64,000 bases of DNA from Arthrobacter cryoconiti (GTDB lineage Bacteria > Actinomycetota > Actinomycetes > Actinomycetales > Micrococcaceae): contig NZ_JAJJBU010000007.1 of assembly GCF_020905375.1 (NCBI RefSeq), forward strand, positions 62,001 to 126,000, in the 5' to 3' direction. A program made the position numbers and the translations under genes. The notes beneath the pieces were generated by a model. The model worked only from the letters and a program-made list of their open reading frames with translations. It ran no database searches and was not told the origin of the DNA. Position 1 is the stretch's first letter. Each line of letters opens with the position of its first letter. This document shows positions 1-64,000 of the stretch, in pieces.

Positions 1-1626
1 AATAATCGGGCCACGCTCGTAGCTGACGGAGCCCTCGCCAGCGTCGTTCGTGTCATTTCCTCCTTCGGCCTGCACCTTGCCACTTTGGACATTCGCGAAC
101 ATGCTGATCATCATCATGAGGCCGTGGGCCAGCTCATGGATCGCGTCGGGGACTTGGCTAAGCCGTATGCGGACCTGGACCGGGCTGAACGCCTCCACGC
201 GCTCAGCGTCGAACTGGCCAGCCGCCGCCCACTTTCTGGTCACCCCATTAAGCTCGACGGCGGTGCGAACGGCACGTACGACGTCTTCCGGGTGGTGCGC
301 CGGGCACTGCGTACCTATGGCCCAGATGTTGTGGAGACCTACATTATTTCCATGACGAGGGGTGCCGACGATGTCTTGGCGCCCGCTGTTCTGGCCCGCG
401 AGGCTGGCTTGATCGCGCTGACCGGGCCCAACAGGTATGCGAAGATCGGCTTTGCTCCGCTGTTGGAAACGGTGGATGAGCTTCGATCCTCGGCGCAGAT
501 CGTTGACCAGCTACTTTCTGACCCGTCGTACCGCGAATTGGTGCGCCTGCGCGGTGATGTCCAGGAGATCATGCTCGGATACTCGGATTCCAATAAGGAA
601 TCAGGGGTCATGACCAGCCAGTGGGAAATCCACAAAACGCAACGAAAACTGCGTGAAGTTGCCACTAAACACGGTGTGAGCGTGCGCATGTTCCACGGTC
701 GGGGTGGCTCCGTAGGGCGTGGTGGCGGCCCCACTTATGATGCCATTTTGGCTCAGCCCAATGGTGTTCTTGAAGGTGCCATCAAGTTCACAGAACAGGG
801 TGAGGTTATTTCCGATAAATACTCATTGCCCGAGCTGGCCCGAGAAAACCTAGAGTTATCGCTGGCAGCTGTTATGCAAGGCTCGGCGCTGCACCGGGCA
901 CCTCGCCATGGTGAGGACGATCTATTGCGGTACGGGGACGTCATGGAAATAGTCTCCGACGCCGCCTTCGCCAGTTATCGAGACTTGATCTTGGACAAGG
1001 ACCTGCCCGCCTACTTCATGGCTTCCACGCCGGTGGAGCAGCTTGGCAGCTTGAACATCGGCTCCCGGCCCTCTAAACGCCCGGACTCCGGAGCTGGACT
1101 TGGCGGACTGCGGGCTATCCCGTGGGTGTTTGGCTGGACCCAGTCCCGGCAGATAGTGCCGGGCTGGTTTGGTGTGGGATCCGGTCTAAAGGCGGCACGG
1201 GAAGCAGGCCGCGGAGACGAGCTGGCGGAAATGATCGCCAACTGGCATTTCTTTTCCTCCACGCTCTCCAACGTGGAGATGACGCTGGCCAAGACGGATA
1301 TGGAAATCGCAGCCCACTATGTGCGTACCCTTGTTCCGGCACCGTTACAACACTTGTTCACCACTATCCGCGCCGAGTATGAGCTCACCGTGGCCGAGCT
1401 TCGACTCTTGAACGGCGAAACAGAGCTGCTGGATCGCCAGCCGGTGCTCAAGCGCTCCCTCGATGTGCGGGATCAATATTTGGACCCCATCTCCTACCTT
1501 CAGGTGGAGCTGTTACGCCGCATTCGGGACGCTGAGAAAACGAATACTGAGCTTGACGAGCGTCTGCAGCGAGCCATGCTCATCACAGTGAACGGTGTGG
1601 CGGCCGGTCTGCGCAATACGGGGTAA
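1..1626 (+). CDS. ppc: Phosphoenolpyruvate carboxylase, C-terminal part (5' end outside window)
   Basis: This enzyme carboxylates PEP with bicarbonate to give oxaloacetate, the anaplerotic feed into the TCA cycle. The frame is open from base 1, so the gene begins upstream; about 541 residues of a usual 900 or so are present. Family motifs are clear: [11 protein letters not shown] near 590, the glycine-rich catalytic loop [15 protein letters not shown] near 690-735 with its arginines, and the C-terminal NTG end typical of the family (the C-terminal residues sit in the aspartate effector site). The opposing reaction, pckG, lies at 34.2 kb. Identification is firm; only the missing N-terminus is unknown. 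Confidence 0.97.
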
Positions 1627-1776
1627 GAACCGCCGCTCCGCAGGGTAGGAGCTGCTGCCCGCACCGCGCAATACGCGACTTCGTCGGGTGTCCGCGGCGA
1701 CGCCCACCCCACCGCCAAAACCTGCCTTACTGCGGGTCGGCAGGCGTCCCGGTTGGCAACCCTTAAGCTTGGAACC

Positions 1777-2082
1777 ATGCCTTCTTTTCGCGCCACGCTT
1801 CAGATCACCGGCCTGCGCCCCGGCCATGCCCCGGGTGAGGTCATGGATATGGCCATCGCGGTCGTTGGCTCCTCTCATGTGGTGGAGGCAAACCAGCTCG
1901 ACGTTGTTGCTGGAGTCCCACGCATCACCATCCGTTTCATGGTGGAGGCTAGCGAATACGACTCCGAGAACCGCAGTGCACGCGATACGGCTGCCTCCTT
2001 GGCACACGGGGTTAACTCCGTCGCGACCACCGGTGTGCTGCGTACCTACCGTCGTTCTGCGGGTAAATGGCTAACCCTTTGA
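1777..2082 (+). CDS. Small conserved protein of unknown function
   Basis: A 101-residue soluble protein that starts MPSFRATLQITGLRPGH. It has no signal peptide, membrane segment or metal motif. The pattern of short beta strands (ITIRFMVEA, VLRTY) separated by small helices suggests a compact alpha/beta or dimeric fold, but I do not recognise a named family. I chose the ATG at 1777; an upstream TTG at 1753 is in frame but would add an unlikely leader. It stands alone between ppc and the stress cluster, with its own short 150-bp upstream gap. It is probably real because the reading frame, composition and start are ordinary, but no function is assigned. Confidence 0.6.
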   Translation: MPSFRATLQITGLRPGHAPGEVMDMAIAVVGSSHVVEANQLDVVAGVPRITIRFMVEASEYDSENRSARDTAASLAHGVNSVATTGVLRTYRRSAGKWLTL

Positions 2083-2097
2083 CACCCTGAATTTGGT

Positions 2098-2113
2098 TGT
2101 GACCTAGATCACA
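2098..2113. promoter_or_regulatory. CRP/GlxR-type operator before the Asp23 operon
   Basis: TGTGACCTAGATCACA is an exact match to the TGTGA-N6-TCACA consensus of CRP-family regulators (Crp, GlxR in actinobacteria). It lies about 110 bp upstream of the first Asp23 gene and just after the preceding stop codon, a position compatible with activation or with repression of an upstream promoter. A related site stands before pckG. Confidence 0.6.
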
Positions 2114-2222
2114 TAAATGCGACCGTGACGATTTTAGTTCCCATTACGACTTACTTGTGTAGGCGTCAATCGACGCAGACCATAAGGAACTATCAAAGCC
2201 AGCCACATCAGGAGTGATTATT

Positions 2223-2717
2223 TTGACTACTCAGCCTCAGCCCAAGAACCCGCAGAGCGCGGCAAAGGTCTTAGACGCAAACCGTGGCACCACGACCGTG
2301 GCCGACGGTGTCGTAGCGAAAATTGCAGGTATCGCTGCAGCCGACATCCCCGGTGTTTACGCGCTCGGCGGCGGGGCTGCCCGCGCCCTTGGCACACTGC
2401 GTGAGGCTGTCGGTCAGAAAGACCTGACCCAAGGTATCAACGTCGAAGTTGGGCAGACTCAAGTCGCCGTCGACGTGACCATCGTGGTCGAGTACCCGCA
2501 TCCCTTGCAGAAGGTGGCCGACGACGTCCGCGAGGCTATCTACGCAGCCGTTGAGGACGTCGTGGGTATGGATGTCACGGAGGTCAACGTGACCATCACG
2601 GATATCCACATTGAATCCGATGACGCCGACGATAAGCCCGCGCAGGTCAAGCCCGCGCAGCCCAAGCGCGCCGATGACGCCGGCCAGCTCGCCGCACGGG
2701 AATCTCGCGTCTCATGA
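2223..2717 (+). CDS. Asp23/Gls24 family envelope stress protein
   Basis: A 164-residue cytoplasmic protein with a full Asp23/Gls24 (DUF322) domain: VADGVVAKIAGIAAADIPGV at about residues 24-43, then the central INVEV...VAVDVTIVVEYPHPLQ strand region and VTEVNVTITDIHIE. Members sit under the membrane, held by an AmaP-type anchor, and relate to cell-envelope stress. The TTG start at 2223 is preferred because AGGAGTG lies 8 bases upstream; an in-frame GTG at 2214 overlaps that ribosome site. The charged tail (DDKPAQVKPAQPKR) looks like a flexible linker. It opens a five-gene run in which each stop overlaps the next start by 4 bp. Confidence 0.9.
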   Translation: MTTQPQPKNPQSAAKVLDANRGTTTVADGVVAKIAGIAAADIPGVYALGGGAARALGTLREAVGQKDLTQGINVEVGQTQVAVDVTIVVEYPHPLQKVADDVREAIYAAVEDVVGMDVTEVNVTITDIHIESDDADDKPAQVKPAQPKRADDAGQLAARESRVS

Positions 2718-2905
2718 CGGGGGCCATTGCAGGCACCCTCATCGGTGCCACGCTGGCCATTACGGCCCTAGCCTTTGGCTTTTGGGCGATGTTACTGGTG
2801 GCTTTCTTCATGGCCGCCGGGGCAATCGTTGGCCGTGTCATGGATGGCAAGTTGAACCTGCGCGGGGTGCTGGACGCCCTTCAAGGCAAGCGCACTTCGT
2901 CATGA
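2714..2905 (+). CDS. Small membrane protein, DUF2273-like, of the Asp23 operon
   Basis: A 63-residue protein with two closely spaced hydrophobic stretches (about residues 4-22 and 25-42) and a short basic C-terminal tail (GKLNLRGVLDALQGKR). The size, the GxxxG-rich helices and the place between two Asp23-type genes match the DUF2273 small integral membrane proteins that accompany Asp23/AmaP. It overlaps the previous gene and the following one by ATGA, so expression is translationally coupled. A membrane scaffold for the Asp23 complex is the likely role; this is inferred from context. Confidence 0.75.
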   Translation: MTGAIAGTLIGATLAITALAFGFWAMLLVAFFMAAGAIVGRVMDGKLNLRGVLDALQGKRTSS

Positions 2906-3333
2906 CCGTCGGCACGCCAACGGCGGTGGAGCGCGGAAATTCCCACAATCACCACCGCGCGCGTGTCGGTTACACCAGCATTTCCACCGGCGCCATGGAG
3001 CATCTTGCGGCAGCCATTGCGGCCCACGCCTTTGATGTTCCCCGGGGTGAAGTACGCGCAGTGCTCGGTGATGAGCAGGGTTCCCTGATCGTCTCGCTGG
3101 CTCTAGCTTTGTCCCTGCCTGGCCCAGGTGGCGACGGGCGCCAAAACCGTGGCCCAGGTTACTTAGCCGAAGCGGAGACGGGCGGTGCCACCGTGTTTGA
3201 GCGGGCGGCGGCGTCCAGGGCAGTGCTGACTGCCCGCATGCAAGAACTAGCGGGAACAATCGTCAGTCGCGTGGACGTCAGGTTTACCGGCATCCATAAC
3301 GGACACCACACACGCACAAGGAGGGTTGCATGA
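2902..3333 (+). CDS. Asp23/Gls24-like protein, divergent
   Basis: A 143-residue cytoplasmic protein. YTSISTGAMEHLAAAIAAHAFDVPRGEVRAVL followed by SLIVSLALALSLP resembles the opening helix and strand of the Asp23 fold, but the second half is divergent, with a glycine- and arginine-rich insert (about 73-90) and an ending SRVDVRFTGIHNG that recalls the closing strand. The ATG at 2902 overlaps the previous stop; the frame is open for another 290 bases upstream, but those codons run antisense to or across the two earlier genes and are not used. Assignment to the Asp23 superfamily is moderate, membership of the operon is firm. Confidence 0.75.
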   Translation: MTVGTPTAVERGNSHNHHRARVGYTSISTGAMEHLAAAIAAHAFDVPRGEVRAVLGDEQGSLIVSLALALSLPGPGGDGRQNRGPGYLAEAETGGATVFERAAASRAVLTARMQELAGTIVSRVDVRFTGIHNGHHTRTRRVA

Positions 3334-3911
3334 GCCAGTCAACACTGATTCGACGTTTATCGCGGCGTGAAACACACTCGGCCCGCTCGGCGCTTTCCAT
3401 CGTTTCGGGGGCAGTTCTACTGATTCTGATCCTGTGGTTGGTAGTGGAGTTGGTGCTCTCGATGACGGGCAATGCACCACTGACCCTCTCTCCTGCCGAG
3501 CTTGCTGAGCGCACGGCTGCGCTGGCCACTGATACTCTTCCCGCAGCCCTGTGGGGGGCCGCTGCTGTGTTGGTGTTGTTGGGACTGGTGCTCGTCTCTG
3601 CCGCGATCCTGCCTGGGCGCAAGTCCAGACACGTCCTTGCCAACCCAAGGTCCGCCGTCGTGGTTGACTCTCAAGTGCTAGCGGGCGCCATTTCACGCAT
3701 CGCCCGCAACGCAGCAGGGCTAGCACCGGAACAGGTCACCAGCAGCGTGGGCCGCAAGCGCGTTCATGTGGTGCTGGACCCCGCCTCAGGCCGGGCTGTG
3801 GATACGGAAGCCGTGCGTGCGGCTGTGCAGAAGCACACGTCGGGCTATGAACTCCGACGCCCATTGGCGGTGTCGGTTACCAATGCCCAGGATACGGCGG
3901 TGGGCGCATGA
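3330..3911 (+). CDS. Membrane protein of the Asp23 operon (DUF6286/AmaP-like)
   Basis: 193 residues with two transmembrane helices (about 24-44 and 70-91) and a cytoplasmic C-terminal domain of about 100 residues. That domain (SAVVVDSQVLAGAISRIARNAAG...KRVHVVLDP) has the strand-helix pattern of the Asp23-interacting domain in AmaP-type anchors and in DUF6286 proteins. A basic N-terminus fits N-in topology. It overlaps its neighbours by ATGA on both sides. Probably it recruits the soluble Asp23 proteins to the membrane; that role is inferred from the family and context. Confidence 0.75.
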   Translation: MSQSTLIRRLSRRETHSARSALSIVSGAVLLILILWLVVELVLSMTGNAPLTLSPAELAERTAALATDTLPAALWGAAAVLVLLGLVLVSAAILPGRKSRHVLANPRSAVVVDSQVLAGAISRIARNAAGLAPEQVTSSVGRKRVHVVLDPASGRAVDTEAVRAAVQKHTSGYELRRPLAVSVTNAQDTAVGA

Positions 3912-4519
3912 ACAGCACCCATCGCGGATTGAACCGGGCATTGTTGGGTGTACTCGGTGTCCTCCTGCTCGCAGCAGGCGCGCTCGCCGCAGTAGCCGGG
4001 ACCAGCAGGGGATTCGCCCTAGCCTGGACCCGGACCGGAACCCGGGTCTGGGCCCGCATCCAGGAAGAACTGGGTGCGGCCCGGATACTCGAGTCGGACG
4101 TTAGCTGGTGGACGGCGGCCGTAGTTGCGCTCTTGTTGACGTTGGGGGCACTGCTGGTCTGGTGGATTGCTTCCCAAGGTTCCGGGCGCAGTAATCAACT
4201 GGCTCGGACAGAGGCTCCAGATGGCGCCACCGCCGTGGATGCGAACGTCGCGGACCAAGCTGTCAAAGCAGCATTGGCTGCTAACGCGGCGGTGCTCTAC
4301 GCATCGGCTCAGTCTTGGCGAGTAAGGTCCAGCCACGGCGAGACCGGGCTTAAGCTCACTATTCAAGCGCGCACTGGCGCCTCACCAACTGAGCTGATGG
4401 ACGCCGTCGGCCAGGTAGTGGACGGGCTGGATGGATTGCTTGGTATTCAGCTCCCGGTGCTGGTGCGTATTACTGCTGGCACTCGGGCAAAATTCTCCCG
4501 CACCATGCGGGTTGCATAA
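3908..4519 (+). CDS. Alkaline shock response membrane anchor, AmaP-like
   Basis: 203 residues with two membrane helices (about 10-32 and 68-89), an extracytoplasmic loop between them (GTSRGFALAWTRTGTRVW...) and a cytoplasmic C-terminal domain ending KFSRTMRVA. This is the architecture of AmaP, which tethers Asp23 to the membrane in Firmicutes; actinobacteria commonly carry two such proteins in tandem, as here with the gene before it. It closes the ATGA-overlapping run. A 45-bp gap with a strong AAGGAGG site follows before csbD. Confidence 0.78.
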   Translation: MNSTHRGLNRALLGVLGVLLLAAGALAAVAGTSRGFALAWTRTGTRVWARIQEELGAARILESDVSWWTAAVVALLLTLGALLVWWIASQGSGRSNQLARTEAPDGATAVDANVADQAVKAALAANAAVLYASAQSWRVRSSHGETGLKLTIQARTGASPTELMDAVGQVVDGLDGLLGIQLPVLVRITAGTRAKFSRTMRVA

Positions 4520-4564
4520 ACAATTACTGACGTTGTATAAACAATTGCTTATAAGGAGGACATT

Positions 4565-4792
4565 ATGGGTTTGCATGAGAAGCTCAATAACAGCGCTGAA
4601 GAAGGTATCGGCTCGGCCAAGGAAGGCGCTGGCAAGCTGCTCGGTGATTCTGAGCTGGAGAATGAGGGACGCGCAGATCAGGTTTCTGCCAAGGCCAAAC
4701 AGGCTGGCGAGAAAATCAAGGACGCCGCGCATAAAGTTAGCGAAGACATCAAGGATGCCGCCGATAAGCTCAAAGACGGTTTTACCAAGTAA
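4565..4792 (+). CDS. CsbD family stress protein
   Basis: A 75-residue hydrophilic, lysine- and alanine-rich, predicted helical protein: GLHEKLNNSAEEGIGSAKEG, then GDSELENEGRADQVSAKAKQAG. These are the two conserved blocks of CsbD (a sigma-B-controlled general stress protein in Bacillus). The molecular role of the family is unknown. The start has an AAGGAGG site 5-6 bases upstream. Its position straight after the AmaP-like gene supports a shared stress programme. Confidence 0.9.
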   Translation: MGLHEKLNNSAEEGIGSAKEGAGKLLGDSELENEGRADQVSAKAKQAGEKIKDAAHKVSEDIKDAADKLKDGFTK

Positions 4793-4862
4793 TCTTCATC
4801 AAGTAATTGCGTGCGTCAGAAATAATTAGAAAAATCATCACTTAGCACTTAAGGAGAACCTC

Positions 4863-5120
4863 ATGGGATTCTTTGGATTCATCATTCTTGGCCTCATCGT
4901 TGGAGCCATTGTCAAGGCCGTTATGCCGGGCAAAGTGGGAGGCGGCTGGGTTACCAGCATCATCCTCGGCGTGGTTGGTGCCATTGTTGGTGGCTGGATC
5001 GGTTCGCTGATCTTCAACACCGACCTCGGCTCGTTCTTTGACCTGCGCACGTGGCTGCTGGCAATAGTGGGTGGGCTGGTTGTAGCCGCCGCTTACGGTG
5101 CCATCAGAGGTCGCAAGTAG
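4863..5120 (+). CDS. GlsB/YeaQ/YmgE family stress membrane protein
   Basis: 85 residues with three hydrophobic, glycine-rich helices (about 3-20, 30-50, 62-80) and the family opening GFFGFIILGLIVGAIVKAVMPGK. It belongs to the transglycosylase-associated (GlsB/YeaQ) family, small inner-membrane proteins induced by stress. An AAGGAGAAC site precedes the ATG. In Firmicutes and actinobacteria GlsB is often found beside Asp23/Gls24, as here. Confidence 0.9.
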   Translation: MGFFGFIILGLIVGAIVKAVMPGKVGGGWVTSIILGVVGAIVGGWIGSLIFNTDLGSFFDLRTWLLAIVGGLVVAAAYGAIRGRK

Positions 5121-5141
5121 GATCACGAAAAATGAATAAAT

Positions 5142-5180
5142 GCGTAGGCCGGCAGAGATATTCGCTCTGCCGGCCTACGC
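5142..5180 (+). terminator. Hairpin after glsB-like gene
   Basis: A perfect 16-bp stem (5142-5157 with 5165-5180) and a 7-base loop lie 21 bp after the stop codon. It lacks a clear T-run, so it may be a weak or Rho-aided terminator or an mRNA-stabilising end. It separates the structural stress genes from the sigma-factor operon. Confidence 0.6.
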
Positions 5181-5261
5181 CGTTCACAGGCTAGTGACCG
5201 TTTAACCTCATAGCCTTATAGGCGAGATCTATAGGAGAACACCAGGAAAGGGCACGAGCTG

Positions 5262-5831
5262 GTGAAAGAATTCCAAGAACGGCAAGATGTCCTGACGCAG
5301 GCTCCGGACGCGTTGCTGGCGGAGCGAGCAGCGGACGGAGATGTGGCTGCTTTTGAAACGCTGACCCGCAGGTACGGCCCGCTGATGCGCGCCTATGCGC
5401 GGCGCCTGACACGTTCGGTAGATGAGGCCGACGACGTCGTTCAAGACGCGCTGATCACCGCCTGGACAGATATGTCCAAGTTGCGCGAGGGTACCGCCGT
5501 CAAAGCGTGGCTCATGCGGATTGTGGCGAACCGGGCAGTCGATGCCGGGCGGCGTCGAAAGTCGCACGGGAACGTTGATGATCATCCAGAGGCTCCGGAT
5601 AACATGCCCACGCCGGAACAATTGGCCGTGGCCGGATCCCAGGGAGCGGCCTTGAACCGTGCGCTCCGGGGACTACCAGCAGAACAACGAAGATGTTGGG
5701 TGCTCAAAGAATTTGGTGGTGCCTCCTATGAGGAAATCGGCCAGACGCTGGGTATCAGCGCCGCTAGTGTCCGTGGCCGGCTGGCCAGGGCTCGAACCAC
5801 GCTTGTGAAAGAAATGGAGGAATGGCGATGA
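5262..5831 (+). CDS. RNA polymerase sigma factor, ECF (sigma-70) family
   Basis: 189 residues with sigma region 2 at about 18-95 (LTRRYGPLMRAYARRLTRS, DEADDVVQDALITAW) and region 4 at about 122-185 (ALRGLPAEQRRCWVLKEFGG, EEIGQTLGISAASVRGRLAR). Region 3 is missing, so this is an ECF-type factor that directs RNA polymerase to stress promoters. I chose the GTG at 5262, with AGGAAAG upstream. The stop overlaps the next gene, which carries an anti-sigma zinc motif, so the two probably form a sigma/anti-sigma pair. The nearby Asp23 operon is the obvious candidate regulon; that is inference. Confidence 0.92.
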   Translation: MKEFQERQDVLTQAPDALLAERAADGDVAAFETLTRRYGPLMRAYARRLTRSVDEADDVVQDALITAWTDMSKLREGTAVKAWLMRIVANRAVDAGRRRKSHGNVDDHPEAPDNMPTPEQLAVAGSQGAALNRALRGLPAEQRRCWVLKEFGGASYEEIGQTLGISAASVRGRLARARTTLVKEMEEWR

Positions 5832-6409
5832 ACCCCACAGAAAGTTGCGGCAGGAGCATCGAAGACCTCAGTGACTATCTCGAGACTGGGATCTCCACGG
5901 ACTTTGTCCATATTGAGAATTGCCCACAATGCCAGGCACGGCTCGCCGGACTGCGCAGTCTGGGAGCGCTGGCCCAGGACTTGCTTCACGATGACATTGC
6001 CACGGCCAGCGAGGCTGGTTGGTTAGATTCGGTGGTGGCCAATCTGCGACTTGAAACGCGTGCCGGACGTTCGATTCCACTCGATGGTGGGGCGTTGGAT
6101 ACGTTGACGGAGACGGAAGGGGCCGTGATTGCCATGATTCGCGCTGTGGGCGACTCCTTAGGCGGAGTGCTGATTGGGCGGTGCCGGTTAGCCGGGGACG
6201 TAACAGTCGCTGGCGCTCCGGTCGAGGTGAACATTGATGTGTCAACGCAGTACGGGTATCGGCTGCCTACGGTGGCACAGGAACTCCGTAGCGCCGTGCT
6301 GGCCGAACTGTTAGTACACTCCGATTTGAACGTTGTGGCGGTGAACGTGGCATTCACCGGTGTGCGCGCTCCACTTGATGGCGCCGTTGATGAAGGAGAA
6401 CCTCAGTGA
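5828..6409 (+). CDS. Zinc-binding anti-sigma motif fused to an Asp23-like domain
   Basis: 193 residues. Near the N-terminus is H28-x3-C32-x2-C35, the exact HX3CX2C motif of ZAS anti-sigma factors, within a short helical segment. After a linker, about residues 85-185 form an Asp23/Gls24-like domain (SLGGVLIGRCRLAGDVTVAG, VNIDVSTQYGYRLPTVAQEL, LNVVAVNVAFTGV). No membrane segment is seen, so it is a soluble protein. The ATG at 5828 overlaps the sigma-factor stop and has GGAGG 7 bases upstream; the ATG at 5822 is too close to that site. It probably binds the sigma factor, with the Asp23 domain linking it to the envelope complex; that model is inferred. Confidence 0.8.
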   Translation: MNPTESCGRSIEDLSDYLETGISTDFVHIENCPQCQARLAGLRSLGALAQDLLHDDIATASEAGWLDSVVANLRLETRAGRSIPLDGGALDTLTETEGAVIAMIRAVGDSLGGVLIGRCRLAGDVTVAGAPVEVNIDVSTQYGYRLPTVAQELRSAVLAELLVHSDLNVVAVNVAFTGVRAPLDGAVDEGEPQ

Positions 6410-6744
6410 GCGTGGAAGCAGAAATTCACCAACTCGTCCTTGGGATGGATGGCATTAGCGCTGTTTTCGTGGTCGATCCACTATGGAAAAACGTGGTCAG
6501 CCAATTGGGGTCCTTGTTGGGCCAAGACGGAGCCAGCGGACAGCTACAATTTGTGGACTGTTCCACGGATAGGAGCGGCGCCAACCCGGTGATGACGGTC
6601 CGGCTCCGGATCGGAGCGGACGGGTCTGTTCCGGCTCCAGCGCTGGCACGCGCAGTCGCAGCGACGATCCGCACCCACGTAAAGTCCGTACAGCCGGATG
6701 TGGACGTCGTTGCGGCCGTGGAGATTTCCGCGATCAGTGTGTAG
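6406..6744 (+). CDS. Small protein coupled to the sigma/anti-sigma operon, unknown
   Basis: 112 residues, soluble. The pattern VEAEIHQLVLGMDGISAVFVVDPLW...VMTVRLRIGADG...VQPDVDVVAAVEIS suggests two alpha/beta units related in layout to the Asp23 fold, though without its hallmark residues. The GTG start at 6406 overlaps the stop before it. As the third gene of the operon it may modulate the anti-sigma protein. I do not recognise a named family. Confidence 0.65.
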   Translation: MSVEAEIHQLVLGMDGISAVFVVDPLWKNVVSQLGSLLGQDGASGQLQFVDCSTDRSGANPVMTVRLRIGADGSVPAPALARAVAATIRTHVKSVQPDVDVVAAVEISAISV

Positions 6745-6770
6745 AGCTTCCCAGCGCAAAATAGGGTCTC

Positions 6771-7694
6771 TTAGCGGGGGAATGCGGAGAGTTTGCGTTT
6801 GGATGAGTACGACGCCGCTTTGCCGGTAAGGGGGTCGGTGAAGGAGATGCTGTGGGCCAGTAGTTGCAGTGGCTTGCTGTAATCATCCGGAGCCTGCTCG
6901 TGAAGGACAGGGTAAAATGAGTCGTTCAAAATGCCGATGCCCAAAGATGCCAGATGAACGCGCAGCTGGTGTGTTTTCCCCGTATGCGGTTGCAAATTAT
7001 AGAATCCCAGGGTGAGTCCCGAATCTGGGTCCGTACGGGTGTCCAGTAGCTCGATCCGCGTGTGTGCATTGGGCTCCCCGGTCACCTCCTGGGCCAGTAA
7101 GTAGGTACGGGATTTGATCATCCGGCTACTTATTTCCAGTGGGAACTCAAGTTCCTGGCGTACCGGCGCCACAGCCCGATACGACTTTTGAATGCGTCTT
7201 TTTTCAAACAACAGCTGGTACTTGCCCCGAGTTTGTGGGTTTGCGGAGAACAGCAAAACGCCAGCTGTCATACGGTCCAAACGGTGAATGGGGATCAGAT
7301 CAGGTGCGTCTAGCAGAACGCGCAGGCGAACCAGTGCTGATTCCTGGACGTACATGCCTCCAGGTGTGGTGGGAAGAAAATGCGGTTTATCCACCACCAC
7401 TAGATCCTCATCCTGGTGTAGGACTGTCAATTCCACCGGTAGACGCTTTTCTACGGGCAATTCCCGGTAGTACCAGATGAACAAGTGCTCGTTCAGGGGT
7501 GTTTGTGGTGTCAGGGTTTCACCGCCAAGTGCTTTGACTTCTCCACGTTCAAATCGAGATACGATCCCCTCCGGGTCCACGTGGCCGAATTTGTCCAGTA
7601 CATACTCCATGGCGGTGGCCCAGGGCCCGTCTTCAGGCATGCGCATGCGGGTGGCATTAACGCCGTCGCGCACGGGAAGGGGGGATTTCATCAC
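6771..7694 (-). CDS. RluA-type RNA pseudouridine synthase
   Basis: 307 residues. Motif II HRLDRMTAG at 137-145 contains the catalytic Asp140; motif I DEDLVVVDKP (95-104) and motif III HTGKTHQLRVHL near 240 are also present. The N-terminal 60 residues may form a small S4-like RNA-binding region, though this is weak. It isomerises uridine in rRNA or tRNA; which position cannot be told from the sequence. Start is either GTG 7694 or ATG 7691. A GC-rich 7-bp tandem repeat lies 22 bp upstream of the start. Confidence 0.9.
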   Translation of the reverse strand: MMKSPLPVRDGVNATRMRMPEDGPWATAMEYVLDKFGHVDPEGIVSRFERGEVKALGGETLTPQTPLNEHLFIWYYRELPVEKRLPVELTVLHQDEDLVVVDKPHFLPTTPGGMYVQESALVRLRVLLDAPDLIPIHRLDRMTAGVLLFSANPQTRGKYQLLFEKRRIQKSYRAVAPVRQELEFPLEISSRMIKSRTYLLAQEVTGEPNAHTRIELLDTRTDPDSGLTLGFYNLQPHTGKTHQLRVHLASLGIGILNDSFYPVLHEQAPDDYSKPLQLLAHSISFTDPLTGKAASYSSKRKLSAFPR

Positions 7695-7715
7695 CTTCCA
7701 AGGGTACCCACCATT

Positions 7716-7764
7716 GCCGGACGCCGGACGCCGGACGCCGGACGCCGGACGCCGGACGCCGGAC
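7716..7764. repeat. Seven perfect copies of a 7-bp unit (GCCGGAC)
   Basis: Seven uninterrupted copies of GCCGGAC occupy 49 bp between the divergent pseudouridine synthase and MFS genes, followed by two copies of GTGAGAC (7768-7781). The array lies in the promoter region of the minus-strand gene and is a good candidate for slipped-strand length variation. Confidence 0.95.
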
Positions 7765-7898
7765 GGTGTGAGACGTGAGACGTGTCCAGGGCCAGAATGG
7801 GTCGTGACGCCGTGCGGGCCAGGACGGAGTAAAATTTAGGGCGACGGTACGGGCAAAATGGTTCGCCGGAGCTTTGGCACGGCGAGGAGGCCTTTTCA

Positions 7899-9077
7899 GT
7901 GGTAAATCGACGGGGCATCGCCATGATGTCTTCCGCGCATCTAGTTGATGACCTCTATCAGGGGATCGTCCCAGCGATGCTCCCCTTCTTGGTTATAGAG
8001 AGGCACTACAGCTACGCGGCTGTGGCCGGACTAACTTTGGCGGCCACCATGCTTTCATCGGTCGTACAGCCGGCTTTTGGCGTGTGGAGCGATAAGAAGC
8101 CCCGACGCTGGCTCATCCCTGCAGGAATGACCACGGCTGCTTTGGGGGTGGGCTTGGCTGGCTTGTTCCCCAGCTATGCGCTCACGTGGGTGATGATTGC
8201 CATTTCTGGTCTGGGTATCGCCGCATTCCACCCCTCCGCTGCCAGTGCCGCCAGACGCGCATCAGGAGACAGCAATCGTGGCATGAGTGTCTTTGCTTTG
8301 GGCGGCAATATTGGGTTCGCCTTGGGCACCTTCATTGCCACGCCGGTGCTGTTGTGGTGTGGCCTGAAGGGAACGGCTCTGCTGGTATTGCCGGCATTGG
8401 TGATGGCAGGGATTCTGGTTAAACGGCTGGGCCCGGTACTGGACGGGCCGGCGGGGGCCAGGATTGCCTCCACCATGCCTAAAGGCGAGGACAATTGGCC
8501 GGAGTTTTTGAAACTAACGGCAATCGTCGTGGTGCGCTCTATCGCGTTTTTTGGGCTAAGTTCTTTTCTGGCGCTGTACTTCATTCATGATCTGGGGACG
8601 TCACAGGAGATTGGCGGGGCCGCACTCACAGTCTTTTTGGCTTCGGGTGCGTGCGGGACACTGTTGGGCGGTTGGCTTGCAGACCGCTTTGGTGCGCTGG
8701 TCTCCATCCGCTACGGCTTCGCGTTCGCCATCCCTGTAATGATCGGTTTAGTCAGTGCCACCGAATGGCACGTTGCACTCATTTTTGTGGCACTGAGCGG
8801 GGTGTGCATTTTCGTTCCCTTTAGCGTCTTCGTCATCTTGGGACAGAATTATCTGCCCAACCGTGTGGGGACGGCCAGCGGTGTCACGGTTGGTTTGGCA
8901 GTGACAGTGGGTGGGCTTTTCAACCCCGTTCTCGGGGCGTTGGCCGACGCCACAAACTTGCACTTGACGCTCACTGTGCTCATTGGCGTACCGGTCGTGG
9001 CACTGATCCTTTCGGCATTTTTGCATGTGCCAACCACGCCGCGTCAGAGTGTGGGCTGGCAGCGCGGACAAAAGTAG
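7899..9077 (+). CDS. MFS transporter, fosmidomycin-resistance (Fsr)-like
   Basis: 392 residues with about 12 hydrophobic helices. The opening SSAHLVDDLYQGIVPAMLPFLV is characteristic of the Fsr branch of the major facilitator superfamily, and the loop VWSDKKPRRW between helices 2 and 3 corresponds to MFS motif A. It is a proton-driven exporter; the substrate is not determined by the sequence. The GTG start has GAGGAGG 8 bases upstream. Its 3' end overlaps the convergent nei2 gene by 34 bp. Confidence 0.88.
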   Translation: MVNRRGIAMMSSAHLVDDLYQGIVPAMLPFLVIERHYSYAAVAGLTLAATMLSSVVQPAFGVWSDKKPRRWLIPAGMTTAALGVGLAGLFPSYALTWVMIAISGLGIAAFHPSAASAARRASGDSNRGMSVFALGGNIGFALGTFIATPVLLWCGLKGTALLVLPALVMAGILVKRLGPVLDGPAGARIASTMPKGEDNWPEFLKLTAIVVVRSIAFFGLSSFLALYFIHDLGTSQEIGGAALTVFLASGACGTLLGGWLADRFGALVSIRYGFAFAIPVMIGLVSATEWHVALIFVALSGVCIFVPFSVFVILGQNYLPNRVGTASGVTVGLAVTVGGLFNPVLGALADATNLHLTLTVLIGVPVVALILSAFLHVPTTPRQSVGWQRGQK

Positions 9078-9856
9078 ATATCGCGGGCGGCCCGCAAGGG
9101 GAATTCCGGATCTGCCATGGTGTCATGTCGAATAATCGAACCACATTTTTTGCAGGGTTTTCCCGCTAGTCCGTAAACCCACAGTGCAGCGTCGCGTTGG
9201 GCAGGACCGCCGGTGGTGGCTCGACGAGGACGGTCTTTATTGGCTTCCAGGAGCCGCTTCGCGAGATCGATCATGCGCTCTAGCGAAGGTACTTGGGCTA
9301 CGGGCACAGCAGGGTGGACCTTGCCTAAAAAGCACAGCTCATTGCGGTAGATATTTCCGATTCCGGCAAGGTTTCGCTGGTCCAGAAGTGCCAGTCCTAC
9401 GGCTCTTGTGGGATCAGCGAGTATCCGTAGCAGGGCCTGGTCAGTGTCCCAGCCCGGTCCCAGTAAGTCTGGTCCCAGATGTCCGACGGCGTTTTCTACC
9501 TCTTCCTTCCGCAGGACTTCCAGCTTGCCCAGAGAAAATCCCACGGCTGTGGCCAAATGGGAAACGAGCACCACTCGGGCAGCGAAGGCGGGCTTCCTCC
9601 AGCGTGTGGGCCTGCCCCCGGTCGGTGCCGGGTAAATGTCCCAGTGGCCTTCCATGGAGAGGTGGGAATGGACCACCAGACCACCCACAAACATGAGTAA
9701 ATGCTTGCCACGGGACTCAACGGCGTCAACAGTCTCTCCGGACAGATCAAGGGTTGCATATGCAGGCACCCTGAAATCGCAGGAAATTAGTTCTTCTCCG
9801 GCTAAGACTGCCCGAAGGTCCCGGGCCTGGCGCCAAACGGTATCGCCCTCAGGCAC
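9044..9856 (-). CDS. nei2: DNA glycosylase/AP lyase of the Fpg/Nei family (Nei2-like)
   Basis: 270 residues. After removal of Met1, Pro2 is the catalytic nucleophile and Glu3 the acid (MPEGDTVW). The helix-two-turn-helix segment LLDQRNLAGIGNIYRNELCF carries the conserved Asn and the C-terminal zinc finger CxxC...CxxC (PCKKCG...FCPRC) binds DNA. It excises oxidised pyrimidines and cuts the abasic site. It lies downstream of and overlaps the lhr helicase by 8 bp, an arrangement also known in mycobacteria, which implies a joint repair role. Confidence 0.92.
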   Translation of the reverse strand: MPEGDTVWRQARDLRAVLAGEELISCDFRVPAYATLDLSGETVDAVESRGKHLLMFVGGLVVHSHLSMEGHWDIYPAPTGGRPTRWRKPAFAARVVLVSHLATAVGFSLGKLEVLRKEEVENAVGHLGPDLLGPGWDTDQALLRILADPTRAVGLALLDQRNLAGIGNIYRNELCFLGKVHPAVPVAQVPSLERMIDLAKRLLEANKDRPRRATTGGPAQRDAALWVYGLAGKPCKKCGSIIRHDTMADPEFPLRAARDIYFCPRCQPTL

Positions 9857-12800
9857 GGATCCGCACCCCCTGCGGCGTGGAATAGGCGCCGGCGGCCAGC
9901 AAAGCCGCGGAGAGTGGAGTGTCCAAAATACCTGCTCCGTTGACCTTGGCGATCGCCAGCTTGTCTACGGCTCCACGCTGGACAATCTTAACCAGGGCCT
10001 GGGCTGCCAAGGATATTGCGGCCTCGTCTTCGCTAAAGCACAGCAGCGTCTTGCCGCCTCGTTCTACGTACAGGACCAGGGCGCCGTCGACCATCACCAC
10101 CAGCGCGCCGACCTTGCGCCCGGGCCTATGTCCGGAATCCAGGGGCGGCCACCCCAGGGCGGCACCGTACGGGTTCGCGGGGTCGGTGGCGGCGAGCGCC
10201 AATGCTTGCGGCGGGCGCGGATTCAAGGTGGCGTCTTCGCTAAAAGTGCGAAGCCGGTCCACCGTGGCAGAGACCGCGAACTGAGCTGCGCCCAAATGTT
10301 CGATGAAATAGCCACGGCGGCATTTTCCGGATTCTTCCAGCCGTGCCAGTACCTTGTACATGAGCGCGAAGCCTCCGGGGACCCCTTGATTCATGACGGA
10401 ACCGCGGGTGATTACCCCATACCGGTCAAGGAACAGCTCAGCCAGAGCGTGACTGCGCACCGTGGTGTGGGTGCTCGGTTCTGTGCTTTCTGGTCCGAAT
10501 GCCGCGGGAAGCGCACTCCACCGGCCAGCCCCTTGGGGTGGTGCGCTGCGCTGCATGCCCGATGCCCTGCCTGACAGCCTGGCGTACCGTCCGGAACGGG
10601 CCGGGCGCAAACGTGATGGGGCGGGTTTTTGCTTATGTGCCGTATGCCCACCGGAAAGGAGGGCGCGGACTGGAAGAAAGGTGTCGTTGGTGATCTGCCC
10701 AGCCCAGAAAAGTTCCCAGAGGGCAGCTGTGAGCTCCGCATCGGAGGGAACCTCTGCAGGTCCCTGCATCACCATCTCGCGGAGCTGATGGAGGAAATAT
10801 GCGCCGCCGCCGGATAGCCCGGAGAGGGTCCGCTGCGCTAAATCGGTGGGTGCAAAGTCTGTTGGAGCGTTCAGCGTCAGTTCGGCTGACTCCGCCATAT
10901 GCAGGCTCAACCAACCGTCGCTGCCACCCAAGGCGCCGGATCCGGAGACCATGACCTCCCCTGTCGCCATCAGTTCATCGAGCATGGCAGGGCGGTAGTC
11001 CGCCACGCGTTGCGCTAAGACGAGCGGCTCCCACGCTGATGCTGGAATGGGCACACCAGCTAGTTGATCAACTACCGTGAGCAGACCGTCCAAACCACGC
11101 AATGCGGGTGCGCTGGCAGCTGCACCTACATGTTGGAATGCAGGCAAGAACCGGGCGAACGTGGCCGCGTCCACGGGTTCTACCTCGGCACGTAGAGCCG
11201 CAAGTGATCGGCGTCGAAGCCTGCGTAGGACCTCAACATCGCACCATTCCGAGGCACCAGAATCAGATTTTTCTGGTAAGAATTCACCCTCGCTGACTCG
11301 CTTGTCTGCGGCCAGCCGTGCCAATCCTGACTGAACCACTGCAACGCCGAGGCCCAGATGTACAGCCACCTGTGCAGCGGTGAAAGGGCCGTGAGTGCGG
11401 GCATAGCGAGAGATTAGATCTCCCAGCGGATCCTCAACTGGTTCTATAAACGCCAACGGCACGCCCATGGGGAGCGGGATGCCCAATGCGTCACGGAGCC
11501 GTGCTGCGTCCTCAATTGCGGCGAAACGTTCCTCCCCGACCATGTTCACACGCAGTGCGCGGTTCGCCGTGACTAGTTCGCGAAGATGGGAAGCAGCGGG
11601 CGTTGCATCCGTGTCATCGGGGTTTAGCCGTGCCGTCACTTCCTCAACACTGAGCGGACCGAGCAGGCGCAGCAAATCGGCCACACCTTCTAGCCCCCGG
11701 GCGCGGCGGTCCGGAGCCAGTCGCTGCAGTTGCGCTTCGGTGCTTGCAATGACCTGTGGGTCCAAAAGCTCACGTAGTTCGGCCCTGCCCAGCAGCTCAT
11801 CCAGCAGTGCCGGGTCTAGTGAGAGCGCCGCAGCGCGGCGTTCAGCTAGGGGAGAATCACCCTCGTAAAGAAAAGATGCCACATAGCCAAAAAGTAGGGA
11901 GCGGGCGAAGGGGGATGGCTGAGCTGTGGTGGTTTCGACGATTCGCAGCTCGCGTCGTTCGATCGCTGTAGCAATACTCTTCAGCGCGGGGAGGTCATAA
12001 ACGTCTTGGAGACATTCGCGCACAGTCTCCAACACGATGGGGAATTTAGGATACTTACGGGCCACATCCAATAATTGGGCGGAGCGTTGGCGTTGTTGCC
12101 ACAAGGGTGAGCGCTTGCCGGGGTTTTGTCGTGGCAGGAGCAAGGCACGGGCGGCGCACTCGCGGAAGCGACTGGCAAATAACGCGGAGCCGCCCACCTC
12201 GGCCGTGACAATCCCGTCTAGTTCCTCAGATTCGAAGAGAAAGAGGTCAGCTCCCGGGGGTTCGTCGTCCATCATGGGAACGCGCAGCACAATCCCATCG
12301 TCGGAGGCCATTGCTGAGCCGTCCATCCCGTACTTTTCGTGTAGGCGTGCAGCGACAGCTAGTGCCCAGGGTGCGTGCACTGGCATGCCAAAGGGGCTGT
12401 GCAGTACCACGCGCCAGTCGCCAAGTTCGTCGTGGAACCGCTCCACCATGAGTGTGCGATCATCCGGGACCACAGTGGTGGCAGCTTTTTGTTCATCAAG
12501 GTAGCCGAGCAGGTTGCTGGCGGCCCAGTCGTCCAGTCCAGTGGCCAGGCATCGTGCCAGTGCATCCTTGCGCGGGGCTGCACTGAGTTCGCGGATGAAC
12601 GCTCCCAAGGCCCGGCCCAGTTCCACCGGGCGGCCCAGGGAATCACCTTTCCAGAAAGGTAGCTTGCCGGGTTGACCGAAGGCAGGGCTGACCAGCACGC
12701 GGTCAAAGGTGATGTTCTCGATCTTCCAACTGGTGGCGCCGAGGGCAAAGACGTCCCCCACACGGGATTCGTAGACCATTTCCTCGTCGAGTTCGCCTAC

Positions 12801-14696
12801 TCGACGTCCGCCCTTGGAAGCGTTGGCGGCGTTGGCAGCTTTAGACGTGGAACCGGCGTCGTCGTCCGCTGGGCTCCCGCCGGCAAGGGACCCGGACCGG
12901 GCCTGCGGGGCTTGGGAACCGGAGGGGACTATGAACACGCCAAATAGTCCCCGGTCCGGGATGGTTCCGCCTGATGTGACTGCCAGGCGTTGGGCGCCCG
13001 GGCGACCGGTGATAGTGCCGGCAGTCCTGTCCCAGATGATGCGCGGGCGTAGTTCGGCAAACTCGTCGGAGGGGTAACGGCCGGCCAACAGATCCAACGT
13101 TGCGTCATAGGCGGAGCGTGGGAGGGCTAAAAACGGGGCGCTGCGCCGGATGGTGTTAAACCACGTGTCCACATCGAGGGTCTCCAGTGCGGTGGCGGCC
13201 ACGGTTTGTTGGGCCAATATATCCAGTGGGTTCAGGGGAACTTTGAGTGGCTCAATGTGCCCTGCGAGCATTCTCTCAACCGTGACGGCGGAGTGCAGCA
13301 GGTCTGCGCGGTGCTTGGGAAAGAGCAGACCCTGGGAGACCTCGCCCACCTGGTGGCCTGCCCGTCCCACGCGTTGGAGCCCGCTGGCCACCGACGGTGG
13401 GGACTCGACCTGGATGACCAGGTCCACAGCCCCCATATCAATACCCAGCTCCAGACTTGATGTGGCCACTACGCAGCGCAGGCGGCCTGACTTCAAGTCG
13501 TCCTCAATCAGTGCTCGCTGTTCTTTCGAGACAGATCCGTGGTGCGCCTTGGCCAGCACATCGGGTGCTCCGGCAACGGCGCCGGCCTGCGCCATGATCT
13601 GCGCTGGTAATCTAGCCGGGCTCTGTGCGTTCCTCGGAGCATGCCACGGTTCGCTGTTTGCCGCGGCAGCACCGTCATGCCTGAGCTCAGCCACTTCCAG
13701 GCGCTGAACATAGATCTCGTTGAGTCGCGCGGTGAGCCGTTCGGCGAGACGACGTGAGTTGGCGAAGACAATGGTGGAGTTATTGGCCAGGACGGCGTCC
13801 ACAATTTTCTCCTCCACATGCGGCCAAATGGAGGCGTTCGCCGCCAGACCGGAGGAGGGTTCTTGCTGGTTAGCGACGGCCAGTTCAGGAAGTTGAGTCA
13901 TGTCTGCCACAGGGACGGTGACACTCAGGTTCCAGTTTTTATGGCTGGCAGGGGCCACTATCCGCACAGGCGCGCAGCCGCCGAGAAAACCGGCCACGGT
14001 TTCGCGCGGCTCCACAGTCGCGGACAGGCCTATCCGCTGTGCTGGTCGCTCCAGCAAAGCATCGAGGCGCTCCAAGGACACAGCCAAGTGTGCGCCCCGC
14101 TTGGTTCCTGCCACGGCGTGGACTTCATCGATGATGATGGTGTGGACGTCGGTCAAGGTGGCTCGTGCCTTGGAGGTGAGCATCAGGAACAATGATTCGG
14201 GTGTGGTGATCAAGATATCTGGTGGATGGCTGAGCAACCGGCGGCGTTCGTTGGCGGGAGTGTCTCCGGAGCGAACTCCTACGCTGACGTTGGGGGCGTC
14301 TAGACCCAGCCGTTTTGCGGTTTGCGTGATACCAACCAACGGGGCGCGAAGGTTACGTTCCACGTCAATTCCCAAGGCTTTCAGCGGAGAAATATACAGA
14401 ACAGAAGTCCCACCAGTTTTGGCGGCCGGAGCTGCGCGGACCGTGGCTGCTGCCGGAACTGAGGGCGTGGGATCGTGGGTGGGCTCCGCCGGCGTAGCAC
14501 CGGGCAACTGACGTCCTGCAATGAGGCCGTCCAGAGCCCAAAGGAACGCGGCCAGTGTTTTGCCGGATCCCGTAGGTGCCACAACGAGGGAATGTGCACC
14601 TTGGGCAATTGACTCCCAAGCTTCCGTCTGGACGGGTGTGGGGGAGGCGAAAGCGCCAAGAAACCATTCACGGGCTGATGGCGTGAATCGACTCAT
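9849..14696 (-). CDS. lhr: Lhr-family ATP-dependent 3'-5' DNA helicase
   Basis: About 1,615 residues, the normal size of Lhr. Motif I is APTGSGKT, motif II DEVH (IIIDEVHAV), followed by SATV, and motif VI region QRVGRAGHQVG; then the Lhr winged-helix and long C-terminal domain (LLRLLGPLSVEEV, EESGKCRRGYFIEHLGAAQF). It translocates on ssDNA and is tied to DNA repair; nei2 overlaps its 3' end. Three low-complexity inserts are unusual: a Pro/Ala-rich one between motifs I and Ia, an Ala/Gly/Ser one mid-protein, and a basic Arg/Ser-rich one near residue 1,390. I chose the ATG at 14696; in-frame starts up to 14741 are possible. Confidence 0.93.
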   Translation of the reverse strand: MSRFTPSAREWFLGAFASPTPVQTEAWESIAQGAHSLVVAPTGSGKTLAAFLWALDGLIAGRQLPGATPAEPTHDPTPSVPAAATVRAAPAAKTGGTSVLYISPLKALGIDVERNLRAPLVGITQTAKRLGLDAPNVSVGVRSGDTPANERRRLLSHPPDILITTPESLFLMLTSKARATLTDVHTIIIDEVHAVAGTKRGAHLAVSLERLDALLERPAQRIGLSATVEPRETVAGFLGGCAPVRIVAPASHKNWNLSVTVPVADMTQLPELAVANQQEPSSGLAANASIWPHVEEKIVDAVLANNSTIVFANSRRLAERLTARLNEIYVQRLEVAELRHDGAAAANSEPWHAPRNAQSPARLPAQIMAQAGAVAGAPDVLAKAHHGSVSKEQRALIEDDLKSGRLRCVVATSSLELGIDMGAVDLVIQVESPPSVASGLQRVGRAGHQVGEVSQGLLFPKHRADLLHSAVTVERMLAGHIEPLKVPLNPLDILAQQTVAATALETLDVDTWFNTIRRSAPFLALPRSAYDATLDLLAGRYPSDEFAELRPRIIWDRTAGTITGRPGAQRLAVTSGGTIPDRGLFGVFIVPSGSQAPQARSGSLAGGSPADDDAGSTSKAANAANASKGGRRVGELDEEMVYESRVGDVFALGATSWKIENITFDRVLVSPAFGQPGKLPFWKGDSLGRPVELGRALGAFIRELSAAPRKDALARCLATGLDDWAASNLLGYLDEQKAATTVVPDDRTLMVERFHDELGDWRVVLHSPFGMPVHAPWALAVAARLHEKYGMDGSAMASDDGIVLRVPMMDDEPPGADLFLFESEELDGIVTAEVGGSALFASRFRECAARALLLPRQNPGKRSPLWQQRQRSAQLLDVARKYPKFPIVLETVRECLQDVYDLPALKSIATAIERRELRIVETTTAQPSPFARSLLFGYVASFLYEGDSPLAERRAAALSLDPALLDELLGRAELRELLDPQVIASTEAQLQRLAPDRRARGLEGVADLLRLLGPLSVEEVTARLNPDDTDATPAASHLRELVTANRALRVNMVGEERFAAIEDAARLRDALGIPLPMGVPLAFIEPVEDPLGDLISRYARTHGPFTAAQVAVHLGLGVAVVQSGLARLAADKRVSEGEFLPEKSDSGASEWCDVEVLRRLRRRSLAALRAEVEPVDAATFARFLPAFQHVGAAASAPALRGLDGLLTVVDQLAGVPIPASAWEPLVLAQRVADYRPAMLDELMATGEVMVSGSGALGGSDGWLSLHMAESAELTLNAPTDFAPTDLAQRTLSGLSGGGAYFLHQLREMVMQGPAEVPSDAELTAALWELFWAGQITNDTFLPVRALLSGGHTAHKQKPAPSRLRPARSGRYARLSGRASGMQRSAPPQGAGRWSALPAAFGPESTEPSTHTTVRSHALAELFLDRYGVITRGSVMNQGVPGGFALMYKVLARLEESGKCRRGYFIEHLGAAQFAVSATVDRLRTFSEDATLNPRPPQALALAATDPANPYGAALGWPPLDSGHRPGRKVGALVVMVDGALVLYVERGGKTLLCFSEDEAAISLAAQALVKIVQRGAVDKLAIAKVNGAGILDTPLSAALLAAGAYSTPQGVRIRA

Positions 14697-14835
14697 CACA
14701 GCTTTGGACACTTTTGTTCTCACGGCTCCATCATGCCGCACAACTCTGACAAAGACGCGAGTCCATAACGATTCTCCTAGCGTCGGCCCGTCCGTTCAGG
14801 GGGTGTCGGTGTAGCGCTGTAATCTTGCCGTAGGA

Positions 14836-15525
14836 GTGGCAATGATTGCCATTGCTGATCCTCGTCCTCTGGTGGCGCCCGGACAGTGCTCCATGACAGC
14901 GCTCCATGACAGTGCTACTGAGAGGGAAAGGCAAGCGGCAGTGCAAACACGGCATGTGGGGAACAACTGGGTGCCCCTTCTTTGTTTAGCTGCTCTTCTT
15001 CTGTTCGCGGGGGCCGTTAGCATGATGGCGGACCGCGGAAATGGCTCTTCCGCCAGCGTCTTCGTAGTGGGAACTTTAATCGCCGGGGGCATAAGTTCCG
15101 CCTGGCTATGGCGCAATCCTTCCTGGTGGGTGGCCCCGCGCAATAACTATCTGTATCTAGCTGGTGGGGCGTTACTCGGTGTGGTTCTGAGTTCTTTCAT
15201 CCCTTTTCTCAACGGCTGTGGGCCGTGGGTGATACTGGGCGCAGCGCTGGGAGTTTACGGCTATTTTGAGCGTTTGAGGCTGCTCGTGACTGCCGGGGGC
15301 GCAGTGTTCGTGACGGGGTTCTTGGCCATGGTGGTTGCGGTGGACGTGTGGGGTGGCGCCATGCATCTGGTCGCCGCCACGTTCCTAGCGTTCAGTGCAA
15401 ACCGACTCTTTGTGCTCCGGCATGGACGCCGCCGCGAGTCCTTGGACAGTGATCCAGGTTTTGTTGGCTTGTTTGAAGAGTTCGACAACAACGAGCGGCC
15501 AAATTTCTGGAGTTCCTCGAAGTAG
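14836..15525 (+). CDS. Multi-pass membrane protein, unknown
   Basis: 229 residues with five to six hydrophobic helices between about 45 and 190 (PLLCLAALLLFAGAVSMM, VFVVGTLIAGGISSAWLW, LYLAGGALLGVVLSSFIPF and others), a hydrophilic N-terminal 40 residues and a charged C-terminal tail (RRRESLDSDPGFVGLFEEFD). I do not recognise a family. The GTG at 14836 is the longest start; an ATG at 14842 or 14893 is possible. It is divergent from lhr and convergent with the APH-like gene. Confidence 0.65.
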   Translation: MAMIAIADPRPLVAPGQCSMTALHDSATERERQAAVQTRHVGNNWVPLLCLAALLLFAGAVSMMADRGNGSSASVFVVGTLIAGGISSAWLWRNPSWWVAPRNNYLYLAGGALLGVVLSSFIPFLNGCGPWVILGAALGVYGYFERLRLLVTAGGAVFVTGFLAMVVAVDVWGGAMHLVAATFLAFSANRLFVLRHGRRRESLDSDPGFVGLFEEFDNNERPNFWSSSK

Positions 15526-15539
15526 GAACCCTTGGCGAC

Positions 15540-16544
15540 TCAACGTTGCGAGAGGAATACGTCTAGCGCGTGTTCCAGCCTGGGGTAGGTGGCTTCAACT
15601 TTGTTGTCCTGACCCAGACGGTGGTACTCCAGTCTGGCCTCTCCTACCCGACGGGCCAGGAGAAAGAACTCCTGAGCTCCAGTGCGGGCCCCCTCCCCGG
15701 CCGCTGTGCCATAGCCACGCCAAAAGGCGGCCCTTTCGTCGGGATTACGGCGCCGCAGTTGCTGCAATGAAAAATCTTCTAGCGGGCTGCCCCATGATCC
15801 GCAGTCCAAGCCAACCAGCCCCGTAATCCTAGGATGCGGGCAGTCGGGTTCCAACAGAACGTTCCTAAGCCATAAGTTCCCGTGCAGAAGTCGGGGCCCA
15901 CCGGCAGCATCGGCTGCGGCGTCAACCGTTTCCGCATTGCGTTCTAGCAGCATGGAGACGGTGCGAATATCGTTGAACGCCAACCCGGCGTGGTTTAAAT
16001 CCGTCACCATGGCAGCGAACCTAGCTCTGAGAGCCTGGCTCCAGCTCGCAAACAGTGGCCCCTGAAGTGGACCGTATCCGGGGCCCTGCACAGCATGAAG
16101 CCGTCCAAGTATGCCGCCAAATTGTTCGAAGAATGGTTCGGTCTGCGCAAAACCGTCCAACAGTTCGCTAGCCGTACCTCCCGGAAGAAACTCCTCAAAA
16201 CGGAAGCTTCGCTCAATGACAGTTTGGCTGAAGTCGGTCAAGAGAATTTTCGGCATGAACTCGGCAAGGGGCGTCGGAGAATCCACGCCAGCCACGGCAA
16301 TCGGAGTCTGCCGGCGGTCGCTTCGAATCTCACGGCTTGCTTCAGGGCACACCCGCAGCACTACCGGCGCCCGTGAGGAGAGATCCACTTGGAAGGTTAG
16401 TTTTTGTTCCGCGGCAGAGAGGACTTTTACGCCCTCAACGCCGGGCGTACCGGGATGGGCAGGATCACCAAAGGCGGCGTGAACCATTCGCATCAAGTGA
16501 TCCGGGGCGCCGGGGAAGACGGTGATTCCCGGGGTGGGGGTCAC
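15540..16544 (-). CDS. Aminoglycoside phosphotransferase-fold protein with altered catalytic loop
   Basis: 334 residues with the APH/choline kinase fold: a nucleotide-binding N-lobe, then the Brenner-like loop LLHGNLWLRNVLL and the metal site VGLDCGSWGSPLEDFS near 243. The usual catalytic HGD is HGN here (codon AAC), whereas the later LDCG keeps its Asp. It may therefore bind but not transfer phosphate, or use a different base. Its ATG overlaps the stop of the DUF4232 lipoprotein gene by 4 bp, so it is the last gene of the two-component operon. No resistance phenotype should be assumed. Confidence 0.75.
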   Translation of the reverse strand: MTPTPGITVFPGAPDHLMRMVHAAFGDPAHPGTPGVEGVKVLSAAEQKLTFQVDLSSRAPVVLRVCPEASREIRSDRRQTPIAVAGVDSPTPLAEFMPKILLTDFSQTVIERSFRFEEFLPGGTASELLDGFAQTEPFFEQFGGILGRLHAVQGPGYGPLQGPLFASWSQALRARFAAMVTDLNHAGLAFNDIRTVSMLLERNAETVDAAADAAGGPRLLHGNLWLRNVLLEPDCPHPRITGLVGLDCGSWGSPLEDFSLQQLRRRNPDERAAFWRGYGTAAGEGARTGAQEFFLLARRVGEARLEYHRLGQDNKVEATYPRLEHALDVFLSQR

Positions 16545-17212
16545 GGCTGGAAAGCGCCGATGCTCAGCAGATTAATGTCAACGTTGCTGCAAGCATCCAA
16601 GGGGTGCGCGATCTCCAGCTTGTCGGTGGCGCTGGGCGGGTAGACCATGATGGCATCAGCGCTCACATGCATGCAATTTTGGTAGTTACCAGACTGGGTG
16701 TAGGCCAGCACTGCCGCCGAACTCTGTCCCGGTGTAAGGGTGATGGGCCCGGTTGACGGGGCCTGTGCATCCCGGACGGCAGGCGCCCCAAGGGGAGTGT
16801 CTGTGCCTGCTTTTACCATGGAGACACCGGGGTAGCCATCTAGAATACAGGCCGCGGTGGAGGTGTTCTTGACAATCAACTTCATGTAGACGTGCCCTGC
16901 CGCACCGCCACCGGAACTGTCGATCGAGCCGGCTAAGGACGCCGCAGTACACAGTGCTGGGGCGGCGGGGGCGGCTGGTGTCGGTGTGGGACTCGGAGCG
17001 GCCGACGTCGTTTTTGCGGCTGAGCTGGTTGCTGCAGCGCTCGCCGTGGTATCGACGGAGGTTGGTGTTTTGGGCGTCGATGCTCCGCATCCGGAAAGGG
17101 CTAGCACCAGACCCAGTGCCACGGCGGCCGTTGAGATGCCAGCAGCTGTCCGGGAGAGAGGACGGCTGGATTGACCGGAGGCGGTGTGCATGTGTTCCTG
17201 GTGTGCGCTCAT
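16541..17212 (-). CDS. DUF4232 lipoprotein
   Basis: 223 residues. A long basic N-region and a hydrophobic stretch end in the lipobox LALSGC (lipidated Cys42), followed by a Ser/Thr/Ala/Pro-rich linker and a DUF4232 domain from about 95 (CTAASLAGSIDSSGGGAAGH, YMKLIVKNTSTAACIL, LDGYPGVSMV). DUF4232 proteins are surface lipoproteins of unknown function in actinobacteria. I chose the ATG at 17212, which has a GGAG site; the open frame extends to 17275. It lies 68 bp downstream of the sensor kinase and overlaps the APH-like gene. Confidence 0.85.
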   Translation of the reverse strand: MSAHQEHMHTASGQSSRPLSRTAAGISTAAVALGLVLALSGCGASTPKTPTSVDTTASAAATSSAAKTTSAAPSPTPTPAAPAAPALCTAASLAGSIDSSGGGAAGHVYMKLIVKNTSTAACILDGYPGVSMVKAGTDTPLGAPAVRDAQAPSTGPITLTPGQSSAAVLAYTQSGNYQNCMHVSADAIMVYPPSATDKLEIAHPLDACSNVDINLLSIGAFQP

Positions 17213-17280
17213 GGCTCCACTTTTCGCGTCTGAGACGTTCAAGTCAACTGTGGAGCGCGGCGCGGCGCGGCACACTTACC

Positions 17281-18786
17281 CTAAACATGACCGTGTAGCG
17301 GTGGGAACCGTAGCGTGAAAGACGTCTTGCCCGGCACGCTGGTGGCGCTGGCAGTTCCGTCATGGACGGTCATGATGGCCTGGACGATGCTCAGGCCTAG
17401 ACCTGTGCTGCCTTGGGCGCCCACCCGCGCTTGGTCGGCGCGGGAGAATCTGTCGAAAATGATCTCCAAGAATGCCGGATCAATGGCGGGACCATCGTTG
17501 CTGACCTGCACCACTGCCGTCCCATCGGGTTCACGGGACAAGGTGGTGGTGACGGTGGTGCCAGTTGGTGTGTGCTTGGCTGCGTTGGAAAGCAGATTGA
17601 GCAGTACCTGTTTGAGTTGGCCGTCGTCGCCTTTGACATTGACGGGAGCGTCGGGAACCTCAAATTTCCAGTGGTGCAAGGGAGCGCCCACGCGGACGTC
17701 ACTGATGGAGTCAAGGACTAGGGGTGTGAGGTCTAAGGTGCGCAGCGCCAGTGGTTGGCCGTCGTCGAGCCGGGCCAGTGTGAGCAGATCCTCCACCAAT
17801 CGACTCATGCGCAGCGACTGTGCCGTGACTCTGCCGAGGGAGATTTTGCCGTCCGGGGTGAGGGACTCTGTCATCGCCATCAGTTCGGTGTAGCCGCGGA
17901 TTGCCGTCAGTGGTGTGCGTAGTTCATGGCTGGCATCGGCCACAAAACGGCGCACTTTCGTTTCACTGCGCTGGCGGGCTTGAAGGGCATGGGAGACGTT
18001 TTCGAGCATGGCGTTGAACGCGTACCCCACATTGCCCACTTCTGTGCCGGGATGCGCGGCGCTTTCCGGGACGCGCACGCTCAAGGCAACGTCGCCGGCG
18101 TCGAGCGGCAAATTAGCGACCCTGGTGGCGACGCTGGAGAGCTTCTCCAGCGGACGCATATTGCGCCGGATGATGACGGTCCCGGCCAGGCTCAGGATGG
18201 CCAGGCCTGCCAGTGATACCAAGGACATGGTGAGGACCAAGGTGGCGAGAGTCTGCTCGGTGGCGGCGAGAGGCAAGCCGGTGATCATCACGGTGTTGTG
18301 CGGACCTATGGCGGCCTGGAGTCGGTAGTGACCAATCGTGAGCTGCCGGTCAGTCAAAATGCCGGTGGTGGGTAGCGCGGCAAGAATTTTGGCATCGGCA
18401 GGCCTCAGTTCCTGGCGGTTGCCGCTGGAGGCAAGGATTCCTGCATAGACGACGCCGTCGCTGATGACAGCGCTTAGCTGACCAGCGCTGGTGGCCCGGG
18501 CAGTAAGTGGGTCCCTGGGCGTACTGCCTTCGCGGGGGGATAGCCCGGAAGAGAACTGATTGGTGCGTAGCGTAGCCGCCCGGACGGCTGCGTTGAGCTG
18601 GCTGTTGAGGGTCACGCTAGTGGTGGTGAAGCTGACCATGCCAACCAGGATGCAGATGACGGTCAGGAGAGCTACCATCACGGCAACAAGACGGGTACGC
18701 AGGTGCCAGCGGCCGGGATGGGCTAAATGGAGTGCCGTGTCACGGGCTCTGCGTGTGATGTACTGGCGGCTGGTGTTTACGGACAT
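17281..18786 (-). CDS. Sensor histidine kinase
   Basis: 501 residues. Two membrane helices (about 33-55 and 183-205) flank an extracytoplasmic sensor of about 125 residues; then HAMP (RPLEKLSSVATRVANLPL), HisKA with phospho-acceptor His287 in ASHELRTPLTAIRGYTEL, and HATPase_c with the N, G1 and G2 boxes (LLNLLSNAAKH, GSTGLGLSIVQAI). It autophosphorylates and passes the phosphate to the response regulator whose gene overlaps it by 10 bp. The architecture matches the TcrY/TrcS-type kinases of actinobacteria; the signal is unknown. Confidence 0.95.
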   Translation of the reverse strand: MSVNTSRQYITRRARDTALHLAHPGRWHLRTRLVAVMVALLTVICILVGMVSFTTTSVTLNSQLNAAVRAATLRTNQFSSGLSPREGSTPRDPLTARATSAGQLSAVISDGVVYAGILASSGNRQELRPADAKILAALPTTGILTDRQLTIGHYRLQAAIGPHNTVMITGLPLAATEQTLATLVLTMSLVSLAGLAILSLAGTVIIRRNMRPLEKLSSVATRVANLPLDAGDVALSVRVPESAAHPGTEVGNVGYAFNAMLENVSHALQARQRSETKVRRFVADASHELRTPLTAIRGYTELMAMTESLTPDGKISLGRVTAQSLRMSRLVEDLLTLARLDDGQPLALRTLDLTPLVLDSISDVRVGAPLHHWKFEVPDAPVNVKGDDGQLKQVLLNLLSNAAKHTPTGTTVTTTLSREPDGTAVVQVSNDGPAIDPAFLEIIFDRFSRADQARVGAQGSTGLGLSIVQAIMTVHDGTASATSVPGKTSFTLRFPPLHGHV

Positions 18787-19526
18787 GGTTTGATGACGTA
18801 GCCGGCGCCGCGGACAGTGTGGATCATGGGCTCGTTGTTCGCGTCAACTTTCTTGCGCAGGTAGGAGATATAGAGCTCCACGATGTTGCTTTGGCCGCCA
18901 AAGTCATAGTCCCAGACCCGGTCAAGGATGCGGGCCTTGCTCAGGACATGGCGGGGGTTTTCCATGAGGTATTCCAATAGGTCAAACTCTGTGCTGGTGA
19001 GCGTTATTTCATTCCCGGTGCGGGAGGCTTCCCGGGTCTCCCGATTCAGCGTCAAATCCCCTACGGTGAGTTCGGAGGAGTTGGCGGCGGTGACGCCAGC
19101 CCGCTGGACAATCCTGTGCAGGCGTAACAGGACTTCTTCCATACTGAAGGGCTTCGTAACGTAGTCGTCACCCCCGGCGGCCAAGCCAGTCAATTTATCT
19201 GCCACAGCATCCTTCGCTGTCAGGAACAAGGCCGGAATGTCCGGGTAGATAGTGCGTATACGGCCCAAGAGTTCCACCCCGTCCATGCCGGGCATCATGA
19301 CATCGAGCACCAGGACGTCAGGATGAAATGAGCGTGCAGTCTTCAGCGCTGACTGGCCCTCGTGGGCCACCGCGATCTGCCAGCCCGCTAGCTCAAGTCC
19401 CATGCGCATCAGATCCGCCAATGCGGGCTCATCGTCAACCACGAGTGCTCGGATTGGTTCTCCGCCGGGCCGGGTTAGCCTGGCGAGGCCGTTGGCGTTG
19501 GTGCTGGCATGGAAAGGTAGGGACAT
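18777..19526 (-). CDS. OmpR/PhoB-family response regulator
   Basis: 249 residues. The receiver domain starts near 26 with the acidic pair DDE (31-33), phosphorylated Asp75 in VLVLDVMMPGMDG and Lys125; the winged-helix domain follows (about 150-247: LTSTEFDLLEYLMENPRHVLS, IVELYISYLRKKVD, IHTVRGAGYVIKP). It is the partner of the overlapping kinase gene and probably controls this operon, including the lipoprotein. The N-terminal 25 residues before the receiver are unusual and the true start may be downstream. Confidence 0.95.
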   Translation of the reverse strand: MSLPFHASTNANGLARLTRPGGEPIRALVVDDEPALADLMRMGLELAGWQIAVAHEGQSALKTARSFHPDVLVLDVMMPGMDGVELLGRIRTIYPDIPALFLTAKDAVADKLTGLAAGGDDYVTKPFSMEEVLLRLHRIVQRAGVTAANSSELTVGDLTLNRETREASRTGNEITLTSTEFDLLEYLMENPRHVLSKARILDRVWDYDFGGQSNIVELYISYLRKKVDANNEPMIHTVRGAGYVIKPCP

Positions 19527-19749
19527 GCCTTCATTATCTGACCTCTGACACGGGGATAGCTGAATGATTGCTGGGGGTTAGCTGTGATATTGGTGGCATG
19601 CGATCGCTCCTACGCACGGCGGACGCGCAACAAAGCGCACGGAGCCCCCCGGGGATGTTTAGCTTTCTGAGGAATCGTTGGGTAATGAGGAGAATGCAAA
19701 ATAGAACTTTTGCGAATTCGTTGCCAACGAGACCATTTGAGACAAAGCA

Positions 19750-19792
19750 AAGGCCCCTGCTTCCCTTGTAAACAAAGGGAAGCAGGGGCCTT
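19750..19792 (-). terminator. Terminator of the tRNA-Ser(CGA) gene
   Basis: A long near-perfect hairpin (AAGGCCCCTGCTTCCCTTG paired with 19773-19792, one bulged base, tiny loop) lies just 3' of the tRNA on the minus strand. Confidence 0.8.
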
Positions 19793-19798
19793 GTTCAG

Positions 19799-19888
19799 TG
19801 GCGGTGACGGTGGGATTTGAACCCACGTTAGGCTCTCACCTAAACAACATTTCGAGTGTTGCACCTTCGGCCGCTCGGACACGTCACC
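19799..19888 (-). tRNA. tRNA-Ser(CGA)
   Basis: Class II tRNA with acceptor GGTGACG/CGTCACC, the T-loop GGTTCAAATCC, a long variable arm and the anticodon loop CTCGAAA (anticodon CGA). The terminal CCA is encoded (19799-19801). First of three serine tRNA genes in the window, all on the minus strand. Confidence 0.95.
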
Positions 19889-19993
19889 AACTCGACTACC
19901 TTACCGGGTCAGGGCGTCACAACAAAAATGAGGGATTTGCAGCCATCTGCGTGGCTGGACGCTGGGCGATAGTTGCGGGCGCTAACCCCGTCC

Positions 19994-20491
19994 TTACTGG
20001 CGGTGCTGGCTAAAGAAGTTGCGCAATAGCGCCGCGCACTCGTCTTCCCGCACGCCCGGGAACACCTCTACCCAGTGATTGAGCCGGCGTTCTCGGAGCA
20101 CATCAAATACGGAGCCAGCGGCCCCCGCTTTCTCATCCCACGCCCCAAATACCACCTTCGGTATGCGCGCCAGCACGATGGCGCCGGCACACATGGCACA
20201 CGGTTCCAGCGTCACCACCAGCGTGCAGCCGTCCAGCCGCCAGTTCCCCAAGGCCGCTGCAGCCATCCGGATCGCCACTACCTCCGCGTGGGCCGTAGGA
20301 TCTACATGCGCTACACGCTCATTGCGCCCCACACCAAGCACACCGCCGTCGGCCCCCAGAACGACGGCGCCAATCGGCACGTCCTCCGTGACTAAAGCGC
20401 CCTGCGCCTCCTGCAAGGCCAAACCCATCCACCGTGCGTGGAGCGCAGCAGAAGTCGGCTGCGTTGACGGGGAAATCGATGAAGAGGGCAC
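19994..20491 (-). CDS. tadA: tRNA adenosine(34) deaminase
   Basis: 165 residues with the zinc-dependent deaminase motif: His68-Ala-Glu70 (HAE, Glu as proton shuttle) and PCAMC with Cys98 and Cys101. It converts A34 to inosine in tRNA-Arg(ACG), whose gene is at 33.85 kb in this window. The C-terminal helix RLNHWVEVFPGVREDECAALL is also typical. The GTG start gives about 20 extra residues over most homologues. Divergent from upp. Confidence 0.92.
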   Translation of the reverse strand: MPSSSISPSTQPTSAALHARWMGLALQEAQGALVTEDVPIGAVVLGADGGVLGVGRNERVAHVDPTAHAEVVAIRMAAAALGNWRLDGCTLVVTLEPCAMCAGAIVLARIPKVVFGAWDEKAGAAGSVFDVLRERRLNHWVEVFPGVREDECAALLRNFFSQHRQ

Positions 20492-20513
20492 GGCTCAATG
20501 GTAGCTTTTATCT

Positions 20514-21152
20514 ATGCGCGTATTGGTTGCGGATCATCCGCTGATTGCCCACAAATTGACAGTCCTACGGGACAAGAACACCCCATCGCCGGTTTTTCGC
20601 CAGCTGACCGAGGAATTGGTCACCTTGCTGGCCTACGAGGCGACCCGCCAAGTGCGCGTTGAGCCGGTGAACATCGAGACCCCTGTGACCTCCACGGTGG
20701 GTACCGGTCTAGTCAAACCCACTCCGCTGGTGGTTCCCATTCTGCGCGCCGGTCTTGGGATGTTGGAGGGCATGACCCGCCTCCTGCCAACCGCCGAGGT
20801 TGGGTTCCTGGGCATGGCTCGCAATGAAGAAACGCTTGAGGCCATCACGTACGCCGAGCGTTTGCCAGAGGATCTCACTGGCCGTCAGGTTTATGTGCTC
20901 GATCCCATGCTGGCAACAGGCGGGACCCTGATCGAGGCGTTCAAGTTCCTCTTTGATCGTGGCGCGGCGGACATCACCTGTATTTGCCTACTTGCCGCTC
21001 CCGAGGGCCTAGCGAAGCTCGAAGCGGTCCATGGCGCCAGGGACAACGTTCACGTGGTGCTCGCGTCCATCGACGAAGGCCTGAATGAGAAGTCCTACAT
21101 TGTGCCCGGCCTGGGCGACGCCGGCGATCGCCTCTATGGAGTCGTTGACTAA
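20514..21152 (+). CDS. upp: Uracil phosphoribosyltransferase
   Basis: 212 residues, full length. The PRPP-binding loop [13 protein letters not shown] (near 129-141) and the uracil-binding end [15 protein letters not shown] are present. It salvages uracil to UMP in the cytoplasm. The short 22-bp gap to the divergent tadA start and the absence of a good ribosome site suggest a leaderless or very short-leader mRNA. A strong terminator follows. Confidence 0.96.
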
Positions 21153-21162
21153 TTCTTTCCGC

Positions 21163-21198
21163 AGCCGGCCTTCCACACTGGGGAAGGCCGGCTTTTTA
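21163..21198 (+). terminator. Rho-independent terminator after upp
   Basis: AGCCGGCCTTCC pairs with GGAAGGCCGGCT around a short loop and is followed by TTTTT; it ends 10 bp before the convergent gene. Confidence 0.9.
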
Positions 21199-21208
21199 GT
21201 ACAGTTTT

Positions 21209-21943
21209 TTAGTACCAACCGACGGCATTTGAATGAGCCCACGCCCCACAAGGGGTGCCGTAGCGGCCAGCAATGTACGTCAGGCCCCAGTCAATTTGGG
21301 TCCGGTAGTTGCTGCGATAGTCGGCGCCGGCAATAGCCATCTTCTCCGCTGGGAGTGACTGCGCAATACCGTAGGCCCCGCTGCTCGCATTCTCCGCAGA
21401 CGTCAACCAGCTCGATTCCCTAGTCCATAACGGCGTCAGGCAGCTCATTTGTTCCGCTCCCCAACCATGCCCGGCCAACTTTCCGGTGGCGTACTGCTGT
21501 GCGCCGGCGGGGTCGTCGACGGGTGCCGCATTCTCGGAGGGGCTTGGCTCGGCAGTGATGGCGGCGCCCTGGGCGGCGACATCCGGTGTGCTGGGCTTAG
21601 CGGGAGCAGGCGGGCTGATCTTGAACCGCGGGAAGTCTAAGGCGATGTTCGACGGCGCCGAGACGGCGGTGGGTGTTCCACCGGCTTCCGCGCTGCTTGC
21701 GCCAGTCGCAGAACTTGGACCGGTGGAGAGCATAGTGCCAGCCAAGTTATTTGTGGCGTTGTGCGAAGACGCCTGTGCAAGCCCGCCCCCAGCGAGCAGG
21801 GCCGCGGCGATGGCAACAACCGCCATGCGTTGGGCGGGACGCGGAAGTTTGGCATTGGAACGCGCTGCGCTTCGAAGGTCACGGCGACTCATTGGGCGTA
21901 GTGCCTCTGCGCGGCGACGGCCGTGCTGGGGTGTTTCTGACAT
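21209..21943 (-). CDS. Secreted lysozyme-like/lytic transglycosylase protein
   Basis: 244 residues. A basic N-terminus and hydrophobic segment (about 40-58, VVAIAAALLAGGGLAQA) form a signal peptide, followed by a long Ala/Pro/Ser linker and a C-terminal lysozyme-like domain from about 160: LTPLWTRESSW with the likely catalytic Glu, NASSGAYGIAQSLPAEKM, YIAGRYGTPCGAWAH, ending GWY. This matches the small actinobacterial cell-wall hydrolases related to resuscitation-promoting factors and the aggregation-promoting-factor-like domain. It should cleave peptidoglycan outside the cell. A c-di-AMP riboswitch precedes it. Confidence 0.88.
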   Translation of the reverse strand: MSETPQHGRRRAEALRPMSRRDLRSAARSNAKLPRPAQRMAVVAIAAALLAGGGLAQASSHNATNNLAGTMLSTGPSSATGASSAEAGGTPTAVSAPSNIALDFPRFKISPPAPAKPSTPDVAAQGAAITAEPSPSENAAPVDDPAGAQQYATGKLAGHGWGAEQMSCLTPLWTRESSWLTSAENASSGAYGIAQSLPAEKMAIAGADYRSNYRTQIDWGLTYIAGRYGTPCGAWAHSNAVGWY

Positions 21944-21959
21944 AAAGATATAGCCTCTC

Positions 21960-22165
21960 TACGCCTGCGAGGTGAGCTGTCGGGAACGGACTAGAGCATC
22001 CGGCCATACTGGCGGGCAAGTATCTGCGCGTAGCACTGGCTTAACCCCAAGGGCTTCTAAGGAAGAGGCCCGCAAAGAATGGGTCCCCCGTCTCTGCCAT
22101 CAATCTGTTCGGGAAACGGGCAGCGGCAGAGCTCGGCGAACCACCCGTTTATGCCAAAGAGCCAA
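21960..22165 (-). ncRNA. c-di-AMP (ydaO/yuaA-type) riboswitch
   Basis: Read on the minus strand, the leader contains the conserved aptamer blocks in order: GGGGGACCCA (22080-22089), GGGGTTAAGC (22039-22048), and CCCGACAGCTCACC (21971-21984) followed by GCAGGCG (21962-21968). Spacing and order fit the ydaO class, which in actinobacteria commonly precedes rpf and other cell-wall hydrolase genes. It ends about 17 bases before the ATG of the lysozyme-like gene, and no separate terminator hairpin is obvious. c-di-AMP binding usually turns expression off. Outer boundaries are approximate. Confidence 0.85.
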
Positions 22166-22252
22166 GGGCGGCTCGGCAGGCACCTTTCCACGATACAGAA
22201 GCATGCTGAAAATGTCACATTTTGGTAACGACGTGACGATTTTCATATTTAC

Positions 22253-22265
22253 TTAGCAAGGCTAA
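22253..22265. promoter_or_regulatory. Candidate MarR operator
   Basis: TTAGC-AAG-GCTAA is a perfect short palindrome 58 bp before the MarR gene; GCTAACTAAAG repeats half of it at 22274-22284. Autoregulation by the MarR protein is likely but inferred. Confidence 0.4.
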
Positions 22266-22323
22266 TGACTTATGCTAACTAAAGACAGAACGCGTAGTTT
22301 TGCAGGCTGATTGACAGGAAAGA

Positions 22324-22815
22324 ATGACGGAAACTTTAGAGACATACACTGTGACGAAGGCGGTCCCGACGGAGACAGCCCCCGCACGTAAGCGTGCTGT
22401 GGGAGCTGGTGTGCTGGCCGCCGAACTCCGGGTGGCGGTGATGCGTACGTCGCGCCGACTTCGCGTCGAAGCGGCAACTCGTGAGATCAGCCCCGCGCAG
22501 TGTGCAGTGCTGGCCGGAATTCTCAACGGTTCACTGACCGTGGGGGAGTTGGCGGAGCGCGAACAGGTTCAGGCCCCGTCGATGACGCGCATTGTTAATG
22601 GCCTGACGGCAGCCGGATACGTTACCCGGGAAGAGAATCCGCTGGACAAACGCCAAGTGTTGGTCAAGATCACGGTGGAAGGCGCCGATACCCTGCGCCG
22701 GGACCGATTCAAGAGAACGCAGTGGCTAGCTAAGCGCGTGGCCGCGCTCAGCGCCGAACAACGTGCCACACTCCGCGAGGCAGCTGCAATTCTGGCGGAA
22801 ATCAGCAGCCAGTGA
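22324..22815 (+). CDS. MarR-family transcriptional regulator
   Basis: 163 residues with a winged helix at about 55-125 (ISPAQCAVLAGILNG, LTVGELAEREQVQAPSMTRIVNGLTAAGYV, then the wing REENPLDKRQVLVKIT with the conserved D-K-R). It probably represses the MFS gene with which it overlaps by 4 bp and is relieved by a small ligand, as is usual for MarR-exporter pairs. The ATG has an AGGAAAG site. Confidence 0.92.
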   Translation: MTETLETYTVTKAVPTETAPARKRAVGAGVLAAELRVAVMRTSRRLRVEAATREISPAQCAVLAGILNGSLTVGELAEREQVQAPSMTRIVNGLTAAGYVTREENPLDKRQVLVKITVEGADTLRRDRFKRTQWLAKRVAALSAEQRATLREAAAILAEISSQ

Positions 22816-24077
22816 ATTCGATGTTCAGCGCTCTCAAGGTGTTCAACTACCGGCTGTGGGTCAGTGGAGCACTGGTCTCCAACATCGGCACGTGGATGCA
22901 ACGTGTAGCTCAGGATTGGTTGGTCCTGACGGTGTTGACGCACAATTCCGGAACAGCAGCCGGCATCACCACCGGGCTGCAGTTCTTACCCATCATTTTC
23001 CTCGGGCCCTTCGCCGGTTTATTAGGTGACCGGGTCAACAAGCGCAAGCTGCTGCTGTGTACGCAGGCGGCCATGGGATTCTGCGCCCTTCTGCTCGGCC
23101 TGCTCGTCGTCACCAACCAAGTGGAACTGTGGCACGTCTACGTACTGGCTTTTGTTCTGGGTGTGGCCAGCGCCTTTGATGCGCCGTCGCGGCAGGCTTT
23201 TGTCTCTGAAGTCGTCGCAAAAGCGGACGTACCCAACGCCGTCGCACTTAACAGCGCTTCGTTTAACCTTGCGCGGTTGGCTGGCCCCGGAGTAGCAGGG
23301 CTTGTGATTGCGCTCTTTGGCACCGGGCCTGCGTTCTTGATTAACGCTGCGAGCTTCCTGGCAGTAATCGTGTCGCTGTGGCGCATGAGAGTCTCCGAAT
23401 TGCAGCCCGTGATGAAAGTTCCGCGTGGTAAGGGCCAGATTCGCGAGGGATTCGCCTATATCCGCCAACGCCCGGACCTGATGATGATCATGGTGTTGGT
23501 GTTCATGGTGGGTACCTTTGGGATGAACTTCCAGATCACCAACGCGCTGATGGCCACCACAGTGTTCCATCTTGGCCCTGGCGAGTACGGTTTGCTGGGG
23601 TCCGTGATGGCGATCGGAACTCTGGCCGCAGCGTTGATGGCAGCCCGGCGCAAGAACATGCGCATGGTCTACATTGTGGGAGGCGCGCTGGCTTTTGGGC
23701 TGACGGTGGCGGTGGCCGCTTTTATGCCCAGCTATGTACTCTATGCGCTGGCCCTGATCCCTGTGGGATTGGCCGCACTGACGTTCATGAATGCGTGCAA
23801 CACTACGGTCCAGCTCACCACGGACGCAGCCATGCGTGGACGTGTTCTGGCCGTGTACATGGTGGTCCTGCAGGGAGGGACGCCGATCGGCGCTCCACTG
23901 GTCGGCTGGATCGCCACCGAATACGGAGCACGTTGGTCCTTGGGAATTGGCGCGGTCGTGGCAGTTGTTTCGGCTCTGGTAGCGCTGATCATGATGAACC
24001 GCCGCAATCACGTACGCATGCGTGATCAGTTCAAGGGTTTGCGATCCTTTGCCCTAGCGCAAGCCCTGCACCGATGA
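22812..24077 (+). CDS. MFS exporter (MFS_3/EntS-like)
   Basis: 421 residues, 12 predicted helices. The opening FSALKVFNYRLWVSGALVSNIGTWMQRVAQDWLVL and the later LARLAGPGVAGLVIALFG and GTPIGAPLVGWIATEYGARWSL are typical of the TMEM180/MFS_3 group that includes the enterobactin exporter EntS. It is a proton-coupled efflux pump whose substrate cannot be read from the sequence. GTG 22812 overlaps the marR stop; ATG 22821 is an alternative. Confidence 0.9.
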   Translation: MNSMFSALKVFNYRLWVSGALVSNIGTWMQRVAQDWLVLTVLTHNSGTAAGITTGLQFLPIIFLGPFAGLLGDRVNKRKLLLCTQAAMGFCALLLGLLVVTNQVELWHVYVLAFVLGVASAFDAPSRQAFVSEVVAKADVPNAVALNSASFNLARLAGPGVAGLVIALFGTGPAFLINAASFLAVIVSLWRMRVSELQPVMKVPRGKGQIREGFAYIRQRPDLMMIMVLVFMVGTFGMNFQITNALMATTVFHLGPGEYGLLGSVMAIGTLAAALMAARRKNMRMVYIVGGALAFGLTVAVAAFMPSYVLYALALIPVGLAALTFMNACNTTVQLTTDAAMRGRVLAVYMVVLQGGTPIGAPLVGWIATEYGARWSLGIGAVVAVVSALVALIMMNRRNHVRMRDQFKGLRSFALAQALHR

Positions 24078-24582
24078 AGGCCTGTAGCGCTCTTTGCTGA
24101 ACGAAAGCTGGGCGCAAAAACGGGCTTGCCAGAGGATCCGGTGACGTGCATTTTCATTCAATGAATATATTCTACAGAAAACATGATTTTGCCAAATTTA
24201 GTTTCAAGTTTTTATGACTATTTGTAACTTAATTTGACGCATTGCGTAACTCTGACGTGATTTGAGACTTGTAGCTCAATGTTATTTACATCACAATGGA
24301 CGGCAGAATCTCATAATGTGGACGTTTGACCTCTTTGTTACTTGCAAGTTTCGTTTGTTACGTAGCACACTGACCTATGTGAACCCCTATTTTGTGAATT
24401 CTGGCGCCGCAGCAACGCTCCGCATCTCCGTGAACGGATTGTTCCCGTGTCGTTCTCGAATGCACGCCTAGCTCGCACCCCTAAGATTTAGGCATTTTCG
24501 GCCCTTGGGCCAGCCCTCACCAGGGAATTAAGTTCTGATTTTCAGAACACGAGAAAAGCATTCGCGCCGTGTCCTACGGCCA
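24078..24582. other. AT-rich intergenic region without a gene
   Basis: About 500 bp with lower GC than its surroundings, especially 24160-24400. It has no convincing ORF (a 69-codon frame lacks a ribosome site and coding character) and no recognisable RNA. TTACATCACA near 24287 resembles half a CRP/GlxR site. Probably a long upstream control region of the winged-helix gene. Confidence 0.5.
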
Positions 24583-24600
24583 TACACTTAGGTAGCCTAA
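24583..24600 (+). promoter_or_regulatory. Candidate leaderless promoter and operator
   Basis: TACACT (24583-24588) is placed like a -10 element whose start site would fall near the ATG at 24600. The palindrome TTAGG-TAG-CCTAA (24588-24600) overlaps both. No Shine-Dalgarno sequence is present. The palindrome could be an autoregulatory site. Confidence 0.4.
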
Positions 24601-25454
24601 TGTCTGTAGCATCCGGATACGTCCACATCTCTGTTCGCAACGCAGCCAAGGCCGTGGCCCGCGGGGTTTCCCAAAACCCGTTGAGCCGCGGACTGCACCA
24701 GGACCACAACAGTCACGGCAACCCGGCAGTCTATAGCCGCGACGCTGACGCGGCCGCTGCTCGCCTGCGGGCGGTCCCCAGCACCGAATCCCACCACCCC
24801 ATGACCGCGCCCACTCCCGTGATCGCGGGAGGCGAGAAGCTCCGTGGCGTCACTGCAGATAATGTGGCGCGCGGATTTGTCCTCTACGTAGGTGTGGATG
24901 AAGATACCGCAGCCGCCGCCGGAACTTCCCTGGCCAAACTGGCCCAAGACATCCGTGCCTACGCCCAAGCTCTGGTCCCACAGGCCCAGAGTTATGCGGC
25001 GGTGGCCATTGCGCCCTCAGATGCCGCCGGATCCCCGCTCGACGTGGTCCGCTCCACGTTTGGTGATCCCACCGTCGGTACACGACAACGCCAAGACGCT
25101 GTGCGGATCCAAGCAGTTGCAGAACAGCGCCCGTCCGGCGTCCTGATCGATTTAGCCCGACGTGAAGTCCACCTGGATGGCGAGACCCTGAACCTTACGT
25201 TCAAGGAATTTGAGCTGCTGAATTACCTGGTTGAAAATGGCACCCGCACGGTGGGGCGCGACGAACTCCTTGAAGGACTCTGGAGTAATGCCGACGAAGT
25301 CCCCAATGAGCGCACCATCGACGTGCACATACGCCGCCTCCGCTCCAAACTGGGCCGACTGGCGAACACCGTCCGCACCGTCCGCGGCGAAGGCTACCGC
25401 TTCTACGAACACCCCGAGGTCGTCGTCTGGGCCGCCCCGGAATATTCAATCTGA
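24600..25454 (+). CDS. Orphan winged-helix regulator (Trans_reg_C domain, no receiver)
   Basis: 284 residues. The C-terminal 95 or so form an OmpR/PhoB-type DNA-binding domain: VLIDLARREVHLDGETLNLT, FKEFELLNYLVENGTRTVGR, ERTIDVHIRRLRSKLG, VRTVRGEGYRFYEHPEV. The N-terminal part has no phospho-acceptor pattern; residues 90-140 (GFVLYVGVDEDTAAAAGTSL, LAQDIRAYAQALVPQAQSYA) look like a small alpha/beta domain of unknown type, and the first 70 are low in order. No kinase gene is adjacent. The protein probably acts without phosphorylation. The ATG at 24600 lacks a ribosome site. Confidence 0.8.
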   Translation: MSVASGYVHISVRNAAKAVARGVSQNPLSRGLHQDHNSHGNPAVYSRDADAAAARLRAVPSTESHHPMTAPTPVIAGGEKLRGVTADNVARGFVLYVGVDEDTAAAAGTSLAKLAQDIRAYAQALVPQAQSYAAVAIAPSDAAGSPLDVVRSTFGDPTVGTRQRQDAVRIQAVAEQRPSGVLIDLARREVHLDGETLNLTFKEFELLNYLVENGTRTVGRDELLEGLWSNADEVPNERTIDVHIRRLRSKLGRLANTVRTVRGEGYRFYEHPEVVVWAAPEYSI

Positions 25455-25490
25455 GTTTTCACTCTAGTTTTTCCAAAATACAACTTTTCC

Positions 25491-25537
25491 AAAGTGCGAC
25501 GCCGGCTGCTCACCTTGTGCGGCCGGCGTCGCACTTT
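25491..25537 (+). terminator. Strong hairpin terminator
   Basis: A perfect 16-bp stem (25491-25506 with 25522-25537; AAAGTGCGACGCCGGC arm) follows the winged-helix gene by 37 bp. Flanking A and T bases make it usable in both directions. Confidence 0.8.
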
Positions 25538-25556
25538 GCTCACTAAACTAATCAGC

Positions 25557-26081
25557 ATGAGTGAACACCATGTGAAGCGGCTGATTCTGATGCGCCATGC
25601 CAAGGCCGCGTGGCCCCTGGGCGTGGAAGACTGGGACCGGCCGCTGGCCCAACGTGGCCACAACGAAGCGCCGCTGGCCGGAAAATGGCTCGTTGAGAAC
25701 GCGATTGTGCCGGACTTTATTCTGTGTTCCTCTGCGCTGCGCACCAGGCAAACCTGTACCTGGGTATGCCAGCAGCTCGCGGACAAGGCGCCAACTCCCA
25801 AGTTAGAAAACGGCCTGTACTCTGCCGGAGCAACGCAAATGCTCTCCGTGATCAACCACGTCCCAGAAACCGTAACCACGCTGATGGTCATTAGCCATAT
25901 GCCCGGGATTCAGGATCTTGGCCTTCGTTTGGCGTCGCGGGAATCTGATCAGGATGCCTATATGTCCCTAGCCAATGATTACCCCACCAGCGCTCTGACG
26001 GTCCTTGAATACTTAGGTGACTGGGCCACATTGGACGGCCAAGATGCCCGGGTCACCCATTTCATGGTGCCCCGAGCGTAG
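25557..26081 (+). CDS. SixA-type histidine phosphatase
   Basis: 174 residues with the RHG-type signature LILMRHAKAAW (catalytic His14) and the second conserved His in MVISHMPGIQDL. It belongs to the SixA branch, which dephosphorylates phosphohistidine or small phosphoesters. I chose the ATG at 25557 since the earlier in-frame codons fall inside the terminator hairpin. It stands alone and converges on the YhgE/Pip gene. Confidence 0.9.
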   Translation: MSEHHVKRLILMRHAKAAWPLGVEDWDRPLAQRGHNEAPLAGKWLVENAIVPDFILCSSALRTRQTCTWVCQQLADKAPTPKLENGLYSAGATQMLSVINHVPETVTTLMVISHMPGIQDLGLRLASRESDQDAYMSLANDYPTSALTVLEYLGDWATLDGQDARVTHFMVPRA

Positions 26082-26100
26082 CTGCGGAAATGGGGTCCGG

Positions 26101-28137
26101 CTACACGGCTATCTCCGGCATGAGGGTCTTGAGCGTCCACGTTTTGTTCTTGCGCACCGCTGCCCACGCGAAGAGTAATCCTAGAACTGTGTAGCCCAGC
26201 AGACCCAACACGATGGGAAACAGCGGCGCCAGATCTGCGCCGTAAATCAAGTGACGCATGCCTTCCACCACGTGCCCCATAGGCAAAATCTGATGCATCA
26301 CATGCAAGGGCTCAGGTGTAGTCTGCCACGGGAAGGTGCCTCCGGAGGACACCAACTGCAGAACCAGAAGGATCAAAACCACAAACTTCCCCGGCGTGCC
26401 CATCAATGCCACGATGCCCTGAATCAGTGCCGTAAACGCCATGGAGGCCAGCAGTAACAGTCCCAAGGTTAGCCACGGATAAGTAGGGGACAGCCCAAGC
26501 CCCAGCACCACCACGGCGTAAAGTAACAGCGCCTGAGCCGTGGATACAGCGGCGAACGGTATCCAACCGCCCAAGGCGATCTTCCACGAGGGCGCGTTGG
26601 AAGCCAGGGCACGCAGGGTCAGCGGACGCATGGCCTGAACCAGCATGAACGCGCCGATCCACAGGGCCAGCACCAAGAAGAAGGGCGCCAGTCCAGAGCC
26701 GTAATTGGCGGCCTTCGCTTGAGAGAGCGAATCGACTCGGATGGGGTCCGCGATGACACCCGCAGCATTTTGCTTACTCTTGTCACTGGGATTGGGCACC
26801 GAACCGGCCCCATTTTGAAGCTGGGTGGAGAGCTCGGTGGCACCGGTGGAAAGCTTGGCAGCACCGTCGTTGAGGTCACCGGCACCGGAATTGAGTTTCT
26901 TGGCGCCAGCGGCCAATTCATTAGCCCCATCCAGCGCGGAACCCTGACCAATGGACAAGGTGGAGGCTCCTGTGGAAAGTTGCCCCGCACCGTCATGCGC
27001 CTGGGAGATCGCGGAAGTCAGCGTGGGAGTTGCACCAGCGAGTTTTGCGGCACCCGCCGCGACTGCTTGTGAGCCGTCAGCGAGTTTTTGAATGTCACCG
27101 GCGTCTACCGTGAGCTTGTTCTTTAGATCAGTGACAGCAGGACTGGCCGCCGCACCTGCCAACGAGGACTTGATCTGATCCGCCTGTGCTGAGGTGATAG
27201 TCCCGGCGACGACCAAGGAATCGAGCCTGTCCGTGATAGCGGAGGTGACGACGCCGTCTAGCTCACCGGCGGTGCCAACAGCACTTTGGACTTTGCTGTT
27301 GAGGGTGGCGTTGCCTGCGGAAACGGCGGCGGCGCCGTCGGAAAGCGTCTTGGTATCCGCCGGCAGTGTTGTCGTTTGGCTTTGAAGCTGCGCCAGGCCC
27401 GAATTCAGTGCTGCCGACCCGGCAACCAGCTGGTTGGTGCCTGCCAGAAGTTTTACTTGTCCAGCAGCAAGTGCGTCCGCTCCTTTCAGCAGATCCGCGG
27501 TGCCATCCTTCAAGGTCTGAGTGCCTGACCCCAAACTTGTTGCGCCAGTGGCCAGCTGTTTTGCGCCGTCCGCGGCCTTTACCAACTGGGCATGGATTGT
27601 TCCGTAGCCAGTCAGCAGTGCGTTAGCGCTTTGCTCGCCCACCTGTTGGGCCACGGAGGCATGGACCTGTGTTGTCACCTTGTCCACGATCGAGGTCAGC
27701 AAATAGTTGTTGGCGTCATTGGTGGTCACACTCATCATTGCCTGAGTGGCTGAGTCAAAGTTTTCCGGTGAGGCCAAATTGGCGGAAAAGTCCTTAGGGA
27801 GTGTCAACGCAAAGGCGAAGTCGCCGCTCTTGACTCCCGCGTTGGCTTGCTCTGGGGTATCCACCAGCTGCCAGTCGAACTTCTTCCCCTCGACCAAATT
27901 TGTGGCGACATCGCGGCCTACGTGGAGCGCCTTGCCGTCCTTGGTTACAGCGCCGGTGTCTTGGACCACCACTGCCGCTTTGAGCTGGCTGAGGTTGGCA
28001 TAGGGATCCCAGTTGGCATAGAGGTAAACGGCGCCGTAGAGCAGTGGCACCATGACCAAGGCAACGATCGTCAGTTTCGGCAGCATCCCGCCAGTCATAC
28101 GTTTAAGTTCGGACAACGCCAAACGGAAAACTGTCAT
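26101..28137 (-). CDS. YhgE/Pip family membrane protein
   Basis: 678 residues. One helix near the N-terminus (about 19-40) is followed by a large extracytoplasmic region and five or six helices from about 475 onward (PFFLVLALWIGAFMLVQAM, AQALLLYAVVVLGLGL, LLLLASMAFTALIQGIVALM and others). The outer region has many heptad-like repeats of the A-x-L-x-x-G-A-x-x-L type, predicted to form an extended helical stalk, as in phage-infection protein Pip and YhgE. This is an ABC2-type membrane architecture. Its ATG overlaps the stop of the ATPase-like gene by 4 bp, so the two probably form one complex. Confidence 0.9.
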   Translation of the reverse strand: MTVFRLALSELKRMTGGMLPKLTIVALVMVPLLYGAVYLYANWDPYANLSQLKAAVVVQDTGAVTKDGKALHVGRDVATNLVEGKKFDWQLVDTPEQANAGVKSGDFAFALTLPKDFSANLASPENFDSATQAMMSVTTNDANNYLLTSIVDKVTTQVHASVAQQVGEQSANALLTGYGTIHAQLVKAADGAKQLATGATSLGSGTQTLKDGTADLLKGADALAAGQVKLLAGTNQLVAGSAALNSGLAQLQSQTTTLPADTKTLSDGAAAVSAGNATLNSKVQSAVGTAGELDGVVTSAITDRLDSLVVAGTITSAQADQIKSSLAGAAASPAVTDLKNKLTVDAGDIQKLADGSQAVAAGAAKLAGATPTLTSAISQAHDGAGQLSTGASTLSIGQGSALDGANELAAGAKKLNSGAGDLNDGAAKLSTGATELSTQLQNGAGSVPNPSDKSKQNAAGVIADPIRVDSLSQAKAANYGSGLAPFFLVLALWIGAFMLVQAMRPLTLRALASNAPSWKIALGGWIPFAAVSTAQALLLYAVVVLGLGLSPTYPWLTLGLLLLASMAFTALIQGIVALMGTPGKFVVLILLVLQLVSSGGTFPWQTTPEPLHVMHQILPMGHVVEGMRHLIYGADLAPLFPIVLGLLGYTVLGLLFAWAAVRKNKTWTLKTLMPEIAV

Positions 28138-29108
28138 TTGTCGCCACCTTCTTCCCCAGTAATTTCAGTCTCGGATGCTGTTTCTGGTGCTGGATCCAGC
28201 TGTGGTTCGGGGGCTGCGTTCGGGTAAGGGTCCGGCTTTGGGGTTAGCTCGGGTTCAGCTTCACCTTTTGGTCCAGTTGCAGCTTCAGTTTCATCTTCCG
28301 GTCCGACGTCGGCCAGTTCTGGCTCTAACGGTGCCGATTCTGCTGCTTCGCCTTCGGAAGGCTCAGATTCAAGGTGGTGCTGCTCAGGCTCGTCTCCTGC
28401 GAGGAAAGCTGGGCCGTTCCAACCGTCTGGAATCCGTCCTACCACCACAACCACCACCAATTGCCGTGCTGGCGTGTCGGCCGGAGAGTCAGTCACTTGT
28501 CCGATTTTCCCAGCAGCGGTGTGTTCCAAAAGCGTGAGCCAGCCGGAAGGGTCTGCCGTATGACGGTCCGGTGAGTCAACCACTACTAGTTCCACGAACT
28601 GGTCGGCGAGTGCCAGCTCGAGTTGGAGGTGCAGCAGCCGTTCGGGTTCAAGTTCTTCAACCCATTTATCCAGAACGTCGCGGAATCCGTGGTTGACCAG
28701 CCAAGCGGTGGGACGGGTACGGTCGCGAAACTTCAAGGGAACCAGTGCTAAGTCTTCTGAAACCAGGGAGCGGACTGTGAGGTGGTGTTCTGGGGCGTTG
28801 ACCTCGGGTGAGTCCACAATAACGCTACGGTGGCGAAGGGCAGCCAGCGATTCGGAATGTCCAAGGGCCACGGTGCCGGAGGAGGGCTTCATTCGGCCAG
28901 TCAAGGCCAAAGCCAGGGCCGTTCGGCGTTCCTGCCCATCGGCCTGGACCAGTGTTACTTCCCCGCGGCTAGCTTCCAAGGTGGTGGACGGGAGAAGCGT
29001 GTGCCGGCGTCCCTCAATGTGTAACTCGTTTGCGGTGAGCAAAATGGAAGCTCCTATAGGCCGTGGGATGAGCTGGACCAAAGTACCAGAACTGACCGGT
29101 CGGTGCAA
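28134..29108 (-). CDS. Degenerate ABC ATPase-like partner of YhgE/Pip
   Basis: Up to 324 residues. The first 230 follow the ABC ATPase plan: an A-loop/strand region, a segment GEVTLVQADGQERRTALALA where the P-loop should be, LTGRMKPSSGTVALG, a signature-like LEPERLLHLQLELALA, and VELVVVDSPDRH at Walker B. The P-loop glycines and Lys are lost (Arg in place of Lys), LSGGQ is replaced and the catalytic Glu is Ser. Residues 238-324 are an acidic, Pro-rich tail. It is likely a non-hydrolysing structural subunit. The longest start is TTG 29108; a TTG near 29041 is also plausible. Confidence 0.72.
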   Translation of the reverse strand: MHRPVSSGTLVQLIPRPIGASILLTANELHIEGRRHTLLPSTTLEASRGEVTLVQADGQERRTALALALTGRMKPSSGTVALGHSESLAALRHRSVIVDSPEVNAPEHHLTVRSLVSEDLALVPLKFRDRTRPTAWLVNHGFRDVLDKWVEELEPERLLHLQLELALADQFVELVVVDSPDRHTADPSGWLTLLEHTAAGKIGQVTDSPADTPARQLVVVVVVGRIPDGWNGPAFLAGDEPEQHHLESEPSEGEAAESAPLEPELADVGPEDETEAATGPKGEAEPELTPKPDPYPNAAPEPQLDPAPETASETEITGEEGGDK

Positions 29109-29271
29109 AGCGGTGTGATCTGGCCTAATAGCCAGCTTTCCATATGTGCTGCGCTGGCGTGCGTGGGACGCGGGTTTTCGTTGGACGGGTGTGGATTATG
29201 CCTGCAGGACGGCCTTGAACCAGCCGGTGGTTTGGAGACTGCTGCGGCGCTACGTCAAACCCCGCCCACCG

Positions 29272-29347
29272 CCCAACTGGCCCGCAATTGTTGTCGAAAA
29301 TCGGTCGAAAACGACGATTTTCCGACAACAATTGCGGGCCAGTTGGG
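29272..29347. repeat. Large inverted repeat between divergent genes
   Basis: Arms of 32 bases (29272-29303) and 33 bases (29315-29347) pair with a single extra C, around a loop of about 11 bases. It contains GCCCGCAATTGTTGTCG and its complement. Because the flanking genes diverge, a terminator role is not expected. Confidence 0.9.
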
Positions 29348-29499
29348 GAGAATTGATCCGTCACTAAGGGTGGAGGTCATCCGACATCCGATATTCTATG
29401 GTCAACGTCACGCGGGTGAGTTCAGTGAAGCACCAGAGGCCTTCTCACCCGAGGAATAGTTGTCGGCATTGGCCCACGCACGCGTCACAAGGAGAAGAG

Positions 29500-30231
29500 T
29501 TGTCCACTTCGACAGGAGCCCCAAAAGCCCGGTTTAGTGCCCAAGTGCGCCTTCGTGCGCTGCAGGCAGACATCATGGAACTCATTTTGGATCGTGATTT
29601 GGACGCCGGCGACCCGTTGCCGACGGAGAGTGAGCTCTCCGAGGTGCTGGGGGTAGGGCGGAACACGCTGCGCGAATCCCTGAAAGTGCTTCAAGCGTTG
29701 GGTGTCGTGGAGATCCGGCATGGTTTTGGCATGTTCGTTGCGCCGAGTAATTTCGATGCGCTGGCAGACGCTCTCACGTTCCGTGGCCGTTTGTCGCTGC
29801 GGCATGAGGGGCTGGAAGCGCTACAGCTGGTGGATATTCGCCAGGCGTTGGAGGCCGGTCTGATTGGAAGCTCGATCTCCCACGTCACGCCCGGGCACCT
29901 GAAGCTTATTGAGGGGTCGGTTGAACGCATGGAGACACTGGCGTCCCAGGGAGAGCTCTTTCCCGACGCCGACGCCGAATTCCACCGGCTTCTCTTTGAG
30001 CCCCTTGGCAACGATCTGCTGATGAATCTTATGAACGTGTTTTGGCAGGTCTACCGCAAAATTCATCTGGAGATCGGCGTGGACAGCGCTGATCTTTTAG
30101 ACACCGCTGCGCAGCACCGCGCAATACTAGATGCGGTCACTGCCGGAGACGCCATCCGAGCCTCGAAACTGCTCAGTGGTCATTTTGACGGAATCCGAGC
30201 GAAGATCCAGCTGTTCGTCGATACCGTTTAG
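29500..30231 (+). CDS. FadR/GntR-family transcriptional regulator (FCD domain)
   Basis: 243 residues. The winged helix at about 10-75 includes LRALQADIMELILDRDLDAG, PLPTESELSEVLGVGRNTLRESLKVLQALGVVEIRHG; the FCD ligand domain follows with its metal-binding pattern (DIRQALE, DADAEFHRLLFE, QHRAILDAVTAGD). It senses an organic acid or sugar acid, not identifiable here. I chose the TTG at 29500, with AAGGAG upstream, over the ATG at 29398. No metabolic gene follows; decayed transposase sequence lies downstream, so its target operon may have been lost. Confidence 0.9.
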   Translation: MSTSTGAPKARFSAQVRLRALQADIMELILDRDLDAGDPLPTESELSEVLGVGRNTLRESLKVLQALGVVEIRHGFGMFVAPSNFDALADALTFRGRLSLRHEGLEALQLVDIRQALEAGLIGSSISHVTPGHLKLIEGSVERMETLASQGELFPDADAEFHRLLFEPLGNDLLMNLMNVFWQVYRKIHLEIGVDSADLLDTAAQHRAILDAVTAGDAIRASKLLSGHFDGIRAKIQLFVDTV

Positions 30232-30689
30232 GGTGTCTGTGCTGCGCTTATAACAAACTCCCCGCAGGGAACTGACCCGCAGTTGCTTTGGGGCCAGCGC
30301 GGAAACTTGGGGATCATTGAGGCGAAAATCGCGCGGCTCAGGCGCGCGATCGAGTCCGGGTGAGTACTTATCTAGCTGCTTAACATCAGCGTCGTTAAAT
30401 TGCGTGGTTGCTCATGCCAATACCTAGTGGAAAAGGGTACCTGGGCAAGGGTTCCTAAATAGGGCAACAACTTAGCTTTCCGGAAGTATTCTGTTGCTGG
30501 TGGACGCCCCAGACGTCGAAGGAGACGGAGCCCGTCGAGTCAGACGCTGCGCTACACTCTTTTCGGCGTTCTCCGTCTGATTCAACGCAAAAAGTGTGCT
30601 TTGCGTCCGTCCCGGAGCCTTGGGATATTACCTAGATGGCTGCGAGTACGCCGCCGGTGTTGTGGGTAAGGCTGGTTCGGTAACGGTGC
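30232..30689. other. Non-coding stretch with remnants of coding sequence
   Basis: No intact gene. Bases 30243-30363 read as a short stop-terminated tail ending KIARLRRAIESG, which looks like a gene fragment. Bases 30500-30600 contain imperfect inverted repeats (GAGTCAGACG with CGTCTGATTC; ACACTCTTTT with AAAAAGTGT) that may be the end of the decayed insertion element. Confidence 0.4.
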
Positions 30690-31334
30690 TGAAACGGTAA
30701 TTGGACGCCGACCTGGCAGATATGCACCTGTTATCTGCTCCACGAACGGGTTGTCGTTGGAGCGGTGGGGCGGGATCTGGTCATGCGAACGTTCTGGACG
30801 TCGCACCAAACAGTGATCGCCGCGTCGGGAAACTCTGGCAGATGGAGTGCGGGTAATAGTTCTGAATTTCAGCCATCGCGGCTGCCACTGGTTCGGAGGC
30901 GGTCTTCTTGATCGACCGATTCACCGTCCAGCTGGTAGAGGCATCCGTGATGGTGAGTGAGAACGCATTCTCACACTAGGCACTGTTGCCGCAGTTCGCG
31001 AGCATATTGATGGGGATCGGGTACCAGTCCAGTCGATCGTGTTCGCTAGTGGGGCTGTCCTGGCCGGGACCGGTATTTCCTGCGCGGTTGCCCAGCGATC
31101 ACACAGGCCTGGTGCAATACCATTAGAGCGTCGTAGCTGTAGCTACGTTTACGGCGCGTTCGCTCCGCTCCCGCAGCCGGCCGGCGCCGCTGTCGGGCGT
31201 TGAAGAGTTGACGACGGGCATCTATTTGTCCGGACCACCTGAACTCGACGACTAACCGACCAAGGATCTCGCCCTAGGTCTTCTTCGACGCCCGAGAATA
31301 CTCCCCGGCTTCCTTCTTGGTGATTTCCCTGCGC
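30690..31334 (-). pseudogene. Decayed DDE (integrase-core) transposase
   Basis: Read on the minus strand, transposase-like blocks appear in order but in different frames and with stops. First EITKKEAGEYSRASKKT (near 31330) then, after a TAG, EILGRLVVEFRWSG and YSYDALMVLHQACVIAGQP; next, frame-shifted, TITDASTSWTVNRSIKK (near 30950); then TRSRP and SNDNPFVEQITGAYL (near 30750), which corresponds to the second half of the catalytic core. The layout matches actinobacterial integrase-core transposases. At least two stops and two frameshifts rule out function. Confidence 0.75.
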
Positions 31335-31577
31335 GCAGACAATGACAACCCCATACATCCCACCAGCCCACCCAAACATTCGCCAGAAACTTCGGGAGCA
31401 TTTCCCAAATGAGGCACGCCCCCGTTTCGCGAGCACTTTAGTTGAGTCTCGTCGAACAGTTGACTTCAATGAGACTCTGAGTAGCATCTTAAACACGTTG
31501 GGTGCGGGTTCCGGCTACTGGGGGTACACCGCACTGGCGATTCTAAGAACGACGTCGTCTCTACGAAGAGGTCTCTC

Positions 31578-32219
31578 ATGAACGCTTCAACAGCTCCGTC
31601 CACCCGGAAAATCCGTGCTCGAAAGATTGCTGCTTTCGGCGCCGCTCCGGTGGCCATTCTTCTTGCCGGTGGGATGGTTTGGCAGGCATCATATGCGGCG
31701 TTTTCTGCGACGACGCGAAACTCCGGTAGTTCTTGGAGCTCTGGTCAGGTCTCCTTGACTGACGATGACACCGGACGGGCTGCATTTACGGTGAACAACT
31801 TGGTACCGAATCAGACGGGTCAAAAATGCATCGTGGTGACCTCGAATTCTTCGGTCGCTGGTGAAGTGCGAACCTATATCCAAAACCTTGCCAAGTCTCC
31901 CCAAGGACTTGATGATCATCTAAAGATGACGATGGAGTTGGGGACTGGCGGTACGTTCAATGACTGCACCGGGTTCACTCCGACGTCGGCCCCGATCGTA
32001 GCGCAACCGCTGTCTACCCTGGCAACTGCTAATGGAGACTTCGCCCATGGCGGGACGTCGTGGCAGACTGCCGGAACACCTGGGGAATCAAAGTCTTACC
32101 GAGCGACCTGGACCTTCGACACTACGACCATGACTCAGTCGGAGATTGATGCGCTGCAAGGTGCCCAAACTAGTGTGGACTTGGTTTGGGAACTTCAAAG
32201 CAACGCCCCTACGCCGTAA
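31578..32219 (+). CDS. SipW-type secreted protein (TasA/camelysin-like)
   Basis: 213 residues. A basic N-region and a hydrophobic segment (about 18-40) end ASYAAFSATTRNSGSSWSSG, the pattern of SipW-dependent signal peptides in which cleavage near Ala40-Ala41 frees an N-terminal Phe. The mature part has the TasA/camelysin layout: VSLTDDDTGRAAFTVNNLVP, KCIVVTSNSSVAGEVRTYI, and a final beta strand SVDLVWELQS. It is exported and probably forms surface or matrix fibres. The dedicated peptidase gene follows after 10 bp. An AGAGG site lies upstream of the ATG. Confidence 0.82.
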   Translation: MNASTAPSTRKIRARKIAAFGAAPVAILLAGGMVWQASYAAFSATTRNSGSSWSSGQVSLTDDDTGRAAFTVNNLVPNQTGQKCIVVTSNSSVAGEVRTYIQNLAKSPQGLDDHLKMTMELGTGGTFNDCTGFTPTSAPIVAQPLSTLATANGDFAHGGTSWQTAGTPGESKSYRATWTFDTTTMTQSEIDALQGAQTSVDLVWELQSNAPTP

Positions 32220-32229
32220 CTTCTAGCTC

Positions 32230-33633
32230 ATGAGTCCAACTGAGGACACTGAGGACACTGAGGCAAACGAGGACATTGAGGTACATGGGGTCGCTGAGGC
32301 GCCGTCGCGTGTTCGGGTCCGACGCAGCACGTTCCGTCAGGGATGGACGTGGCTGGCGCTTGTCACCAGCGCCAGAATCTATCTGTTTCTTCTCCTAACA
32401 CTTGCCGCGTTTGCTTTAGTGCCAGCACTCTTCGGCATGAATGCGTCTGTGGTCCAAAGTGGGTCCATGCGGCCCCATATTCGGCCAGGAGACGTGGTTC
32501 TTACCACTGCCCTGCCCCAGGGTTCCCCGGTTTCTCTGGGGCGAGTGGTCCAGTTCCGCAGTCCACCAGAGGCGGAAGTTGACGGTATCGCGAAGCTTCG
32601 GCTGCATCGCGTGGTCGCAGCGGGAGATGATGGCACTTTCGTCACCGCCGGAGACGCAAATGAGTCCGTGGACAGCGTGCCGTTGAACAGAGCGCAAATC
32701 ACTGGTGAGGCACGGGTGCTCGTCCCTTTCGTGGGGTTACCGGGGTACTGGATGGGCATTGGGAAGTATTTACCGCTGTTCCTCTGGGCTCTGTTCACGC
32801 TGGGAGCGTTATGTGCGATGATATTCGACGAACCCGCAGAGCCCCCAGAGCGCCCCGGACCGAGAAACAGTTCACGGGTTTCCACGCGTCGTGCGTTCTT
32901 TGCGCTTACGGGTGCTGGCGCACTTGCTGCGGTTCTTGCGATCTCACGTCCTAGCACCGTTGCCGCGTTCACAACGCGGACATCGAATGTAGCGAGTAGT
33001 TGGAAAATAGCCGCACAGGCTCCATTGTCGTTGGGACGTGCGGCAGGATACGCGTTGTTGGCCTCTACAAGAATTAGTAATACCGGCTTTTTTGGCGGTG
33101 GAACGGATATTGGCGGCAGTATTGGAACAAGTCCTGGCACGACCATCACAGGTTTCTATTTCTGGAATGTGTCTGGAAGTGAAGATACTGACACGGCGAG
33201 TGCGCGAAACGCTCAGACTGATGCGGCGACTCTCTATGCGGCCGCAGGCTCACGGCCCACTGGGACGACAAGGTCCCAGACACTGAATGGAACTATCACC
33301 CCTGGTGTCTATGCATCCTCGAGTGGTGGCTTTACGGTTCCCGGCACTCTTACGCTTGATGCTCGAGGTGACCCTAGCGCTGTCTTCATTTTCAAGGCCA
33401 ATTCCTTCACCGCTGCCGCCAATAGCACCGTGAGGCTTATTAACCGGGCGTCGGCAAAAAATATCTACTGGCGGATCGCCGGTGCCGTCACCTTCAGCAG
33501 CTACAGCACCAGCGTGGGTCACTATATTGCCACAGGAAACATCGCATTTCAGAGCAATAGCAGCCTTGCCGGACACGCACTCTCTTTGTCTGGTTCCATC
33601 AGCACGGTATCCACATCTGTCACCATCCCTTAG
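32230..33633 (+). CDS. Signal peptidase I (SipW type) fused to an ice-binding-like DUF3494 domain
   Basis: 467 residues in one uninterrupted frame. After an acidic repeat (TEDTEDTE) come a membrane helix (47-69), the S26 peptidase core with catalytic Ser79 in QSGSMRPHIRPGD, His126 in LRLHRVV (ER/SipW-type base instead of Lys) and AGDAN (140-144), then a second helix (178-198). A cytoplasmic loop leads to STRRAFFALTGAGALAAVLA (about 218-237), a signal-peptide-like third helix, then AAFTTRTSNVASSW. From about 266 to the end is a DUF3494 beta-helix domain: LGRAAGYALLAST, GSIGTSPGTTITGF, NAQTDAATLYAAAG, GTLTLDARGDPSAVFIFKA, IYWRIAGAV. Topology would place this domain outside the cell. Confidence 0.85.
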   Translation: MSPTEDTEDTEANEDIEVHGVAEAPSRVRVRRSTFRQGWTWLALVTSARIYLFLLLTLAAFALVPALFGMNASVVQSGSMRPHIRPGDVVLTTALPQGSPVSLGRVVQFRSPPEAEVDGIAKLRLHRVVAAGDDGTFVTAGDANESVDSVPLNRAQITGEARVLVPFVGLPGYWMGIGKYLPLFLWALFTLGALCAMIFDEPAEPPERPGPRNSSRVSTRRAFFALTGAGALAAVLAISRPSTVAAFTTRTSNVASSWKIAAQAPLSLGRAAGYALLASTRISNTGFFGGGTDIGGSIGTSPGTTITGFYFWNVSGSEDTDTASARNAQTDAATLYAAAGSRPTGTTRSQTLNGTITPGVYASSSGGFTVPGTLTLDARGDPSAVFIFKANSFTAAANSTVRLINRASAKNIYWRIAGAVTFSSYSTSVGHYIATGNIAFQSNSSLAGHALSLSGSISTVSTSVTIP

Positions 33634-33807
33634 GTTAGCCGGATCTGATGGTTCTATGAGCAAGCCAGAACCAGCCCTCGGTTCGTATTGGGGGACCGGT
33701 TCACGATGGGTGCCGGCCGGTTCAGTTCGTTATGAACATCATGCGTACGACGCCGGGACTTACCTGCAGCTAACCGCTAACCCTGGTATTGCGGTTATGG
33801 CAGAACC

Positions 33808-33839
33808 AAAGAGTCCCAAGCCGAAGCTTGGGACTCTTT
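33808..33839 (-). terminator. Terminator of the tRNA-Arg gene
   Basis: AAAGAGTCCCAAGC pairs with GCTTGGGACTCTTT around a 4-base loop, directly 3' of the tRNA on the minus strand; it may also stop the plus-strand unit. Bases 33634-33807 before it contain nothing else I recognise. Confidence 0.8.
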
Positions 33840-33848
33840 GTTATAAAG

Positions 33849-33921
33849 TGCGCGCGAAGGGATTCGAACCCCCAACCTTCTGATCCGTAGTCAGATGCTC
33901 TATCCGTTGAGCTACGCACGC
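33849..33921 (-). tRNA. tRNA-Arg(ACG)
   Basis: Cloverleaf with acceptor GCGTGCG/CGCGCGC, D-loop AGCTCAACGGATAGAGC, anticodon loop CTACGGA (anticodon ACG, the substrate of TadA for inosine) and T-loop GGTTCGAATCC. CCA is not encoded. Its 3' end faces the accessory patch at 30.2-33.6 kb. Confidence 0.96.
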
Positions 33922-34038
33922 ATATTTTGTTATCAGCAAGAGTTAGACAAAAGTTTTTGTTTCCGCCTCTCGGGCCGTGAACAACTCTAACCCGTCAGTG
34001 CCGATGTGTACAAATCGACCGAGCGGTGTTCCTAGACA

Positions 34039-34067
34039 CTAGACCGGTCTAGGTGATCTACATCACA
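34039..34067. promoter_or_regulatory. Two abutting palindromes upstream of pckG
   Basis: CTAGACCGGTCTAG (34039-34052) is a perfect 14-bp palindrome, followed at once by GGTGATCTACATCACA (34052-34067), one base off the CRP/GlxR consensus. They lie 150-180 bp before the pckG start and probably tie gluconeogenesis to carbon source. Confidence 0.5.
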
Positions 34068-34221
34068 AATCTTTGTTGCGAGAATAGGCAAAAACCGCGT
34101 GATCTAGGCCTTCTTGTCAGGGCAGGCGGGCGGACGTCCCATGTCCCTAATCCACGTTAGCGCTTTGGCGGGCCATAGATTTAGAACACACCAACTGACT
34201 GACCCAATGAAGGGATACATG

Positions 34222-36051
34222 ATGGGCCACGCGCCAGTGCAGGAATCTGTTGAGCAGGTAATGACAACCCACGCAGGCCTTGCCGCCTGGGTTAATGAAG
34301 TTGCTGAGCTCACCGCGCCGCAGAGCGTTCGTTGGGTGAATGGATCATCTGGTGAATATACCGAGCTGACAGACGAGTTGGTAGAGGCTGGGACATTGAC
34401 CAGACTCAACCCGGAACTCTTCCCTAACTCCTTTGCCGCCTTCTCGGATCCCAAAGACGTGGCCCGAGTCGAGGCCCGCACGTTCATTTGTTCGGAAAAG
34501 AAGCGCGACGCCGGGTTCACGAATAACTGGATGGACCCGTCGGAAATGAAGGGCATCCTCAAGGATCGCTTCGCCGGCAGCATGCGCGGACGCACCATGT
34601 ACGTCATCCCGTTCGTTATGGGTCCCTTGGATGCGGAAGACCCCAAGTTCGGTGTGGAGATTACCGACTCCGCCTACGTAGTTGCTTCCATGCGCATCAT
34701 GGCCACTATTGGCGCCGATGTCCTGGCGAAAATCGAAGCCACTAACGCGTTCTTCGTCCCAGCACTTCACTCCGTGGGGGCCCCGCTAGAGCATGGACAA
34801 GAAGATGTTACCTGGCCCTGCAGCGATGAGAAGTGGATCGTACACTTCCCCGAGGAGCGCTCGATCTTCTCCTACGGATCCGGCTATGGCGGAAACGCGC
34901 TGCTGGGTAAGAAATGCTTTGCCCTGCGCATCGCCTCGGTTATTGCCCGCGATGAGGGATGGCTGGCCGAGCACATGCTCATCCTTAAACTCACCAGCCC
35001 TGAAAACAAGAGTTACCACGTCGCAGCGGCGTTTCCTTCCGCGTGTGGCAAAACCAATCTAGCGCTCCTTAACCCCACGATCGAGGGCTGGAAAGCTGAG
35101 ACCCTGGGCGATGACATCAACTGGATGCGCTTTGGTAAAGCCGGGGAACTGCGTGCAGTGAACCCGGAGGCTGGCCTGTTTGGCGTGGCACCAGGCACTG
35201 GCTGGACCACCAATCCAAACGCCATGGTGGCAATCGCCAAGGGTAACTCCATCTTCACCAACGTTGCCTTGACGGACGACGGCGGCGTGTGGTGGGAAGG
35301 GATGACCGACGAGGTCCCGGCGCATCTGACCGATTGGGAAGGCAACAGCTGGACGCCGGAGTCGGGACGCAAGGCGGCCCACCCGAATTCACGTTTCTGC
35401 ACGCCGATTGACCAGGTGGACATGCTCTCCCCGGATTACTTCTCTCCGGAGGGTGTGGAAATCAACGCCATCTTCTTTGGCGGGCGCCGTAAGACCACCA
35501 TTCCCTTGGTGACGCAGTCTCGTGACTGGAGCCATGGCGTCTTCATGGGATCCACGCTTTCATCGGAGACGACGGCAGCTGCGGCCGGCGCCGTGGGAGT
35601 GGTTCGCCGGGATCCTATGGCCATGTTGCCATTCATCGGGTACGACGCCGGTGATTACCTCAAGCACTGGATTGGTATCGCTGCCCGGGCAGATCAGGCC
35701 AGACTGCCAAAGATTTTCCTTGTCAATTGGTTCCGGCGCACCTCTAGCGGAGGGTTTGCCTGGCCTGGCTTCGGCGAAAACGGCCGCGTGCTCAAGTGGG
35801 CCATAGAGCGTATTGAAGGCACCGCAGACGCAGTGGAGACACCTATTGGATTTGTACCGACCCCAGAATCCTTGGATTTGTCGGGATTGAATCTAAATGC
35901 GGCAGACCTAAAGGACGCACTGGCAGTAGTCCCGTCCGAATGGGAAGAAGAGCTCAAAGGAATCGACGAATGGTACGCCCGCTTCGGCGAGTCCCTCCCG
36001 ATGGAGATGGCTGACCAGCTGGCAGCGCTGAAGACGCGCTTTAGCGCGTAA
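34222..36051 (+). CDS. pckG: Phosphoenolpyruvate carboxykinase (GTP)
   Basis: 609 residues, family size. The GTP-binding P-loop FPSACGKTN (271-279) contains the hyper-reactive Cys275 and Lys277; other conserved parts are [10 protein letters not shown], the substrate region [14 protein letters not shown] and NWFRR near 540. It converts oxaloacetate plus GTP to PEP and CO2, the first step of gluconeogenesis, opposite to ppc at the left edge. I chose the ATG at 34222, with AAGGGA 6 bases upstream; ATG 34219 and 34207 are alternatives and the open frame reaches 34114. A strong terminator follows. Confidence 0.97.
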
Positions 36052-36066
36052 GGTACAGCGCTGCGC

Positions 36067-36097
36067 AGTGCGCATTGAGACCAGTGCGCATTGAGAA
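36067..36097. repeat. Short direct repeat after pckG
   Basis: Two 14-15 bp copies of AGTGCGCATTGAGA in tandem, 16 bp apart, between the stop codon and the terminator. Confidence 0.8.
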
Positions 36098-36151
36098 GGG
36101 CCCCGGTGTTCCCCACCAGCAATTCAAATGGTGGGAAACACCGGGGCCCTT
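36096..36151. terminator. Bidirectional terminator between pckG and hmp
   Basis: A perfect 23-bp stem (36096-36118 with 36129-36151, arm begins AAGGGCCCCGGTGTT) with A/T flanks on both sides lies between convergent genes. Confidence 0.92.
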
Positions 36152-36181
36152 CTTGCCTTGATCACTGACACTATCTGCGAA

Positions 36182-37354
36182 TTAGTTTGCGCCCGCAAGC
36201 CAAAGGTCTGGACCAAAGACCTCGTAGTGAATCTTCGTGGACGGGATTCCAGCGTTGATGGCCTGGTTCCGAATAGCTTTCATGAACGGCAACGGCCCGC
36301 ACACATACATGGAAGCATCGGCCGGGATGTCCAAACCCTCAAGGGTCATAAAGCCCTTATGGAAGCCATCGGCGGGCTCTTCGAGCCACAATTGCAGCTG
36401 AGCGCCGTCGATCGCGTCGACGTCGGAGGTCATTTGCTCACGCAGAGCCCAAGCCTCTAAATTCTTTTCAGCGTGCAGCACAAGTACCTCGCGGTCGCCG
36501 CCGTTATCCACGAGTGAGCGCAGAGCAGAAGCTGAGGGAGTGCAGCCGATACCGGCGGTGGCAAACACGACCGGACCGTCGCCGTCGTCAAAGGTGACAT
36601 CGCCGTAAGGGTTGGAGAGCTCGATGACGTCGCCGACGTTGATGGCGTTGTGCAGCACGGGGGAGACCTCGCCGCCGTCGTCGCGCTTGGTGGTAAAAAT
36701 TCGGTGCGTGGTGGAATCCACGGCAGCGGAAAGTGAGTACTGCCGGCACTGGAGCAGACCATCGCTGACGGGGACTTTCACCGAGACAAACTGACCGGGG
36801 CGGGCGACTGTCACGGGGGTGTCATCGGCTGGTTCGAGCACAAACGTGATGCAGTCGGTACCAGCGGGGATCTTTTCCACAATGGTCCAGGGCATCCATA
36901 TTTTGTCATTGGCTTGGAGGGCATAAAGACCCCTCTCAATCTTGAGCAGGGCGTCCGCCATGAGCCAGTAGACCTCTGTCCAGGCCTCAGCGATCTCAGC
37001 TGTGATCACATCGGCCAGCTCCTCCGCAATGGCCTCGAAGAGGTATTTATAGACGATCTGGTATTGGTCCTCGGTGATACCCAAAGAGGTGTGCTTGTGA
37101 GCGATTCGGCTGAGCATTTGCTCCGGGATGACGTCCGGATTGGCGATAAGAGCCGTGGCGAAGCCTGCGATCGATCCAGCCAGAGCCTTCTGCTGTTCGC
37201 CGTTGCCTTGGTTGGCGCGGCTAAAGAGCCCATCGAGAAGCTCTGGGTGTGCGGCAAACATCCGGGAATAGAAGTTTGGTGTGATTGCACCCATTCGGGA
37301 GCCTACCAACGGCAGGGTTGCAGAAATTAACGGGCGAGACTTTTCCGAAAGCAT
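36182..37354 (-). CDS. hmp: Flavohemoglobin, nitric oxide dioxygenase
   Basis: 390 residues. The globin domain (1-140) has the proximal His in IAHKHTS (His88) and the distal Tyr in NFYSRMF; the FAD domain has RQYSLS near 203-208 and the NAD domain GIGCTPSASALRSL and YVCGPLPFMKAI. It oxidises NO to nitrate with O2 and NADH in the cytoplasm. An NsrR-type operator lies before the gene and nsrR is the next gene upstream, so it is induced by NO. Confidence 0.96.
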   Translation of the reverse strand: MLSEKSRPLISATLPLVGSRMGAITPNFYSRMFAAHPELLDGLFSRANQGNGEQQKALAGSIAGFATALIANPDVIPEQMLSRIAHKHTSLGITEDQYQIVYKYLFEAIAEELADVITAEIAEAWTEVYWLMADALLKIERGLYALQANDKIWMPWTIVEKIPAGTDCITFVLEPADDTPVTVARPGQFVSVKVPVSDGLLQCRQYSLSAAVDSTTHRIFTTKRDDGGEVSPVLHNAINVGDVIELSNPYGDVTFDDGDGPVVFATAGIGCTPSASALRSLVDNGGDREVLVLHAEKNLEAWALREQMTSDVDAIDGAQLQLWLEEPADGFHKGFMTLEGLDIPADASMYVCGPLPFMKAIRNQAINAGIPSTKIHYEVFGPDLWLAGAN

Positions 37355-37390
37355 CGTTACTCCTTGGGTCGAAGTTGAGGTGACTTAACC

Positions 37391-37414
37391 AAAGTAGCAT
37401 TTCAAATGCGTAAT
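37391..37414. promoter_or_regulatory. NsrR operator before hmp
   Basis: GTAGCATTTCAAATGCGTAA centres on the perfect inverted repeat GCATTT-C-AAATGC (37397-37409), close to the known NsrR recognition pattern. It lies 40 bp upstream of the hmp start. Confidence 0.7.
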
Positions 37415-37463
37415 TAATTCGACATTTTCTACAAGTCGTAGAAAAGCACCGGAACGGCGCGGA

Positions 37464-37913
37464 TTAGTGCACGCGAGACGTGTTCAATGTCACAGTGATG
37501 GGCCCTGAAGTCGGAGGCTCGGAAAGACTGGAAATAGTGACCTGGTCCAATGAAACGTAAAAAGCTTCGCGGGCATGGTTCAGGACACCTCGTAAACCAC
37601 ATGCGGGCATAAGGGGACAATCGCCCATACTGCCGTGGCATTGCGCCACGTCTGAATGGTCAGAGAGAATGCGCAGCACACCACCCACCGTGGCATTCCG
37701 CCCGGCCGCAGTGATACGCACTCCACCACTGCGCCCACGGAAAGCTTCAATGAGCCCCATTTGCCGTAGCTTCAAGACCGCCTTGCTGACATGGTTGTAC
37801 GGTGTGCCCACCGCGTCAGCAAGTTCCCGGGTAGTAGATAGGTCTGCTTCCGGAGCCACACACAGCACCATTAGGATGCGGAGGCTGACGTCAGAAAATG
37901 AATTAAGCCGCAT
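37464..37913 (-). CDS. nsrR: NO-sensing Rrf2-family repressor
   Basis: 149 residues. An N-terminal winged helix (SFSDVSLRILMVLCVAP, STTRELADAVGTPYNHVSKAVLKL) precedes the cluster cysteines Cys92, Cys99 and Cys105, the spacing of the [4Fe-4S] NsrR of Streptomyces and Bacillus. NO destroys the cluster and releases hmp. It begins 3 bp after the stop of the gene before it, without its own ribosome site, so its translation is coupled. Confidence 0.93.
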   Translation of the reverse strand: MRLNSFSDVSLRILMVLCVAPEADLSTTRELADAVGTPYNHVSKAVLKLRQMGLIEAFRGRSGGVRITAAGRNATVGGVLRILSDHSDVAQCHGSMGDCPLMPACGLRGVLNHAREAFYVSLDQVTISSLSEPPTSGPITVTLNTSRVH

Positions 37914-37916
37914 GGT

Positions 37917-38363
37917 TTAGGCCCAGATTTGCCGATCCCCGGGCTCCATGAACGGATTGCCGAATTCCCATCCGCTGGGTGCCTGCCGGTAGGGACGAAC
38001 TGCTGAGACCCCAACACCGCTGCTGTGCTCAGCCATGACATGAATGGCGTCAGTGGAGTCGTCGGGTAAATGGATGTCACACACGACGGCGGCCGCTCGG
38101 TTCTGATCCTTTTGTGCGGATAAGGCCTCAAATAGATCTGCGATCATGGCGTCGGCGTCTAGCTCTGTTTCTTCCTCGCCGTCCATAGTGTTAGGAGAGA
38201 CCGCGACCAAGCTGATGCCGCCGTCGTTGGCTACCACCAAGCCCACCGGGACAAATGCTCCATGAGTTTGAATCTGCTCACCAGCAACACCAAGGGCCGT
38301 CCCAATGAGCTTGTTCAGATCCTCTTGAACTAGTGCGTCCGCTGCTTCTGTATCGTTTTCCAC
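37917..38363 (-). CDS. Conserved protein of unknown function, manB-nsrR operon
   Basis: 148 residues, acidic (MEEETELDADAMIADLFEAL region), soluble. N-terminal EDLNKLIGTALGVAGEQIQT and later PVGLVVANDGGISLVAVSP suggest an alpha/beta domain. I do not recognise a family. The GTG at 38363 has AAGGAG upstream; the open frame extends to 38447 inside manB. It sits 13 bp after manB and 3 bp before nsrR. Confidence 0.7.
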   Translation of the reverse strand: MENDTEAADALVQEDLNKLIGTALGVAGEQIQTHGAFVPVGLVVANDGGISLVAVSPNTMDGEEETELDADAMIADLFEALSAQKDQNRAAAVVCDIHLPDDSTDAIHVMAEHSSGVGVSAVRPYRQAPSGWEFGNPFMEPGDRQIWA

Positions 38364-38376
38364 TGGACTCCTTGGG

Positions 38377-39789
38377 TTATTGGCGAACAAGTTCAAGCAC
38401 GGCGTCGCGGATGTCTGCCATCGTGACGGCGTCCACGGCTTCGGCATTCAGACGCAAGAATGGTTCGGTGTTGGACGCGCGCAGGTTGAACCACCAGCGC
38501 CCGTCTTTGGCGGTGAAAGTGAGGCCATCGAGCTCATCAATGGCGACGTCGTCGTTGGTGTAGGCGGCGCGTACCCGGGCCACAGCGGCCGGAACGTCAG
38601 CGAGCTGGGAGTTGATTTCGCCGCTGGAAACATAGGGCTCATACTCGCGCCCAAGCTCCGAGAGCGGCTCGCCCTGTTCGCCAAGTGCGGCCAAAACGTG
38701 CATGGCGGCCAGCATGCCCGTGTCTGCGTTGAAGAAGTCGCGGAAGTAGTAGTGGGCGGAGTGCTCGCCACCAAAGACGGCGCCTTCTGCGGCCATCGTG
38801 GCTTTGATGAAGGAGTGTCCCACCCTGGTGCGCACTGCCCGGCCGCCGTCGTGGGCGATCAATTCAGGCACGGCACGGGAGGTGATGAGGTTATGGATGA
38901 CGGTGGGGTGTTCCTCGCCGGCGGCCTGTGCTCGGGCGATTTCGCGCCGAGCCACCAGTGCCGTGACGGCGGATGGGGAGAGGGGTGCGCCGAGTTCGTC
39001 AATGACGAAGCAGCGGTCAGCGTCGCCGTCGAACGCCAAACCGATGTCAGCGCCGTGTTTGACGACAGCAGCTTGAAGGTCAAGTAGATTGGCCGGCTCC
39101 AAGGGATTGGCTGGGTGGTTCGGGAAGGTGCCATCGAGTTCAAAGTAAAGAGGCACGATCTCGAACGGCAGCCCGGCCAAGAGGGTATCGCCGAGGACTG
39201 CGGGGGTGGTCATTCCGGCCATTCCGTTGCCAGCATCAACCACGATTTTCAGGGGGCGTGAGCCGGAAAGGTCAACGAGCTTGCGCAGATATTCGGCGTA
39301 TTCCTTCAGGACGTCAGTGACGCTGATGCTACCTTTTTCACCGCTCGGGATACCGTCTGCGAGGTATTTTTGCGCCAGGTCGCGGATATCCATCAGGCCG
39401 GTTTCGGATGAGACCGGGACCGCGCCGGCCTTGGCCATCTTCATGCCGTTGTATTCAGCCGGGTTGTGGCTGGCCGTGAAAACGACGCCGGCTGCTTTGA
39501 GAGCACCGCAAGCAAAATACAGTTCGTCGGTGGAAATTAGTCCCAACAGCGAAACGTTGCCCCCCCGGCTTGCGGCACCGTCCGCAAAGGCCTGTGAGAA
39601 ATCGGCAGAAGAAGGGCGCATATCGCCGCCTACGAGCACGGTTTCGCCAGCTAAACCCAGCACGTCGACAAATGCGGCGCCAACAGCCTTGACGGATTCG
39701 GCCGTGATGGATTCGCCCACAATTCCGCGTACGTCATAGGCCTTGAACGACGTAGAGAGGTCAACCGGTACGTTCTTTGCAGTAGTCAC
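38377..39789 (-). CDS. manB: Phosphomannomutase/phosphoglucomutase
   Basis: 470 residues with the four family motifs: active serine Ser107 in TASHNPAEYNG, the metal loop DGDADR near 258-263, GGEHSAHYYF for sugar binding, and the C-terminal phosphate site RASNTEPFLRLN. It interconverts hexose 1- and 6-phosphates for GDP-mannose or glycan synthesis. It heads an operon with a small unknown gene and nsrR and is divergent from the RecQ-like gene. Confidence 0.95.
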   Translation of the reverse strand: MTTAKNVPVDLSTSFKAYDVRGIVGESITAESVKAVGAAFVDVLGLAGETVLVGGDMRPSSADFSQAFADGAASRGGNVSLLGLISTDELYFACGALKAAGVVFTASHNPAEYNGMKMAKAGAVPVSSETGLMDIRDLAQKYLADGIPSGEKGSISVTDVLKEYAEYLRKLVDLSGSRPLKIVVDAGNGMAGMTTPAVLGDTLLAGLPFEIVPLYFELDGTFPNHPANPLEPANLLDLQAAVVKHGADIGLAFDGDADRCFVIDELGAPLSPSAVTALVARREIARAQAAGEEHPTVIHNLITSRAVPELIAHDGGRAVRTRVGHSFIKATMAAEGAVFGGEHSAHYYFRDFFNADTGMLAAMHVLAALGEQGEPLSELGREYEPYVSSGEINSQLADVPAAVARVRAAYTNDDVAIDELDGLTFTAKDGRWWFNLRASNTEPFLRLNAEAVDAVTMADIRDAVLELVRQ

Positions 39790-39887
39790 TCTTCCATATT
39801 ACCGGGACCGTGTGCGGACAGAGAATCGTCTGGCGAAGTTATCCACAGGTCTGTGCCTTTGCGGCGGTGGTGTCACAACTCCACTGG

Positions 39888-39900
39888 GATACTGGATATA
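39888..39900 (+). promoter_or_regulatory. Candidate leaderless promoter of the RecQ-like gene
   Basis: GATACT (39888-39893) ends 7 bp before the ATG at 39900 and no ribosome site lies between them, the layout of a leaderless actinobacterial promoter. Confidence 0.45.
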
Positions 39901-42095
39901 TGACTTCGCGCCAGTTCACCTCATCGGCCACCGCTTCGCTCTCCGACTCGACGCAGCAGGGCACTTCGCCGCACGATCCAACTTCCACCCGCGGCAATGC
40001 CCTCGAGGTCCTGCGCAGGTTGGTCGGGCGGGATGACGCGGACTTTCACGACGGCCAGTTTGAGGCCATCGAGGCACTGGTCGACGCCGGACGGCGGGCT
40101 TTGGTGGTCCAGCGCACCGGTTGGGGTAAATCGGCCGTGTATTTTGTCTCCTCGCTACTGTTGCGTGCCCGTGGGGCAGGGCCCACCCTGATCGTCTCGC
40201 CCTTACTGGCGTTGATGCGCGATCAGGTCGCTGCGGCGGAACGAGCCGGGGTGCGGGCCATGGCCATCAACTCAGCCAACGCCACCGAATGGGATCTGGT
40301 CTCCCAGGCGTTGGCTGCGGATGAAGTGGATGTGCTGCTTGTTTCCCCTGAACGGTTAACCAATCCTTCCTTTAGAGAGAACCAGTTGCCCACGCTCATC
40401 CGACGCACCGGCCTCCTGGTGATTGACGAGGCCCACTGCATCTCAGACTGGGGTCACGATTTCCGTCCGGACTACCGCAGAATTGCGGACTTGATCGCCC
40501 AGTTACCGGCTACGGTGCCTGTCCTGGCGACTACCGCCACCGCCAATTCGAGGGTTGTTGCGGACATCGAGGAACAGTTGGGTACGGGAGTGTTCACTAT
40601 CCGTGGACCTCTGGCCCGTAAATCACTACGTCTGGGCGTGCTCCGGCTGGCGGATTCTCGCGATCGGCTTGGCTGGCTCCTAACGCATCTAAAGGAGCTG
40701 CCGGGCAGCGGAATTATTTACACTCTGACGGTTTCCGCCGCAGAGGACACTGCGCGGCTATTGGCCGAGGCCGGCCATGTGGTCAAGGCGTACACCGGGC
40801 GCACAGACACCATGGAACGGGAAGCTCTGGAAGAGGCCCTGAAGAACAACGACGTCAAAGCACTCGTGGCTACAAGTGCCCTTGGTATGGGCTTTGACAA
40901 GCCAGACCTCGGATTCGTGGTCCACCTCGGAGCGCCGTCGTCGCCCGTGGCCTATTACCAACAGGTGGGGCGTGCCGGGCGTGGCAGTGCCAACGCGGAC
41001 GTACTCTTGTTGCCCGGGAGTGAAGACACGGACATCTGGCAGTACTTTGCCACAGCATCCATGCCGTCCGAGGATAAGGCTACGGCTGTTCTTTCGGCAT
41101 TGGCCCAAACTGCTCGGCCCATGTCCACGCAGGCGTTGGAGGCTCGGGTGGACTTGCGGCGGACTCCGTTGGAGCTGTTGTTGAAGGTCCTGGCCGTGGA
41201 CGGTGCCGTGAAGAGGGTTCAGGGAGGCTGGGAATCCACGGGTGAACGGTGGGTGTACGACGCCGAACGCTACGCGAGGATTGCGCAGGCCCGCATAGAC
41301 GAGCAGCAGTCAATGATCGTCTATGAGGAGATGACGGGTTGCCGGATGGAATACCTCGCTGCCGCACTTGATGATTCAACGGCTGCTCCCTGTGGCCGCT
41401 GTGACGGCTGTGCCGGGCGCTGGTTCCCTACAGATATTGGCACCGGTGCCGTTGAAGCCGCGAGTGAGTCGCTAAGCCATGCGGGTCTGCCCATTGATCC
41501 GCGTACTCTCTGGCCCACTGGAATGGACCGGTTAGGCGTGCCCGTGAAGGGCAAAATCAAGCCCGAAGAACAGGTGGGTCCAGGGCGTGTGTTGGCCAGA
41601 TTGACCGATCTTGGCTGGGGAAACACGCTGAGGGCGATGTTTGCCCAAGGCGTTCCGGACGCGCCCATTGATTCCGGTGTGGCGCAGGCAATGGTGGCCG
41701 TTCTGCGCGACTGGGGTCAGTCCCGCTGGGCAGGTCAGGGGAGACCGGTAGCCGTGGTGTCCATGCCATCACGCTCCAAGCCTGAGCTGGTGCGCTCCCT
41801 AGCTGCGGCGATGTGCCAAGTGGGCCAGCTGCCGTATCTTGGCGAGTTGACACTGGACTTTGGTGGCCCCACCGGGCAGCGTGGCGGCAATAGTGCTTAC
41901 CGCTTGGCCGGGGTGTGGGATCGCTTTATTGTGGGTCCGGAACTTGAGGCCGCCATTGCCGGTTACGGACGTGGACCGGTACTACTCATCGACGATCTTG
42001 TGGATAGCCGGTGGACCCTGACAGTTGCTGCCCGCGCACTACGCCTGGCAGGTGTGGACCAAGTCCTGCCTCTGGTTATAGCCCAAGCCGGGTAA
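39900..42095 (+). CDS. RecQ-like ATP-dependent helicase with C-terminal PRTase-like segment
   Basis: 731 residues. Helicase motifs: Walker A QRTGWGKS (about 71-78), DEAHCISDWGHDFRPDYRRI, TATAN, and QQVGRAGRG. A zinc-binding CGRCDGC cluster follows, as in RecQ. The last 45 residues (GPVLLIDDLVDSRWTLTVAA, about 692-711) have the phosphoribosyltransferase PRPP loop pattern hhhhDDxhxxxxT, and about 600-680 (VAVVSMPSRSKPELVRSLAA, LPYLGEL) looks like the rest of such a domain. The motif I form is the divergent one seen in actinobacteria. I chose the ATG at 39900 over the longer frame from 39810. Confidence 0.88.
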   Translation: MTSRQFTSSATASLSDSTQQGTSPHDPTSTRGNALEVLRRLVGRDDADFHDGQFEAIEALVDAGRRALVVQRTGWGKSAVYFVSSLLLRARGAGPTLIVSPLLALMRDQVAAAERAGVRAMAINSANATEWDLVSQALAADEVDVLLVSPERLTNPSFRENQLPTLIRRTGLLVIDEAHCISDWGHDFRPDYRRIADLIAQLPATVPVLATTATANSRVVADIEEQLGTGVFTIRGPLARKSLRLGVLRLADSRDRLGWLLTHLKELPGSGIIYTLTVSAAEDTARLLAEAGHVVKAYTGRTDTMEREALEEALKNNDVKALVATSALGMGFDKPDLGFVVHLGAPSSPVAYYQQVGRAGRGSANADVLLLPGSEDTDIWQYFATASMPSEDKATAVLSALAQTARPMSTQALEARVDLRRTPLELLLKVLAVDGAVKRVQGGWESTGERWVYDAERYARIAQARIDEQQSMIVYEEMTGCRMEYLAAALDDSTAAPCGRCDGCAGRWFPTDIGTGAVEAASESLSHAGLPIDPRTLWPTGMDRLGVPVKGKIKPEEQVGPGRVLARLTDLGWGNTLRAMFAQGVPDAPIDSGVAQAMVAVLRDWGQSRWAGQGRPVAVVSMPSRSKPELVRSLAAAMCQVGQLPYLGELTLDFGGPTGQRGGNSAYRLAGVWDRFIVGPELEAAIAGYGRGPVLLIDDLVDSRWTLTVAARALRLAGVDQVLPLVIAQAG

Positions 42096-42110
42096 AACCC
42101 CCACGGCTCA

Positions 42111-42238
42111 ACGCTCGGTTACTTTCGGGTGTGTTTTTGGGAACGCTCGGTTACTTGGTGAGAAAGCGTTTGGTAAAAGTGACCCTAAAGTAACCGAGCG
42201 TCAGGGAAAAGTGACCCTAAAGTAACCGAGCGTTGGGG
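42111..42238. repeat. Four 32-bp blocks, two direct and two inverted
   Basis: Blocks start at 42111, 42143, 42175 and 42207, exactly 32 bp apart. The first two begin ACGCTCGGTTACTT; the last two are the reverse complement type and share a perfect 27-bp core (42175-42201 and 42207-42233) ending AAGTAACCGAGCGT. The first block matches the reverse complement of the core at 23 of 27 bases. Confidence 0.92.
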
Positions 42239-42414
42239 GTGGCCGGACCCCTGTTACTGACTGTTACTGGCCGGCGGGAGCGGGCGGAGGCCTTGCAGGC
42301 CGCCGTCGACGGCGATAGAGGTTCCGGTGGTCCATCAGGGCAGTGGGCTTTGGGCAAGGAAGGCAGTGGGCTCTTCGTTGTTGAGAACAGACAGGCTGCC
42401 AACAGGGCAAGAAA

Positions 42415-42445
42415 AAAGTACCCCCGAACGGGTCGGGGGTACTTT
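42415..42445 (-). terminator. Terminator of the tRNA-Ser(GCT) gene
   Basis: AAAGTACCCCCGA pairs with TCGGGGGTACTTT, followed on the minus strand by a T-run. Confidence 0.85.
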
Positions 42446-42452
42446 CTACGGG

Positions 42453-42540
42453 CGGAGACGGGGAGATTTGAACTCCCGGTGGAGTTGTGCCCCACACTTC
42501 ATTAGCAGTGAAGCCCATTCGGCCGCTCTGGCACGTCTCC
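42453..42540 (-). tRNA. tRNA-Ser(GCT)
   Basis: Class II tRNA, acceptor GGAGACG/CGTCTCC, anticodon loop CTGCTAA (anticodon GCT), long variable arm, T-loop AGTTCAAATCT. CCA is not encoded. Confidence 0.95.
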
Positions 42541-42643
42541 AGCACTGGAGGGGGTAGAAGCCCCCCGCCAGCATCCCAAACTTTACCTAGTGAAAGGGGT
42601 ACAAAGCAAAACGGCTGCTGCTGGGGCACCTAGGAGCACAATT

Positions 42644-44743
42644 CTAGAGTTGCGCCGTCAACGCTCGCCACAGGAATTCGTGTGATGCTGTGTGCAGCCT
42701 GGCGGCCTGTGCGTTGTTGCCAGCACCCGCATGGCCGCCTTCCAAGGCCTCGTGGAACCAGACTCCTGGAACCCCCAGCGCCGTCATGCGTGCCGCCATT
42801 TTCCTCGCTTGCACGGGCCCCACCCTGTCATCCGAGGTGGCGGTCCAAAAGAACGTGGGAGGGTAAGCGGTTCCAGCCTGAAGGAGGTGGTACGGGGAGA
42901 AGGTCTTGATAAATTCCCAGTCTGCCGGCACATCGGGGTCGCCATATTCAGCAATCCAAGAGGCTCCAGCGGAGAGTTTGGTGTACCTGCGCATATCCAG
43001 GAGTGGGACACCGCAAGAAACCGCGCCGAACAGGGATGGGTATCGCGTGAGCATATTGCCTACCAGCAAGCCGCCGTTGCTGCCGCCGGCGCAGCCTAAG
43101 CGTTCTGGCTTGGCTACTCCACGCGTCGAGAGGTCGCGTGCTACCGCGGCGAAGTCTTCATAGGCCCGGTGACGGTTTTCTCGAAGGGCCGCCGTGTGCC
43201 AGCGCGGTCCGTATTCACCGCCACCTCGGATGTTCGCCACCACGTATACGCCGCCACGCTCCAGCCACGTGCGCCCCACGGAGCCGCTGTACACGGGCGT
43301 GCGCGAGACCTCAAAGCCGCCGTAGCCGCTCAACAGGGTCGGGTTCTCCCCGTCGAGGACCAGTCCTTTGGGGCCAACTTGGAAGTAAGGGATGTCGGTT
43401 CCGTCCAAGGACGTGGCAAAGTGTTGCTCCACGCTGTAGTCGGATTCATTGAAGAACGACGGCGCCTCCCGGACCAGTGCCGGTTGCCCGGATGGGGTGC
43501 CAGGTGCGCTCGCAGTGCCGCGCAATACCGTGGTGGGGGTCAAAAATCCTGTGGCGACCAGCCAGTAGTCATTGCCGCCTTCTGTGTCCTCGTCATCGAC
43601 GGCGTACGCCTCCACCGAGTGCAGCGGAGGGCAAGCGTCTAAGGGTGCAGTTGCCCAGCTAGCACCCGGGTCCACGACCAGGATCGAGGAGGAAACATCC
43701 GCGAGCACGTTCAGGAGCAAAAAGTCTCGGGTCCAGCTCCACGACTGCAGTGACTGAGAAAGTGTGGGAGTGAAGATGGTGACGATTTCCCGGTTGCCAG
43801 CCAGGAAGGCAGCGAGTTCAATGCCCAGCAGGGTTCCCGCAGAGTGGACGGTGTCACCCACCACCCAATCTGTGCGTGGGCGCAGTAACAGCCATTGGTG
43901 GTGGAGAGAAACGTTCATGTCATCCGGAACGTCAATGTGCACCCAGTCAGACCCGACCCGCAGATAGCTGCGGCTGTTGAAGAAGTCCAGGACGTCGTAG
44001 GCCAAGTCCCGTTCATAGCCGGGAGTGCTGTCATGAGACACTCCACCGCTGAGGTGGTCCAAGGGCACTGAAAACATTGCTTCTTTGGCTGCCAGCGCTG
44101 TCATTGTTTCTCCGCGCAGCAACACACGTGCGGCGGCAGGATATGAGGACGCCGTCATGGAACCATCGCCGGTGTCCGTTCCAACGAACAGCGTGTCAGC
44201 ATCCACCCAGCAGAGGCGAGTTTTCGCCGTCGGGAGCTGGAAACCGCCCTGAACAAACGCCCCGGTGGTCACATCAAATTCGCGGTAGGCAACGGCGTCG
44301 CCGCCGTCCGGTGACAGTGCCACCATGGCCAGACGGTATTCCTCTCCTGGAGTGGGCCGCAGCATGGACGCCCCTGCCCACAGCCAGTCTGTGCCTTCCT
44401 CGGCAGACAGCGCGTCAACGTCAAGCAACACTTCCCACGCAGGGGCTCCGGATGCGTAACTTGCCCAGTCGGTGCGCCGCCACAGTCCTCGTGGGTTGCT
44501 GTGGTCCTTCCAAAAGTTGTAGTACCAGGCGCCGCGTTTGGAGACCATGGCGATCCGGTCAGTGGAATCAAGCACTTCCACTACGGACGCTTCCCGGGCC
44601 GTATAGGCGGGATTTATGAGGGCTGCGTCAGTGCGGCTATTGCGTTCGCGGACCCAAGTCATGGCCGCTTCCGCGTGGATGTCCTCCAGCCACAGGTTTT
44701 CGTCGTGGGGCTGCTCGGCAATCTCGGGGAAGGATTCAGTCAT
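42644..44743 (-). CDS. Prolyl oligopeptidase family (S9) serine peptidase
   Basis: 699 residues. An N-terminal beta-propeller (about 70-420) is followed by the alpha/beta hydrolase domain. The catalytic triad is Ser555 in GGSNGG, Asp in TSDDRVGP (638 or 639) and His671 in EGGHAG; NIRGGGEYG (oxyanion region) is also typical. No signal peptide is seen, so it is cytoplasmic and cleaves short proline-containing peptides. It is a single gene, divergent from the FAD-binding protein. Confidence 0.94.
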   Translation of the reverse strand: MTESFPEIAEQPHDENLWLEDIHAEAAMTWVRERNSRTDAALINPAYTAREASVVEVLDSTDRIAMVSKRGAWYYNFWKDHSNPRGLWRRTDWASYASGAPAWEVLLDVDALSAEEGTDWLWAGASMLRPTPGEEYRLAMVALSPDGGDAVAYREFDVTTGAFVQGGFQLPTAKTRLCWVDADTLFVGTDTGDGSMTASSYPAAARVLLRGETMTALAAKEAMFSVPLDHLSGGVSHDSTPGYERDLAYDVLDFFNSRSYLRVGSDWVHIDVPDDMNVSLHHQWLLLRPRTDWVVGDTVHSAGTLLGIELAAFLAGNREIVTIFTPTLSQSLQSWSWTRDFLLLNVLADVSSSILVVDPGASWATAPLDACPPLHSVEAYAVDDEDTEGGNDYWLVATGFLTPTTVLRGTASAPGTPSGQPALVREAPSFFNESDYSVEQHFATSLDGTDIPYFQVGPKGLVLDGENPTLLSGYGGFEVSRTPVYSGSVGRTWLERGGVYVVANIRGGGEYGPRWHTAALRENRHRAYEDFAAVARDLSTRGVAKPERLGCAGGSNGGLLVGNMLTRYPSLFGAVSCGVPLLDMRRYTKLSAGASWIAEYGDPDVPADWEFIKTFSPYHLLQAGTAYPPTFFWTATSDDRVGPVQARKMAARMTALGVPGVWFHEALEGGHAGAGNNAQAARLHTASHEFLWRALTAQL

Positions 44744-44811
44744 GGTCCCATCCTAGGCATGGGATGGGTACGCCGGAGGGTCCTTTCCGTTAAGCTCAAG
44801 GAGTGGAAACT

Positions 44812-46773
44812 TTGGGTGGGACGTCGGTGGTTATTGTGGGGGCAGGGCCCCGCGGGACGTCAGTCATGGAACGGCTCTTAGCCCACTTCGCGGCTAGGCA
44901 GTCAATGGCAGCCACTGCGCCCCGCCAAAATAAGCCTGCCCTCCACATCCACTTGGTTGATCCTTTCCCACCGGGTGCAGGGCACGTCTGGCGCACTGAC
45001 CAGTCGCGGCTTTACTTGATGAATACACAATCGTTTTTTCCCACGCTAATCCCGGATCGGGGAGTTGCGGCGCTGCCAGTAGCTGGCTGTAGTTTCAACG
45101 AATGGCGCGAGCGAATGCGCTCAATTGCCGCGGCGGAGCTCAGTTGTGGGGACCGCGAGGAACTGGCAGCGCTCGCCGCTACCGGATTCCCGAGCCGTGC
45201 ACTTTACGGGCGGTATCTGCAATGGTGCTTTGCCCAGTTGCGAGAATCACTGCCCGACGGCGTCACTCTCGAAGTTCACACCACGGAAGCCAAGCGGGTG
45301 GCGCGGAATCACGCCAACGGCGGGTACGACGTCGAACTTTTAAGCGGCGGATCGCTGCGGGCAGATTACGTGGTGCTGGCGTTGGGCCATGTGGAGGCCA
45401 AAATGAGTCCGGTCCAGCGTGAGCTTCGCGAGGAGGCCAGGGCCAATGGTCTAAGTTATCTGCCGCCCGCTGTGCCCAATGACGTTGACTGGGAGCAACT
45501 CCCCGCTGGCGAAACAGTTCTTGTCCGTGGCATGGGATTGAACTTTTTTGATGTTCTGGGCCAGCTCACGGAAGGCAGAGGCGGCCGTTTTGAGTCCACC
45601 GGACGTGGTGCCGGGGATGCTGTGGAATACGTTCCCTCGGGTCGGGAGCCGGTGATCGTCGGGGCCTCGCGCCGGGGTACGCCTTACCGTGCCAAGGCCA
45701 AGCTGGAGAGTTATTATCCGGCCAGCGTCCAGTTGCGTTTCCTGTGCGAGGACGCGGTGTCTGCCATTCGGGACATGGGTGCCACCGCCGGATTCGACCA
45801 CGATATTTGGCCGCTGCTGCACAGGGACACTCTGTGGGCTTACTACACCACGCTGGCTCGCACCCGTGAGCGCGCGTTGGCACCAGGTTTCTTGGTGGAG
45901 CTGGATGCCCTGCTCCATTCCGGGCTCGAGGACGGCTCCCGAGACTGGGCCGACCGCCTCAAGGAACTCACCAGCAGAGGTGTGATCGAGGGTCACGCCC
46001 TGGATTTTGCGGCGCTGGCCAGGCCGCTTTCCAGGCGCCCTCTGACCTCTGGGGGAACGCATCGTTTCGGTTCGCAGGCTGGGTTGGATGCGGCCGTTCT
46101 GGACTATTTGATCGAGGATGCTGCGGGCTCGGCTCGCGGCGAAGAAGACCCGGTGAAGATGGCCATTGGTGCGCTAAACGCTGGCCGAGCAATCATCAAA
46201 TCACTTGTCGCTGACAGCGGGATCACCCAGGAGTCTTGGCTCGGCGAATTGCGCGGATGGTTTGAAGGATTTGTGGAGGGGCTAGCGAGTGGGCCGCCGG
46301 CGCTGCGCGTGGAGCAACTGGCCGCCTTGGTGCGGGCCGGTGTGGTTCACTTCGTGGGCCCAGACCCGATATTCGGAGTCAAGCACGGGCTCTTCGAGGC
46401 GAGTTCGCCGTGGGTGGATGCGCCACCGTGGCGGGCCCGGCACCTGGTGGAAGCGCTGGCCCCCGCCAACCGTGTAGCGGGTACGGCGTCGGCATTGCTG
46501 AACAAACTGCTGGCGGACGGTTTGGTACGCCCGCGCGTCATGTTGGCGGCCGACGGCGGTGCCGTCGTCACGAGCGGGCTGGACGTTTCAGCCCCTCCGT
46601 ACCGGCCATTGGATGGCGCTGGCAAACCTGTCCCTGGGCTCTACGTGCTGGGATTGCAACTTTCCTCGGTGCAGTGGGGGACGGCAATCGCCGCTCAGGC
46701 TGGCGCGCAATACCGCAGCGGATACCGCACTGTGCTGGACGCGGACGCCATCGCGGCGGACATTTTGGCCTGA
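44812..46773 (+). CDS. FAD/NAD(P)-binding protein (FAD_NAD_binding_9 type)
   Basis: About 653 residues. The N-terminal Rossmann motif VVIVGAGPRGTSVMERL binds a dinucleotide; HLVDPFPPGAGHVWRTDQSRLYLMNTQ and later VLALGHVEAK and VRGMGLNFFDVLGQLTEGRGG fit the large FAD/NAD(P)-binding family of unknown substrate. The C-terminus GLYVLGLQLSSVQWGTAIAAQ is the usual FAD-closing segment. AAGGAG at 44798-44803 favours the TTG at 44812; the GTG at 44803 overlaps that site. It has no adjacent partner to hint at the substrate. Confidence 0.85.
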   Translation: MGGTSVVIVGAGPRGTSVMERLLAHFAARQSMAATAPRQNKPALHIHLVDPFPPGAGHVWRTDQSRLYLMNTQSFFPTLIPDRGVAALPVAGCSFNEWRERMRSIAAAELSCGDREELAALAATGFPSRALYGRYLQWCFAQLRESLPDGVTLEVHTTEAKRVARNHANGGYDVELLSGGSLRADYVVLALGHVEAKMSPVQRELREEARANGLSYLPPAVPNDVDWEQLPAGETVLVRGMGLNFFDVLGQLTEGRGGRFESTGRGAGDAVEYVPSGREPVIVGASRRGTPYRAKAKLESYYPASVQLRFLCEDAVSAIRDMGATAGFDHDIWPLLHRDTLWAYYTTLARTRERALAPGFLVELDALLHSGLEDGSRDWADRLKELTSRGVIEGHALDFAALARPLSRRPLTSGGTHRFGSQAGLDAAVLDYLIEDAAGSARGEEDPVKMAIGALNAGRAIIKSLVADSGITQESWLGELRGWFEGFVEGLASGPPALRVEQLAALVRAGVVHFVGPDPIFGVKHGLFEASSPWVDAPPWRARHLVEALAPANRVAGTASALLNKLLADGLVRPRVMLAADGGAVVTSGLDVSAPPYRPLDGAGKPVPGLYVLGLQLSSVQWGTAIAAQAGAQYRSGYRTVLDADAIAADILA

Positions 46774-46808
46774 TTGGGTCCGGCGTGGATCGTCCTTTTG
46801 CTGAGGGA

Positions 46809-46862
46809 GTGCCAAAATGGTGGCGGCGTATGAAATTTCATACGCCGCCACCATTTTGGCAC
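46809..46862. repeat. 54-bp perfect palindrome
   Basis: Two 27-bp arms meet without a spacer at 46835/46836 (centre TGAAATTTCA, outer ends GTGCC and GGCAC). It lies 36 bp after the FAD-binding gene, before a convergent gene remnant. Confidence 0.97.
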
Positions 46863-46897
46863 GCCGCCACTCTCCGCGAGCGCTCAGAACGAGCGGA

Positions 46898-47065
46898 CTA
46901 GCTGCGTGCCGTCTTGCGGCGCGAAGCCATGGCAACGCCGACACCTGCGCCGAGCAAGACCAGGGCGCCCAGTCCCAGGGGAAAGATGGAAGCTCCCGTG
47001 GTGGCGAGATCCCTCGCACGATTCTGCAGGAACGTATTCGAGCCAAGCACCTCGACGTGAGCCAC
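46898..47065 (-). pseudogene. Remnant C-terminus of a sortase-anchored surface protein
   Basis: A 55-codon frame reads VAHVEVLGSNTFLQNRARD, then LATTG, a hydrophobic span ASIFPLGLGALVLLGAGVGV and a basic tail ASRRKTARS. That is a complete cell-wall sorting signal of the LAXTG type used in actinobacteria. There is no signal peptide or body; a stop codon stands just upstream. It is most likely the surviving 3' end of a lost surface protein gene. Confidence 0.6.
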
Positions 47066-47160
47066 TCATGAACGCAACCTTGCGTTCAAGTAAACGCTGG
47101 ATGGTTGTCGGGAAATGAGTGTTTTTCGAACCAAAGAATCATTGATGATTTGACACAAAA

Positions 47161-47192
47161 AGGGCAGCGGCCCCGGTGCCGGGGCCGCTGCT
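47161..47192 (-). terminator. Terminator of the tRNA-Ser(TGA) gene
   Basis: GCAGCGGCCCCGG pairs with CCGGGGCCGCTGC, with a T-run on the minus strand. Confidence 0.85.
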
Positions 47193-47203
47193 CTTCGTCT
47201 GCG

Positions 47204-47291
47204 CGGAAGGTAAGAGATTCGAACTCTTGGTACGGGGTTACCGCACACTGGTTTTCAAGACCAGCTCCATCGGCCGCTCGGACAACCTTCC
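47204..47291 (-). tRNA. tRNA-Ser(TGA)
   Basis: Class II tRNA, acceptor GGAAGGT/ACCTTCC, anticodon loop CTTGAAA (anticodon TGA), long variable arm, T-loop AGTTCGAATCT. CCA is not encoded. Confidence 0.95.
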
Positions 47292-47388
47292 TTACGATAG
47301 TAGTGTTTCATAAGCAGGGCGGTGCTACCAAAGTGACCGTCTGAACCAGGCTGTATTTTTGCTCGTGAAGGAACAAAGGGAGAAAGCC

Positions 47389-48372
47389 ATGAAGGCAGTA
47401 ATTGCCCGCCATCCCGGGGGTCCGGAGGTTTTGGAACTAGCAGATGTGCCCACGCCGGCGCTGGGTGCTGACGAAGTCCTCATTGATGTTATTGCTGCGG
47501 GGATCAACCGCGCAGACGTTGCTCAACGCCAAGGCTCTTACCCTCCGCCTCCTGGTGCGTCGGATATTTTAGGGCTTGAAGTCTCCGGGCGTATTGCAGG
47601 ATTCGGGTCCAATGTGACCCGGCCGTTTTCCCTTGGGGATAAAGTTCTGGCCTTGCTGAGCGGGGGTGGATATGCCCAGCAGGTTGCGGTCCCTGCTGGC
47701 CAGGTCCTGGCACTGCCAGCCGGTGTGGACATTGTCACGGGAGCGGCGTTGCCGGAGGTTGCTGCCACCGTGTATTCCAACTTGTTCATGACGGCCCAAC
47801 TACAGCCGGGAGAAACAGTGCTGATCCACGGTGGCACGGGTGGCATCGGTGTCATGGCAGTGCAACTGGCTAAGGCCGCTGGCGCTCGTGTCATCGCCAC
47901 GGCTGGTAGTGAGGAAAAAGTGTCGATGCTCAGCAGCTATTTGGGTGCTGATCTTGCCATCAACTACCGCAGCGAAGACTTCGTGAAGAGGGTGAAAGAG
48001 TTTACGGGCGGTCTTGGCGCGGACGTGATCTTCGACGTCGTCGGGGCCAAGTATTTGGCACAGAACGTCGACGCCTTGGCACTCTACGGCCGGCTCGTAG
48101 TGATCGGGTTGCAAGGCGGAGCGGTGGCGGAGGTTAATCTTGGCACTCTCATGGCCAAGCGCGCGGCCGTCATCGGCACTACGTTGCGAGCCCGTCCCGC
48201 GGAGGAAAAATCGAAGATTATGGACGGTGTACGTGAGCATGTCTGGCCTCTGGTGGAAGACGGTGGGTTGAAAATAATCGTCGATAAAACGTTTCCGCTG
48301 GCGCAGGCTGCGGCCGCCCACGCGTACTTTGACTCCGGCGCGCACGTCGGCAAGGTCTTGCTCACTCTTTAA
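47389..48372 (+). CDS. NAD(P)H quinone oxidoreductase, PIG3/zinc-free MDR family
   Basis: 327 residues. The medium-chain dehydrogenase/reductase fold is clear: substrate region GINRADVAQRQGSYPPPPGASDILGLEVSG and the NADP motif HGGTGGIGVMAVQLAKAAG. No zinc-binding cysteines are present. SYPPPPG is typical of PIG3-type quinone oxidoreductases, which reduce quinones with NADPH. I chose the ATG at 47389 with AAGGGAG; the open frame starts at 47359. Confidence 0.92.
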   Translation: MKAVIARHPGGPEVLELADVPTPALGADEVLIDVIAAGINRADVAQRQGSYPPPPGASDILGLEVSGRIAGFGSNVTRPFSLGDKVLALLSGGGYAQQVAVPAGQVLALPAGVDIVTGAALPEVAATVYSNLFMTAQLQPGETVLIHGGTGGIGVMAVQLAKAAGARVIATAGSEEKVSMLSSYLGADLAINYRSEDFVKRVKEFTGGLGADVIFDVVGAKYLAQNVDALALYGRLVVIGLQGGAVAEVNLGTLMAKRAAVIGTTLRARPAEEKSKIMDGVREHVWPLVEDGGLKIIVDKTFPLAQAAAAHAYFDSGAHVGKVLLTL

Positions 48373-48456
48373 CGCTGCAGCAGGTAGGAGCTAGAGCGGA
48401 CAGCTGCGCCGAATACCGGCGTCGTTCCGGAAGCAAACAGTTAGTGTTGCGCAATG

Positions 48457-48493
48457 CATACCCGGTAGCTACTCTAGAACATACTCGGTATGT
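48457..48493. promoter_or_regulatory. Candidate PadR operators
   Basis: CATACCCGGTA (48457-48467) and CATACTCGGTATG (48481-48493) are near copies 24 bp apart; the second is the perfect inverted repeat CATAC-TCG-GTATG. They lie 55-90 bp before the padR start, fitting autoregulation. Confidence 0.5.
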
Positions 48494-48547
48494 ATGCCGT
48501 TGTTGCGGGCGTCGTTGGGGGCGGCCGCGCCAAACACAGGAGTAGAT

Positions 48548-49165
48548 GTGTCCATCAGACATTCGTTGTTGGCGTTGTTGCAAGAAGGGCCGCGCTATGG
48601 TTACCAATTGCGTGGCGAGTTTGAAGAGAGAACCGGAGCCACCTGGCCGTTGAACATTGGTCAGGTATACACCACCTTGGACCGCTTAGAACGTGATGCT
48701 CTGGTGCAAAAAGACGGTGACGATGGCGAAGGCCATGTGGTCTATAGCGTCACCGACACGGGGCGGGCCGAAGTGGCGGAGTGGTTTGCGGCGCCGGTGG
48801 CACAAACTAATCCGCCGCGCAATGAACTCGCCATCAAGCTGGCCCTTGCGCTGACCGTCGAGTGCGTCAACGTCACCGCGGTCATCCAGACCCAGCGCAC
48901 CGCCTCCATAAGGCAACTGCAGGATTACACCCGTCAGCGACGGGCGGCCGTGGGCACTACGGGAGCCAACTCGTTCACGCGTGGGAGCAACGACACCGCA
49001 TGGCTGCTGGTCTTGGACTCTCTCATCTTTGCTACCGAGGCGGAGATTCGCTGGCTAGATCATTGTGAAGGCTGGATGGCCCAGCGTGCCGGAGTGAACC
49101 AACGTGCGGGAGTGACCAGCAGGAAACCTGGCCTTATCGCCAGCGACGCGGCGGTTATCAAATGA
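48548..49165 (+). CDS. PadR-family transcriptional regulator
   Basis: 205 residues. The winged helix reads IRHSLLALLQEGPRYGYQLRGEFEERTGATWPLNIGQVYTTLDRLERDALV with the typical wing GHVVYSVTDTGR; a helical C-terminal domain (about 95-185) for dimerisation follows. The GTG at 48548 has GGAG upstream. It overlaps the ABC gene by 4 bp and probably represses this exporter operon. Confidence 0.93.
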   Translation: MSIRHSLLALLQEGPRYGYQLRGEFEERTGATWPLNIGQVYTTLDRLERDALVQKDGDDGEGHVVYSVTDTGRAEVAEWFAAPVAQTNPPRNELAIKLALALTVECVNVTAVIQTQRTASIRQLQDYTRQRRAAVGTTGANSFTRGSNDTAWLLVLDSLIFATEAEIRWLDHCEGWMAQRAGVNQRAGVTSRKPGLIASDAAVIK

Positions 49166-49887
49166 GCAGCCAAGTTCTTCAACTTGCGGGAGTCAACCGT
49201 ACTTACGGTGCAGGTGCCACGGCTGTGGCGGCGTTGCGCAACGTCAACCTGACCATCCATGCTGGCGAGTTTGTGGCCGTTATGGGTCCATCAGGATCGG
49301 GAAAGTCGTCCCTGCTGACGCTTTCGGGCGGGCTGGATAAAGCCACCAGCGGCGAAGTATTCGTCGAAGGTACTCCGCTGAGCGGGCTGAGCATCAACGA
49401 ACTGGCCCGGCTGCGTCGCCGAGCGGTGGGCTACGTGTTTCAGGATTTTAACTTGGTGCCCACGCTGACAGCTGTGGAGAACGTGGCGTTGCCACGCGAA
49501 TTGGATGGCATACCAGCACGGAAGGCCCGCCGGCAGGCCATGGACGCTCTGCGGCTAGTGGATATTGAGCAGTTGGCCGACCGTTTCATGGACCAAATGT
49601 CCGGGGGGCAGCAGCAACGGGTGGCCATAGCCCGTGCCATTGTGGGCCAACGCCGGCTGATCCTTGCCGATGAGCCCACGGGCGCCTTGGATTCAAATAC
49701 CGGTGACAGCATTTTAGAAGTGCTGCGCGGGCGTGCGGAAGCAGGTGCCGCCGTCGTACTGGTCACTCATGAAGCGCGGCATGCAGGTTGGGCGGACCGG
49801 GTAGTCTTCCTGCGTGACGGGCGGATCGTTGATGAAGCAGCCGCCCAGCACGACCCCGCAGTCCTGCTGACTGGTTTGGCACACTGA
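49162..49887 (+). CDS. ABC transporter ATP-binding protein (MacB/LolD type)
   Basis: 241 residues. Walker A GPSGSGKSS, Q-loop VFQDFNL, signature MSGGQQQR, Walker B LILADEP, H-loop VTHEARHA. The family pairs with FtsX-like permeases, and the next gene is one. It powers export of a peptide, lipoprotein or antimicrobial compound, or transmits a mechanical signal to the envelope. Overlap with padR and a 1-bp gap to the permease show one operon. Confidence 0.95.
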   Translation: MSSQVLQLAGVNRTYGAGATAVAALRNVNLTIHAGEFVAVMGPSGSGKSSLLTLSGGLDKATSGEVFVEGTPLSGLSINELARLRRRAVGYVFQDFNLVPTLTAVENVALPRELDGIPARKARRQAMDALRLVDIEQLADRFMDQMSGGQQQRVAIARAIVGQRRLILADEPTGALDSNTGDSILEVLRGRAEAGAAVVLVTHEARHAGWADRVVFLRDGRIVDEAAAQHDPAVLLTGLAH

Positions 49888-49888
49888 G

Positions 49889-52798
49889 ATGGCTCTGGAT
49901 CTTACCCCCGTAAAGGGGGGTGCAAAGCAACGCCTACGTTTGGCGTTGACCATGGCTTGGCGGGATATCCTCCGCCACAAGGGCCGCTCAGGGTTGATCC
50001 TGGCTCTGATTGCGTTGCCGATTTTTGGACTCTCCTTCGCCGCGACTGCAGGGCAGAGCTTGCTCGCGACCCCTGCCGAAACGGCGCTGCACTCTCTGGG
50101 GCAAACGCAAGGGCGCCTCAGTAGTCTTCAGGCAATCAATGCCACCACCGTTCAGTCAGTACGCGGGGATCTGGCGTTTGCCTCCAGATCGGGCGAGCCT
50201 GACGAAAAGTTTGTCGCCGCGGCTCCCGGGGACGTCATTCCGGCGGGGTACCGGGCCATCCGATTCGATGCCACACAGGTGACTAGTCCCGTCGGCCAAG
50301 CCCAGGTGAAACTGCAGACCACTGTCACCACCGTCCTAGACCCGGCCTTTGCAGGGAAGTTCAGCTTAGTGGACGGGGCAGCGCCCACAGGTGTGGCCCA
50401 GGCGCTGGGCTCGCCTGGGCTCTTTACCCGTTTCGGCCTCACCCCAGGACAGAAGCTGACGACGTCGGCCGGCACTTTTGAAATGGTGGGCAAGGTCCGC
50501 GACGCAGGGACTGCTGATAGTAATTCTGTGCTGTATCTGACTCCGCAACAGGCTCCAGCGGCGTTGTCCTCAAATGGTGCTAATTCCACCGTCTACTTGG
50601 TGGGGGAACGGCCGCTCACCTGGGCCGACGCGAAAGTGTTCAATACCCGCGGCGTTCAGGTCACCTCGCGTAGTTTGCTATTGAACCCACCCTCGCGTGC
50701 TGAGCGGCCTGTTCAACCCAATGACATGGACTCAAGTTCACGAGAACAAACTGTTGTGAGTTTTGTTTTGATGGGCGCACTTATCGGAGTGCTGGCACTT
50801 CTGGAGGTGGGTTTACTGGCCGGTGCTGCGTTTGCTGTGGGGGCGCGGAAACAGCAGCGGGACCTGGCACTGATAGCCGCATCGGGAGCAGAGGTGAGCA
50901 TGCTGCGGTTGATCGTGACGGCTAGCGGCCTGTGGCTAGGTTTAGCCGGTGGGATCGTCGGCGCAGTATTGGGAAGCGTAGCTGCCGCTATTGTGGTGCT
51001 GATAGTTCTGGGCGGCGGTTTTGCCTTCTTTTCAGGCCTTCACTTTCAATGGTTAGGCGTGCTGGTGCTCGTCGGTGTGGGGCTCGTCGCAGGATGGCTT
51101 GCGGCCCTGGTACCAGCCCGTTCCGTGTCCAAGGAGGCATCACTGTCTTCGTTGAAGTCCGGGCGGACGGCGCAAGCTTCTTCCAAATGGGCCGTGCGCA
51201 TCGGGTTTGGGTTGATAATTCTTGCGGTGTTGGCCATGGCAGCAGGCTGTGCTATTGCTCTAGTTATACGCAACGATCCCTATAGGCCCAATTGGCAGAA
51301 CTTATATATAGGGCTCATCATCGCCGGGGCCGTGCTACTGGTCTTTGCCCTGATCACGCTGACCGGTCGCATCATTGATCTTCTGACGGCGCGGACTGCT
51401 TGGCTCCCGGTGGCGTTGCGCATGGCGGCGAGGGATTCGGCGCGGAATCGCGGGAGGACTGTGCCCGCCGTCGCAGCGGTGTTGGCCGCCGCCACATTGT
51501 CGGGGGCGCTCATGGTCGGCGCAGCCAGTTCTTTGCAGCAAGCAAGTGATTATTACGGATGGCAATATAACGTCAACCAAACCGGCCTGCCCCTGGAGTA
51601 TGAAGATTCGGGCCAAGCGGAGGCGGGAGCGGGCAAGGATGCTGCGGCGGGGCCCACCCTTGTCACGGTGGATTCCGCCAAAGTCATTTCGGCATTGAAA
51701 ACTTCCCTGGGTGCCGATGTGGTGACACATGTCCTGCGTGGTGGGCTGCCTTCTAATAGATGCCCATCTGGCACTCTGAGCGAGGCCGGCGTCTATACCG
51801 AGAAGCCCTGTGTTGGCTGGGTGCTAGCCGAACCACCGGCCAATCGTTGCGAACTGGCCAAGGATGGGGGGCCAAAGGACTTTTCCGATTGGCGTTGCAA
51901 CGGCGCCATGGCTAATACCAGCTTTGGTACCGCCCTGCCGCCCATCGTTGTTGGTGGTGAACCGGAACTCGCAGCTCTGCTCGGGCATGCCCCGAGCGAC
52001 GCCGCCAAGACGGCGCTTAAAACCGGCGGGATAGTCCTGAGCAACAAGATCTATGCCGGCGACGGCGGCAACGCCACCGTGATTAGTGTTGACTTCCGCG
52101 CTGTAACCAGCCGCAGCAATGGAATGTACGGCGGGGAGTCAGTTGCCGGCCCGGCGTACCTGCGTCCAAGTTACTTGCCACTGAGCTCCAAAACGCTGCC
52201 CGCCGTCGTTGACTCGCCAGCTAAACCCTTGCATTTCTATGGTGTAGTTTCTCCCGAAACGGCGAAGGCCATGGGCATGCCCGTGGAAGAGCGGACACTC
52301 TTGGTGACGCTGGACGGGCCGCTGAGCCCGGCTGCCGGGGACAGGGTGTCCGCTTCACTGGCCCCCTTTTTGGGTCCGTTCGGCAGCATTAATGTAGAAA
52401 AGGGGCCGCCGGCAATCATCAACCTGGTCCTGTGGCTCATTGTTCTGGGTGGGGCTCTCATTACACTTAGTGCTGCTGGTATCACGGCGGGTCTGGCGCT
52501 CGCCGATGGTCGTAGCGATCATGCAACGCTGGCCAGTGTTGGCGCGGATACCCGGCTAAGGAAGTCTCTCTCCGGTGCCCAAACGCTCATGAGTGCGTTG
52601 CTGGGAACGGTACTAGGGATTGTTGCCGGGACCATACCAGTCGTGGTGCTGCTTTCCCTCCAACGTGGCTTCGTGATTGTGATTCCGTGGCTTCAAATGG
52701 GTGTGCTGGTGGTTTTGGTGCCGCTGTTTGGTGCCGCTGCCGCGTGGGTCTTCACAAAAGGCAATCTACCCATGACGAAGAGGGAGACGCTAGCCTAA
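49889..52798 (+). CDS. ABC transporter permease, two FtsX/MacB domains
   Basis: 969 residues. Helix near the N-terminus (about 30-50), large extracellular domain (about 55-285), three helices (about 290-410), further helices (about 440-550), a second extracellular domain (about 555-850) and a last set of three helices (about 855-955). The two FtsX modules in one chain match actinobacterial MacB-like permeases that work with one small ATPase. The second extracellular domain has a cysteine-rich stretch (NRCPSGTLSE...PCVGW...NRCELA...DWRCNG), possibly disulfide-linked. Confidence 0.92.
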   Translation: MALDLTPVKGGAKQRLRLALTMAWRDILRHKGRSGLILALIALPIFGLSFAATAGQSLLATPAETALHSLGQTQGRLSSLQAINATTVQSVRGDLAFASRSGEPDEKFVAAAPGDVIPAGYRAIRFDATQVTSPVGQAQVKLQTTVTTVLDPAFAGKFSLVDGAAPTGVAQALGSPGLFTRFGLTPGQKLTTSAGTFEMVGKVRDAGTADSNSVLYLTPQQAPAALSSNGANSTVYLVGERPLTWADAKVFNTRGVQVTSRSLLLNPPSRAERPVQPNDMDSSSREQTVVSFVLMGALIGVLALLEVGLLAGAAFAVGARKQQRDLALIAASGAEVSMLRLIVTASGLWLGLAGGIVGAVLGSVAAAIVVLIVLGGGFAFFSGLHFQWLGVLVLVGVGLVAGWLAALVPARSVSKEASLSSLKSGRTAQASSKWAVRIGFGLIILAVLAMAAGCAIALVIRNDPYRPNWQNLYIGLIIAGAVLLVFALITLTGRIIDLLTARTAWLPVALRMAARDSARNRGRTVPAVAAVLAAATLSGALMVGAASSLQQASDYYGWQYNVNQTGLPLEYEDSGQAEAGAGKDAAAGPTLVTVDSAKVISALKTSLGADVVTHVLRGGLPSNRCPSGTLSEAGVYTEKPCVGWVLAEPPANRCELAKDGGPKDFSDWRCNGAMANTSFGTALPPIVVGGEPELAALLGHAPSDAAKTALKTGGIVLSNKIYAGDGGNATVISVDFRAVTSRSNGMYGGESVAGPAYLRPSYLPLSSKTLPAVVDSPAKPLHFYGVVSPETAKAMGMPVEERTLLVTLDGPLSPAAGDRVSASLAPFLGPFGSINVEKGPPAIINLVLWLIVLGGALITLSAAGITAGLALADGRSDHATLASVGADTRLRKSLSGAQTLMSALLGTVLGIVAGTIPVVVLLSLQRGFVIVIPWLQMGVLVVLVPLFGAAAAWVFTKGNLPMTKRETLA

Positions 52799-52879
52799 AC
52801 TGCTTGAGCAAGAAGAGGCACTTCCTCTTCGGGGGCGAAACAACGCGTTCGCCGCCGGGCACTGCCGCGCCAAACCCTT
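52799..52879. other. Short gap with a small hairpin
   Basis: GAAGAGG-CACTT-CCTCTTC (52812-52830) is a small stem after the permease stop and may be a weak terminator. Confidence 0.4.
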
Positions 52880-53068
52880 ATGAGAGACTCAAGCTATGAC
52901 GCAGATTTCGCATCCCGCTGCCGCCCCGCACGGGTTGATCAGCCCAGTGTGGCGGATCTGGTGGATCCGCTGGTCAACATTATGAACAATGGGGCCATGG
53001 CAAAAAAGCTTGTTGGTGACGTCAAAAGCGCGCCACGAGATAATGCCGTCCGGGTCCGAAAAGTCTGA
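52880..53068 (+). CDS. Possible small protein, unknown
   Basis: A 62-codon frame with the stretch VADLVDPLVNIMNNGAMAKKLV, which could form a helix. There is no good ribosome site before the ATG. It could be a real small protein, a fragment, or chance; its position 48 bp before a conserved small gene is the only support. Confidence 0.25.
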   Translation: MRDSSYDADFASRCRPARVDQPSVADLVDPLVNIMNNGAMAKKLVGDVKSAPRDNAVRVRKV

Positions 53069-53116
53069 CGCCGGCAGTCCCGGCCAATTCCTCTGACCGC
53101 AAGGAAGCGGCACTCG

Positions 53117-53602
53117 ATGATTTTCAAGTCTCTTTTTAGCAGCGCTCGCCAGGGCAGATCCGACGACGTTGAGTTGGGCAAAGGCGTCTGGCGCCGTTCT
53201 CACGACCGTTTTCGTCGGGGGTTGGACAGGTTCCATCAGATGCTTGAAGGCGTCGAGACGGACATGTCCAAACCCGGGGCAAGCGCTGCTCTGTCCAACG
53301 CCTACGCGGAACTGGTCCCCATCGCGGACGTTCTTGCGGAGCTATTGCCCAAGGTGCGCACAATCGCCCAACAAGCTCACGCAATCGCTCCCAGTGAAGG
53401 AATGGAAATTCCAACGGGTACCGGCGGATACCTCAACGATGTTCACCGTGAGCTGTCACGGGCGGGAAATGCGCTGGCGGCTGCGGCTGAGGCAGTGGCC
53501 TTAGTCCGGCTCGGCGTCGGGGAAGTGTCCGGTGTGGAACGCAAGGCCGGGATTGTCGCAGAGCACGTAGGCAGGGCACGGGAGCTGTTGACGAAGCGGT
53601 AA
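53117..53602 (+). CDS. Helical protein of unknown function
   Basis: 161 residues, almost all predicted alpha helix with alanine- and leucine-rich heptads (AYAELVPIADVLAELLPKVRTIAQQAHAIA; ELSRAGNALAAAAEAVALVRLG). No signal peptide or membrane span. The segment RSHDRFRRGLDRFHQMLEGVE is strongly basic. I do not recognise a named family. The ATG has GCAAGGAAG upstream. Confidence 0.65.
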   Translation: MIFKSLFSSARQGRSDDVELGKGVWRRSHDRFRRGLDRFHQMLEGVETDMSKPGASAALSNAYAELVPIADVLAELLPKVRTIAQQAHAIAPSEGMEIPTGTGGYLNDVHRELSRAGNALAAAAEAVALVRLGVGEVSGVERKAGIVAEHVGRARELLTKR

Positions 53603-53643
53603 AAATCGCAGCATCATTGGACCGCGTCCAATTTAGATACAGA

Positions 53644-53677
53644 AATGTGACGCAATTCTAGAGAGTTGCGTCACATT
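53644..53677. promoter_or_regulatory. Palindrome between the helical protein and the iron operon
   Basis: AATGTGACGCAA (53644-53655) pairs perfectly with TTGCGTCACATT (53666-53677) around a 10-base centre. No T-run follows. It could be a terminator for the gene before it or an operator close to the iron-box promoter. Confidence 0.5.
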
Positions 53678-53686
53678 AGGCCAAAG

Positions 53687-53705
53687 AGAGGGTTGCCTCA
53701 CCTAA
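53687..53705. promoter_or_regulatory. IdeR/DtxR iron box
   Basis: On the minus strand TTAGGTGAGGCAACCCTCT matches 14 of 19 positions of the DtxR/IdeR consensus. It lies 55-73 bp before the iron-binding protein gene, where iron-loaded IdeR would block transcription. Confidence 0.7.
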
Positions 53706-53759
53706 TCTCGTAATACCATCGGTAATAGTTCGCTAATTTCTACTCGCCGAAAGGCCCCG

Positions 53760-54809
53760 ATGAAGACTCTTTTCAACAAGACCGCACTGGCAGCCGTTGC
53801 TGGAATTTCCGTATTGGCTCTAGCCGCCTGCAGTGGGGGTACTACTCCTGCAGCTTCCGATGGCGCCCAGGGATCTGCCACGGACTCCATTACGGTCTAC
53901 AACGCCCAGCACGAATCGCTTACCCAGGCCTGGGTTGATGCTTTCACCAAGGAAACCGGCATCAAGGTCACCTTGCGCAACGGCGACGATTCCGAGCTGA
54001 GCAACCAGATCATCCAAGAGGGATCGAAGTCGCCAGCCGATGTCTTCTTGACGGAGAACTCGCCGGCGATGACGCAGATTGAGAATGCTGGTTTGTTCAC
54101 GGACATCACCAGCAAGATCAAGGATCAGGTTCCGGCGCAGTACCGGCCCTCCACTAACAAGTGGACCGGAATTGCCGCTCGCAGCACAGTGTTTGCTTAC
54201 AACAAGGACAAGCTCACCGAGGCCCAACTGCCCAAGTCGATCATGGACCTGGCCGATCCCGCGTGGAAGGACCGCTGGGCGGCATCACCTTCTGGTGCAG
54301 ATTTCCAAGCCATTGTCTCCGCCATGTTGGAGCTGAAAGGCCAGGACGCTACCTTGTCTTGGCTGAAGTCAATGAAGGAAAATTCCAAGGCTTACAAAGG
54401 CAACAGCACTGCCATGAAGGCGGTCAACGCTGGCGAGGTGGACGGTGCCATCATCTACCACTACTACTGGTTCGGTGACCAGGCCAAGACTGGCGAGAAT
54501 TCCAAGAACGTCGCTCTTGAGTACTTCAAGAACGAGGATCCGGGTGCCTTTGTTTCAGTTTCCGGCGGTGGCGTTCTGGCCTCAAGTAAGCATCAAGCGA
54601 GTGCAGAAAAGTTCTTAGAATTCATTACGGGCAAGGCCGGGCAGACCATTTTGCAAACTGGCACATCCTTTGAATACCCGGTTGCCAGTGACGTTGCGCC
54701 TAACGCCAAGCTGACTCCGCTGAAGGAGTTGCAGGCACCAAAGGTTGACGCTGCCAAGCTCAATTCACAAAAAGTCACCGATCTCATGACGCAGGCCGGT
54801 CTACTCTAG
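53760..54809 (+). CDS. Fe3+ ABC transporter substrate-binding lipoprotein (FbpA-like)
   Basis: 349 residues. A signal peptide ends in the lipobox LALAAC (Cys24). The mature part has the transferrin-like periplasmic-binding fold: [44 protein letters not shown], and the tyrosine pair in [12 protein letters not shown] (the family usually uses two adjacent tyrosines to hold Fe3+). It captures ferric iron outside the membrane for the two following genes. An iron box precedes it. Confidence 0.93.
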
Positions 54810-54814
54810 TACTA

Positions 54815-56413
54815 ATGGTTTTTATGAAGAGCACGACGGCGGTTGGTACGCCGCGTAGGAAGACCCACCATGGCGGTCCCAAGGGCCGGAGCACACGCTC
54901 CGGCCCTTGGGCCGTCGTCGTGCTCTGCCTTGTGATCGCACTTTTCTCTTTACTGCCGCTGGGGTACGTGGCGGTCATGACCGTCGACGCCGGTTGGGAC
55001 ACCGTTGTGAAGCTGGTGTTCCGTGCGCGTGTGGCGGATTTACTGCTGAACACCGTAGCGCTGGTGGTCATTACGGTGCCGCTGTGTGTGGTCCTGGGGA
55101 TCGCCGGGGCATGGCTGGTGGAGCGGACCAGGCTCCGGGGGCACAAATTTTGGGCGGTCATGCTGGCCGCGCCACTCGCCATTCCAGCCTTCGTGAACAG
55201 CTACGCATGGGTCAGTGCCATACCTTCACTTGGGGGCATATTTGGTGGCGTGTTGATCTCCACATTGTCCTACTTCCCCCTGGTGTACATCCCGGTGGCT
55301 GCCGTGCTGAGCCGAATGGACCCGGCGTTGGAACAAACTGGCTCATCGCTTGGTTTGGGGCCGTGGCGAATATTTTTCAGGGTGGTTTTACCGCAATTGC
55401 GCCTAGCCACTGCCGGTGGCGCCCTGCTGGTCTCCTTGCACCTTCTGGCCGAATATGGCGCTTTTGCCATGATTCAATTTGATACGTTCACCACCGCCAT
55501 CTACGATCAATTCCGTTCCACGTTCAATGGTGCGGCTGCCAATATGCTAGCCAGTGTGCTGGTGCTGCTGTGCCTATTGCTGCTGTTGGGGGAGACAAAA
55601 GCTCGCGGGAGTGCCCGGTATGCCCGGGTGGGTGCGGGCGCCCAGGCGAACCCGGCCCGGTTGCGGCTGGGTCTGTTCCAGCTACCCGGGCAACTATTTC
55701 TCGTGGCATTGAGTGTGCTGGCCTTGGGTGTGCCGTTGTTCCACGTTTTCCGGTGGCTGATTGCCGGCGGGACGGCTATCTGGACCCGCGATGCCCTGAT
55801 TCAGGCATTGCTGCAAACCTTGGGCTATGGGCTTGTGGGTGCCGCCGTGACAACAGTCCTGGCTTTCCCGCTCGCTTACCTGGTGATCCGCCATCCCGGG
55901 CCTGTTTCAAAAATGTTGGAGGGAGCCAACTACATTTCCAGCTCGATGCCCGGAATCGTGGTGGCTCTGGCTCTGGTGACCATCACCATCCACAACGTAC
56001 CCGCCATCTACCAGACCGCCGTCGTACTGGTAGGGGCGTATGCATTGCTGTTTATGCCGCGAGCTTTGGTGAACTTGCGCGCTGGGCTGGCACAGGCTCC
56101 CAAGGAACTTGATGAGGCCGCTCAGGCGCTGGGAAAGCCTCCCTTGCTTGCCTTTCTCAAAGTGACGCTTCGGCTCACGGCGCCAGCTGCGGCTGGAGGG
56201 GCGGCGCTGGTGTTCTTGGGTATCGTCAATGAACTTACGGCCACGCTGTTATTGGCCCCGAACGGGACCACCACGCTGGCTACGGAATTTTGGTCGCTCA
56301 GCAGCGAGATCGATTACACGGGTGCCGCACCCTATGCGTTGCTGATGATCCTGCTGTCCGCGCCCATGACCTATCTACTTTTCGCCCAATCCAAGAAAGC
56401 AGCTGGACAGTGA
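54815..56413 (+). CDS. Fe3+ ABC transporter permease (FbpB-like)
   Basis: 532 residues with about 12 helices formed by two fused six-helix permease domains (roughly 30-260 and 290-525). The EAA-type cytoplasmic loops are visible: [24 protein letters not shown] and [23 protein letters not shown]. It moves iron across the membrane. The ATG at 54815, 5 bp after the fbpA-like stop, has no ribosome site. A large stem-loop lies inside the first 40 codons, so a later start or translational control is possible. Confidence 0.92.
54828..54926 (+). repeat. Two-part stem-loop between SBP and permease
   Basis: Inner stem of 15 perfect base pairs with a 4-base loop (CCCAAGGGCCGGAGC 54878-54892 with 54897-54911) and an outer 10-bp stem (AGAGCACGAC 54828-54837 with GTCGTGCTCT 54917-54926). 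It lies within the first codons of the permease gene. Confidence 0.85.
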
Positions 56414-57561
56414 CACCACCGCGTAGGCCAGTTCCGGCACTGGCCCCGAAGCTCGAGTTCGAGCCAACTCCCGGGCACGTTACGGATCATTTGCAGGTAA
56501 CTGGTGCCCGAAAGTCGTTCGGTGGAACCGAGGTTTTGAAGGGGGTGGACCTCACCGTTGCGCAGGGACGGACGACGGCGATAGTGGGGGCTTCAGGTTC
56601 CGGCAAGACCACGTTGCTGCGGCTCATTGCCGGGTTTGAGGCTGCCGACGCCGGCAGCATCTTCCTTGACGGGACCGAGGTGGCAGGGCCCGGGAAGTGG
56701 GTGCCAGCCCATAAACGCAGTGTTGGTTACGTAGCTCAGGATGGCGCGCTGTTCCCGCATCTGAGCGTTGGACAAAACATTGCCTTTGGTCTGCCCGAGC
56801 GTGGCCGGGCAGCTAATACGCGGGTGGGTGAACTGTTGGAAATGGTGTCCATGGACCACTCCTACGCCAAACGACGCCCGTCGCAGCTCTCCGGTGGGCA
56901 GCAACAGCGTGTGGCTCTGGCCCGGGCTTTGGCCCGCAGGCCCGAACTTATGCTCCTGGACGAGCCATTTAGCGCCCTGGATGCTGGGCTGCGAGTAGCT
57001 ACGCGCCGCACGGTATCCAAGACGTTGACGGACGCGGGAGTCACCACGATCTTGGTCACTCATGATCAGGCTGAGGCGCTCAGTTTCGCCGACCAGGTAG
57101 CCGTGATGAGAGACGGGCGGCTGGCCCAGATTGGGAGCCCCTTTGTGGTGTACACGCGCCCAAGTGATCGTGCCACGGCAGAATTTCTGGGGGACGCAGT
57201 CATTTTGGAAGCATGGATGGAGGGGTCCTTGGCGCTGTGTTCACTGGGCGGCATCCCGGTGCGTCGGCCTCCTGTGCAGGGAAGGGTCCACTTGATGCTT
57301 CGTCCAGAGCAAATCCGCATCACAGAGGGCGGAAAAATTCGCGGCAAAGTGGTGGACACGGACTACTTCGGTCCGGAGACCACCGTCCGCATCCAGTTGG
57401 CGCCCATTGTGGTTGATGAGGGACGTCCCGTTGACCCGCACCAGCCTGTGGGCGGTGAGGTGATCAATATCCGGCACTGGAACGCCATGTTGGCCCGTCC
57501 CGGCACCGAACTCTCACTAAAGGTGGTTGGCGAGGGAGTCGTTTTTCCCTGGGAGGGCTAA
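56410..57561 (+). CDS. Fe3+ ABC transporter ATP-binding protein (FbpC-like)
   Basis: 383 residues. Walker [11 protein letters not shown]-loop [14 protein letters not shown], signature LSGGQQQR, Walker B LMLLDEP, H-loop VTHDQAEAL, then a C-terminal TOBE-like regulatory domain ([20 protein letters not shown]). I chose the GTG at 56410, which overlaps the permease stop; the open frame begins further up within the permease gene. It energises the iron importer. Confidence 0.94.
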
Positions 57562-57586
57562 AATCCTGGACGACGCCGGGCGCTGA

Positions 57587-58813
57587 CTAGTATTTCTGGG
57601 TGAACGGTTCGGTACTGGCTCGTTGCCGGTGTTCCGCGACGCGCTTGTGGAGTTCCATGTATGCCGTCAGCCCGATGAGGAGCGCCACGGCCATCCCGAG
57701 CGCCGCAGCTGCTGCAACCACCGTGCTGGCTAACACCAGAAGAAGACTGATCCCCACGGCCGGGATAGACCATCGCAAGACGTGCGCAGCTTCCTGGCCA
57801 TATCGCAGTGAGACCAGGGCATTCGTCAGATAGAACAGGGCCAAACCGCCGCCGAGGGTAATACCTGAGCCCAGCGGGAGCCTGGTGAGAGGCGCCGGGA
57901 TGGCAGTGGAGATGGCTCCGGCAATCGCGGTTAAGCCCACTACCAATAGAAATGGCATGAACAGTGTGGTTTCAATGACCGCAACAAAGTCACGGCGACG
58001 AGTCAGCTGCTCCAGGCCCTCGCTGAGCGTGCCCATTCCATATTGGAAAAAAGTCCAACCGAGCAGCGCCACAATCACAAAGCCAAGAGCTCCCGTGAGC
58101 CAGGCTTCCTTATTCCACGTGGCTGAAACTTGGGTGACGACTGTAAAGACAGACTCTCCGAGGACAATGATGACAAACAGACCCAGCCTTTCGGCGGCGT
58201 GTTCGACGTTCATGCCAGCGATTCCACTATCTGGTTGTAGCCGCCCACTGACGAGCACCAAGACTACCTCTACGATGATCGCCACCGCCCACAGGACGAC
58301 GGCGATATCCAAGGGCAGAAGAGCAGCCACCAGCCACAGCGCAGCCGTCCCGCCGTTGTAAGCCCAAATGCGCCATAGTGGTGCCGCTCCGATGGCGTCC
58401 CGGTGCCTATAGAGCCAGAGCATCAGCAGAATCGTCCGCAGGACTGCGTTTGCTAGCGAGAATGCCCAGGCCCGGTTGCCAAGAGCCTCTGGCGCGGCAG
58501 CAGCCATCAAACTTGCCGCCGCCATCGCCGCAAGCATGGCGAGCCCGAGCTGACGGGCCGTCAAGTTCGGTAGAAGATTTACCACCGAGACTATGTTCAC
58601 CCATGCCCACCAGGCTGGGAAGAACAAGAGGACGAAAGTGCCGAATTGGGCCAGCCCCGGGTCGCCGTGGATCCCGTGTGCCAGCTGACCGACAAGTGCC
58701 ACAAAGACGAGGTCGAAGAACAGTTCCATCCAGTGGACACGGCCAGGTTCCCGAGCCGGCGCATTGCGTGAAGTGGGGGCAGCGCGTCCTGGCGGGATTG
58801 GACGAGGGATCAT
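57587..58813 (-). CDS. Low temperature requirement protein A (LtrA) family
   Basis: 408 residues with about ten to twelve helices and the family opening HWMELFFDLVFVALVGQLAHGIHGDP; ERLGLFVIIVLGESV near 225 is the other LtrA hallmark. The family was named after a Listeria gene needed for growth in the cold, but its transport or enzymatic activity is unknown. It overlaps the upstream TetR gene by 4 bp and faces the iron ABC operon across 25 bp. Confidence 0.92.
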   Translation of the reverse strand: MIPRPIPPGRAAPTSRNAPAREPGRVHWMELFFDLVFVALVGQLAHGIHGDPGLAQFGTFVLLFFPAWWAWVNIVSVVNLLPNLTARQLGLAMLAAMAAASLMAAAAPEALGNRAWAFSLANAVLRTILLMLWLYRHRDAIGAAPLWRIWAYNGGTAALWLVAALLPLDIAVVLWAVAIIVEVVLVLVSGRLQPDSGIAGMNVEHAAERLGLFVIIVLGESVFTVVTQVSATWNKEAWLTGALGFVIVALLGWTFFQYGMGTLSEGLEQLTRRRDFVAVIETTLFMPFLLVVGLTAIAGAISTAIPAPLTRLPLGSGITLGGGLALFYLTNALVSLRYGQEAAHVLRWSIPAVGISLLLVLASTVVAAAAALGMAVALLIGLTAYMELHKRVAEHRQRASTEPFTQKY

Positions 58814-59568
58814 GGCTGGTTGCTAAGAGAAGTGCTCATTAGGGAATCTGAAAATAGCAGGCCCAGGGTGAAATTGAAGCGATCGTTTCCTTCGCCCGCT
58901 GTGAGTTCGTGTGTGTGAGCCACAGTGTACGGAAAACTGTTCGCCGGCAGCATGTTCAAACGCTCAATGGTCTCACTGCGATCCAGCACACGGTTGTCCA
59001 ACTCAGGGCCAGGCTGGTTTCTTAGGGAGGATTCAAGACTGTAAGCGGTGACGTAGAGGTAGGCGGCGTCGATGACCCAGGCAGCGGATTGTGCTGGCAC
59101 ACCTGCGCAGAGCAGGATCGCGAGCATGCCTTCGCTAACTCGAAGAGTGTCCAAACTGTTGGGAGCAGTTGCCAACGTGGCCCGCGAGATGCCGGGGTAG
59201 CGCAGGAACTGCTCCCGAAGCTGCCCGCACACGTCGATGATCTGGCGTTGCCACTGCCGTGGATCCGGTGTCGGCAATACCACTCGGGCGCATAACTTTC
59301 CGATCAATAGGTCATCCAGTTCCCCCTTGTTGCGAACATGCGCATACAAGGAAGCGGGGCCAGTTTGCAGGGCAGTGGCGACCCTGCGCATTGACAGGGC
59401 GTCAAATCCTTCGCCTTCAACGATCTGGAGTGCCGTGTCCAAGATTCGTTCGATGCTCAAGGGTGTTTTTCGGGCACCGCGTGCTCCGTGGGGCTCCTCG
59501 AAGGCGGCGATTTGAGCCGCCCACTGTTCGCGGGACAGGGGGTCGCCGGGGGTGGTTCTCTTGGCCAT
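58810..59568 (-). CDS. TetR-family transcriptional regulator
   Basis: 252 residues. The helix-turn-helix is at about 40-85 (LSIERILDTALQIVEGEGFDALSMRRVATALQTGPASLYAHVRNKGELDDL region), followed by a TetR_C-type ligand domain. It is divergent from the DHA2-type exporter across an inverted-repeat operator and overlaps ltrA, so it probably controls both in response to a small molecule. Confidence 0.92.
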   Translation of the reverse strand: MAKRTTPGDPLSREQWAAQIAAFEEPHGARGARKTPLSIERILDTALQIVEGEGFDALSMRRVATALQTGPASLYAHVRNKGELDDLLIGKLCARVVLPTPDPRQWQRQIIDVCGQLREQFLRYPGISRATLATAPNSLDTLRVSEGMLAILLCAGVPAQSAAWVIDAAYLYVTAYSLESSLRNQPGPELDNRVLDRSETIERLNMLPANSFPYTVAHTHELTAGEGNDRFNFTLGLLFSDSLMSTSLSNQP

Positions 59569-59590
59569 GGTTCCATCGTAGCACTTGACT

Positions 59591-59640
59591 CGAACGGTGT
59601 TTAGAAGATAGAACAGTGTTCGTTACTAAAACACCGTTCG
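59591..59640. promoter_or_regulatory. TetR operator region
   Basis: CGAACGGTGTTT (59591-59602) and AAACACCGTTCG (59629-59640) form a perfect inverted repeat, with GAACAGTGTTC (59611-59621) palindromic between them, in the divergent promoter region of tetR and the exporter. Confidence 0.7.
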
Positions 59641-59699
59641 TTAAAATGGTGGGTAACCATCCAGCAACGTTCGCCCCAAACTGCACGAGAGGACTCCGC

Positions 59700-61232
59700 A
59701 TGAGCGTCGAAAGCCGCAACTACAAGAAGGCTAAGTTGGGGAGCCGCGAACCACCTGTGTCATTGCGCAGTGCCTGGCTACCGTTGGCTACCCTCTCCGC
59801 CGTCTTTCTATTTGAGATGTTGGATAACTCGATTTTGAACATAGCTCTTCCCTCGATTGGGCGGGAGCTGCAGGCATCCTCAACAGCGTTGCAATGGGCC
59901 ACAAGTGCCTATGCGGTGATGTTCGGGTCCTTGATGTTGGTCTTTGGTGCCGCTGCAGACCGCTTTGGACGACGGAGAATTATGCTCATCGGTCTCGCCC
60001 TGCTCGCGGTGGCCAGTCTGGCGATAATATTTGTCACCACAGCGGAGGAATTGGTCCTGGTTCGTGCGGTCATGGGCGTCGCGGCCGCGATGACGACGCC
60101 GGGTTCGATGGCTCTAGCATTTCGTCTTTTTGCAGCCGAAGAACTACGCATCCGGGCAATCACACTCATTTCAACGGTGGGTTTGGTGGGCTTGGCAGTA
60201 GGCCCTGTGGCGGGTGGTTTTGTACTAGCGATCGCGCCCTGGCAGTCCCTGTTACTGGTCAATGCGCCGATTGCTATTTTGGCGATGATCGGGCTGTGGC
60301 TCGGCTTTGCGGCGGATGAGAGCAGTGAGCTCCACGATGCCCCACTGGATATTCCCGGTTCCGCGTTGGGTACGCTGACGATCCTGCTGATCCTTGTTGC
60401 GCCCACACTTTTCGTTGATGAAGGCGCTGACTCGTGGGAGCCGTGGGTTCTCACGGTAGGCAGTGTCATCGCCGGGGCGCTCTTCATCAGGCGGCAGCGA
60501 ACTGCCCGTCACCCACTTCTGGAATTGGAACTCATAGCGCGGCCCCTAGTGTCCAGTGCACTCGCCTTCAAGGCTGCTGCCGGACTGGCTACGGCCGGTT
60601 TGGGTTATTTGGTGACACTGCAGTTTCAACTTCAGTGGGGATGGCCCCCAGCGCTTGCTGCTCTCGGTTTGTTGCCGCAGGTAATTGTCCTGATCGGGGG
60701 AGGCGCATTCGTCAGCCCGTTCGTGAAGAGAGTTGGCCAAGTCCGTGCCGCCGGTATCAGCGCAGTGGCAGTGGTTGCGGGACTGGCCGTGTACAGCCTG
60801 TTGAACAGTTTTGGCTACGTTTTTGTTGCGATCGCGCTTGCGCTGGTGGCAGCTGGGCTGCGTGTAGTCGGCGTAGTAGCAGCAACCAATGTGCTCAGCG
60901 GGCTTCCCGCGAACCGGACGACTATCGGTGCAGCGCTGACAGACACGGCAACGGAGGTTGCCAATGGAGTCGGTGTGGCAGTTGCCGGAACCATCCTGGC
61001 AGCCATATTTGCCGGCAGCATCGCCACCTCAAACTGGGATTCAGAGCAAACCGCGCAGTTCCAAGCGGGAGTTACCATCGGGGGGCTGGTTCTCACGAGC
61101 CTGGCCGCCGCGCTGGCCGGATGGGGTTTCCGTCAAACTAAGCGACTTACGCGGAGCCCGGAGACCAGAAAATCCTCCGGAACGCAAGTTCCGGAGGATC
61201 GAGTGGGCCTCCAAACAGAATCGAACTGTTGA
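59700..61232 (+). CDS. MFS multidrug exporter, DHA2 (EmrB/QacA) type
   Basis: 510 residues with about 14 helices. LDNSILNIALPSIGRELQASSTALQWATSAYAV is the classic motif D1 region and GAAADRFGRRRIML motif A. It should export a drug-like compound with protons, under the divergent TetR. I chose the ATG at 59700 with a GAGAGGA site over the frame from 59616. The last nine codons run antisense into the tRNA-Thr gene, and the tRNA terminator lies within the coding sequence. Confidence 0.92.
   Translation: MSVESRNYKKAKLGSREPPVSLRSAWLPLATLSAVFLFEMLDNSILNIALPSIGRELQASSTALQWATSAYAVMFGSLMLVFGAAADRFGRRRIMLIGLALLAVASLAIIFVTTAEELVLVRAVMGVAAAMTTPGSMALAFRLFAAEELRIRAITLISTVGLVGLAVGPVAGGFVLAIAPWQSLLLVNAPIAILAMIGLWLGFAADESSELHDAPLDIPGSALGTLTILLILVAPTLFVDEGADSWEPWVLTVGSVIAGALFIRRQRTARHPLLELELIARPLVSSALAFKAAAGLATAGLGYLVTLQFQLQWGWPPALAALGLLPQVIVLIGGGAFVSPFVKRVGQVRAAGISAVAVVAGLAVYSLLNSFGYVFVAIALALVAAGLRVVGVVAATNVLSGLPANRTTIGAALTDTATEVANGVGVAVAGTILAAIFAGSIATSNWDSEQTAQFQAGVTIGGLVLTSLAAALAGWGFRQTKRLTRSPETRKSSGTQVPEDRVGLQTESNC
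61173..61199 (-). terminator. Terminator of the tRNA-Thr gene, inside the MFS coding end
   Basis: TCCTCCGGAAC pairs with GTTCCGGAGGA, loop GCAA on the plus strand; minus strand continues into TTTT. Confidence 0.8.
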
Positions 61233-61278
61233 CCTTCTCATTACGAGTGAGACGCTCTACCAACTGAGCTATGGAGGC
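61206..61278 (-). tRNA. tRNA-Thr(CGT)
   Basis: Cloverleaf with acceptor GCCTCCA/TGGAGGC, D-loop AGCTCAGTTGGTAGAGC, anticodon loop CTCGTAA (anticodon CGT), T-loop AGTTCGATTCT. CCA is not encoded. Overlaps the 3' end of the MFS gene by 27 bp on the opposite strand. Confidence 0.95.
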
Positions 61279-61387
61279 CTGCGATCGTCGAAGGATTCAT
61301 CAAAGAATTATTCGCCGAACACAAGAATCAACTCTAATATGCCGGTGCCTTATGTACAAAATCGGCCAGCAGTTAGATCATGGGCGC

Positions 61388-62935
61388 CTAGCAGGTGGTT
61401 CCGGCCGCTGGCACCACACCGTCCACAAAGTACTTGTCCACGGTGGAAGTCAGGCATTCGTTGGCCCGGCCGTAGGCGGTGTGCCCGTCACCCTTCCAGG
61501 TGACTAGCACGCCGGAGTCCAAGTTTGCCGCGAGCTTTTGGGCAAAGGCGTAGGGTGTGGCCGGATCATTGGTGGTGCCGACTACCAAAATGGGCCCCGC
61601 CCCGGGGGCCTTGATGACGTCGGTTGTCCCCGTGGCAGGATACGGCCAGAACTTACAGCTCAAACCAGAGTAGGCAAGTAACTTCCCAAACGTGGGCGCC
61701 GCTTTTTCAAGCGCTGCGGCGTCTGTGCGCATATGGTCAGTGTCCGAGTTCATGGAGTAGTCCAGACAGTTGATGGCAGTAAACGCCGCCGCAGTGTTGG
61801 AGTTATAGGTCCCATCAGAGTTGCGGTCGGCAGCGTAGTCAGCCAACATCAGCATCCCGGAGGCGTCCCCGGCAAGGGCCTGCTTTAATGCTCCGGAGAG
61901 TGAGTCCCACATGCTGGTGGAGTACATGGTAAATGCCACGGCATTGATGAACTCTGCGCCGGTCACCACCCGGTTTGCTGGGGTTTGTTGCGGTGTCTTT
62001 TCATACACCGCAGCCAGATCACGGATCTGTGCCAGCGCAGTGTCAACGGTGCCGGAGACAGGGCAGTCTTTGGTGCCCAAACAATTTTGCGCCCACGCCC
62101 GCAACGCGTTCTCAAAGCCCACCGCCTGACCCATGGAGATCTGGTCAATGGTTAGCGACGGGTCCAGTGCTCCGTCCAAAGACATCTTCCCCACCCGGGT
62201 GGGGAACAAGCCGGCATATACCGCTCCGAGTTTGGAACCGTAGGAGAAGCCCATGTAGTTCAGCTTGGGATCTCCCACCACAGCACGGAGAATGTCCATG
62301 TCCCGGGCTGAGCTGACTGTGTCCACATGTGCCAGAACAGGGCCAGAGTTCTTGACGCAAAGATCCGTTTGGGTCTTCGCCTCGGCTTCGGCCTTCTTTA
62401 GGTCCGCGTCCACGGAAAGATCCAGTGATTCCTGCCTGGCCGCGTCCATCTGGGCGTCGCTGAGGCACTTCACGGGGGAGGAAGCTTGCACTCCGCGAGG
62501 ATCAAATCCAACGATGTCGTAGGAACTACGCAGCTTGGCAGAGAAATACGACTTCGCTCCGTCCTTGGCGAAGTTTACTCCGGAGGCACCTGGGCCACCC
62601 GGGTTGATAAGCATGGCCCCTAGCCGTTTGCCCGAGGCAGGCAGGCGAATCATGGCCAGTTTGATGGAGGCGCCCTTTGGCTTGGCGTAGTCCATAGGCA
62701 CCTCAACATCGGTGCACTGGAACCCGCCGTTGCACGCCGTCCATGTCACGATCTGTGCATAGTAGGCAGACAGATTGGCCGGGACATCGCCAATGATGGA
62801 CGCGTCAGCGCTGGCCGTCACTGAATGCGCTACCGGCGGTGCTGCCGGTGAGCACGCGGCTAGAAGCAGCGCTCCCACCATGGCCACTGCGGCGGTGAGC
62901 TTGGAGCGTTGGAATCGTGCAGATCCGTGGAGCAT
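61388..62935 (-). CDS. Secreted alpha/beta hydrolase, TAP-like (tripeptidyl aminopeptidase family)
   Basis: 515 residues. The signal peptide ends in a lipobox, LLAAC (Cys28), so it is a surface lipoprotein. The hydrolase core has NPGGPGASG (oxyanion region), the nucleophile Ser231 in GFSYGS, and the C-terminal TAP domain (ILVVGTTNDPATPYAFAQKLA with the acidic residue, GDGHTAYGRANECL with the catalytic His). It probably cleaves peptides outside the cell. It lies 18 bp downstream of holB. Confidence 0.93.
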   Translation of the reverse strand: MLHGSARFQRSKLTAAVAMVGALLLAACSPAAPPVAHSVTASADASIIGDVPANLSAYYAQIVTWTACNGGFQCTDVEVPMDYAKPKGASIKLAMIRLPASGKRLGAMLINPGGPGASGVNFAKDGAKSYFSAKLRSSYDIVGFDPRGVQASSPVKCLSDAQMDAARQESLDLSVDADLKKAEAEAKTQTDLCVKNSGPVLAHVDTVSSARDMDILRAVVGDPKLNYMGFSYGSKLGAVYAGLFPTRVGKMSLDGALDPSLTIDQISMGQAVGFENALRAWAQNCLGTKDCPVSGTVDTALAQIRDLAAVYEKTPQQTPANRVVTGAEFINAVAFTMYSTSMWDSLSGALKQALAGDASGMLMLADYAADRNSDGTYNSNTAAAFTAINCLDYSMNSDTDHMRTDAAALEKAAPTFGKLLAYSGLSCKFWPYPATGTTDVIKAPGAGPILVVGTTNDPATPYAFAQKLAANLDSGVLVTWKGDGHTAYGRANECLTSTVDKYFVDGVVPAAGTTC

Positions 62936-62953
62936 GGGGGTCCTTTGTGGGGA

Positions 62954-64000
62954 TTAGAGCAGGCTTGCGGTCATGGCTTCAAGGGCCAAAAGTGGGGAAA
63001 CATTCGTAGAAGTCAGTCGGCGGCGGACGGAATTGATGGCGTCCATGCGCACGAGCGTCGTTTCGGCGCGGCTGTCGGCAGCAAAGTCGTTGAGCACACC
63101 ACGGAGGGATTCGTTGACGAGTTCCACGGCTGCCGCTGGGGCCTCGGCGCCGCCCCCTCCATTCTGAGCGCGTACCGCCAGCTGGACTACCAGCACGTCC
63201 CGGTAAAAGGAGAGCAGGTCTGTCAAAGCTCGATCCAACTGATCAGTCACGGAGCGCTTTGAGCGGCGTTTTTGGTCCTCTTCCAGTGCGCGAACCTGTG
63301 CGCGTATCGAAGCTGGCAGCGTTCCTGTTTCGGGAGCGCCCAGAGAGCGGAGCAAATTCGCCTTCTCAGCGATATCTCGGTCCTCGTTGGAGGAGGTGGC
63401 CTCGGCCTGTGCCAACTCTAAGAGAGAAGCCGCGGCGAGCACGGCGCCGGTCACGTTACGCAAGGTTAGCGGCAGCCGAACTATCCTCTCTCGGCGCTCT
63501 CGCGCTCCGACGTCGGAGGCAAGACGGCGGGCAATGCCGATGTGGCTCTGGGCTGCACGTGCCGCGTGTAGTGCCAGCCCGGGTTCGATCCCGTCGCGGT
63601 GCACCAACAAATCGGCTACATCTTGAACGGGTGGCACTCGCAATGTCAGCGTCCGGCAGCGTGAGCGGATGGTGACCAGCACGTCCGCAGGGCTCGGGGC
63701 ACACAGGATCCAGATGGTGCGCGGCGGCGGCTCCTCGATCGCTTTGAGCAATACGTTGGTGGTCCGTTCAGCCATGCGGTCAGCGTCGCCGACGATCATG
63801 ACGCGCCAGCGCGAGGACGACGGGCTGTCATGGGCCTTGCGGACTAATTCGCGGGCCTCATCAATGGTGATGGTGGTTTTTTCTGTGGCGATAAACCTCA
63901 CGTCGGCATTGGTCCCGGACAGTGTTGTGTGGCAGGCCTTGCAAACGCCGCACCCTCGCTCGGCAAGCTCCTCTCGTTCGCAGACCAAAGCGGCGGCAAA
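62954..64000 (-). CDS. holB: DNA polymerase III delta' subunit, N-terminus outside window
   Basis: The frame is open to base 64000, so the gene starts beyond the window; about 348 residues are present. A zinc-like cysteine cluster (C...RGCGVCKAC) and the AAA+ parts VMIVGDADRMAERTTNVLLKAIEEPPP (Walker B region) and TIRSRCRTL (SRC sensor/arginine finger) are typical of the clamp-loader delta' subunit, as is the C-terminal helical collar domain. It loads the sliding clamp as part of the DnaX complex. Confidence 0.93.
   Translation of the reverse strand, partial: FAAALVCEREELAERGCGVCKACHTTLSGTNADVRFIATEKTTITIDEARELVRKAHDSPSSSRWRVMIVGDADRMAERTTNVLLKAIEEPPPRTIWILCAPSPADVLVTIRSRCRTLTLRVPPVQDVADLLVHRDGIEPGLALHAARAAQSHIGIARRLASDVGARERRERIVRLPLTLRNVTGAVLAAASLLELAQAEATSSNEDRDIAEKANLLRSLGAPETGTLPASIRAQVRALEEDQKRRSKRSVTDQLDRALTDLLSFYRDVLVVQLAVRAQNGGGGAEAPAAAVELVNESLRGVLNDFAADSRAETTLVRMDAINSVRRRLTSTNVSPLLALEAMTASLL

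Follow-up and report, generated by a model that had tools for sequence, protein, structure and literature searches.

A signal peptidase joined to a DUF3494 domain in Arthrobacter cryoconiti belongs to a recurrent actinobacterial class of peptidase-cargo fusions paired with a TasA-like gene

In the window analysed here, a stretch of 64,000 nucleotides from Arthrobacter cryoconiti, a single open reading frame joins a signal peptidase to a third, signal-peptide-like helix and a DUF3494 domain, and our findings place this architecture in a recurrent actinobacterial class that carries swappable cargo and is paired with a TasA-like gene. The usual description of a signal peptidase is that of a stand-alone enzyme. 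Our preferred reading, to which we assign a probability of about one half, is that the two neighbouring genes in Table 1 form a SipW-TasA-type matrix unit in which the peptidase bears a TapA-like initiator or tip and frees it by cleavage. The upstream gene would make a TasA-like donor-strand fibre subunit, and the fusion gene an ER-type signal peptidase dedicated to that subunit, with a second substrate joined to its C-terminus through a cytoplasmic loop and the third helix. The peptidase would cut the fibre subunit in trans at A↓A-F and its own passenger at the same motif, either in cis or between neighbouring copies. The DUF3494 domain would thereby be released with a new N-terminus resembling the donor strand of the fibre subunit and could act like Bacillus TapA, as fibre initiator or tip, bringing an adhesive or ice-binding-like head for which relatives would use Ig, laminin-G, RCC1 or beta-propeller domains instead.

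Translated on the forward strand, the fusion gene yields 467 residues and zero stops. A preliminary description of this DNA had read the frame as a SipW- or ER-type signal peptidase followed by a signal-peptide-like helix and a DUF3494 beta-helix lying outside the cell, and both the nature of the third helix and this topology are borne out by the profiles and the structural model. Ser79, His126 and the GDAN motif (residues 141-144) lie where it had placed them. The identity of the C-terminal domain, previously proposed from motifs, is confirmed by a match to PF11999 (Ice_binding) of 117 bits and E-value 1.2e-33, against a Pfam cut-off of 28.7, and by fold comparison. For the peptidase head, the NCBIfam model TIGR02228 (signal peptidase I, sigpep_I_arch) covers residues 51-170 with an E-value of 4e-13 and 49.5 bits, below its cut-off of 51.85, and Pfam Peptidase_S26 scores 20.4 bits where its cut-off is 22.9; the relative L117 exceeds the TIGR02228 cut-off with 60 bits. 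The kept Ser, His and Asp residues and a SEC11A-like fold uphold the proposed head, and the sub-threshold matches of the window protein point the same way.

Sequence comparison with PDB entries relates the N-terminal part to human SEC11A/C and the C-terminal part to the ice-binding proteins 5uyt and 6eio. The AlphaFold2 model, built from a 29-row alignment, has a mean pLDDT of 84.9 and a pTM of 0.52, with values of about 90-98 in the DUF3494 domain and below 50 in residues 238-261. At E ≤0.001, Foldseek returned 32 matches, namely 31 ice-binding or antifreeze chains, all with E <1e-7, and SEC11A; the best match of the C-terminal part is the solved ice-binding protein 7bwy (TM 0.92 by target length), and that of the N-terminal part is human SEC11A (7p2p_A, E 3.5e-4, TM 0.53 by target). 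Pfam names no domain in the fusion besides Ice_binding and S26, and hence no cofactor-binding outer domain; no TapA-named match appeared in the Pfam or NCBIfam scans, and a scan for promoter and terminator signals gave no excess over shuffled sequence.

Table 1. Positions in the window of the two genes and of the features assigned within the fusion gene
Feature	Residues	Positions	Strand	Basis
Upstream gene: TasA/camelysin-like fibre subunit by fold, with SipW-type signal A40↓A41-F42	213 aa	31578..32219	+	
Fusion gene: signal peptidase with third helix, proposed cleavage site and DUF3494 cargo	467 aa	32230..33633	+	
Membrane helix 1	39-67	32344..32430	+	AlphaFold2 secondary structure
Catalytic domain	about 69-176	32434..32757	+	TIGR02228 match, conserved S/H/D columns, SEC11A fold match
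Ser79 (TCC)	79	32464-32466	+	
His126 (CAT)	126	32605-32607	+	
Asp142	142	32653-32655	+	
Membrane helix 2	180-198	32767..32823	+	AlphaFold2
Third, signal-peptide-like helix	215-237	32872..32940	+	AlphaFold2, hydropathy
Twin arginine R220-R221 (T-R-R-A-F-F), start of helix 3	220-221	32887..32892	+	Fits TatP default pattern
Proposed cleavage site A245↓A246-F247, aromatic P2'	245-247	32962..32970	+	Aligned A-A-F; A-x-[FWY] enrichment
Donor-strand-like stretch of the proposed mature cargo	246-260	32965..33009	+	Top-scoring of the tested cargo windows against upstream-family profile
DUF3494 (Ice_binding) beta-helix	277-464	33058..33621	+	PF11999, Foldseek

The same architecture recurs in related genomes. 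A first search, over 23 genomes of the genus, found three members, whose open frames span 858, 851 and 514 aa; they share the head and third helix and carry different cargo. A four-row head alignment, used to search 395 genomes of the window's family, located window-type heads at 31 places in 30 genomes, all scoring at least 143.8 bits, with the next match at 80.9. The columns of Ser79, His126 and Asp142 are kept in all 31 members. Their cargo was classified by Pfam at an E-value of 0.01 as Big_7 (15 members), Laminin_G_3 (seven) or Ice_binding (six); two of the remaining three, L066 and L080, contain DUF3494 cargo with a broken or shortened frame, and in L082 the protein stops shortly past the proposed site. 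The DUF3494 cargo of L066 occupies two frames, divided at a C-rich stretch near position 3860, through either a draft error or a real break.

Relatives were also sought in named genomes. The full fusion protein gave 75 pattern matches there, none of them confirmed, and head alignment A3, which comprises 30 of the 31 family heads (L082 omitted), gave 106 relatives among 138 pattern matches, the best 80 of which were kept. Within these best 80 of 106, fusions to DUF3494 come from Kocuria, Zafaria, Labedella, Gryllotalpicola, Planctomonas, Curtobacterium and Cellulomonas; those to Ig domains come from Arthrobacter, Pseudarthrobacter, Paenarthrobacter and Paeniglutamicibacter. In searches at the levels of order and phylum, the head was found at an E-value of 1e-22 in 32 (order) and 16 (phylum) of 396 genomes each, the window genome being in both sets, and some of these heads stand alone. 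Distant cargo identified by Pfam includes RCC1 repeats (L206, E 1.4e-62), WD40/PQQ beta-propellers (L149) and a glycine-rich domain (L219, E 2.5e-20), with weak matches to CBM_5_12 (L180, 0.007) and CBM_2 (L134, 7.4e-5). The repeat-type cargo of Cryobacterium was named by eye, and Pfam gave no match on the cargo of L114, which is one of these, or of L136 and L183.

Several further arrangements were seen beside these. Five loci (L181, L182, L184, L186 and L196) have helix 3 and an A-x-F/W site followed by no more than some 20 residues, which could be an almost empty cargo slot or a peptide for release. In Clostridia and Ruminococcus (L155-L158 and L162-L170), an S26-like domain lies at the C-terminal end of long frames, of about 400 or 990 aa, which are possibly fusions in reverse order; in L155 and L156, Pfam identifies no domain at the N-terminal end. 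Ig-type fusions are plasmid-borne in Arthrobacter sp. TMP15 (L251) and in A. alpinus (L252, 4001-6463); on the former plasmid (5001-7559 and 8794-9936), genes for an ice-binding protein that stands alone and for a class F sortase come after the fusion. The two plasmid-borne members are annotated merely as “Ig-like domain-containing protein.”

The preliminary description had held that a signal peptidase with cargo on the same chain is not a standard described architecture. This stands insofar as the titles and abstract beginnings of those openly licensed PMC papers that our searches returned contain no description of a signal peptidase-cargo fusion, and the available portions of two pertinent works, on DUF3494 architectures (PMC9957290) and on fibrillar adhesins (PMC8286594), present no such fusion; the former counts 237 Pfam architectures containing the DUF3494 domain. 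Its picture of a singular protein was nevertheless too narrow, as the fusion is one member of a recurrent class.

The distribution of cargo over the heads indicates that domains have probably been swapped at one junction, because a tree of 101 heads requires 21 changes of cargo label, the minimum being 11 and the mean for shuffled labels 65.8. By cargo, seven changes concern laminin-G, three DUF3494 and one Ig. Excluded from this tree were cut rows, heads that scored below 105 bits and rows duplicating those of the family; its bootstrap had not settled, and its repeat-type (Cryobacterium), FN3-like and TasA-like labels were assigned by eye. Tails shorter than 100 aa belong to 24 of the 101 heads, most of these being free of cargo. 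In a comparison of the DUF3494 domains themselves, all 13 fused domains fall on one side of a branch with support of 100/100 against 24 stand-alone domains, a split to which sampling may add, since the 24 all come from the window's family. Within that family, 33 of 395 genomes encode DUF3494 at all, and seven of those hold eight fused places.

The gene just upstream of the fusion is the second recurring feature of the class. It ends 10 nt before the fusion start and shares with it the same A↓A-F site. Of 91 loci, 84 have a homologue just 5' of the head, with its end no more than 377 nt from the head domain; all 31 members of the family set have one. The 91 loci amount to fewer independent genomes, some having been taken from two collections (e.g., L061 and L095), and the profile used to find the homologues was rebuilt from its own matches. 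Upstream matches are partial or weak in L063, L080, L082, L118 and L135. No homologue was found in L113, L144 and L149, where little upstream DNA is available (324, 246 and 573 nt, respectively), or, despite about 6 kb of upstream DNA, in L132, L138, L143 and L147, all of which encode stand-alone peptidases.

The TasA reading of the upstream gene was adopted because profiles of the wider family and fold comparison pointed there. PF12389 (camelysin/TasA) matches seven of 36 upstream homologues (best 6.9e-7) and the NCBIfam TasA model four of 36 (best 1.2e-4), so that sequence ties the family no more than weakly to camelysin/TasA; the window's own upstream protein gave no significant Pfam or NCBIfam match and no PDB sequence match of weight. 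Its AlphaFold2 model has a mean pLDDT of 81.4, and the top Foldseek match of this model is the cryo-EM structure of the TasA fibre, 8aur (E 5.7e-5, TM 0.49), a remote relationship at 15% identity, followed by a FimA variant and a Sulfolobus filament. On the 5' side, a 1.3-kb gap without a clear gene (30232-31577) adjoins the upstream gene, and the frame at 29398-30231 looks by eye like a GntR-type regulator. A tRNA-Arg gene (anticodon ACG; 33848-33921, reverse strand) begins 215 nt past the fusion stop, and the pair may sit at an integration-prone place.

Just past helix 3, the fusions share a site of the kind expected for SipW substrates. In the 31 aligned family members, P1 is Ala in all 31 and P2' is Phe in 30 and Leu in one. 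A wider survey examined 99 tails, 80 of them distinct, and found A-x-[FWY] at this place in 68 of the 80, against a mean of 0.199 in equal windows of the same cargos, which are unmatched for the Ala-rich composition beside the helix. The 12 tails without the strict site comprise two that have no third helix (L199 and L200), two with Leu (L081 and L211), five in which the aromatic residue comes one or two positions further on (L117, L124, L130, L136 and L142) and three with Ser at P1 (L125, L152 and L213); four of them, L081 with Leu at P2' and L117, L124 and L130 with the later aromatic, are DUF3494 tails. In Bacillus, TasA has Phe at P2' and is processed by SipW, and E. coli LepB is reported to cut such sites poorly (PMC10269814). 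We conclude that the fusion probably cuts and releases its own passenger, a putative case of self-processing, and the SipW-type A↓A-F site past helix 3 supports the self-delivery of the DUF3494 domain that the preliminary description had suggested.

Stand-alone DUF3494 proteins of the family rarely have such a site, with an aromatic P2', as judged by eye, in one of 24 readable signals. This sole case is the second DUF3494 protein of the window genome (L002 = L240; L002 1378-2310, reverse strand), where the signal AAAQW puts Trp at the SipW-type aromatic position, and which could be a SipW substrate in trans. The window genome also encodes a second, stand-alone SipW with two small exported proteins upstream (L003 99-2133, near 305876 of contig C23), whose sites, as read by eye, have Trp (ATW, ALW) and not Phe.

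The residues that follow the proposed site resemble the start of the upstream protein. In B. subtilis, the TasA donor strand comprises residues 28-38, with F29 packing in the contact, and the TapA N-terminus is described as resembling this strand and as a possible supplier of the first strand (PMC9674648, PMC10151520). We compiled a donor-strand profile from 30 distinct upstream-family starts, taking the 14 residues past the P2' Phe and excluding P1-P2'. Across 75 fusions (L080, L180 and L185 were omitted as too short), the best stretch just past helix 3 outscores all other tested cargo windows in 63, the window protein included; by cargo class, this holds for 10 of 14 ice-binding, 20 of 20 Ig, 14 of 17 laminin-G and 19 of 24 other fusions. 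An earlier scoring, in which 37 of 72 scored rows (78 rows in all) were best, had anchored the wrong Phe in many rows and is superseded. At the level of sequence, the resemblance agrees with a TapA-like role and also with an extended SipW recognition motif, two possibilities that this test cannot separate.

A further feature is commoner in the DUF3494 class. According to Tooke and others (PMC5449189), dual Sec-Tat membrane proteins hand their last helix from Sec to Tat and are marked by an even helix number, a twin-arginine motif, low hydrophobicity and positive charges past the helix. In 78 fusions (L199, L200 and L201, which have no third helix, were omitted here and in the earlier donor-strand scoring), the TatP default pattern (PMC1182353) precedes helix 3 in nine of 15 DUF3494 fusions, the window protein among them, compared with none of 20 Ig, two of 17 laminin-G and two of 26 other fusions; for nine of 15 against four of 63, Fisher's test gives p 1.4e-5. 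The pattern is missing in six of the 15, including every one of the four from the Curtobacterium-Gryllotalpicola-Planctomonas branch. Insertion costs, added up plainly over helix 3 in rows that are related by descent, have a median of +3.9 for DUF3494 fusions and -1.2 for Ig fusions, and positive residues past the helix average 1.53 and 0.10, respectively. The window protein itself has RRAFF, a helix 3 sum of +3.0 against -1.9 and -1.0 for helices 1 and 2, and two positive residues past helix 3, and TatC is encoded in its genome. Since the pattern alone occurs in 23% of RR-bearing membrane proteins (PMC1182353), we treat a twin-arginine route for the DUF3494 cargo as hypothetical. The most elaborate version of it, which we consider unlikely as a whole, is a one-chain starter: Sec would insert the peptidase with its two helices, the DUF3494 domain would fold in the cytoplasm and pass to Tat via the twin arginine of helix 3, self-cleavage would follow at A245↓A246, and the freed strand would start or cap a TasA-like fibre. 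If this were true, dual Sec-Tat biogenesis, self-processing and donor-strand nucleation would be united in one protein with a freely swapped tip.

Several findings speak against the matrix unit: the TasA match is remote, the window's own upstream protein matches no profile significantly, the Pfam and NCBIfam scans of the fusion name no TapA, the P2' control windows are unmatched in composition, the DUF3494 class has the donor-strand-like stretch on top in no more than 10 of 14 and four tails that depart from the strict site, and 24 of 101 heads have short tails. Other explanations have to be weighed as well. The fusion might serve self-processing export only, releasing an adhesive or ice-binding-like domain in fixed ratio to the enzyme, with the upstream product as just another substrate and no co-assembly. 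Such a function would explain the SipW-type site and the kept catalytic residues without any fibre role and would suit the great diversity of cargo types; the almost constant presence of the upstream gene (84 of 91 loci) and a likeness to the upstream N-terminal strand that extends beyond the needs of P1-P2' (63 of 75) argue against it, and we give it well under even odds. Alternatively, helix 3 could be an uncut anchor that keeps the cargo displayed on the surface beside the peptidase. In the Ig class, this helix does look like a good membrane helix (median -1.2), but a pure anchor needs neither the Ala found at P1 in 31 of 31 members nor the Phe at P2' in 30 of 31, and the helix is poorly hydrophobic in the DUF3494 class (median +3.9, window +3.0), which makes anchored display quite improbable.

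An accidental fusion or assembly error in a single genome, the concern behind the preliminary description's mention of a stop hidden between about 33000 and 33060, is hardly credible. The frame is open at those positions and, because relatives keep one frame across the junction, we reject a sequencing or assembly error: the frame is unbroken past the junction in 15 distinct DUF3494 fusions and in the 63 fusions with other cargo that were examined. The broken or shortened DUF3494 frames of L066 and of L080, a second Kocuria rosea copy, would be in keeping with an accident, but in L066, the nearest relative (70% identical in the head), the frame is kept over the junction and broken later, inside the cargo. 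Conservation in relatives thus refutes this explanation.

The interchangeable Ig, laminin-G, RCC1 and propeller domains look like binding modules. Relatives with a DUF3494 fusion include, among the best 80 of 106, Kocuria rosea, Cellulomonas chitinilytica and Curtobacterium pusillum, which are not known as cold specialists. Arthrobacter sp. TMP15, from a meltwater pond and of the same genus as the window, bears an Ig-type fusion. PF11999 is listed among the adhesive domains of fibrillar adhesins, there as an ice-crystal binder (PMC8286594). We favour a putative binding tip over a free antifreeze, with ice as a possible ligand in view of the meltwater origin of TMP15, though its fusion is of the Ig type.

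Beyond the single protein, the analysis brings to light a fusion of peptidase and apparent substrate that recurs in Actinomycetota and goes together with a TasA-like gene. Annotation can hide such proteins. If our preferred reading of a matrix unit is correct, the TasA donor-strand matrix system extends to Actinomycetota with an interchangeable tip, and these proteins provide a natural fusion of enzyme and substrate whose cis cleavage, handover from Sec to Tat and initiation of fibres could be probed through single-residue changes.

Among known systems, dual Sec-Tat proteins such as the actinobacterial Rieske protein, Sco3746 and YkuE-like proteins, as described in PMC5449189, resemble the fusion in having two helices, a twin arginine, a last helix of low hydrophobicity and positive charges after it, whereas the fusion has no cofactor domain and its last helix precedes a cleavage-type site. 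With DUF3494 ice-binding proteins (PF11999), the fused domain has the sequence profile and beta-helix fold in common, yet the fused domains branch apart from the 24 stand-alone ones of the family, and of 24 stand-alone signals that could be read, one has, by eye, an aromatic P2'. The sipW-bsaA locus of Clostridium perfringens is reported to direct a SipW-dependent extracellular polymer that is expressed more at low temperature; its SipW is encoded by a separate gene, with no cargo fusion mentioned in the portion of that source available (PMC7395162), unlike the arrangement found here. The closest parallel is the B. subtilis tapA-sipW-tasA operon, where, as in the window, a dedicated ER-type signal peptidase adjoins a gene for a TasA-type donor-strand fibre, TasA-like by remote fold match in the window (PMC9674648, PMC10151520, PMC10269814). 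Common to both would be a substrate with P2' Phe and a second substrate, minor in B. subtilis, with a donor-strand-like N-terminus. In contrast to that operon, the unit described here has two genes instead of three and nothing matching TapA by name, and its proposed second substrate lies on the peptidase chain itself, with an exchangeable domain.
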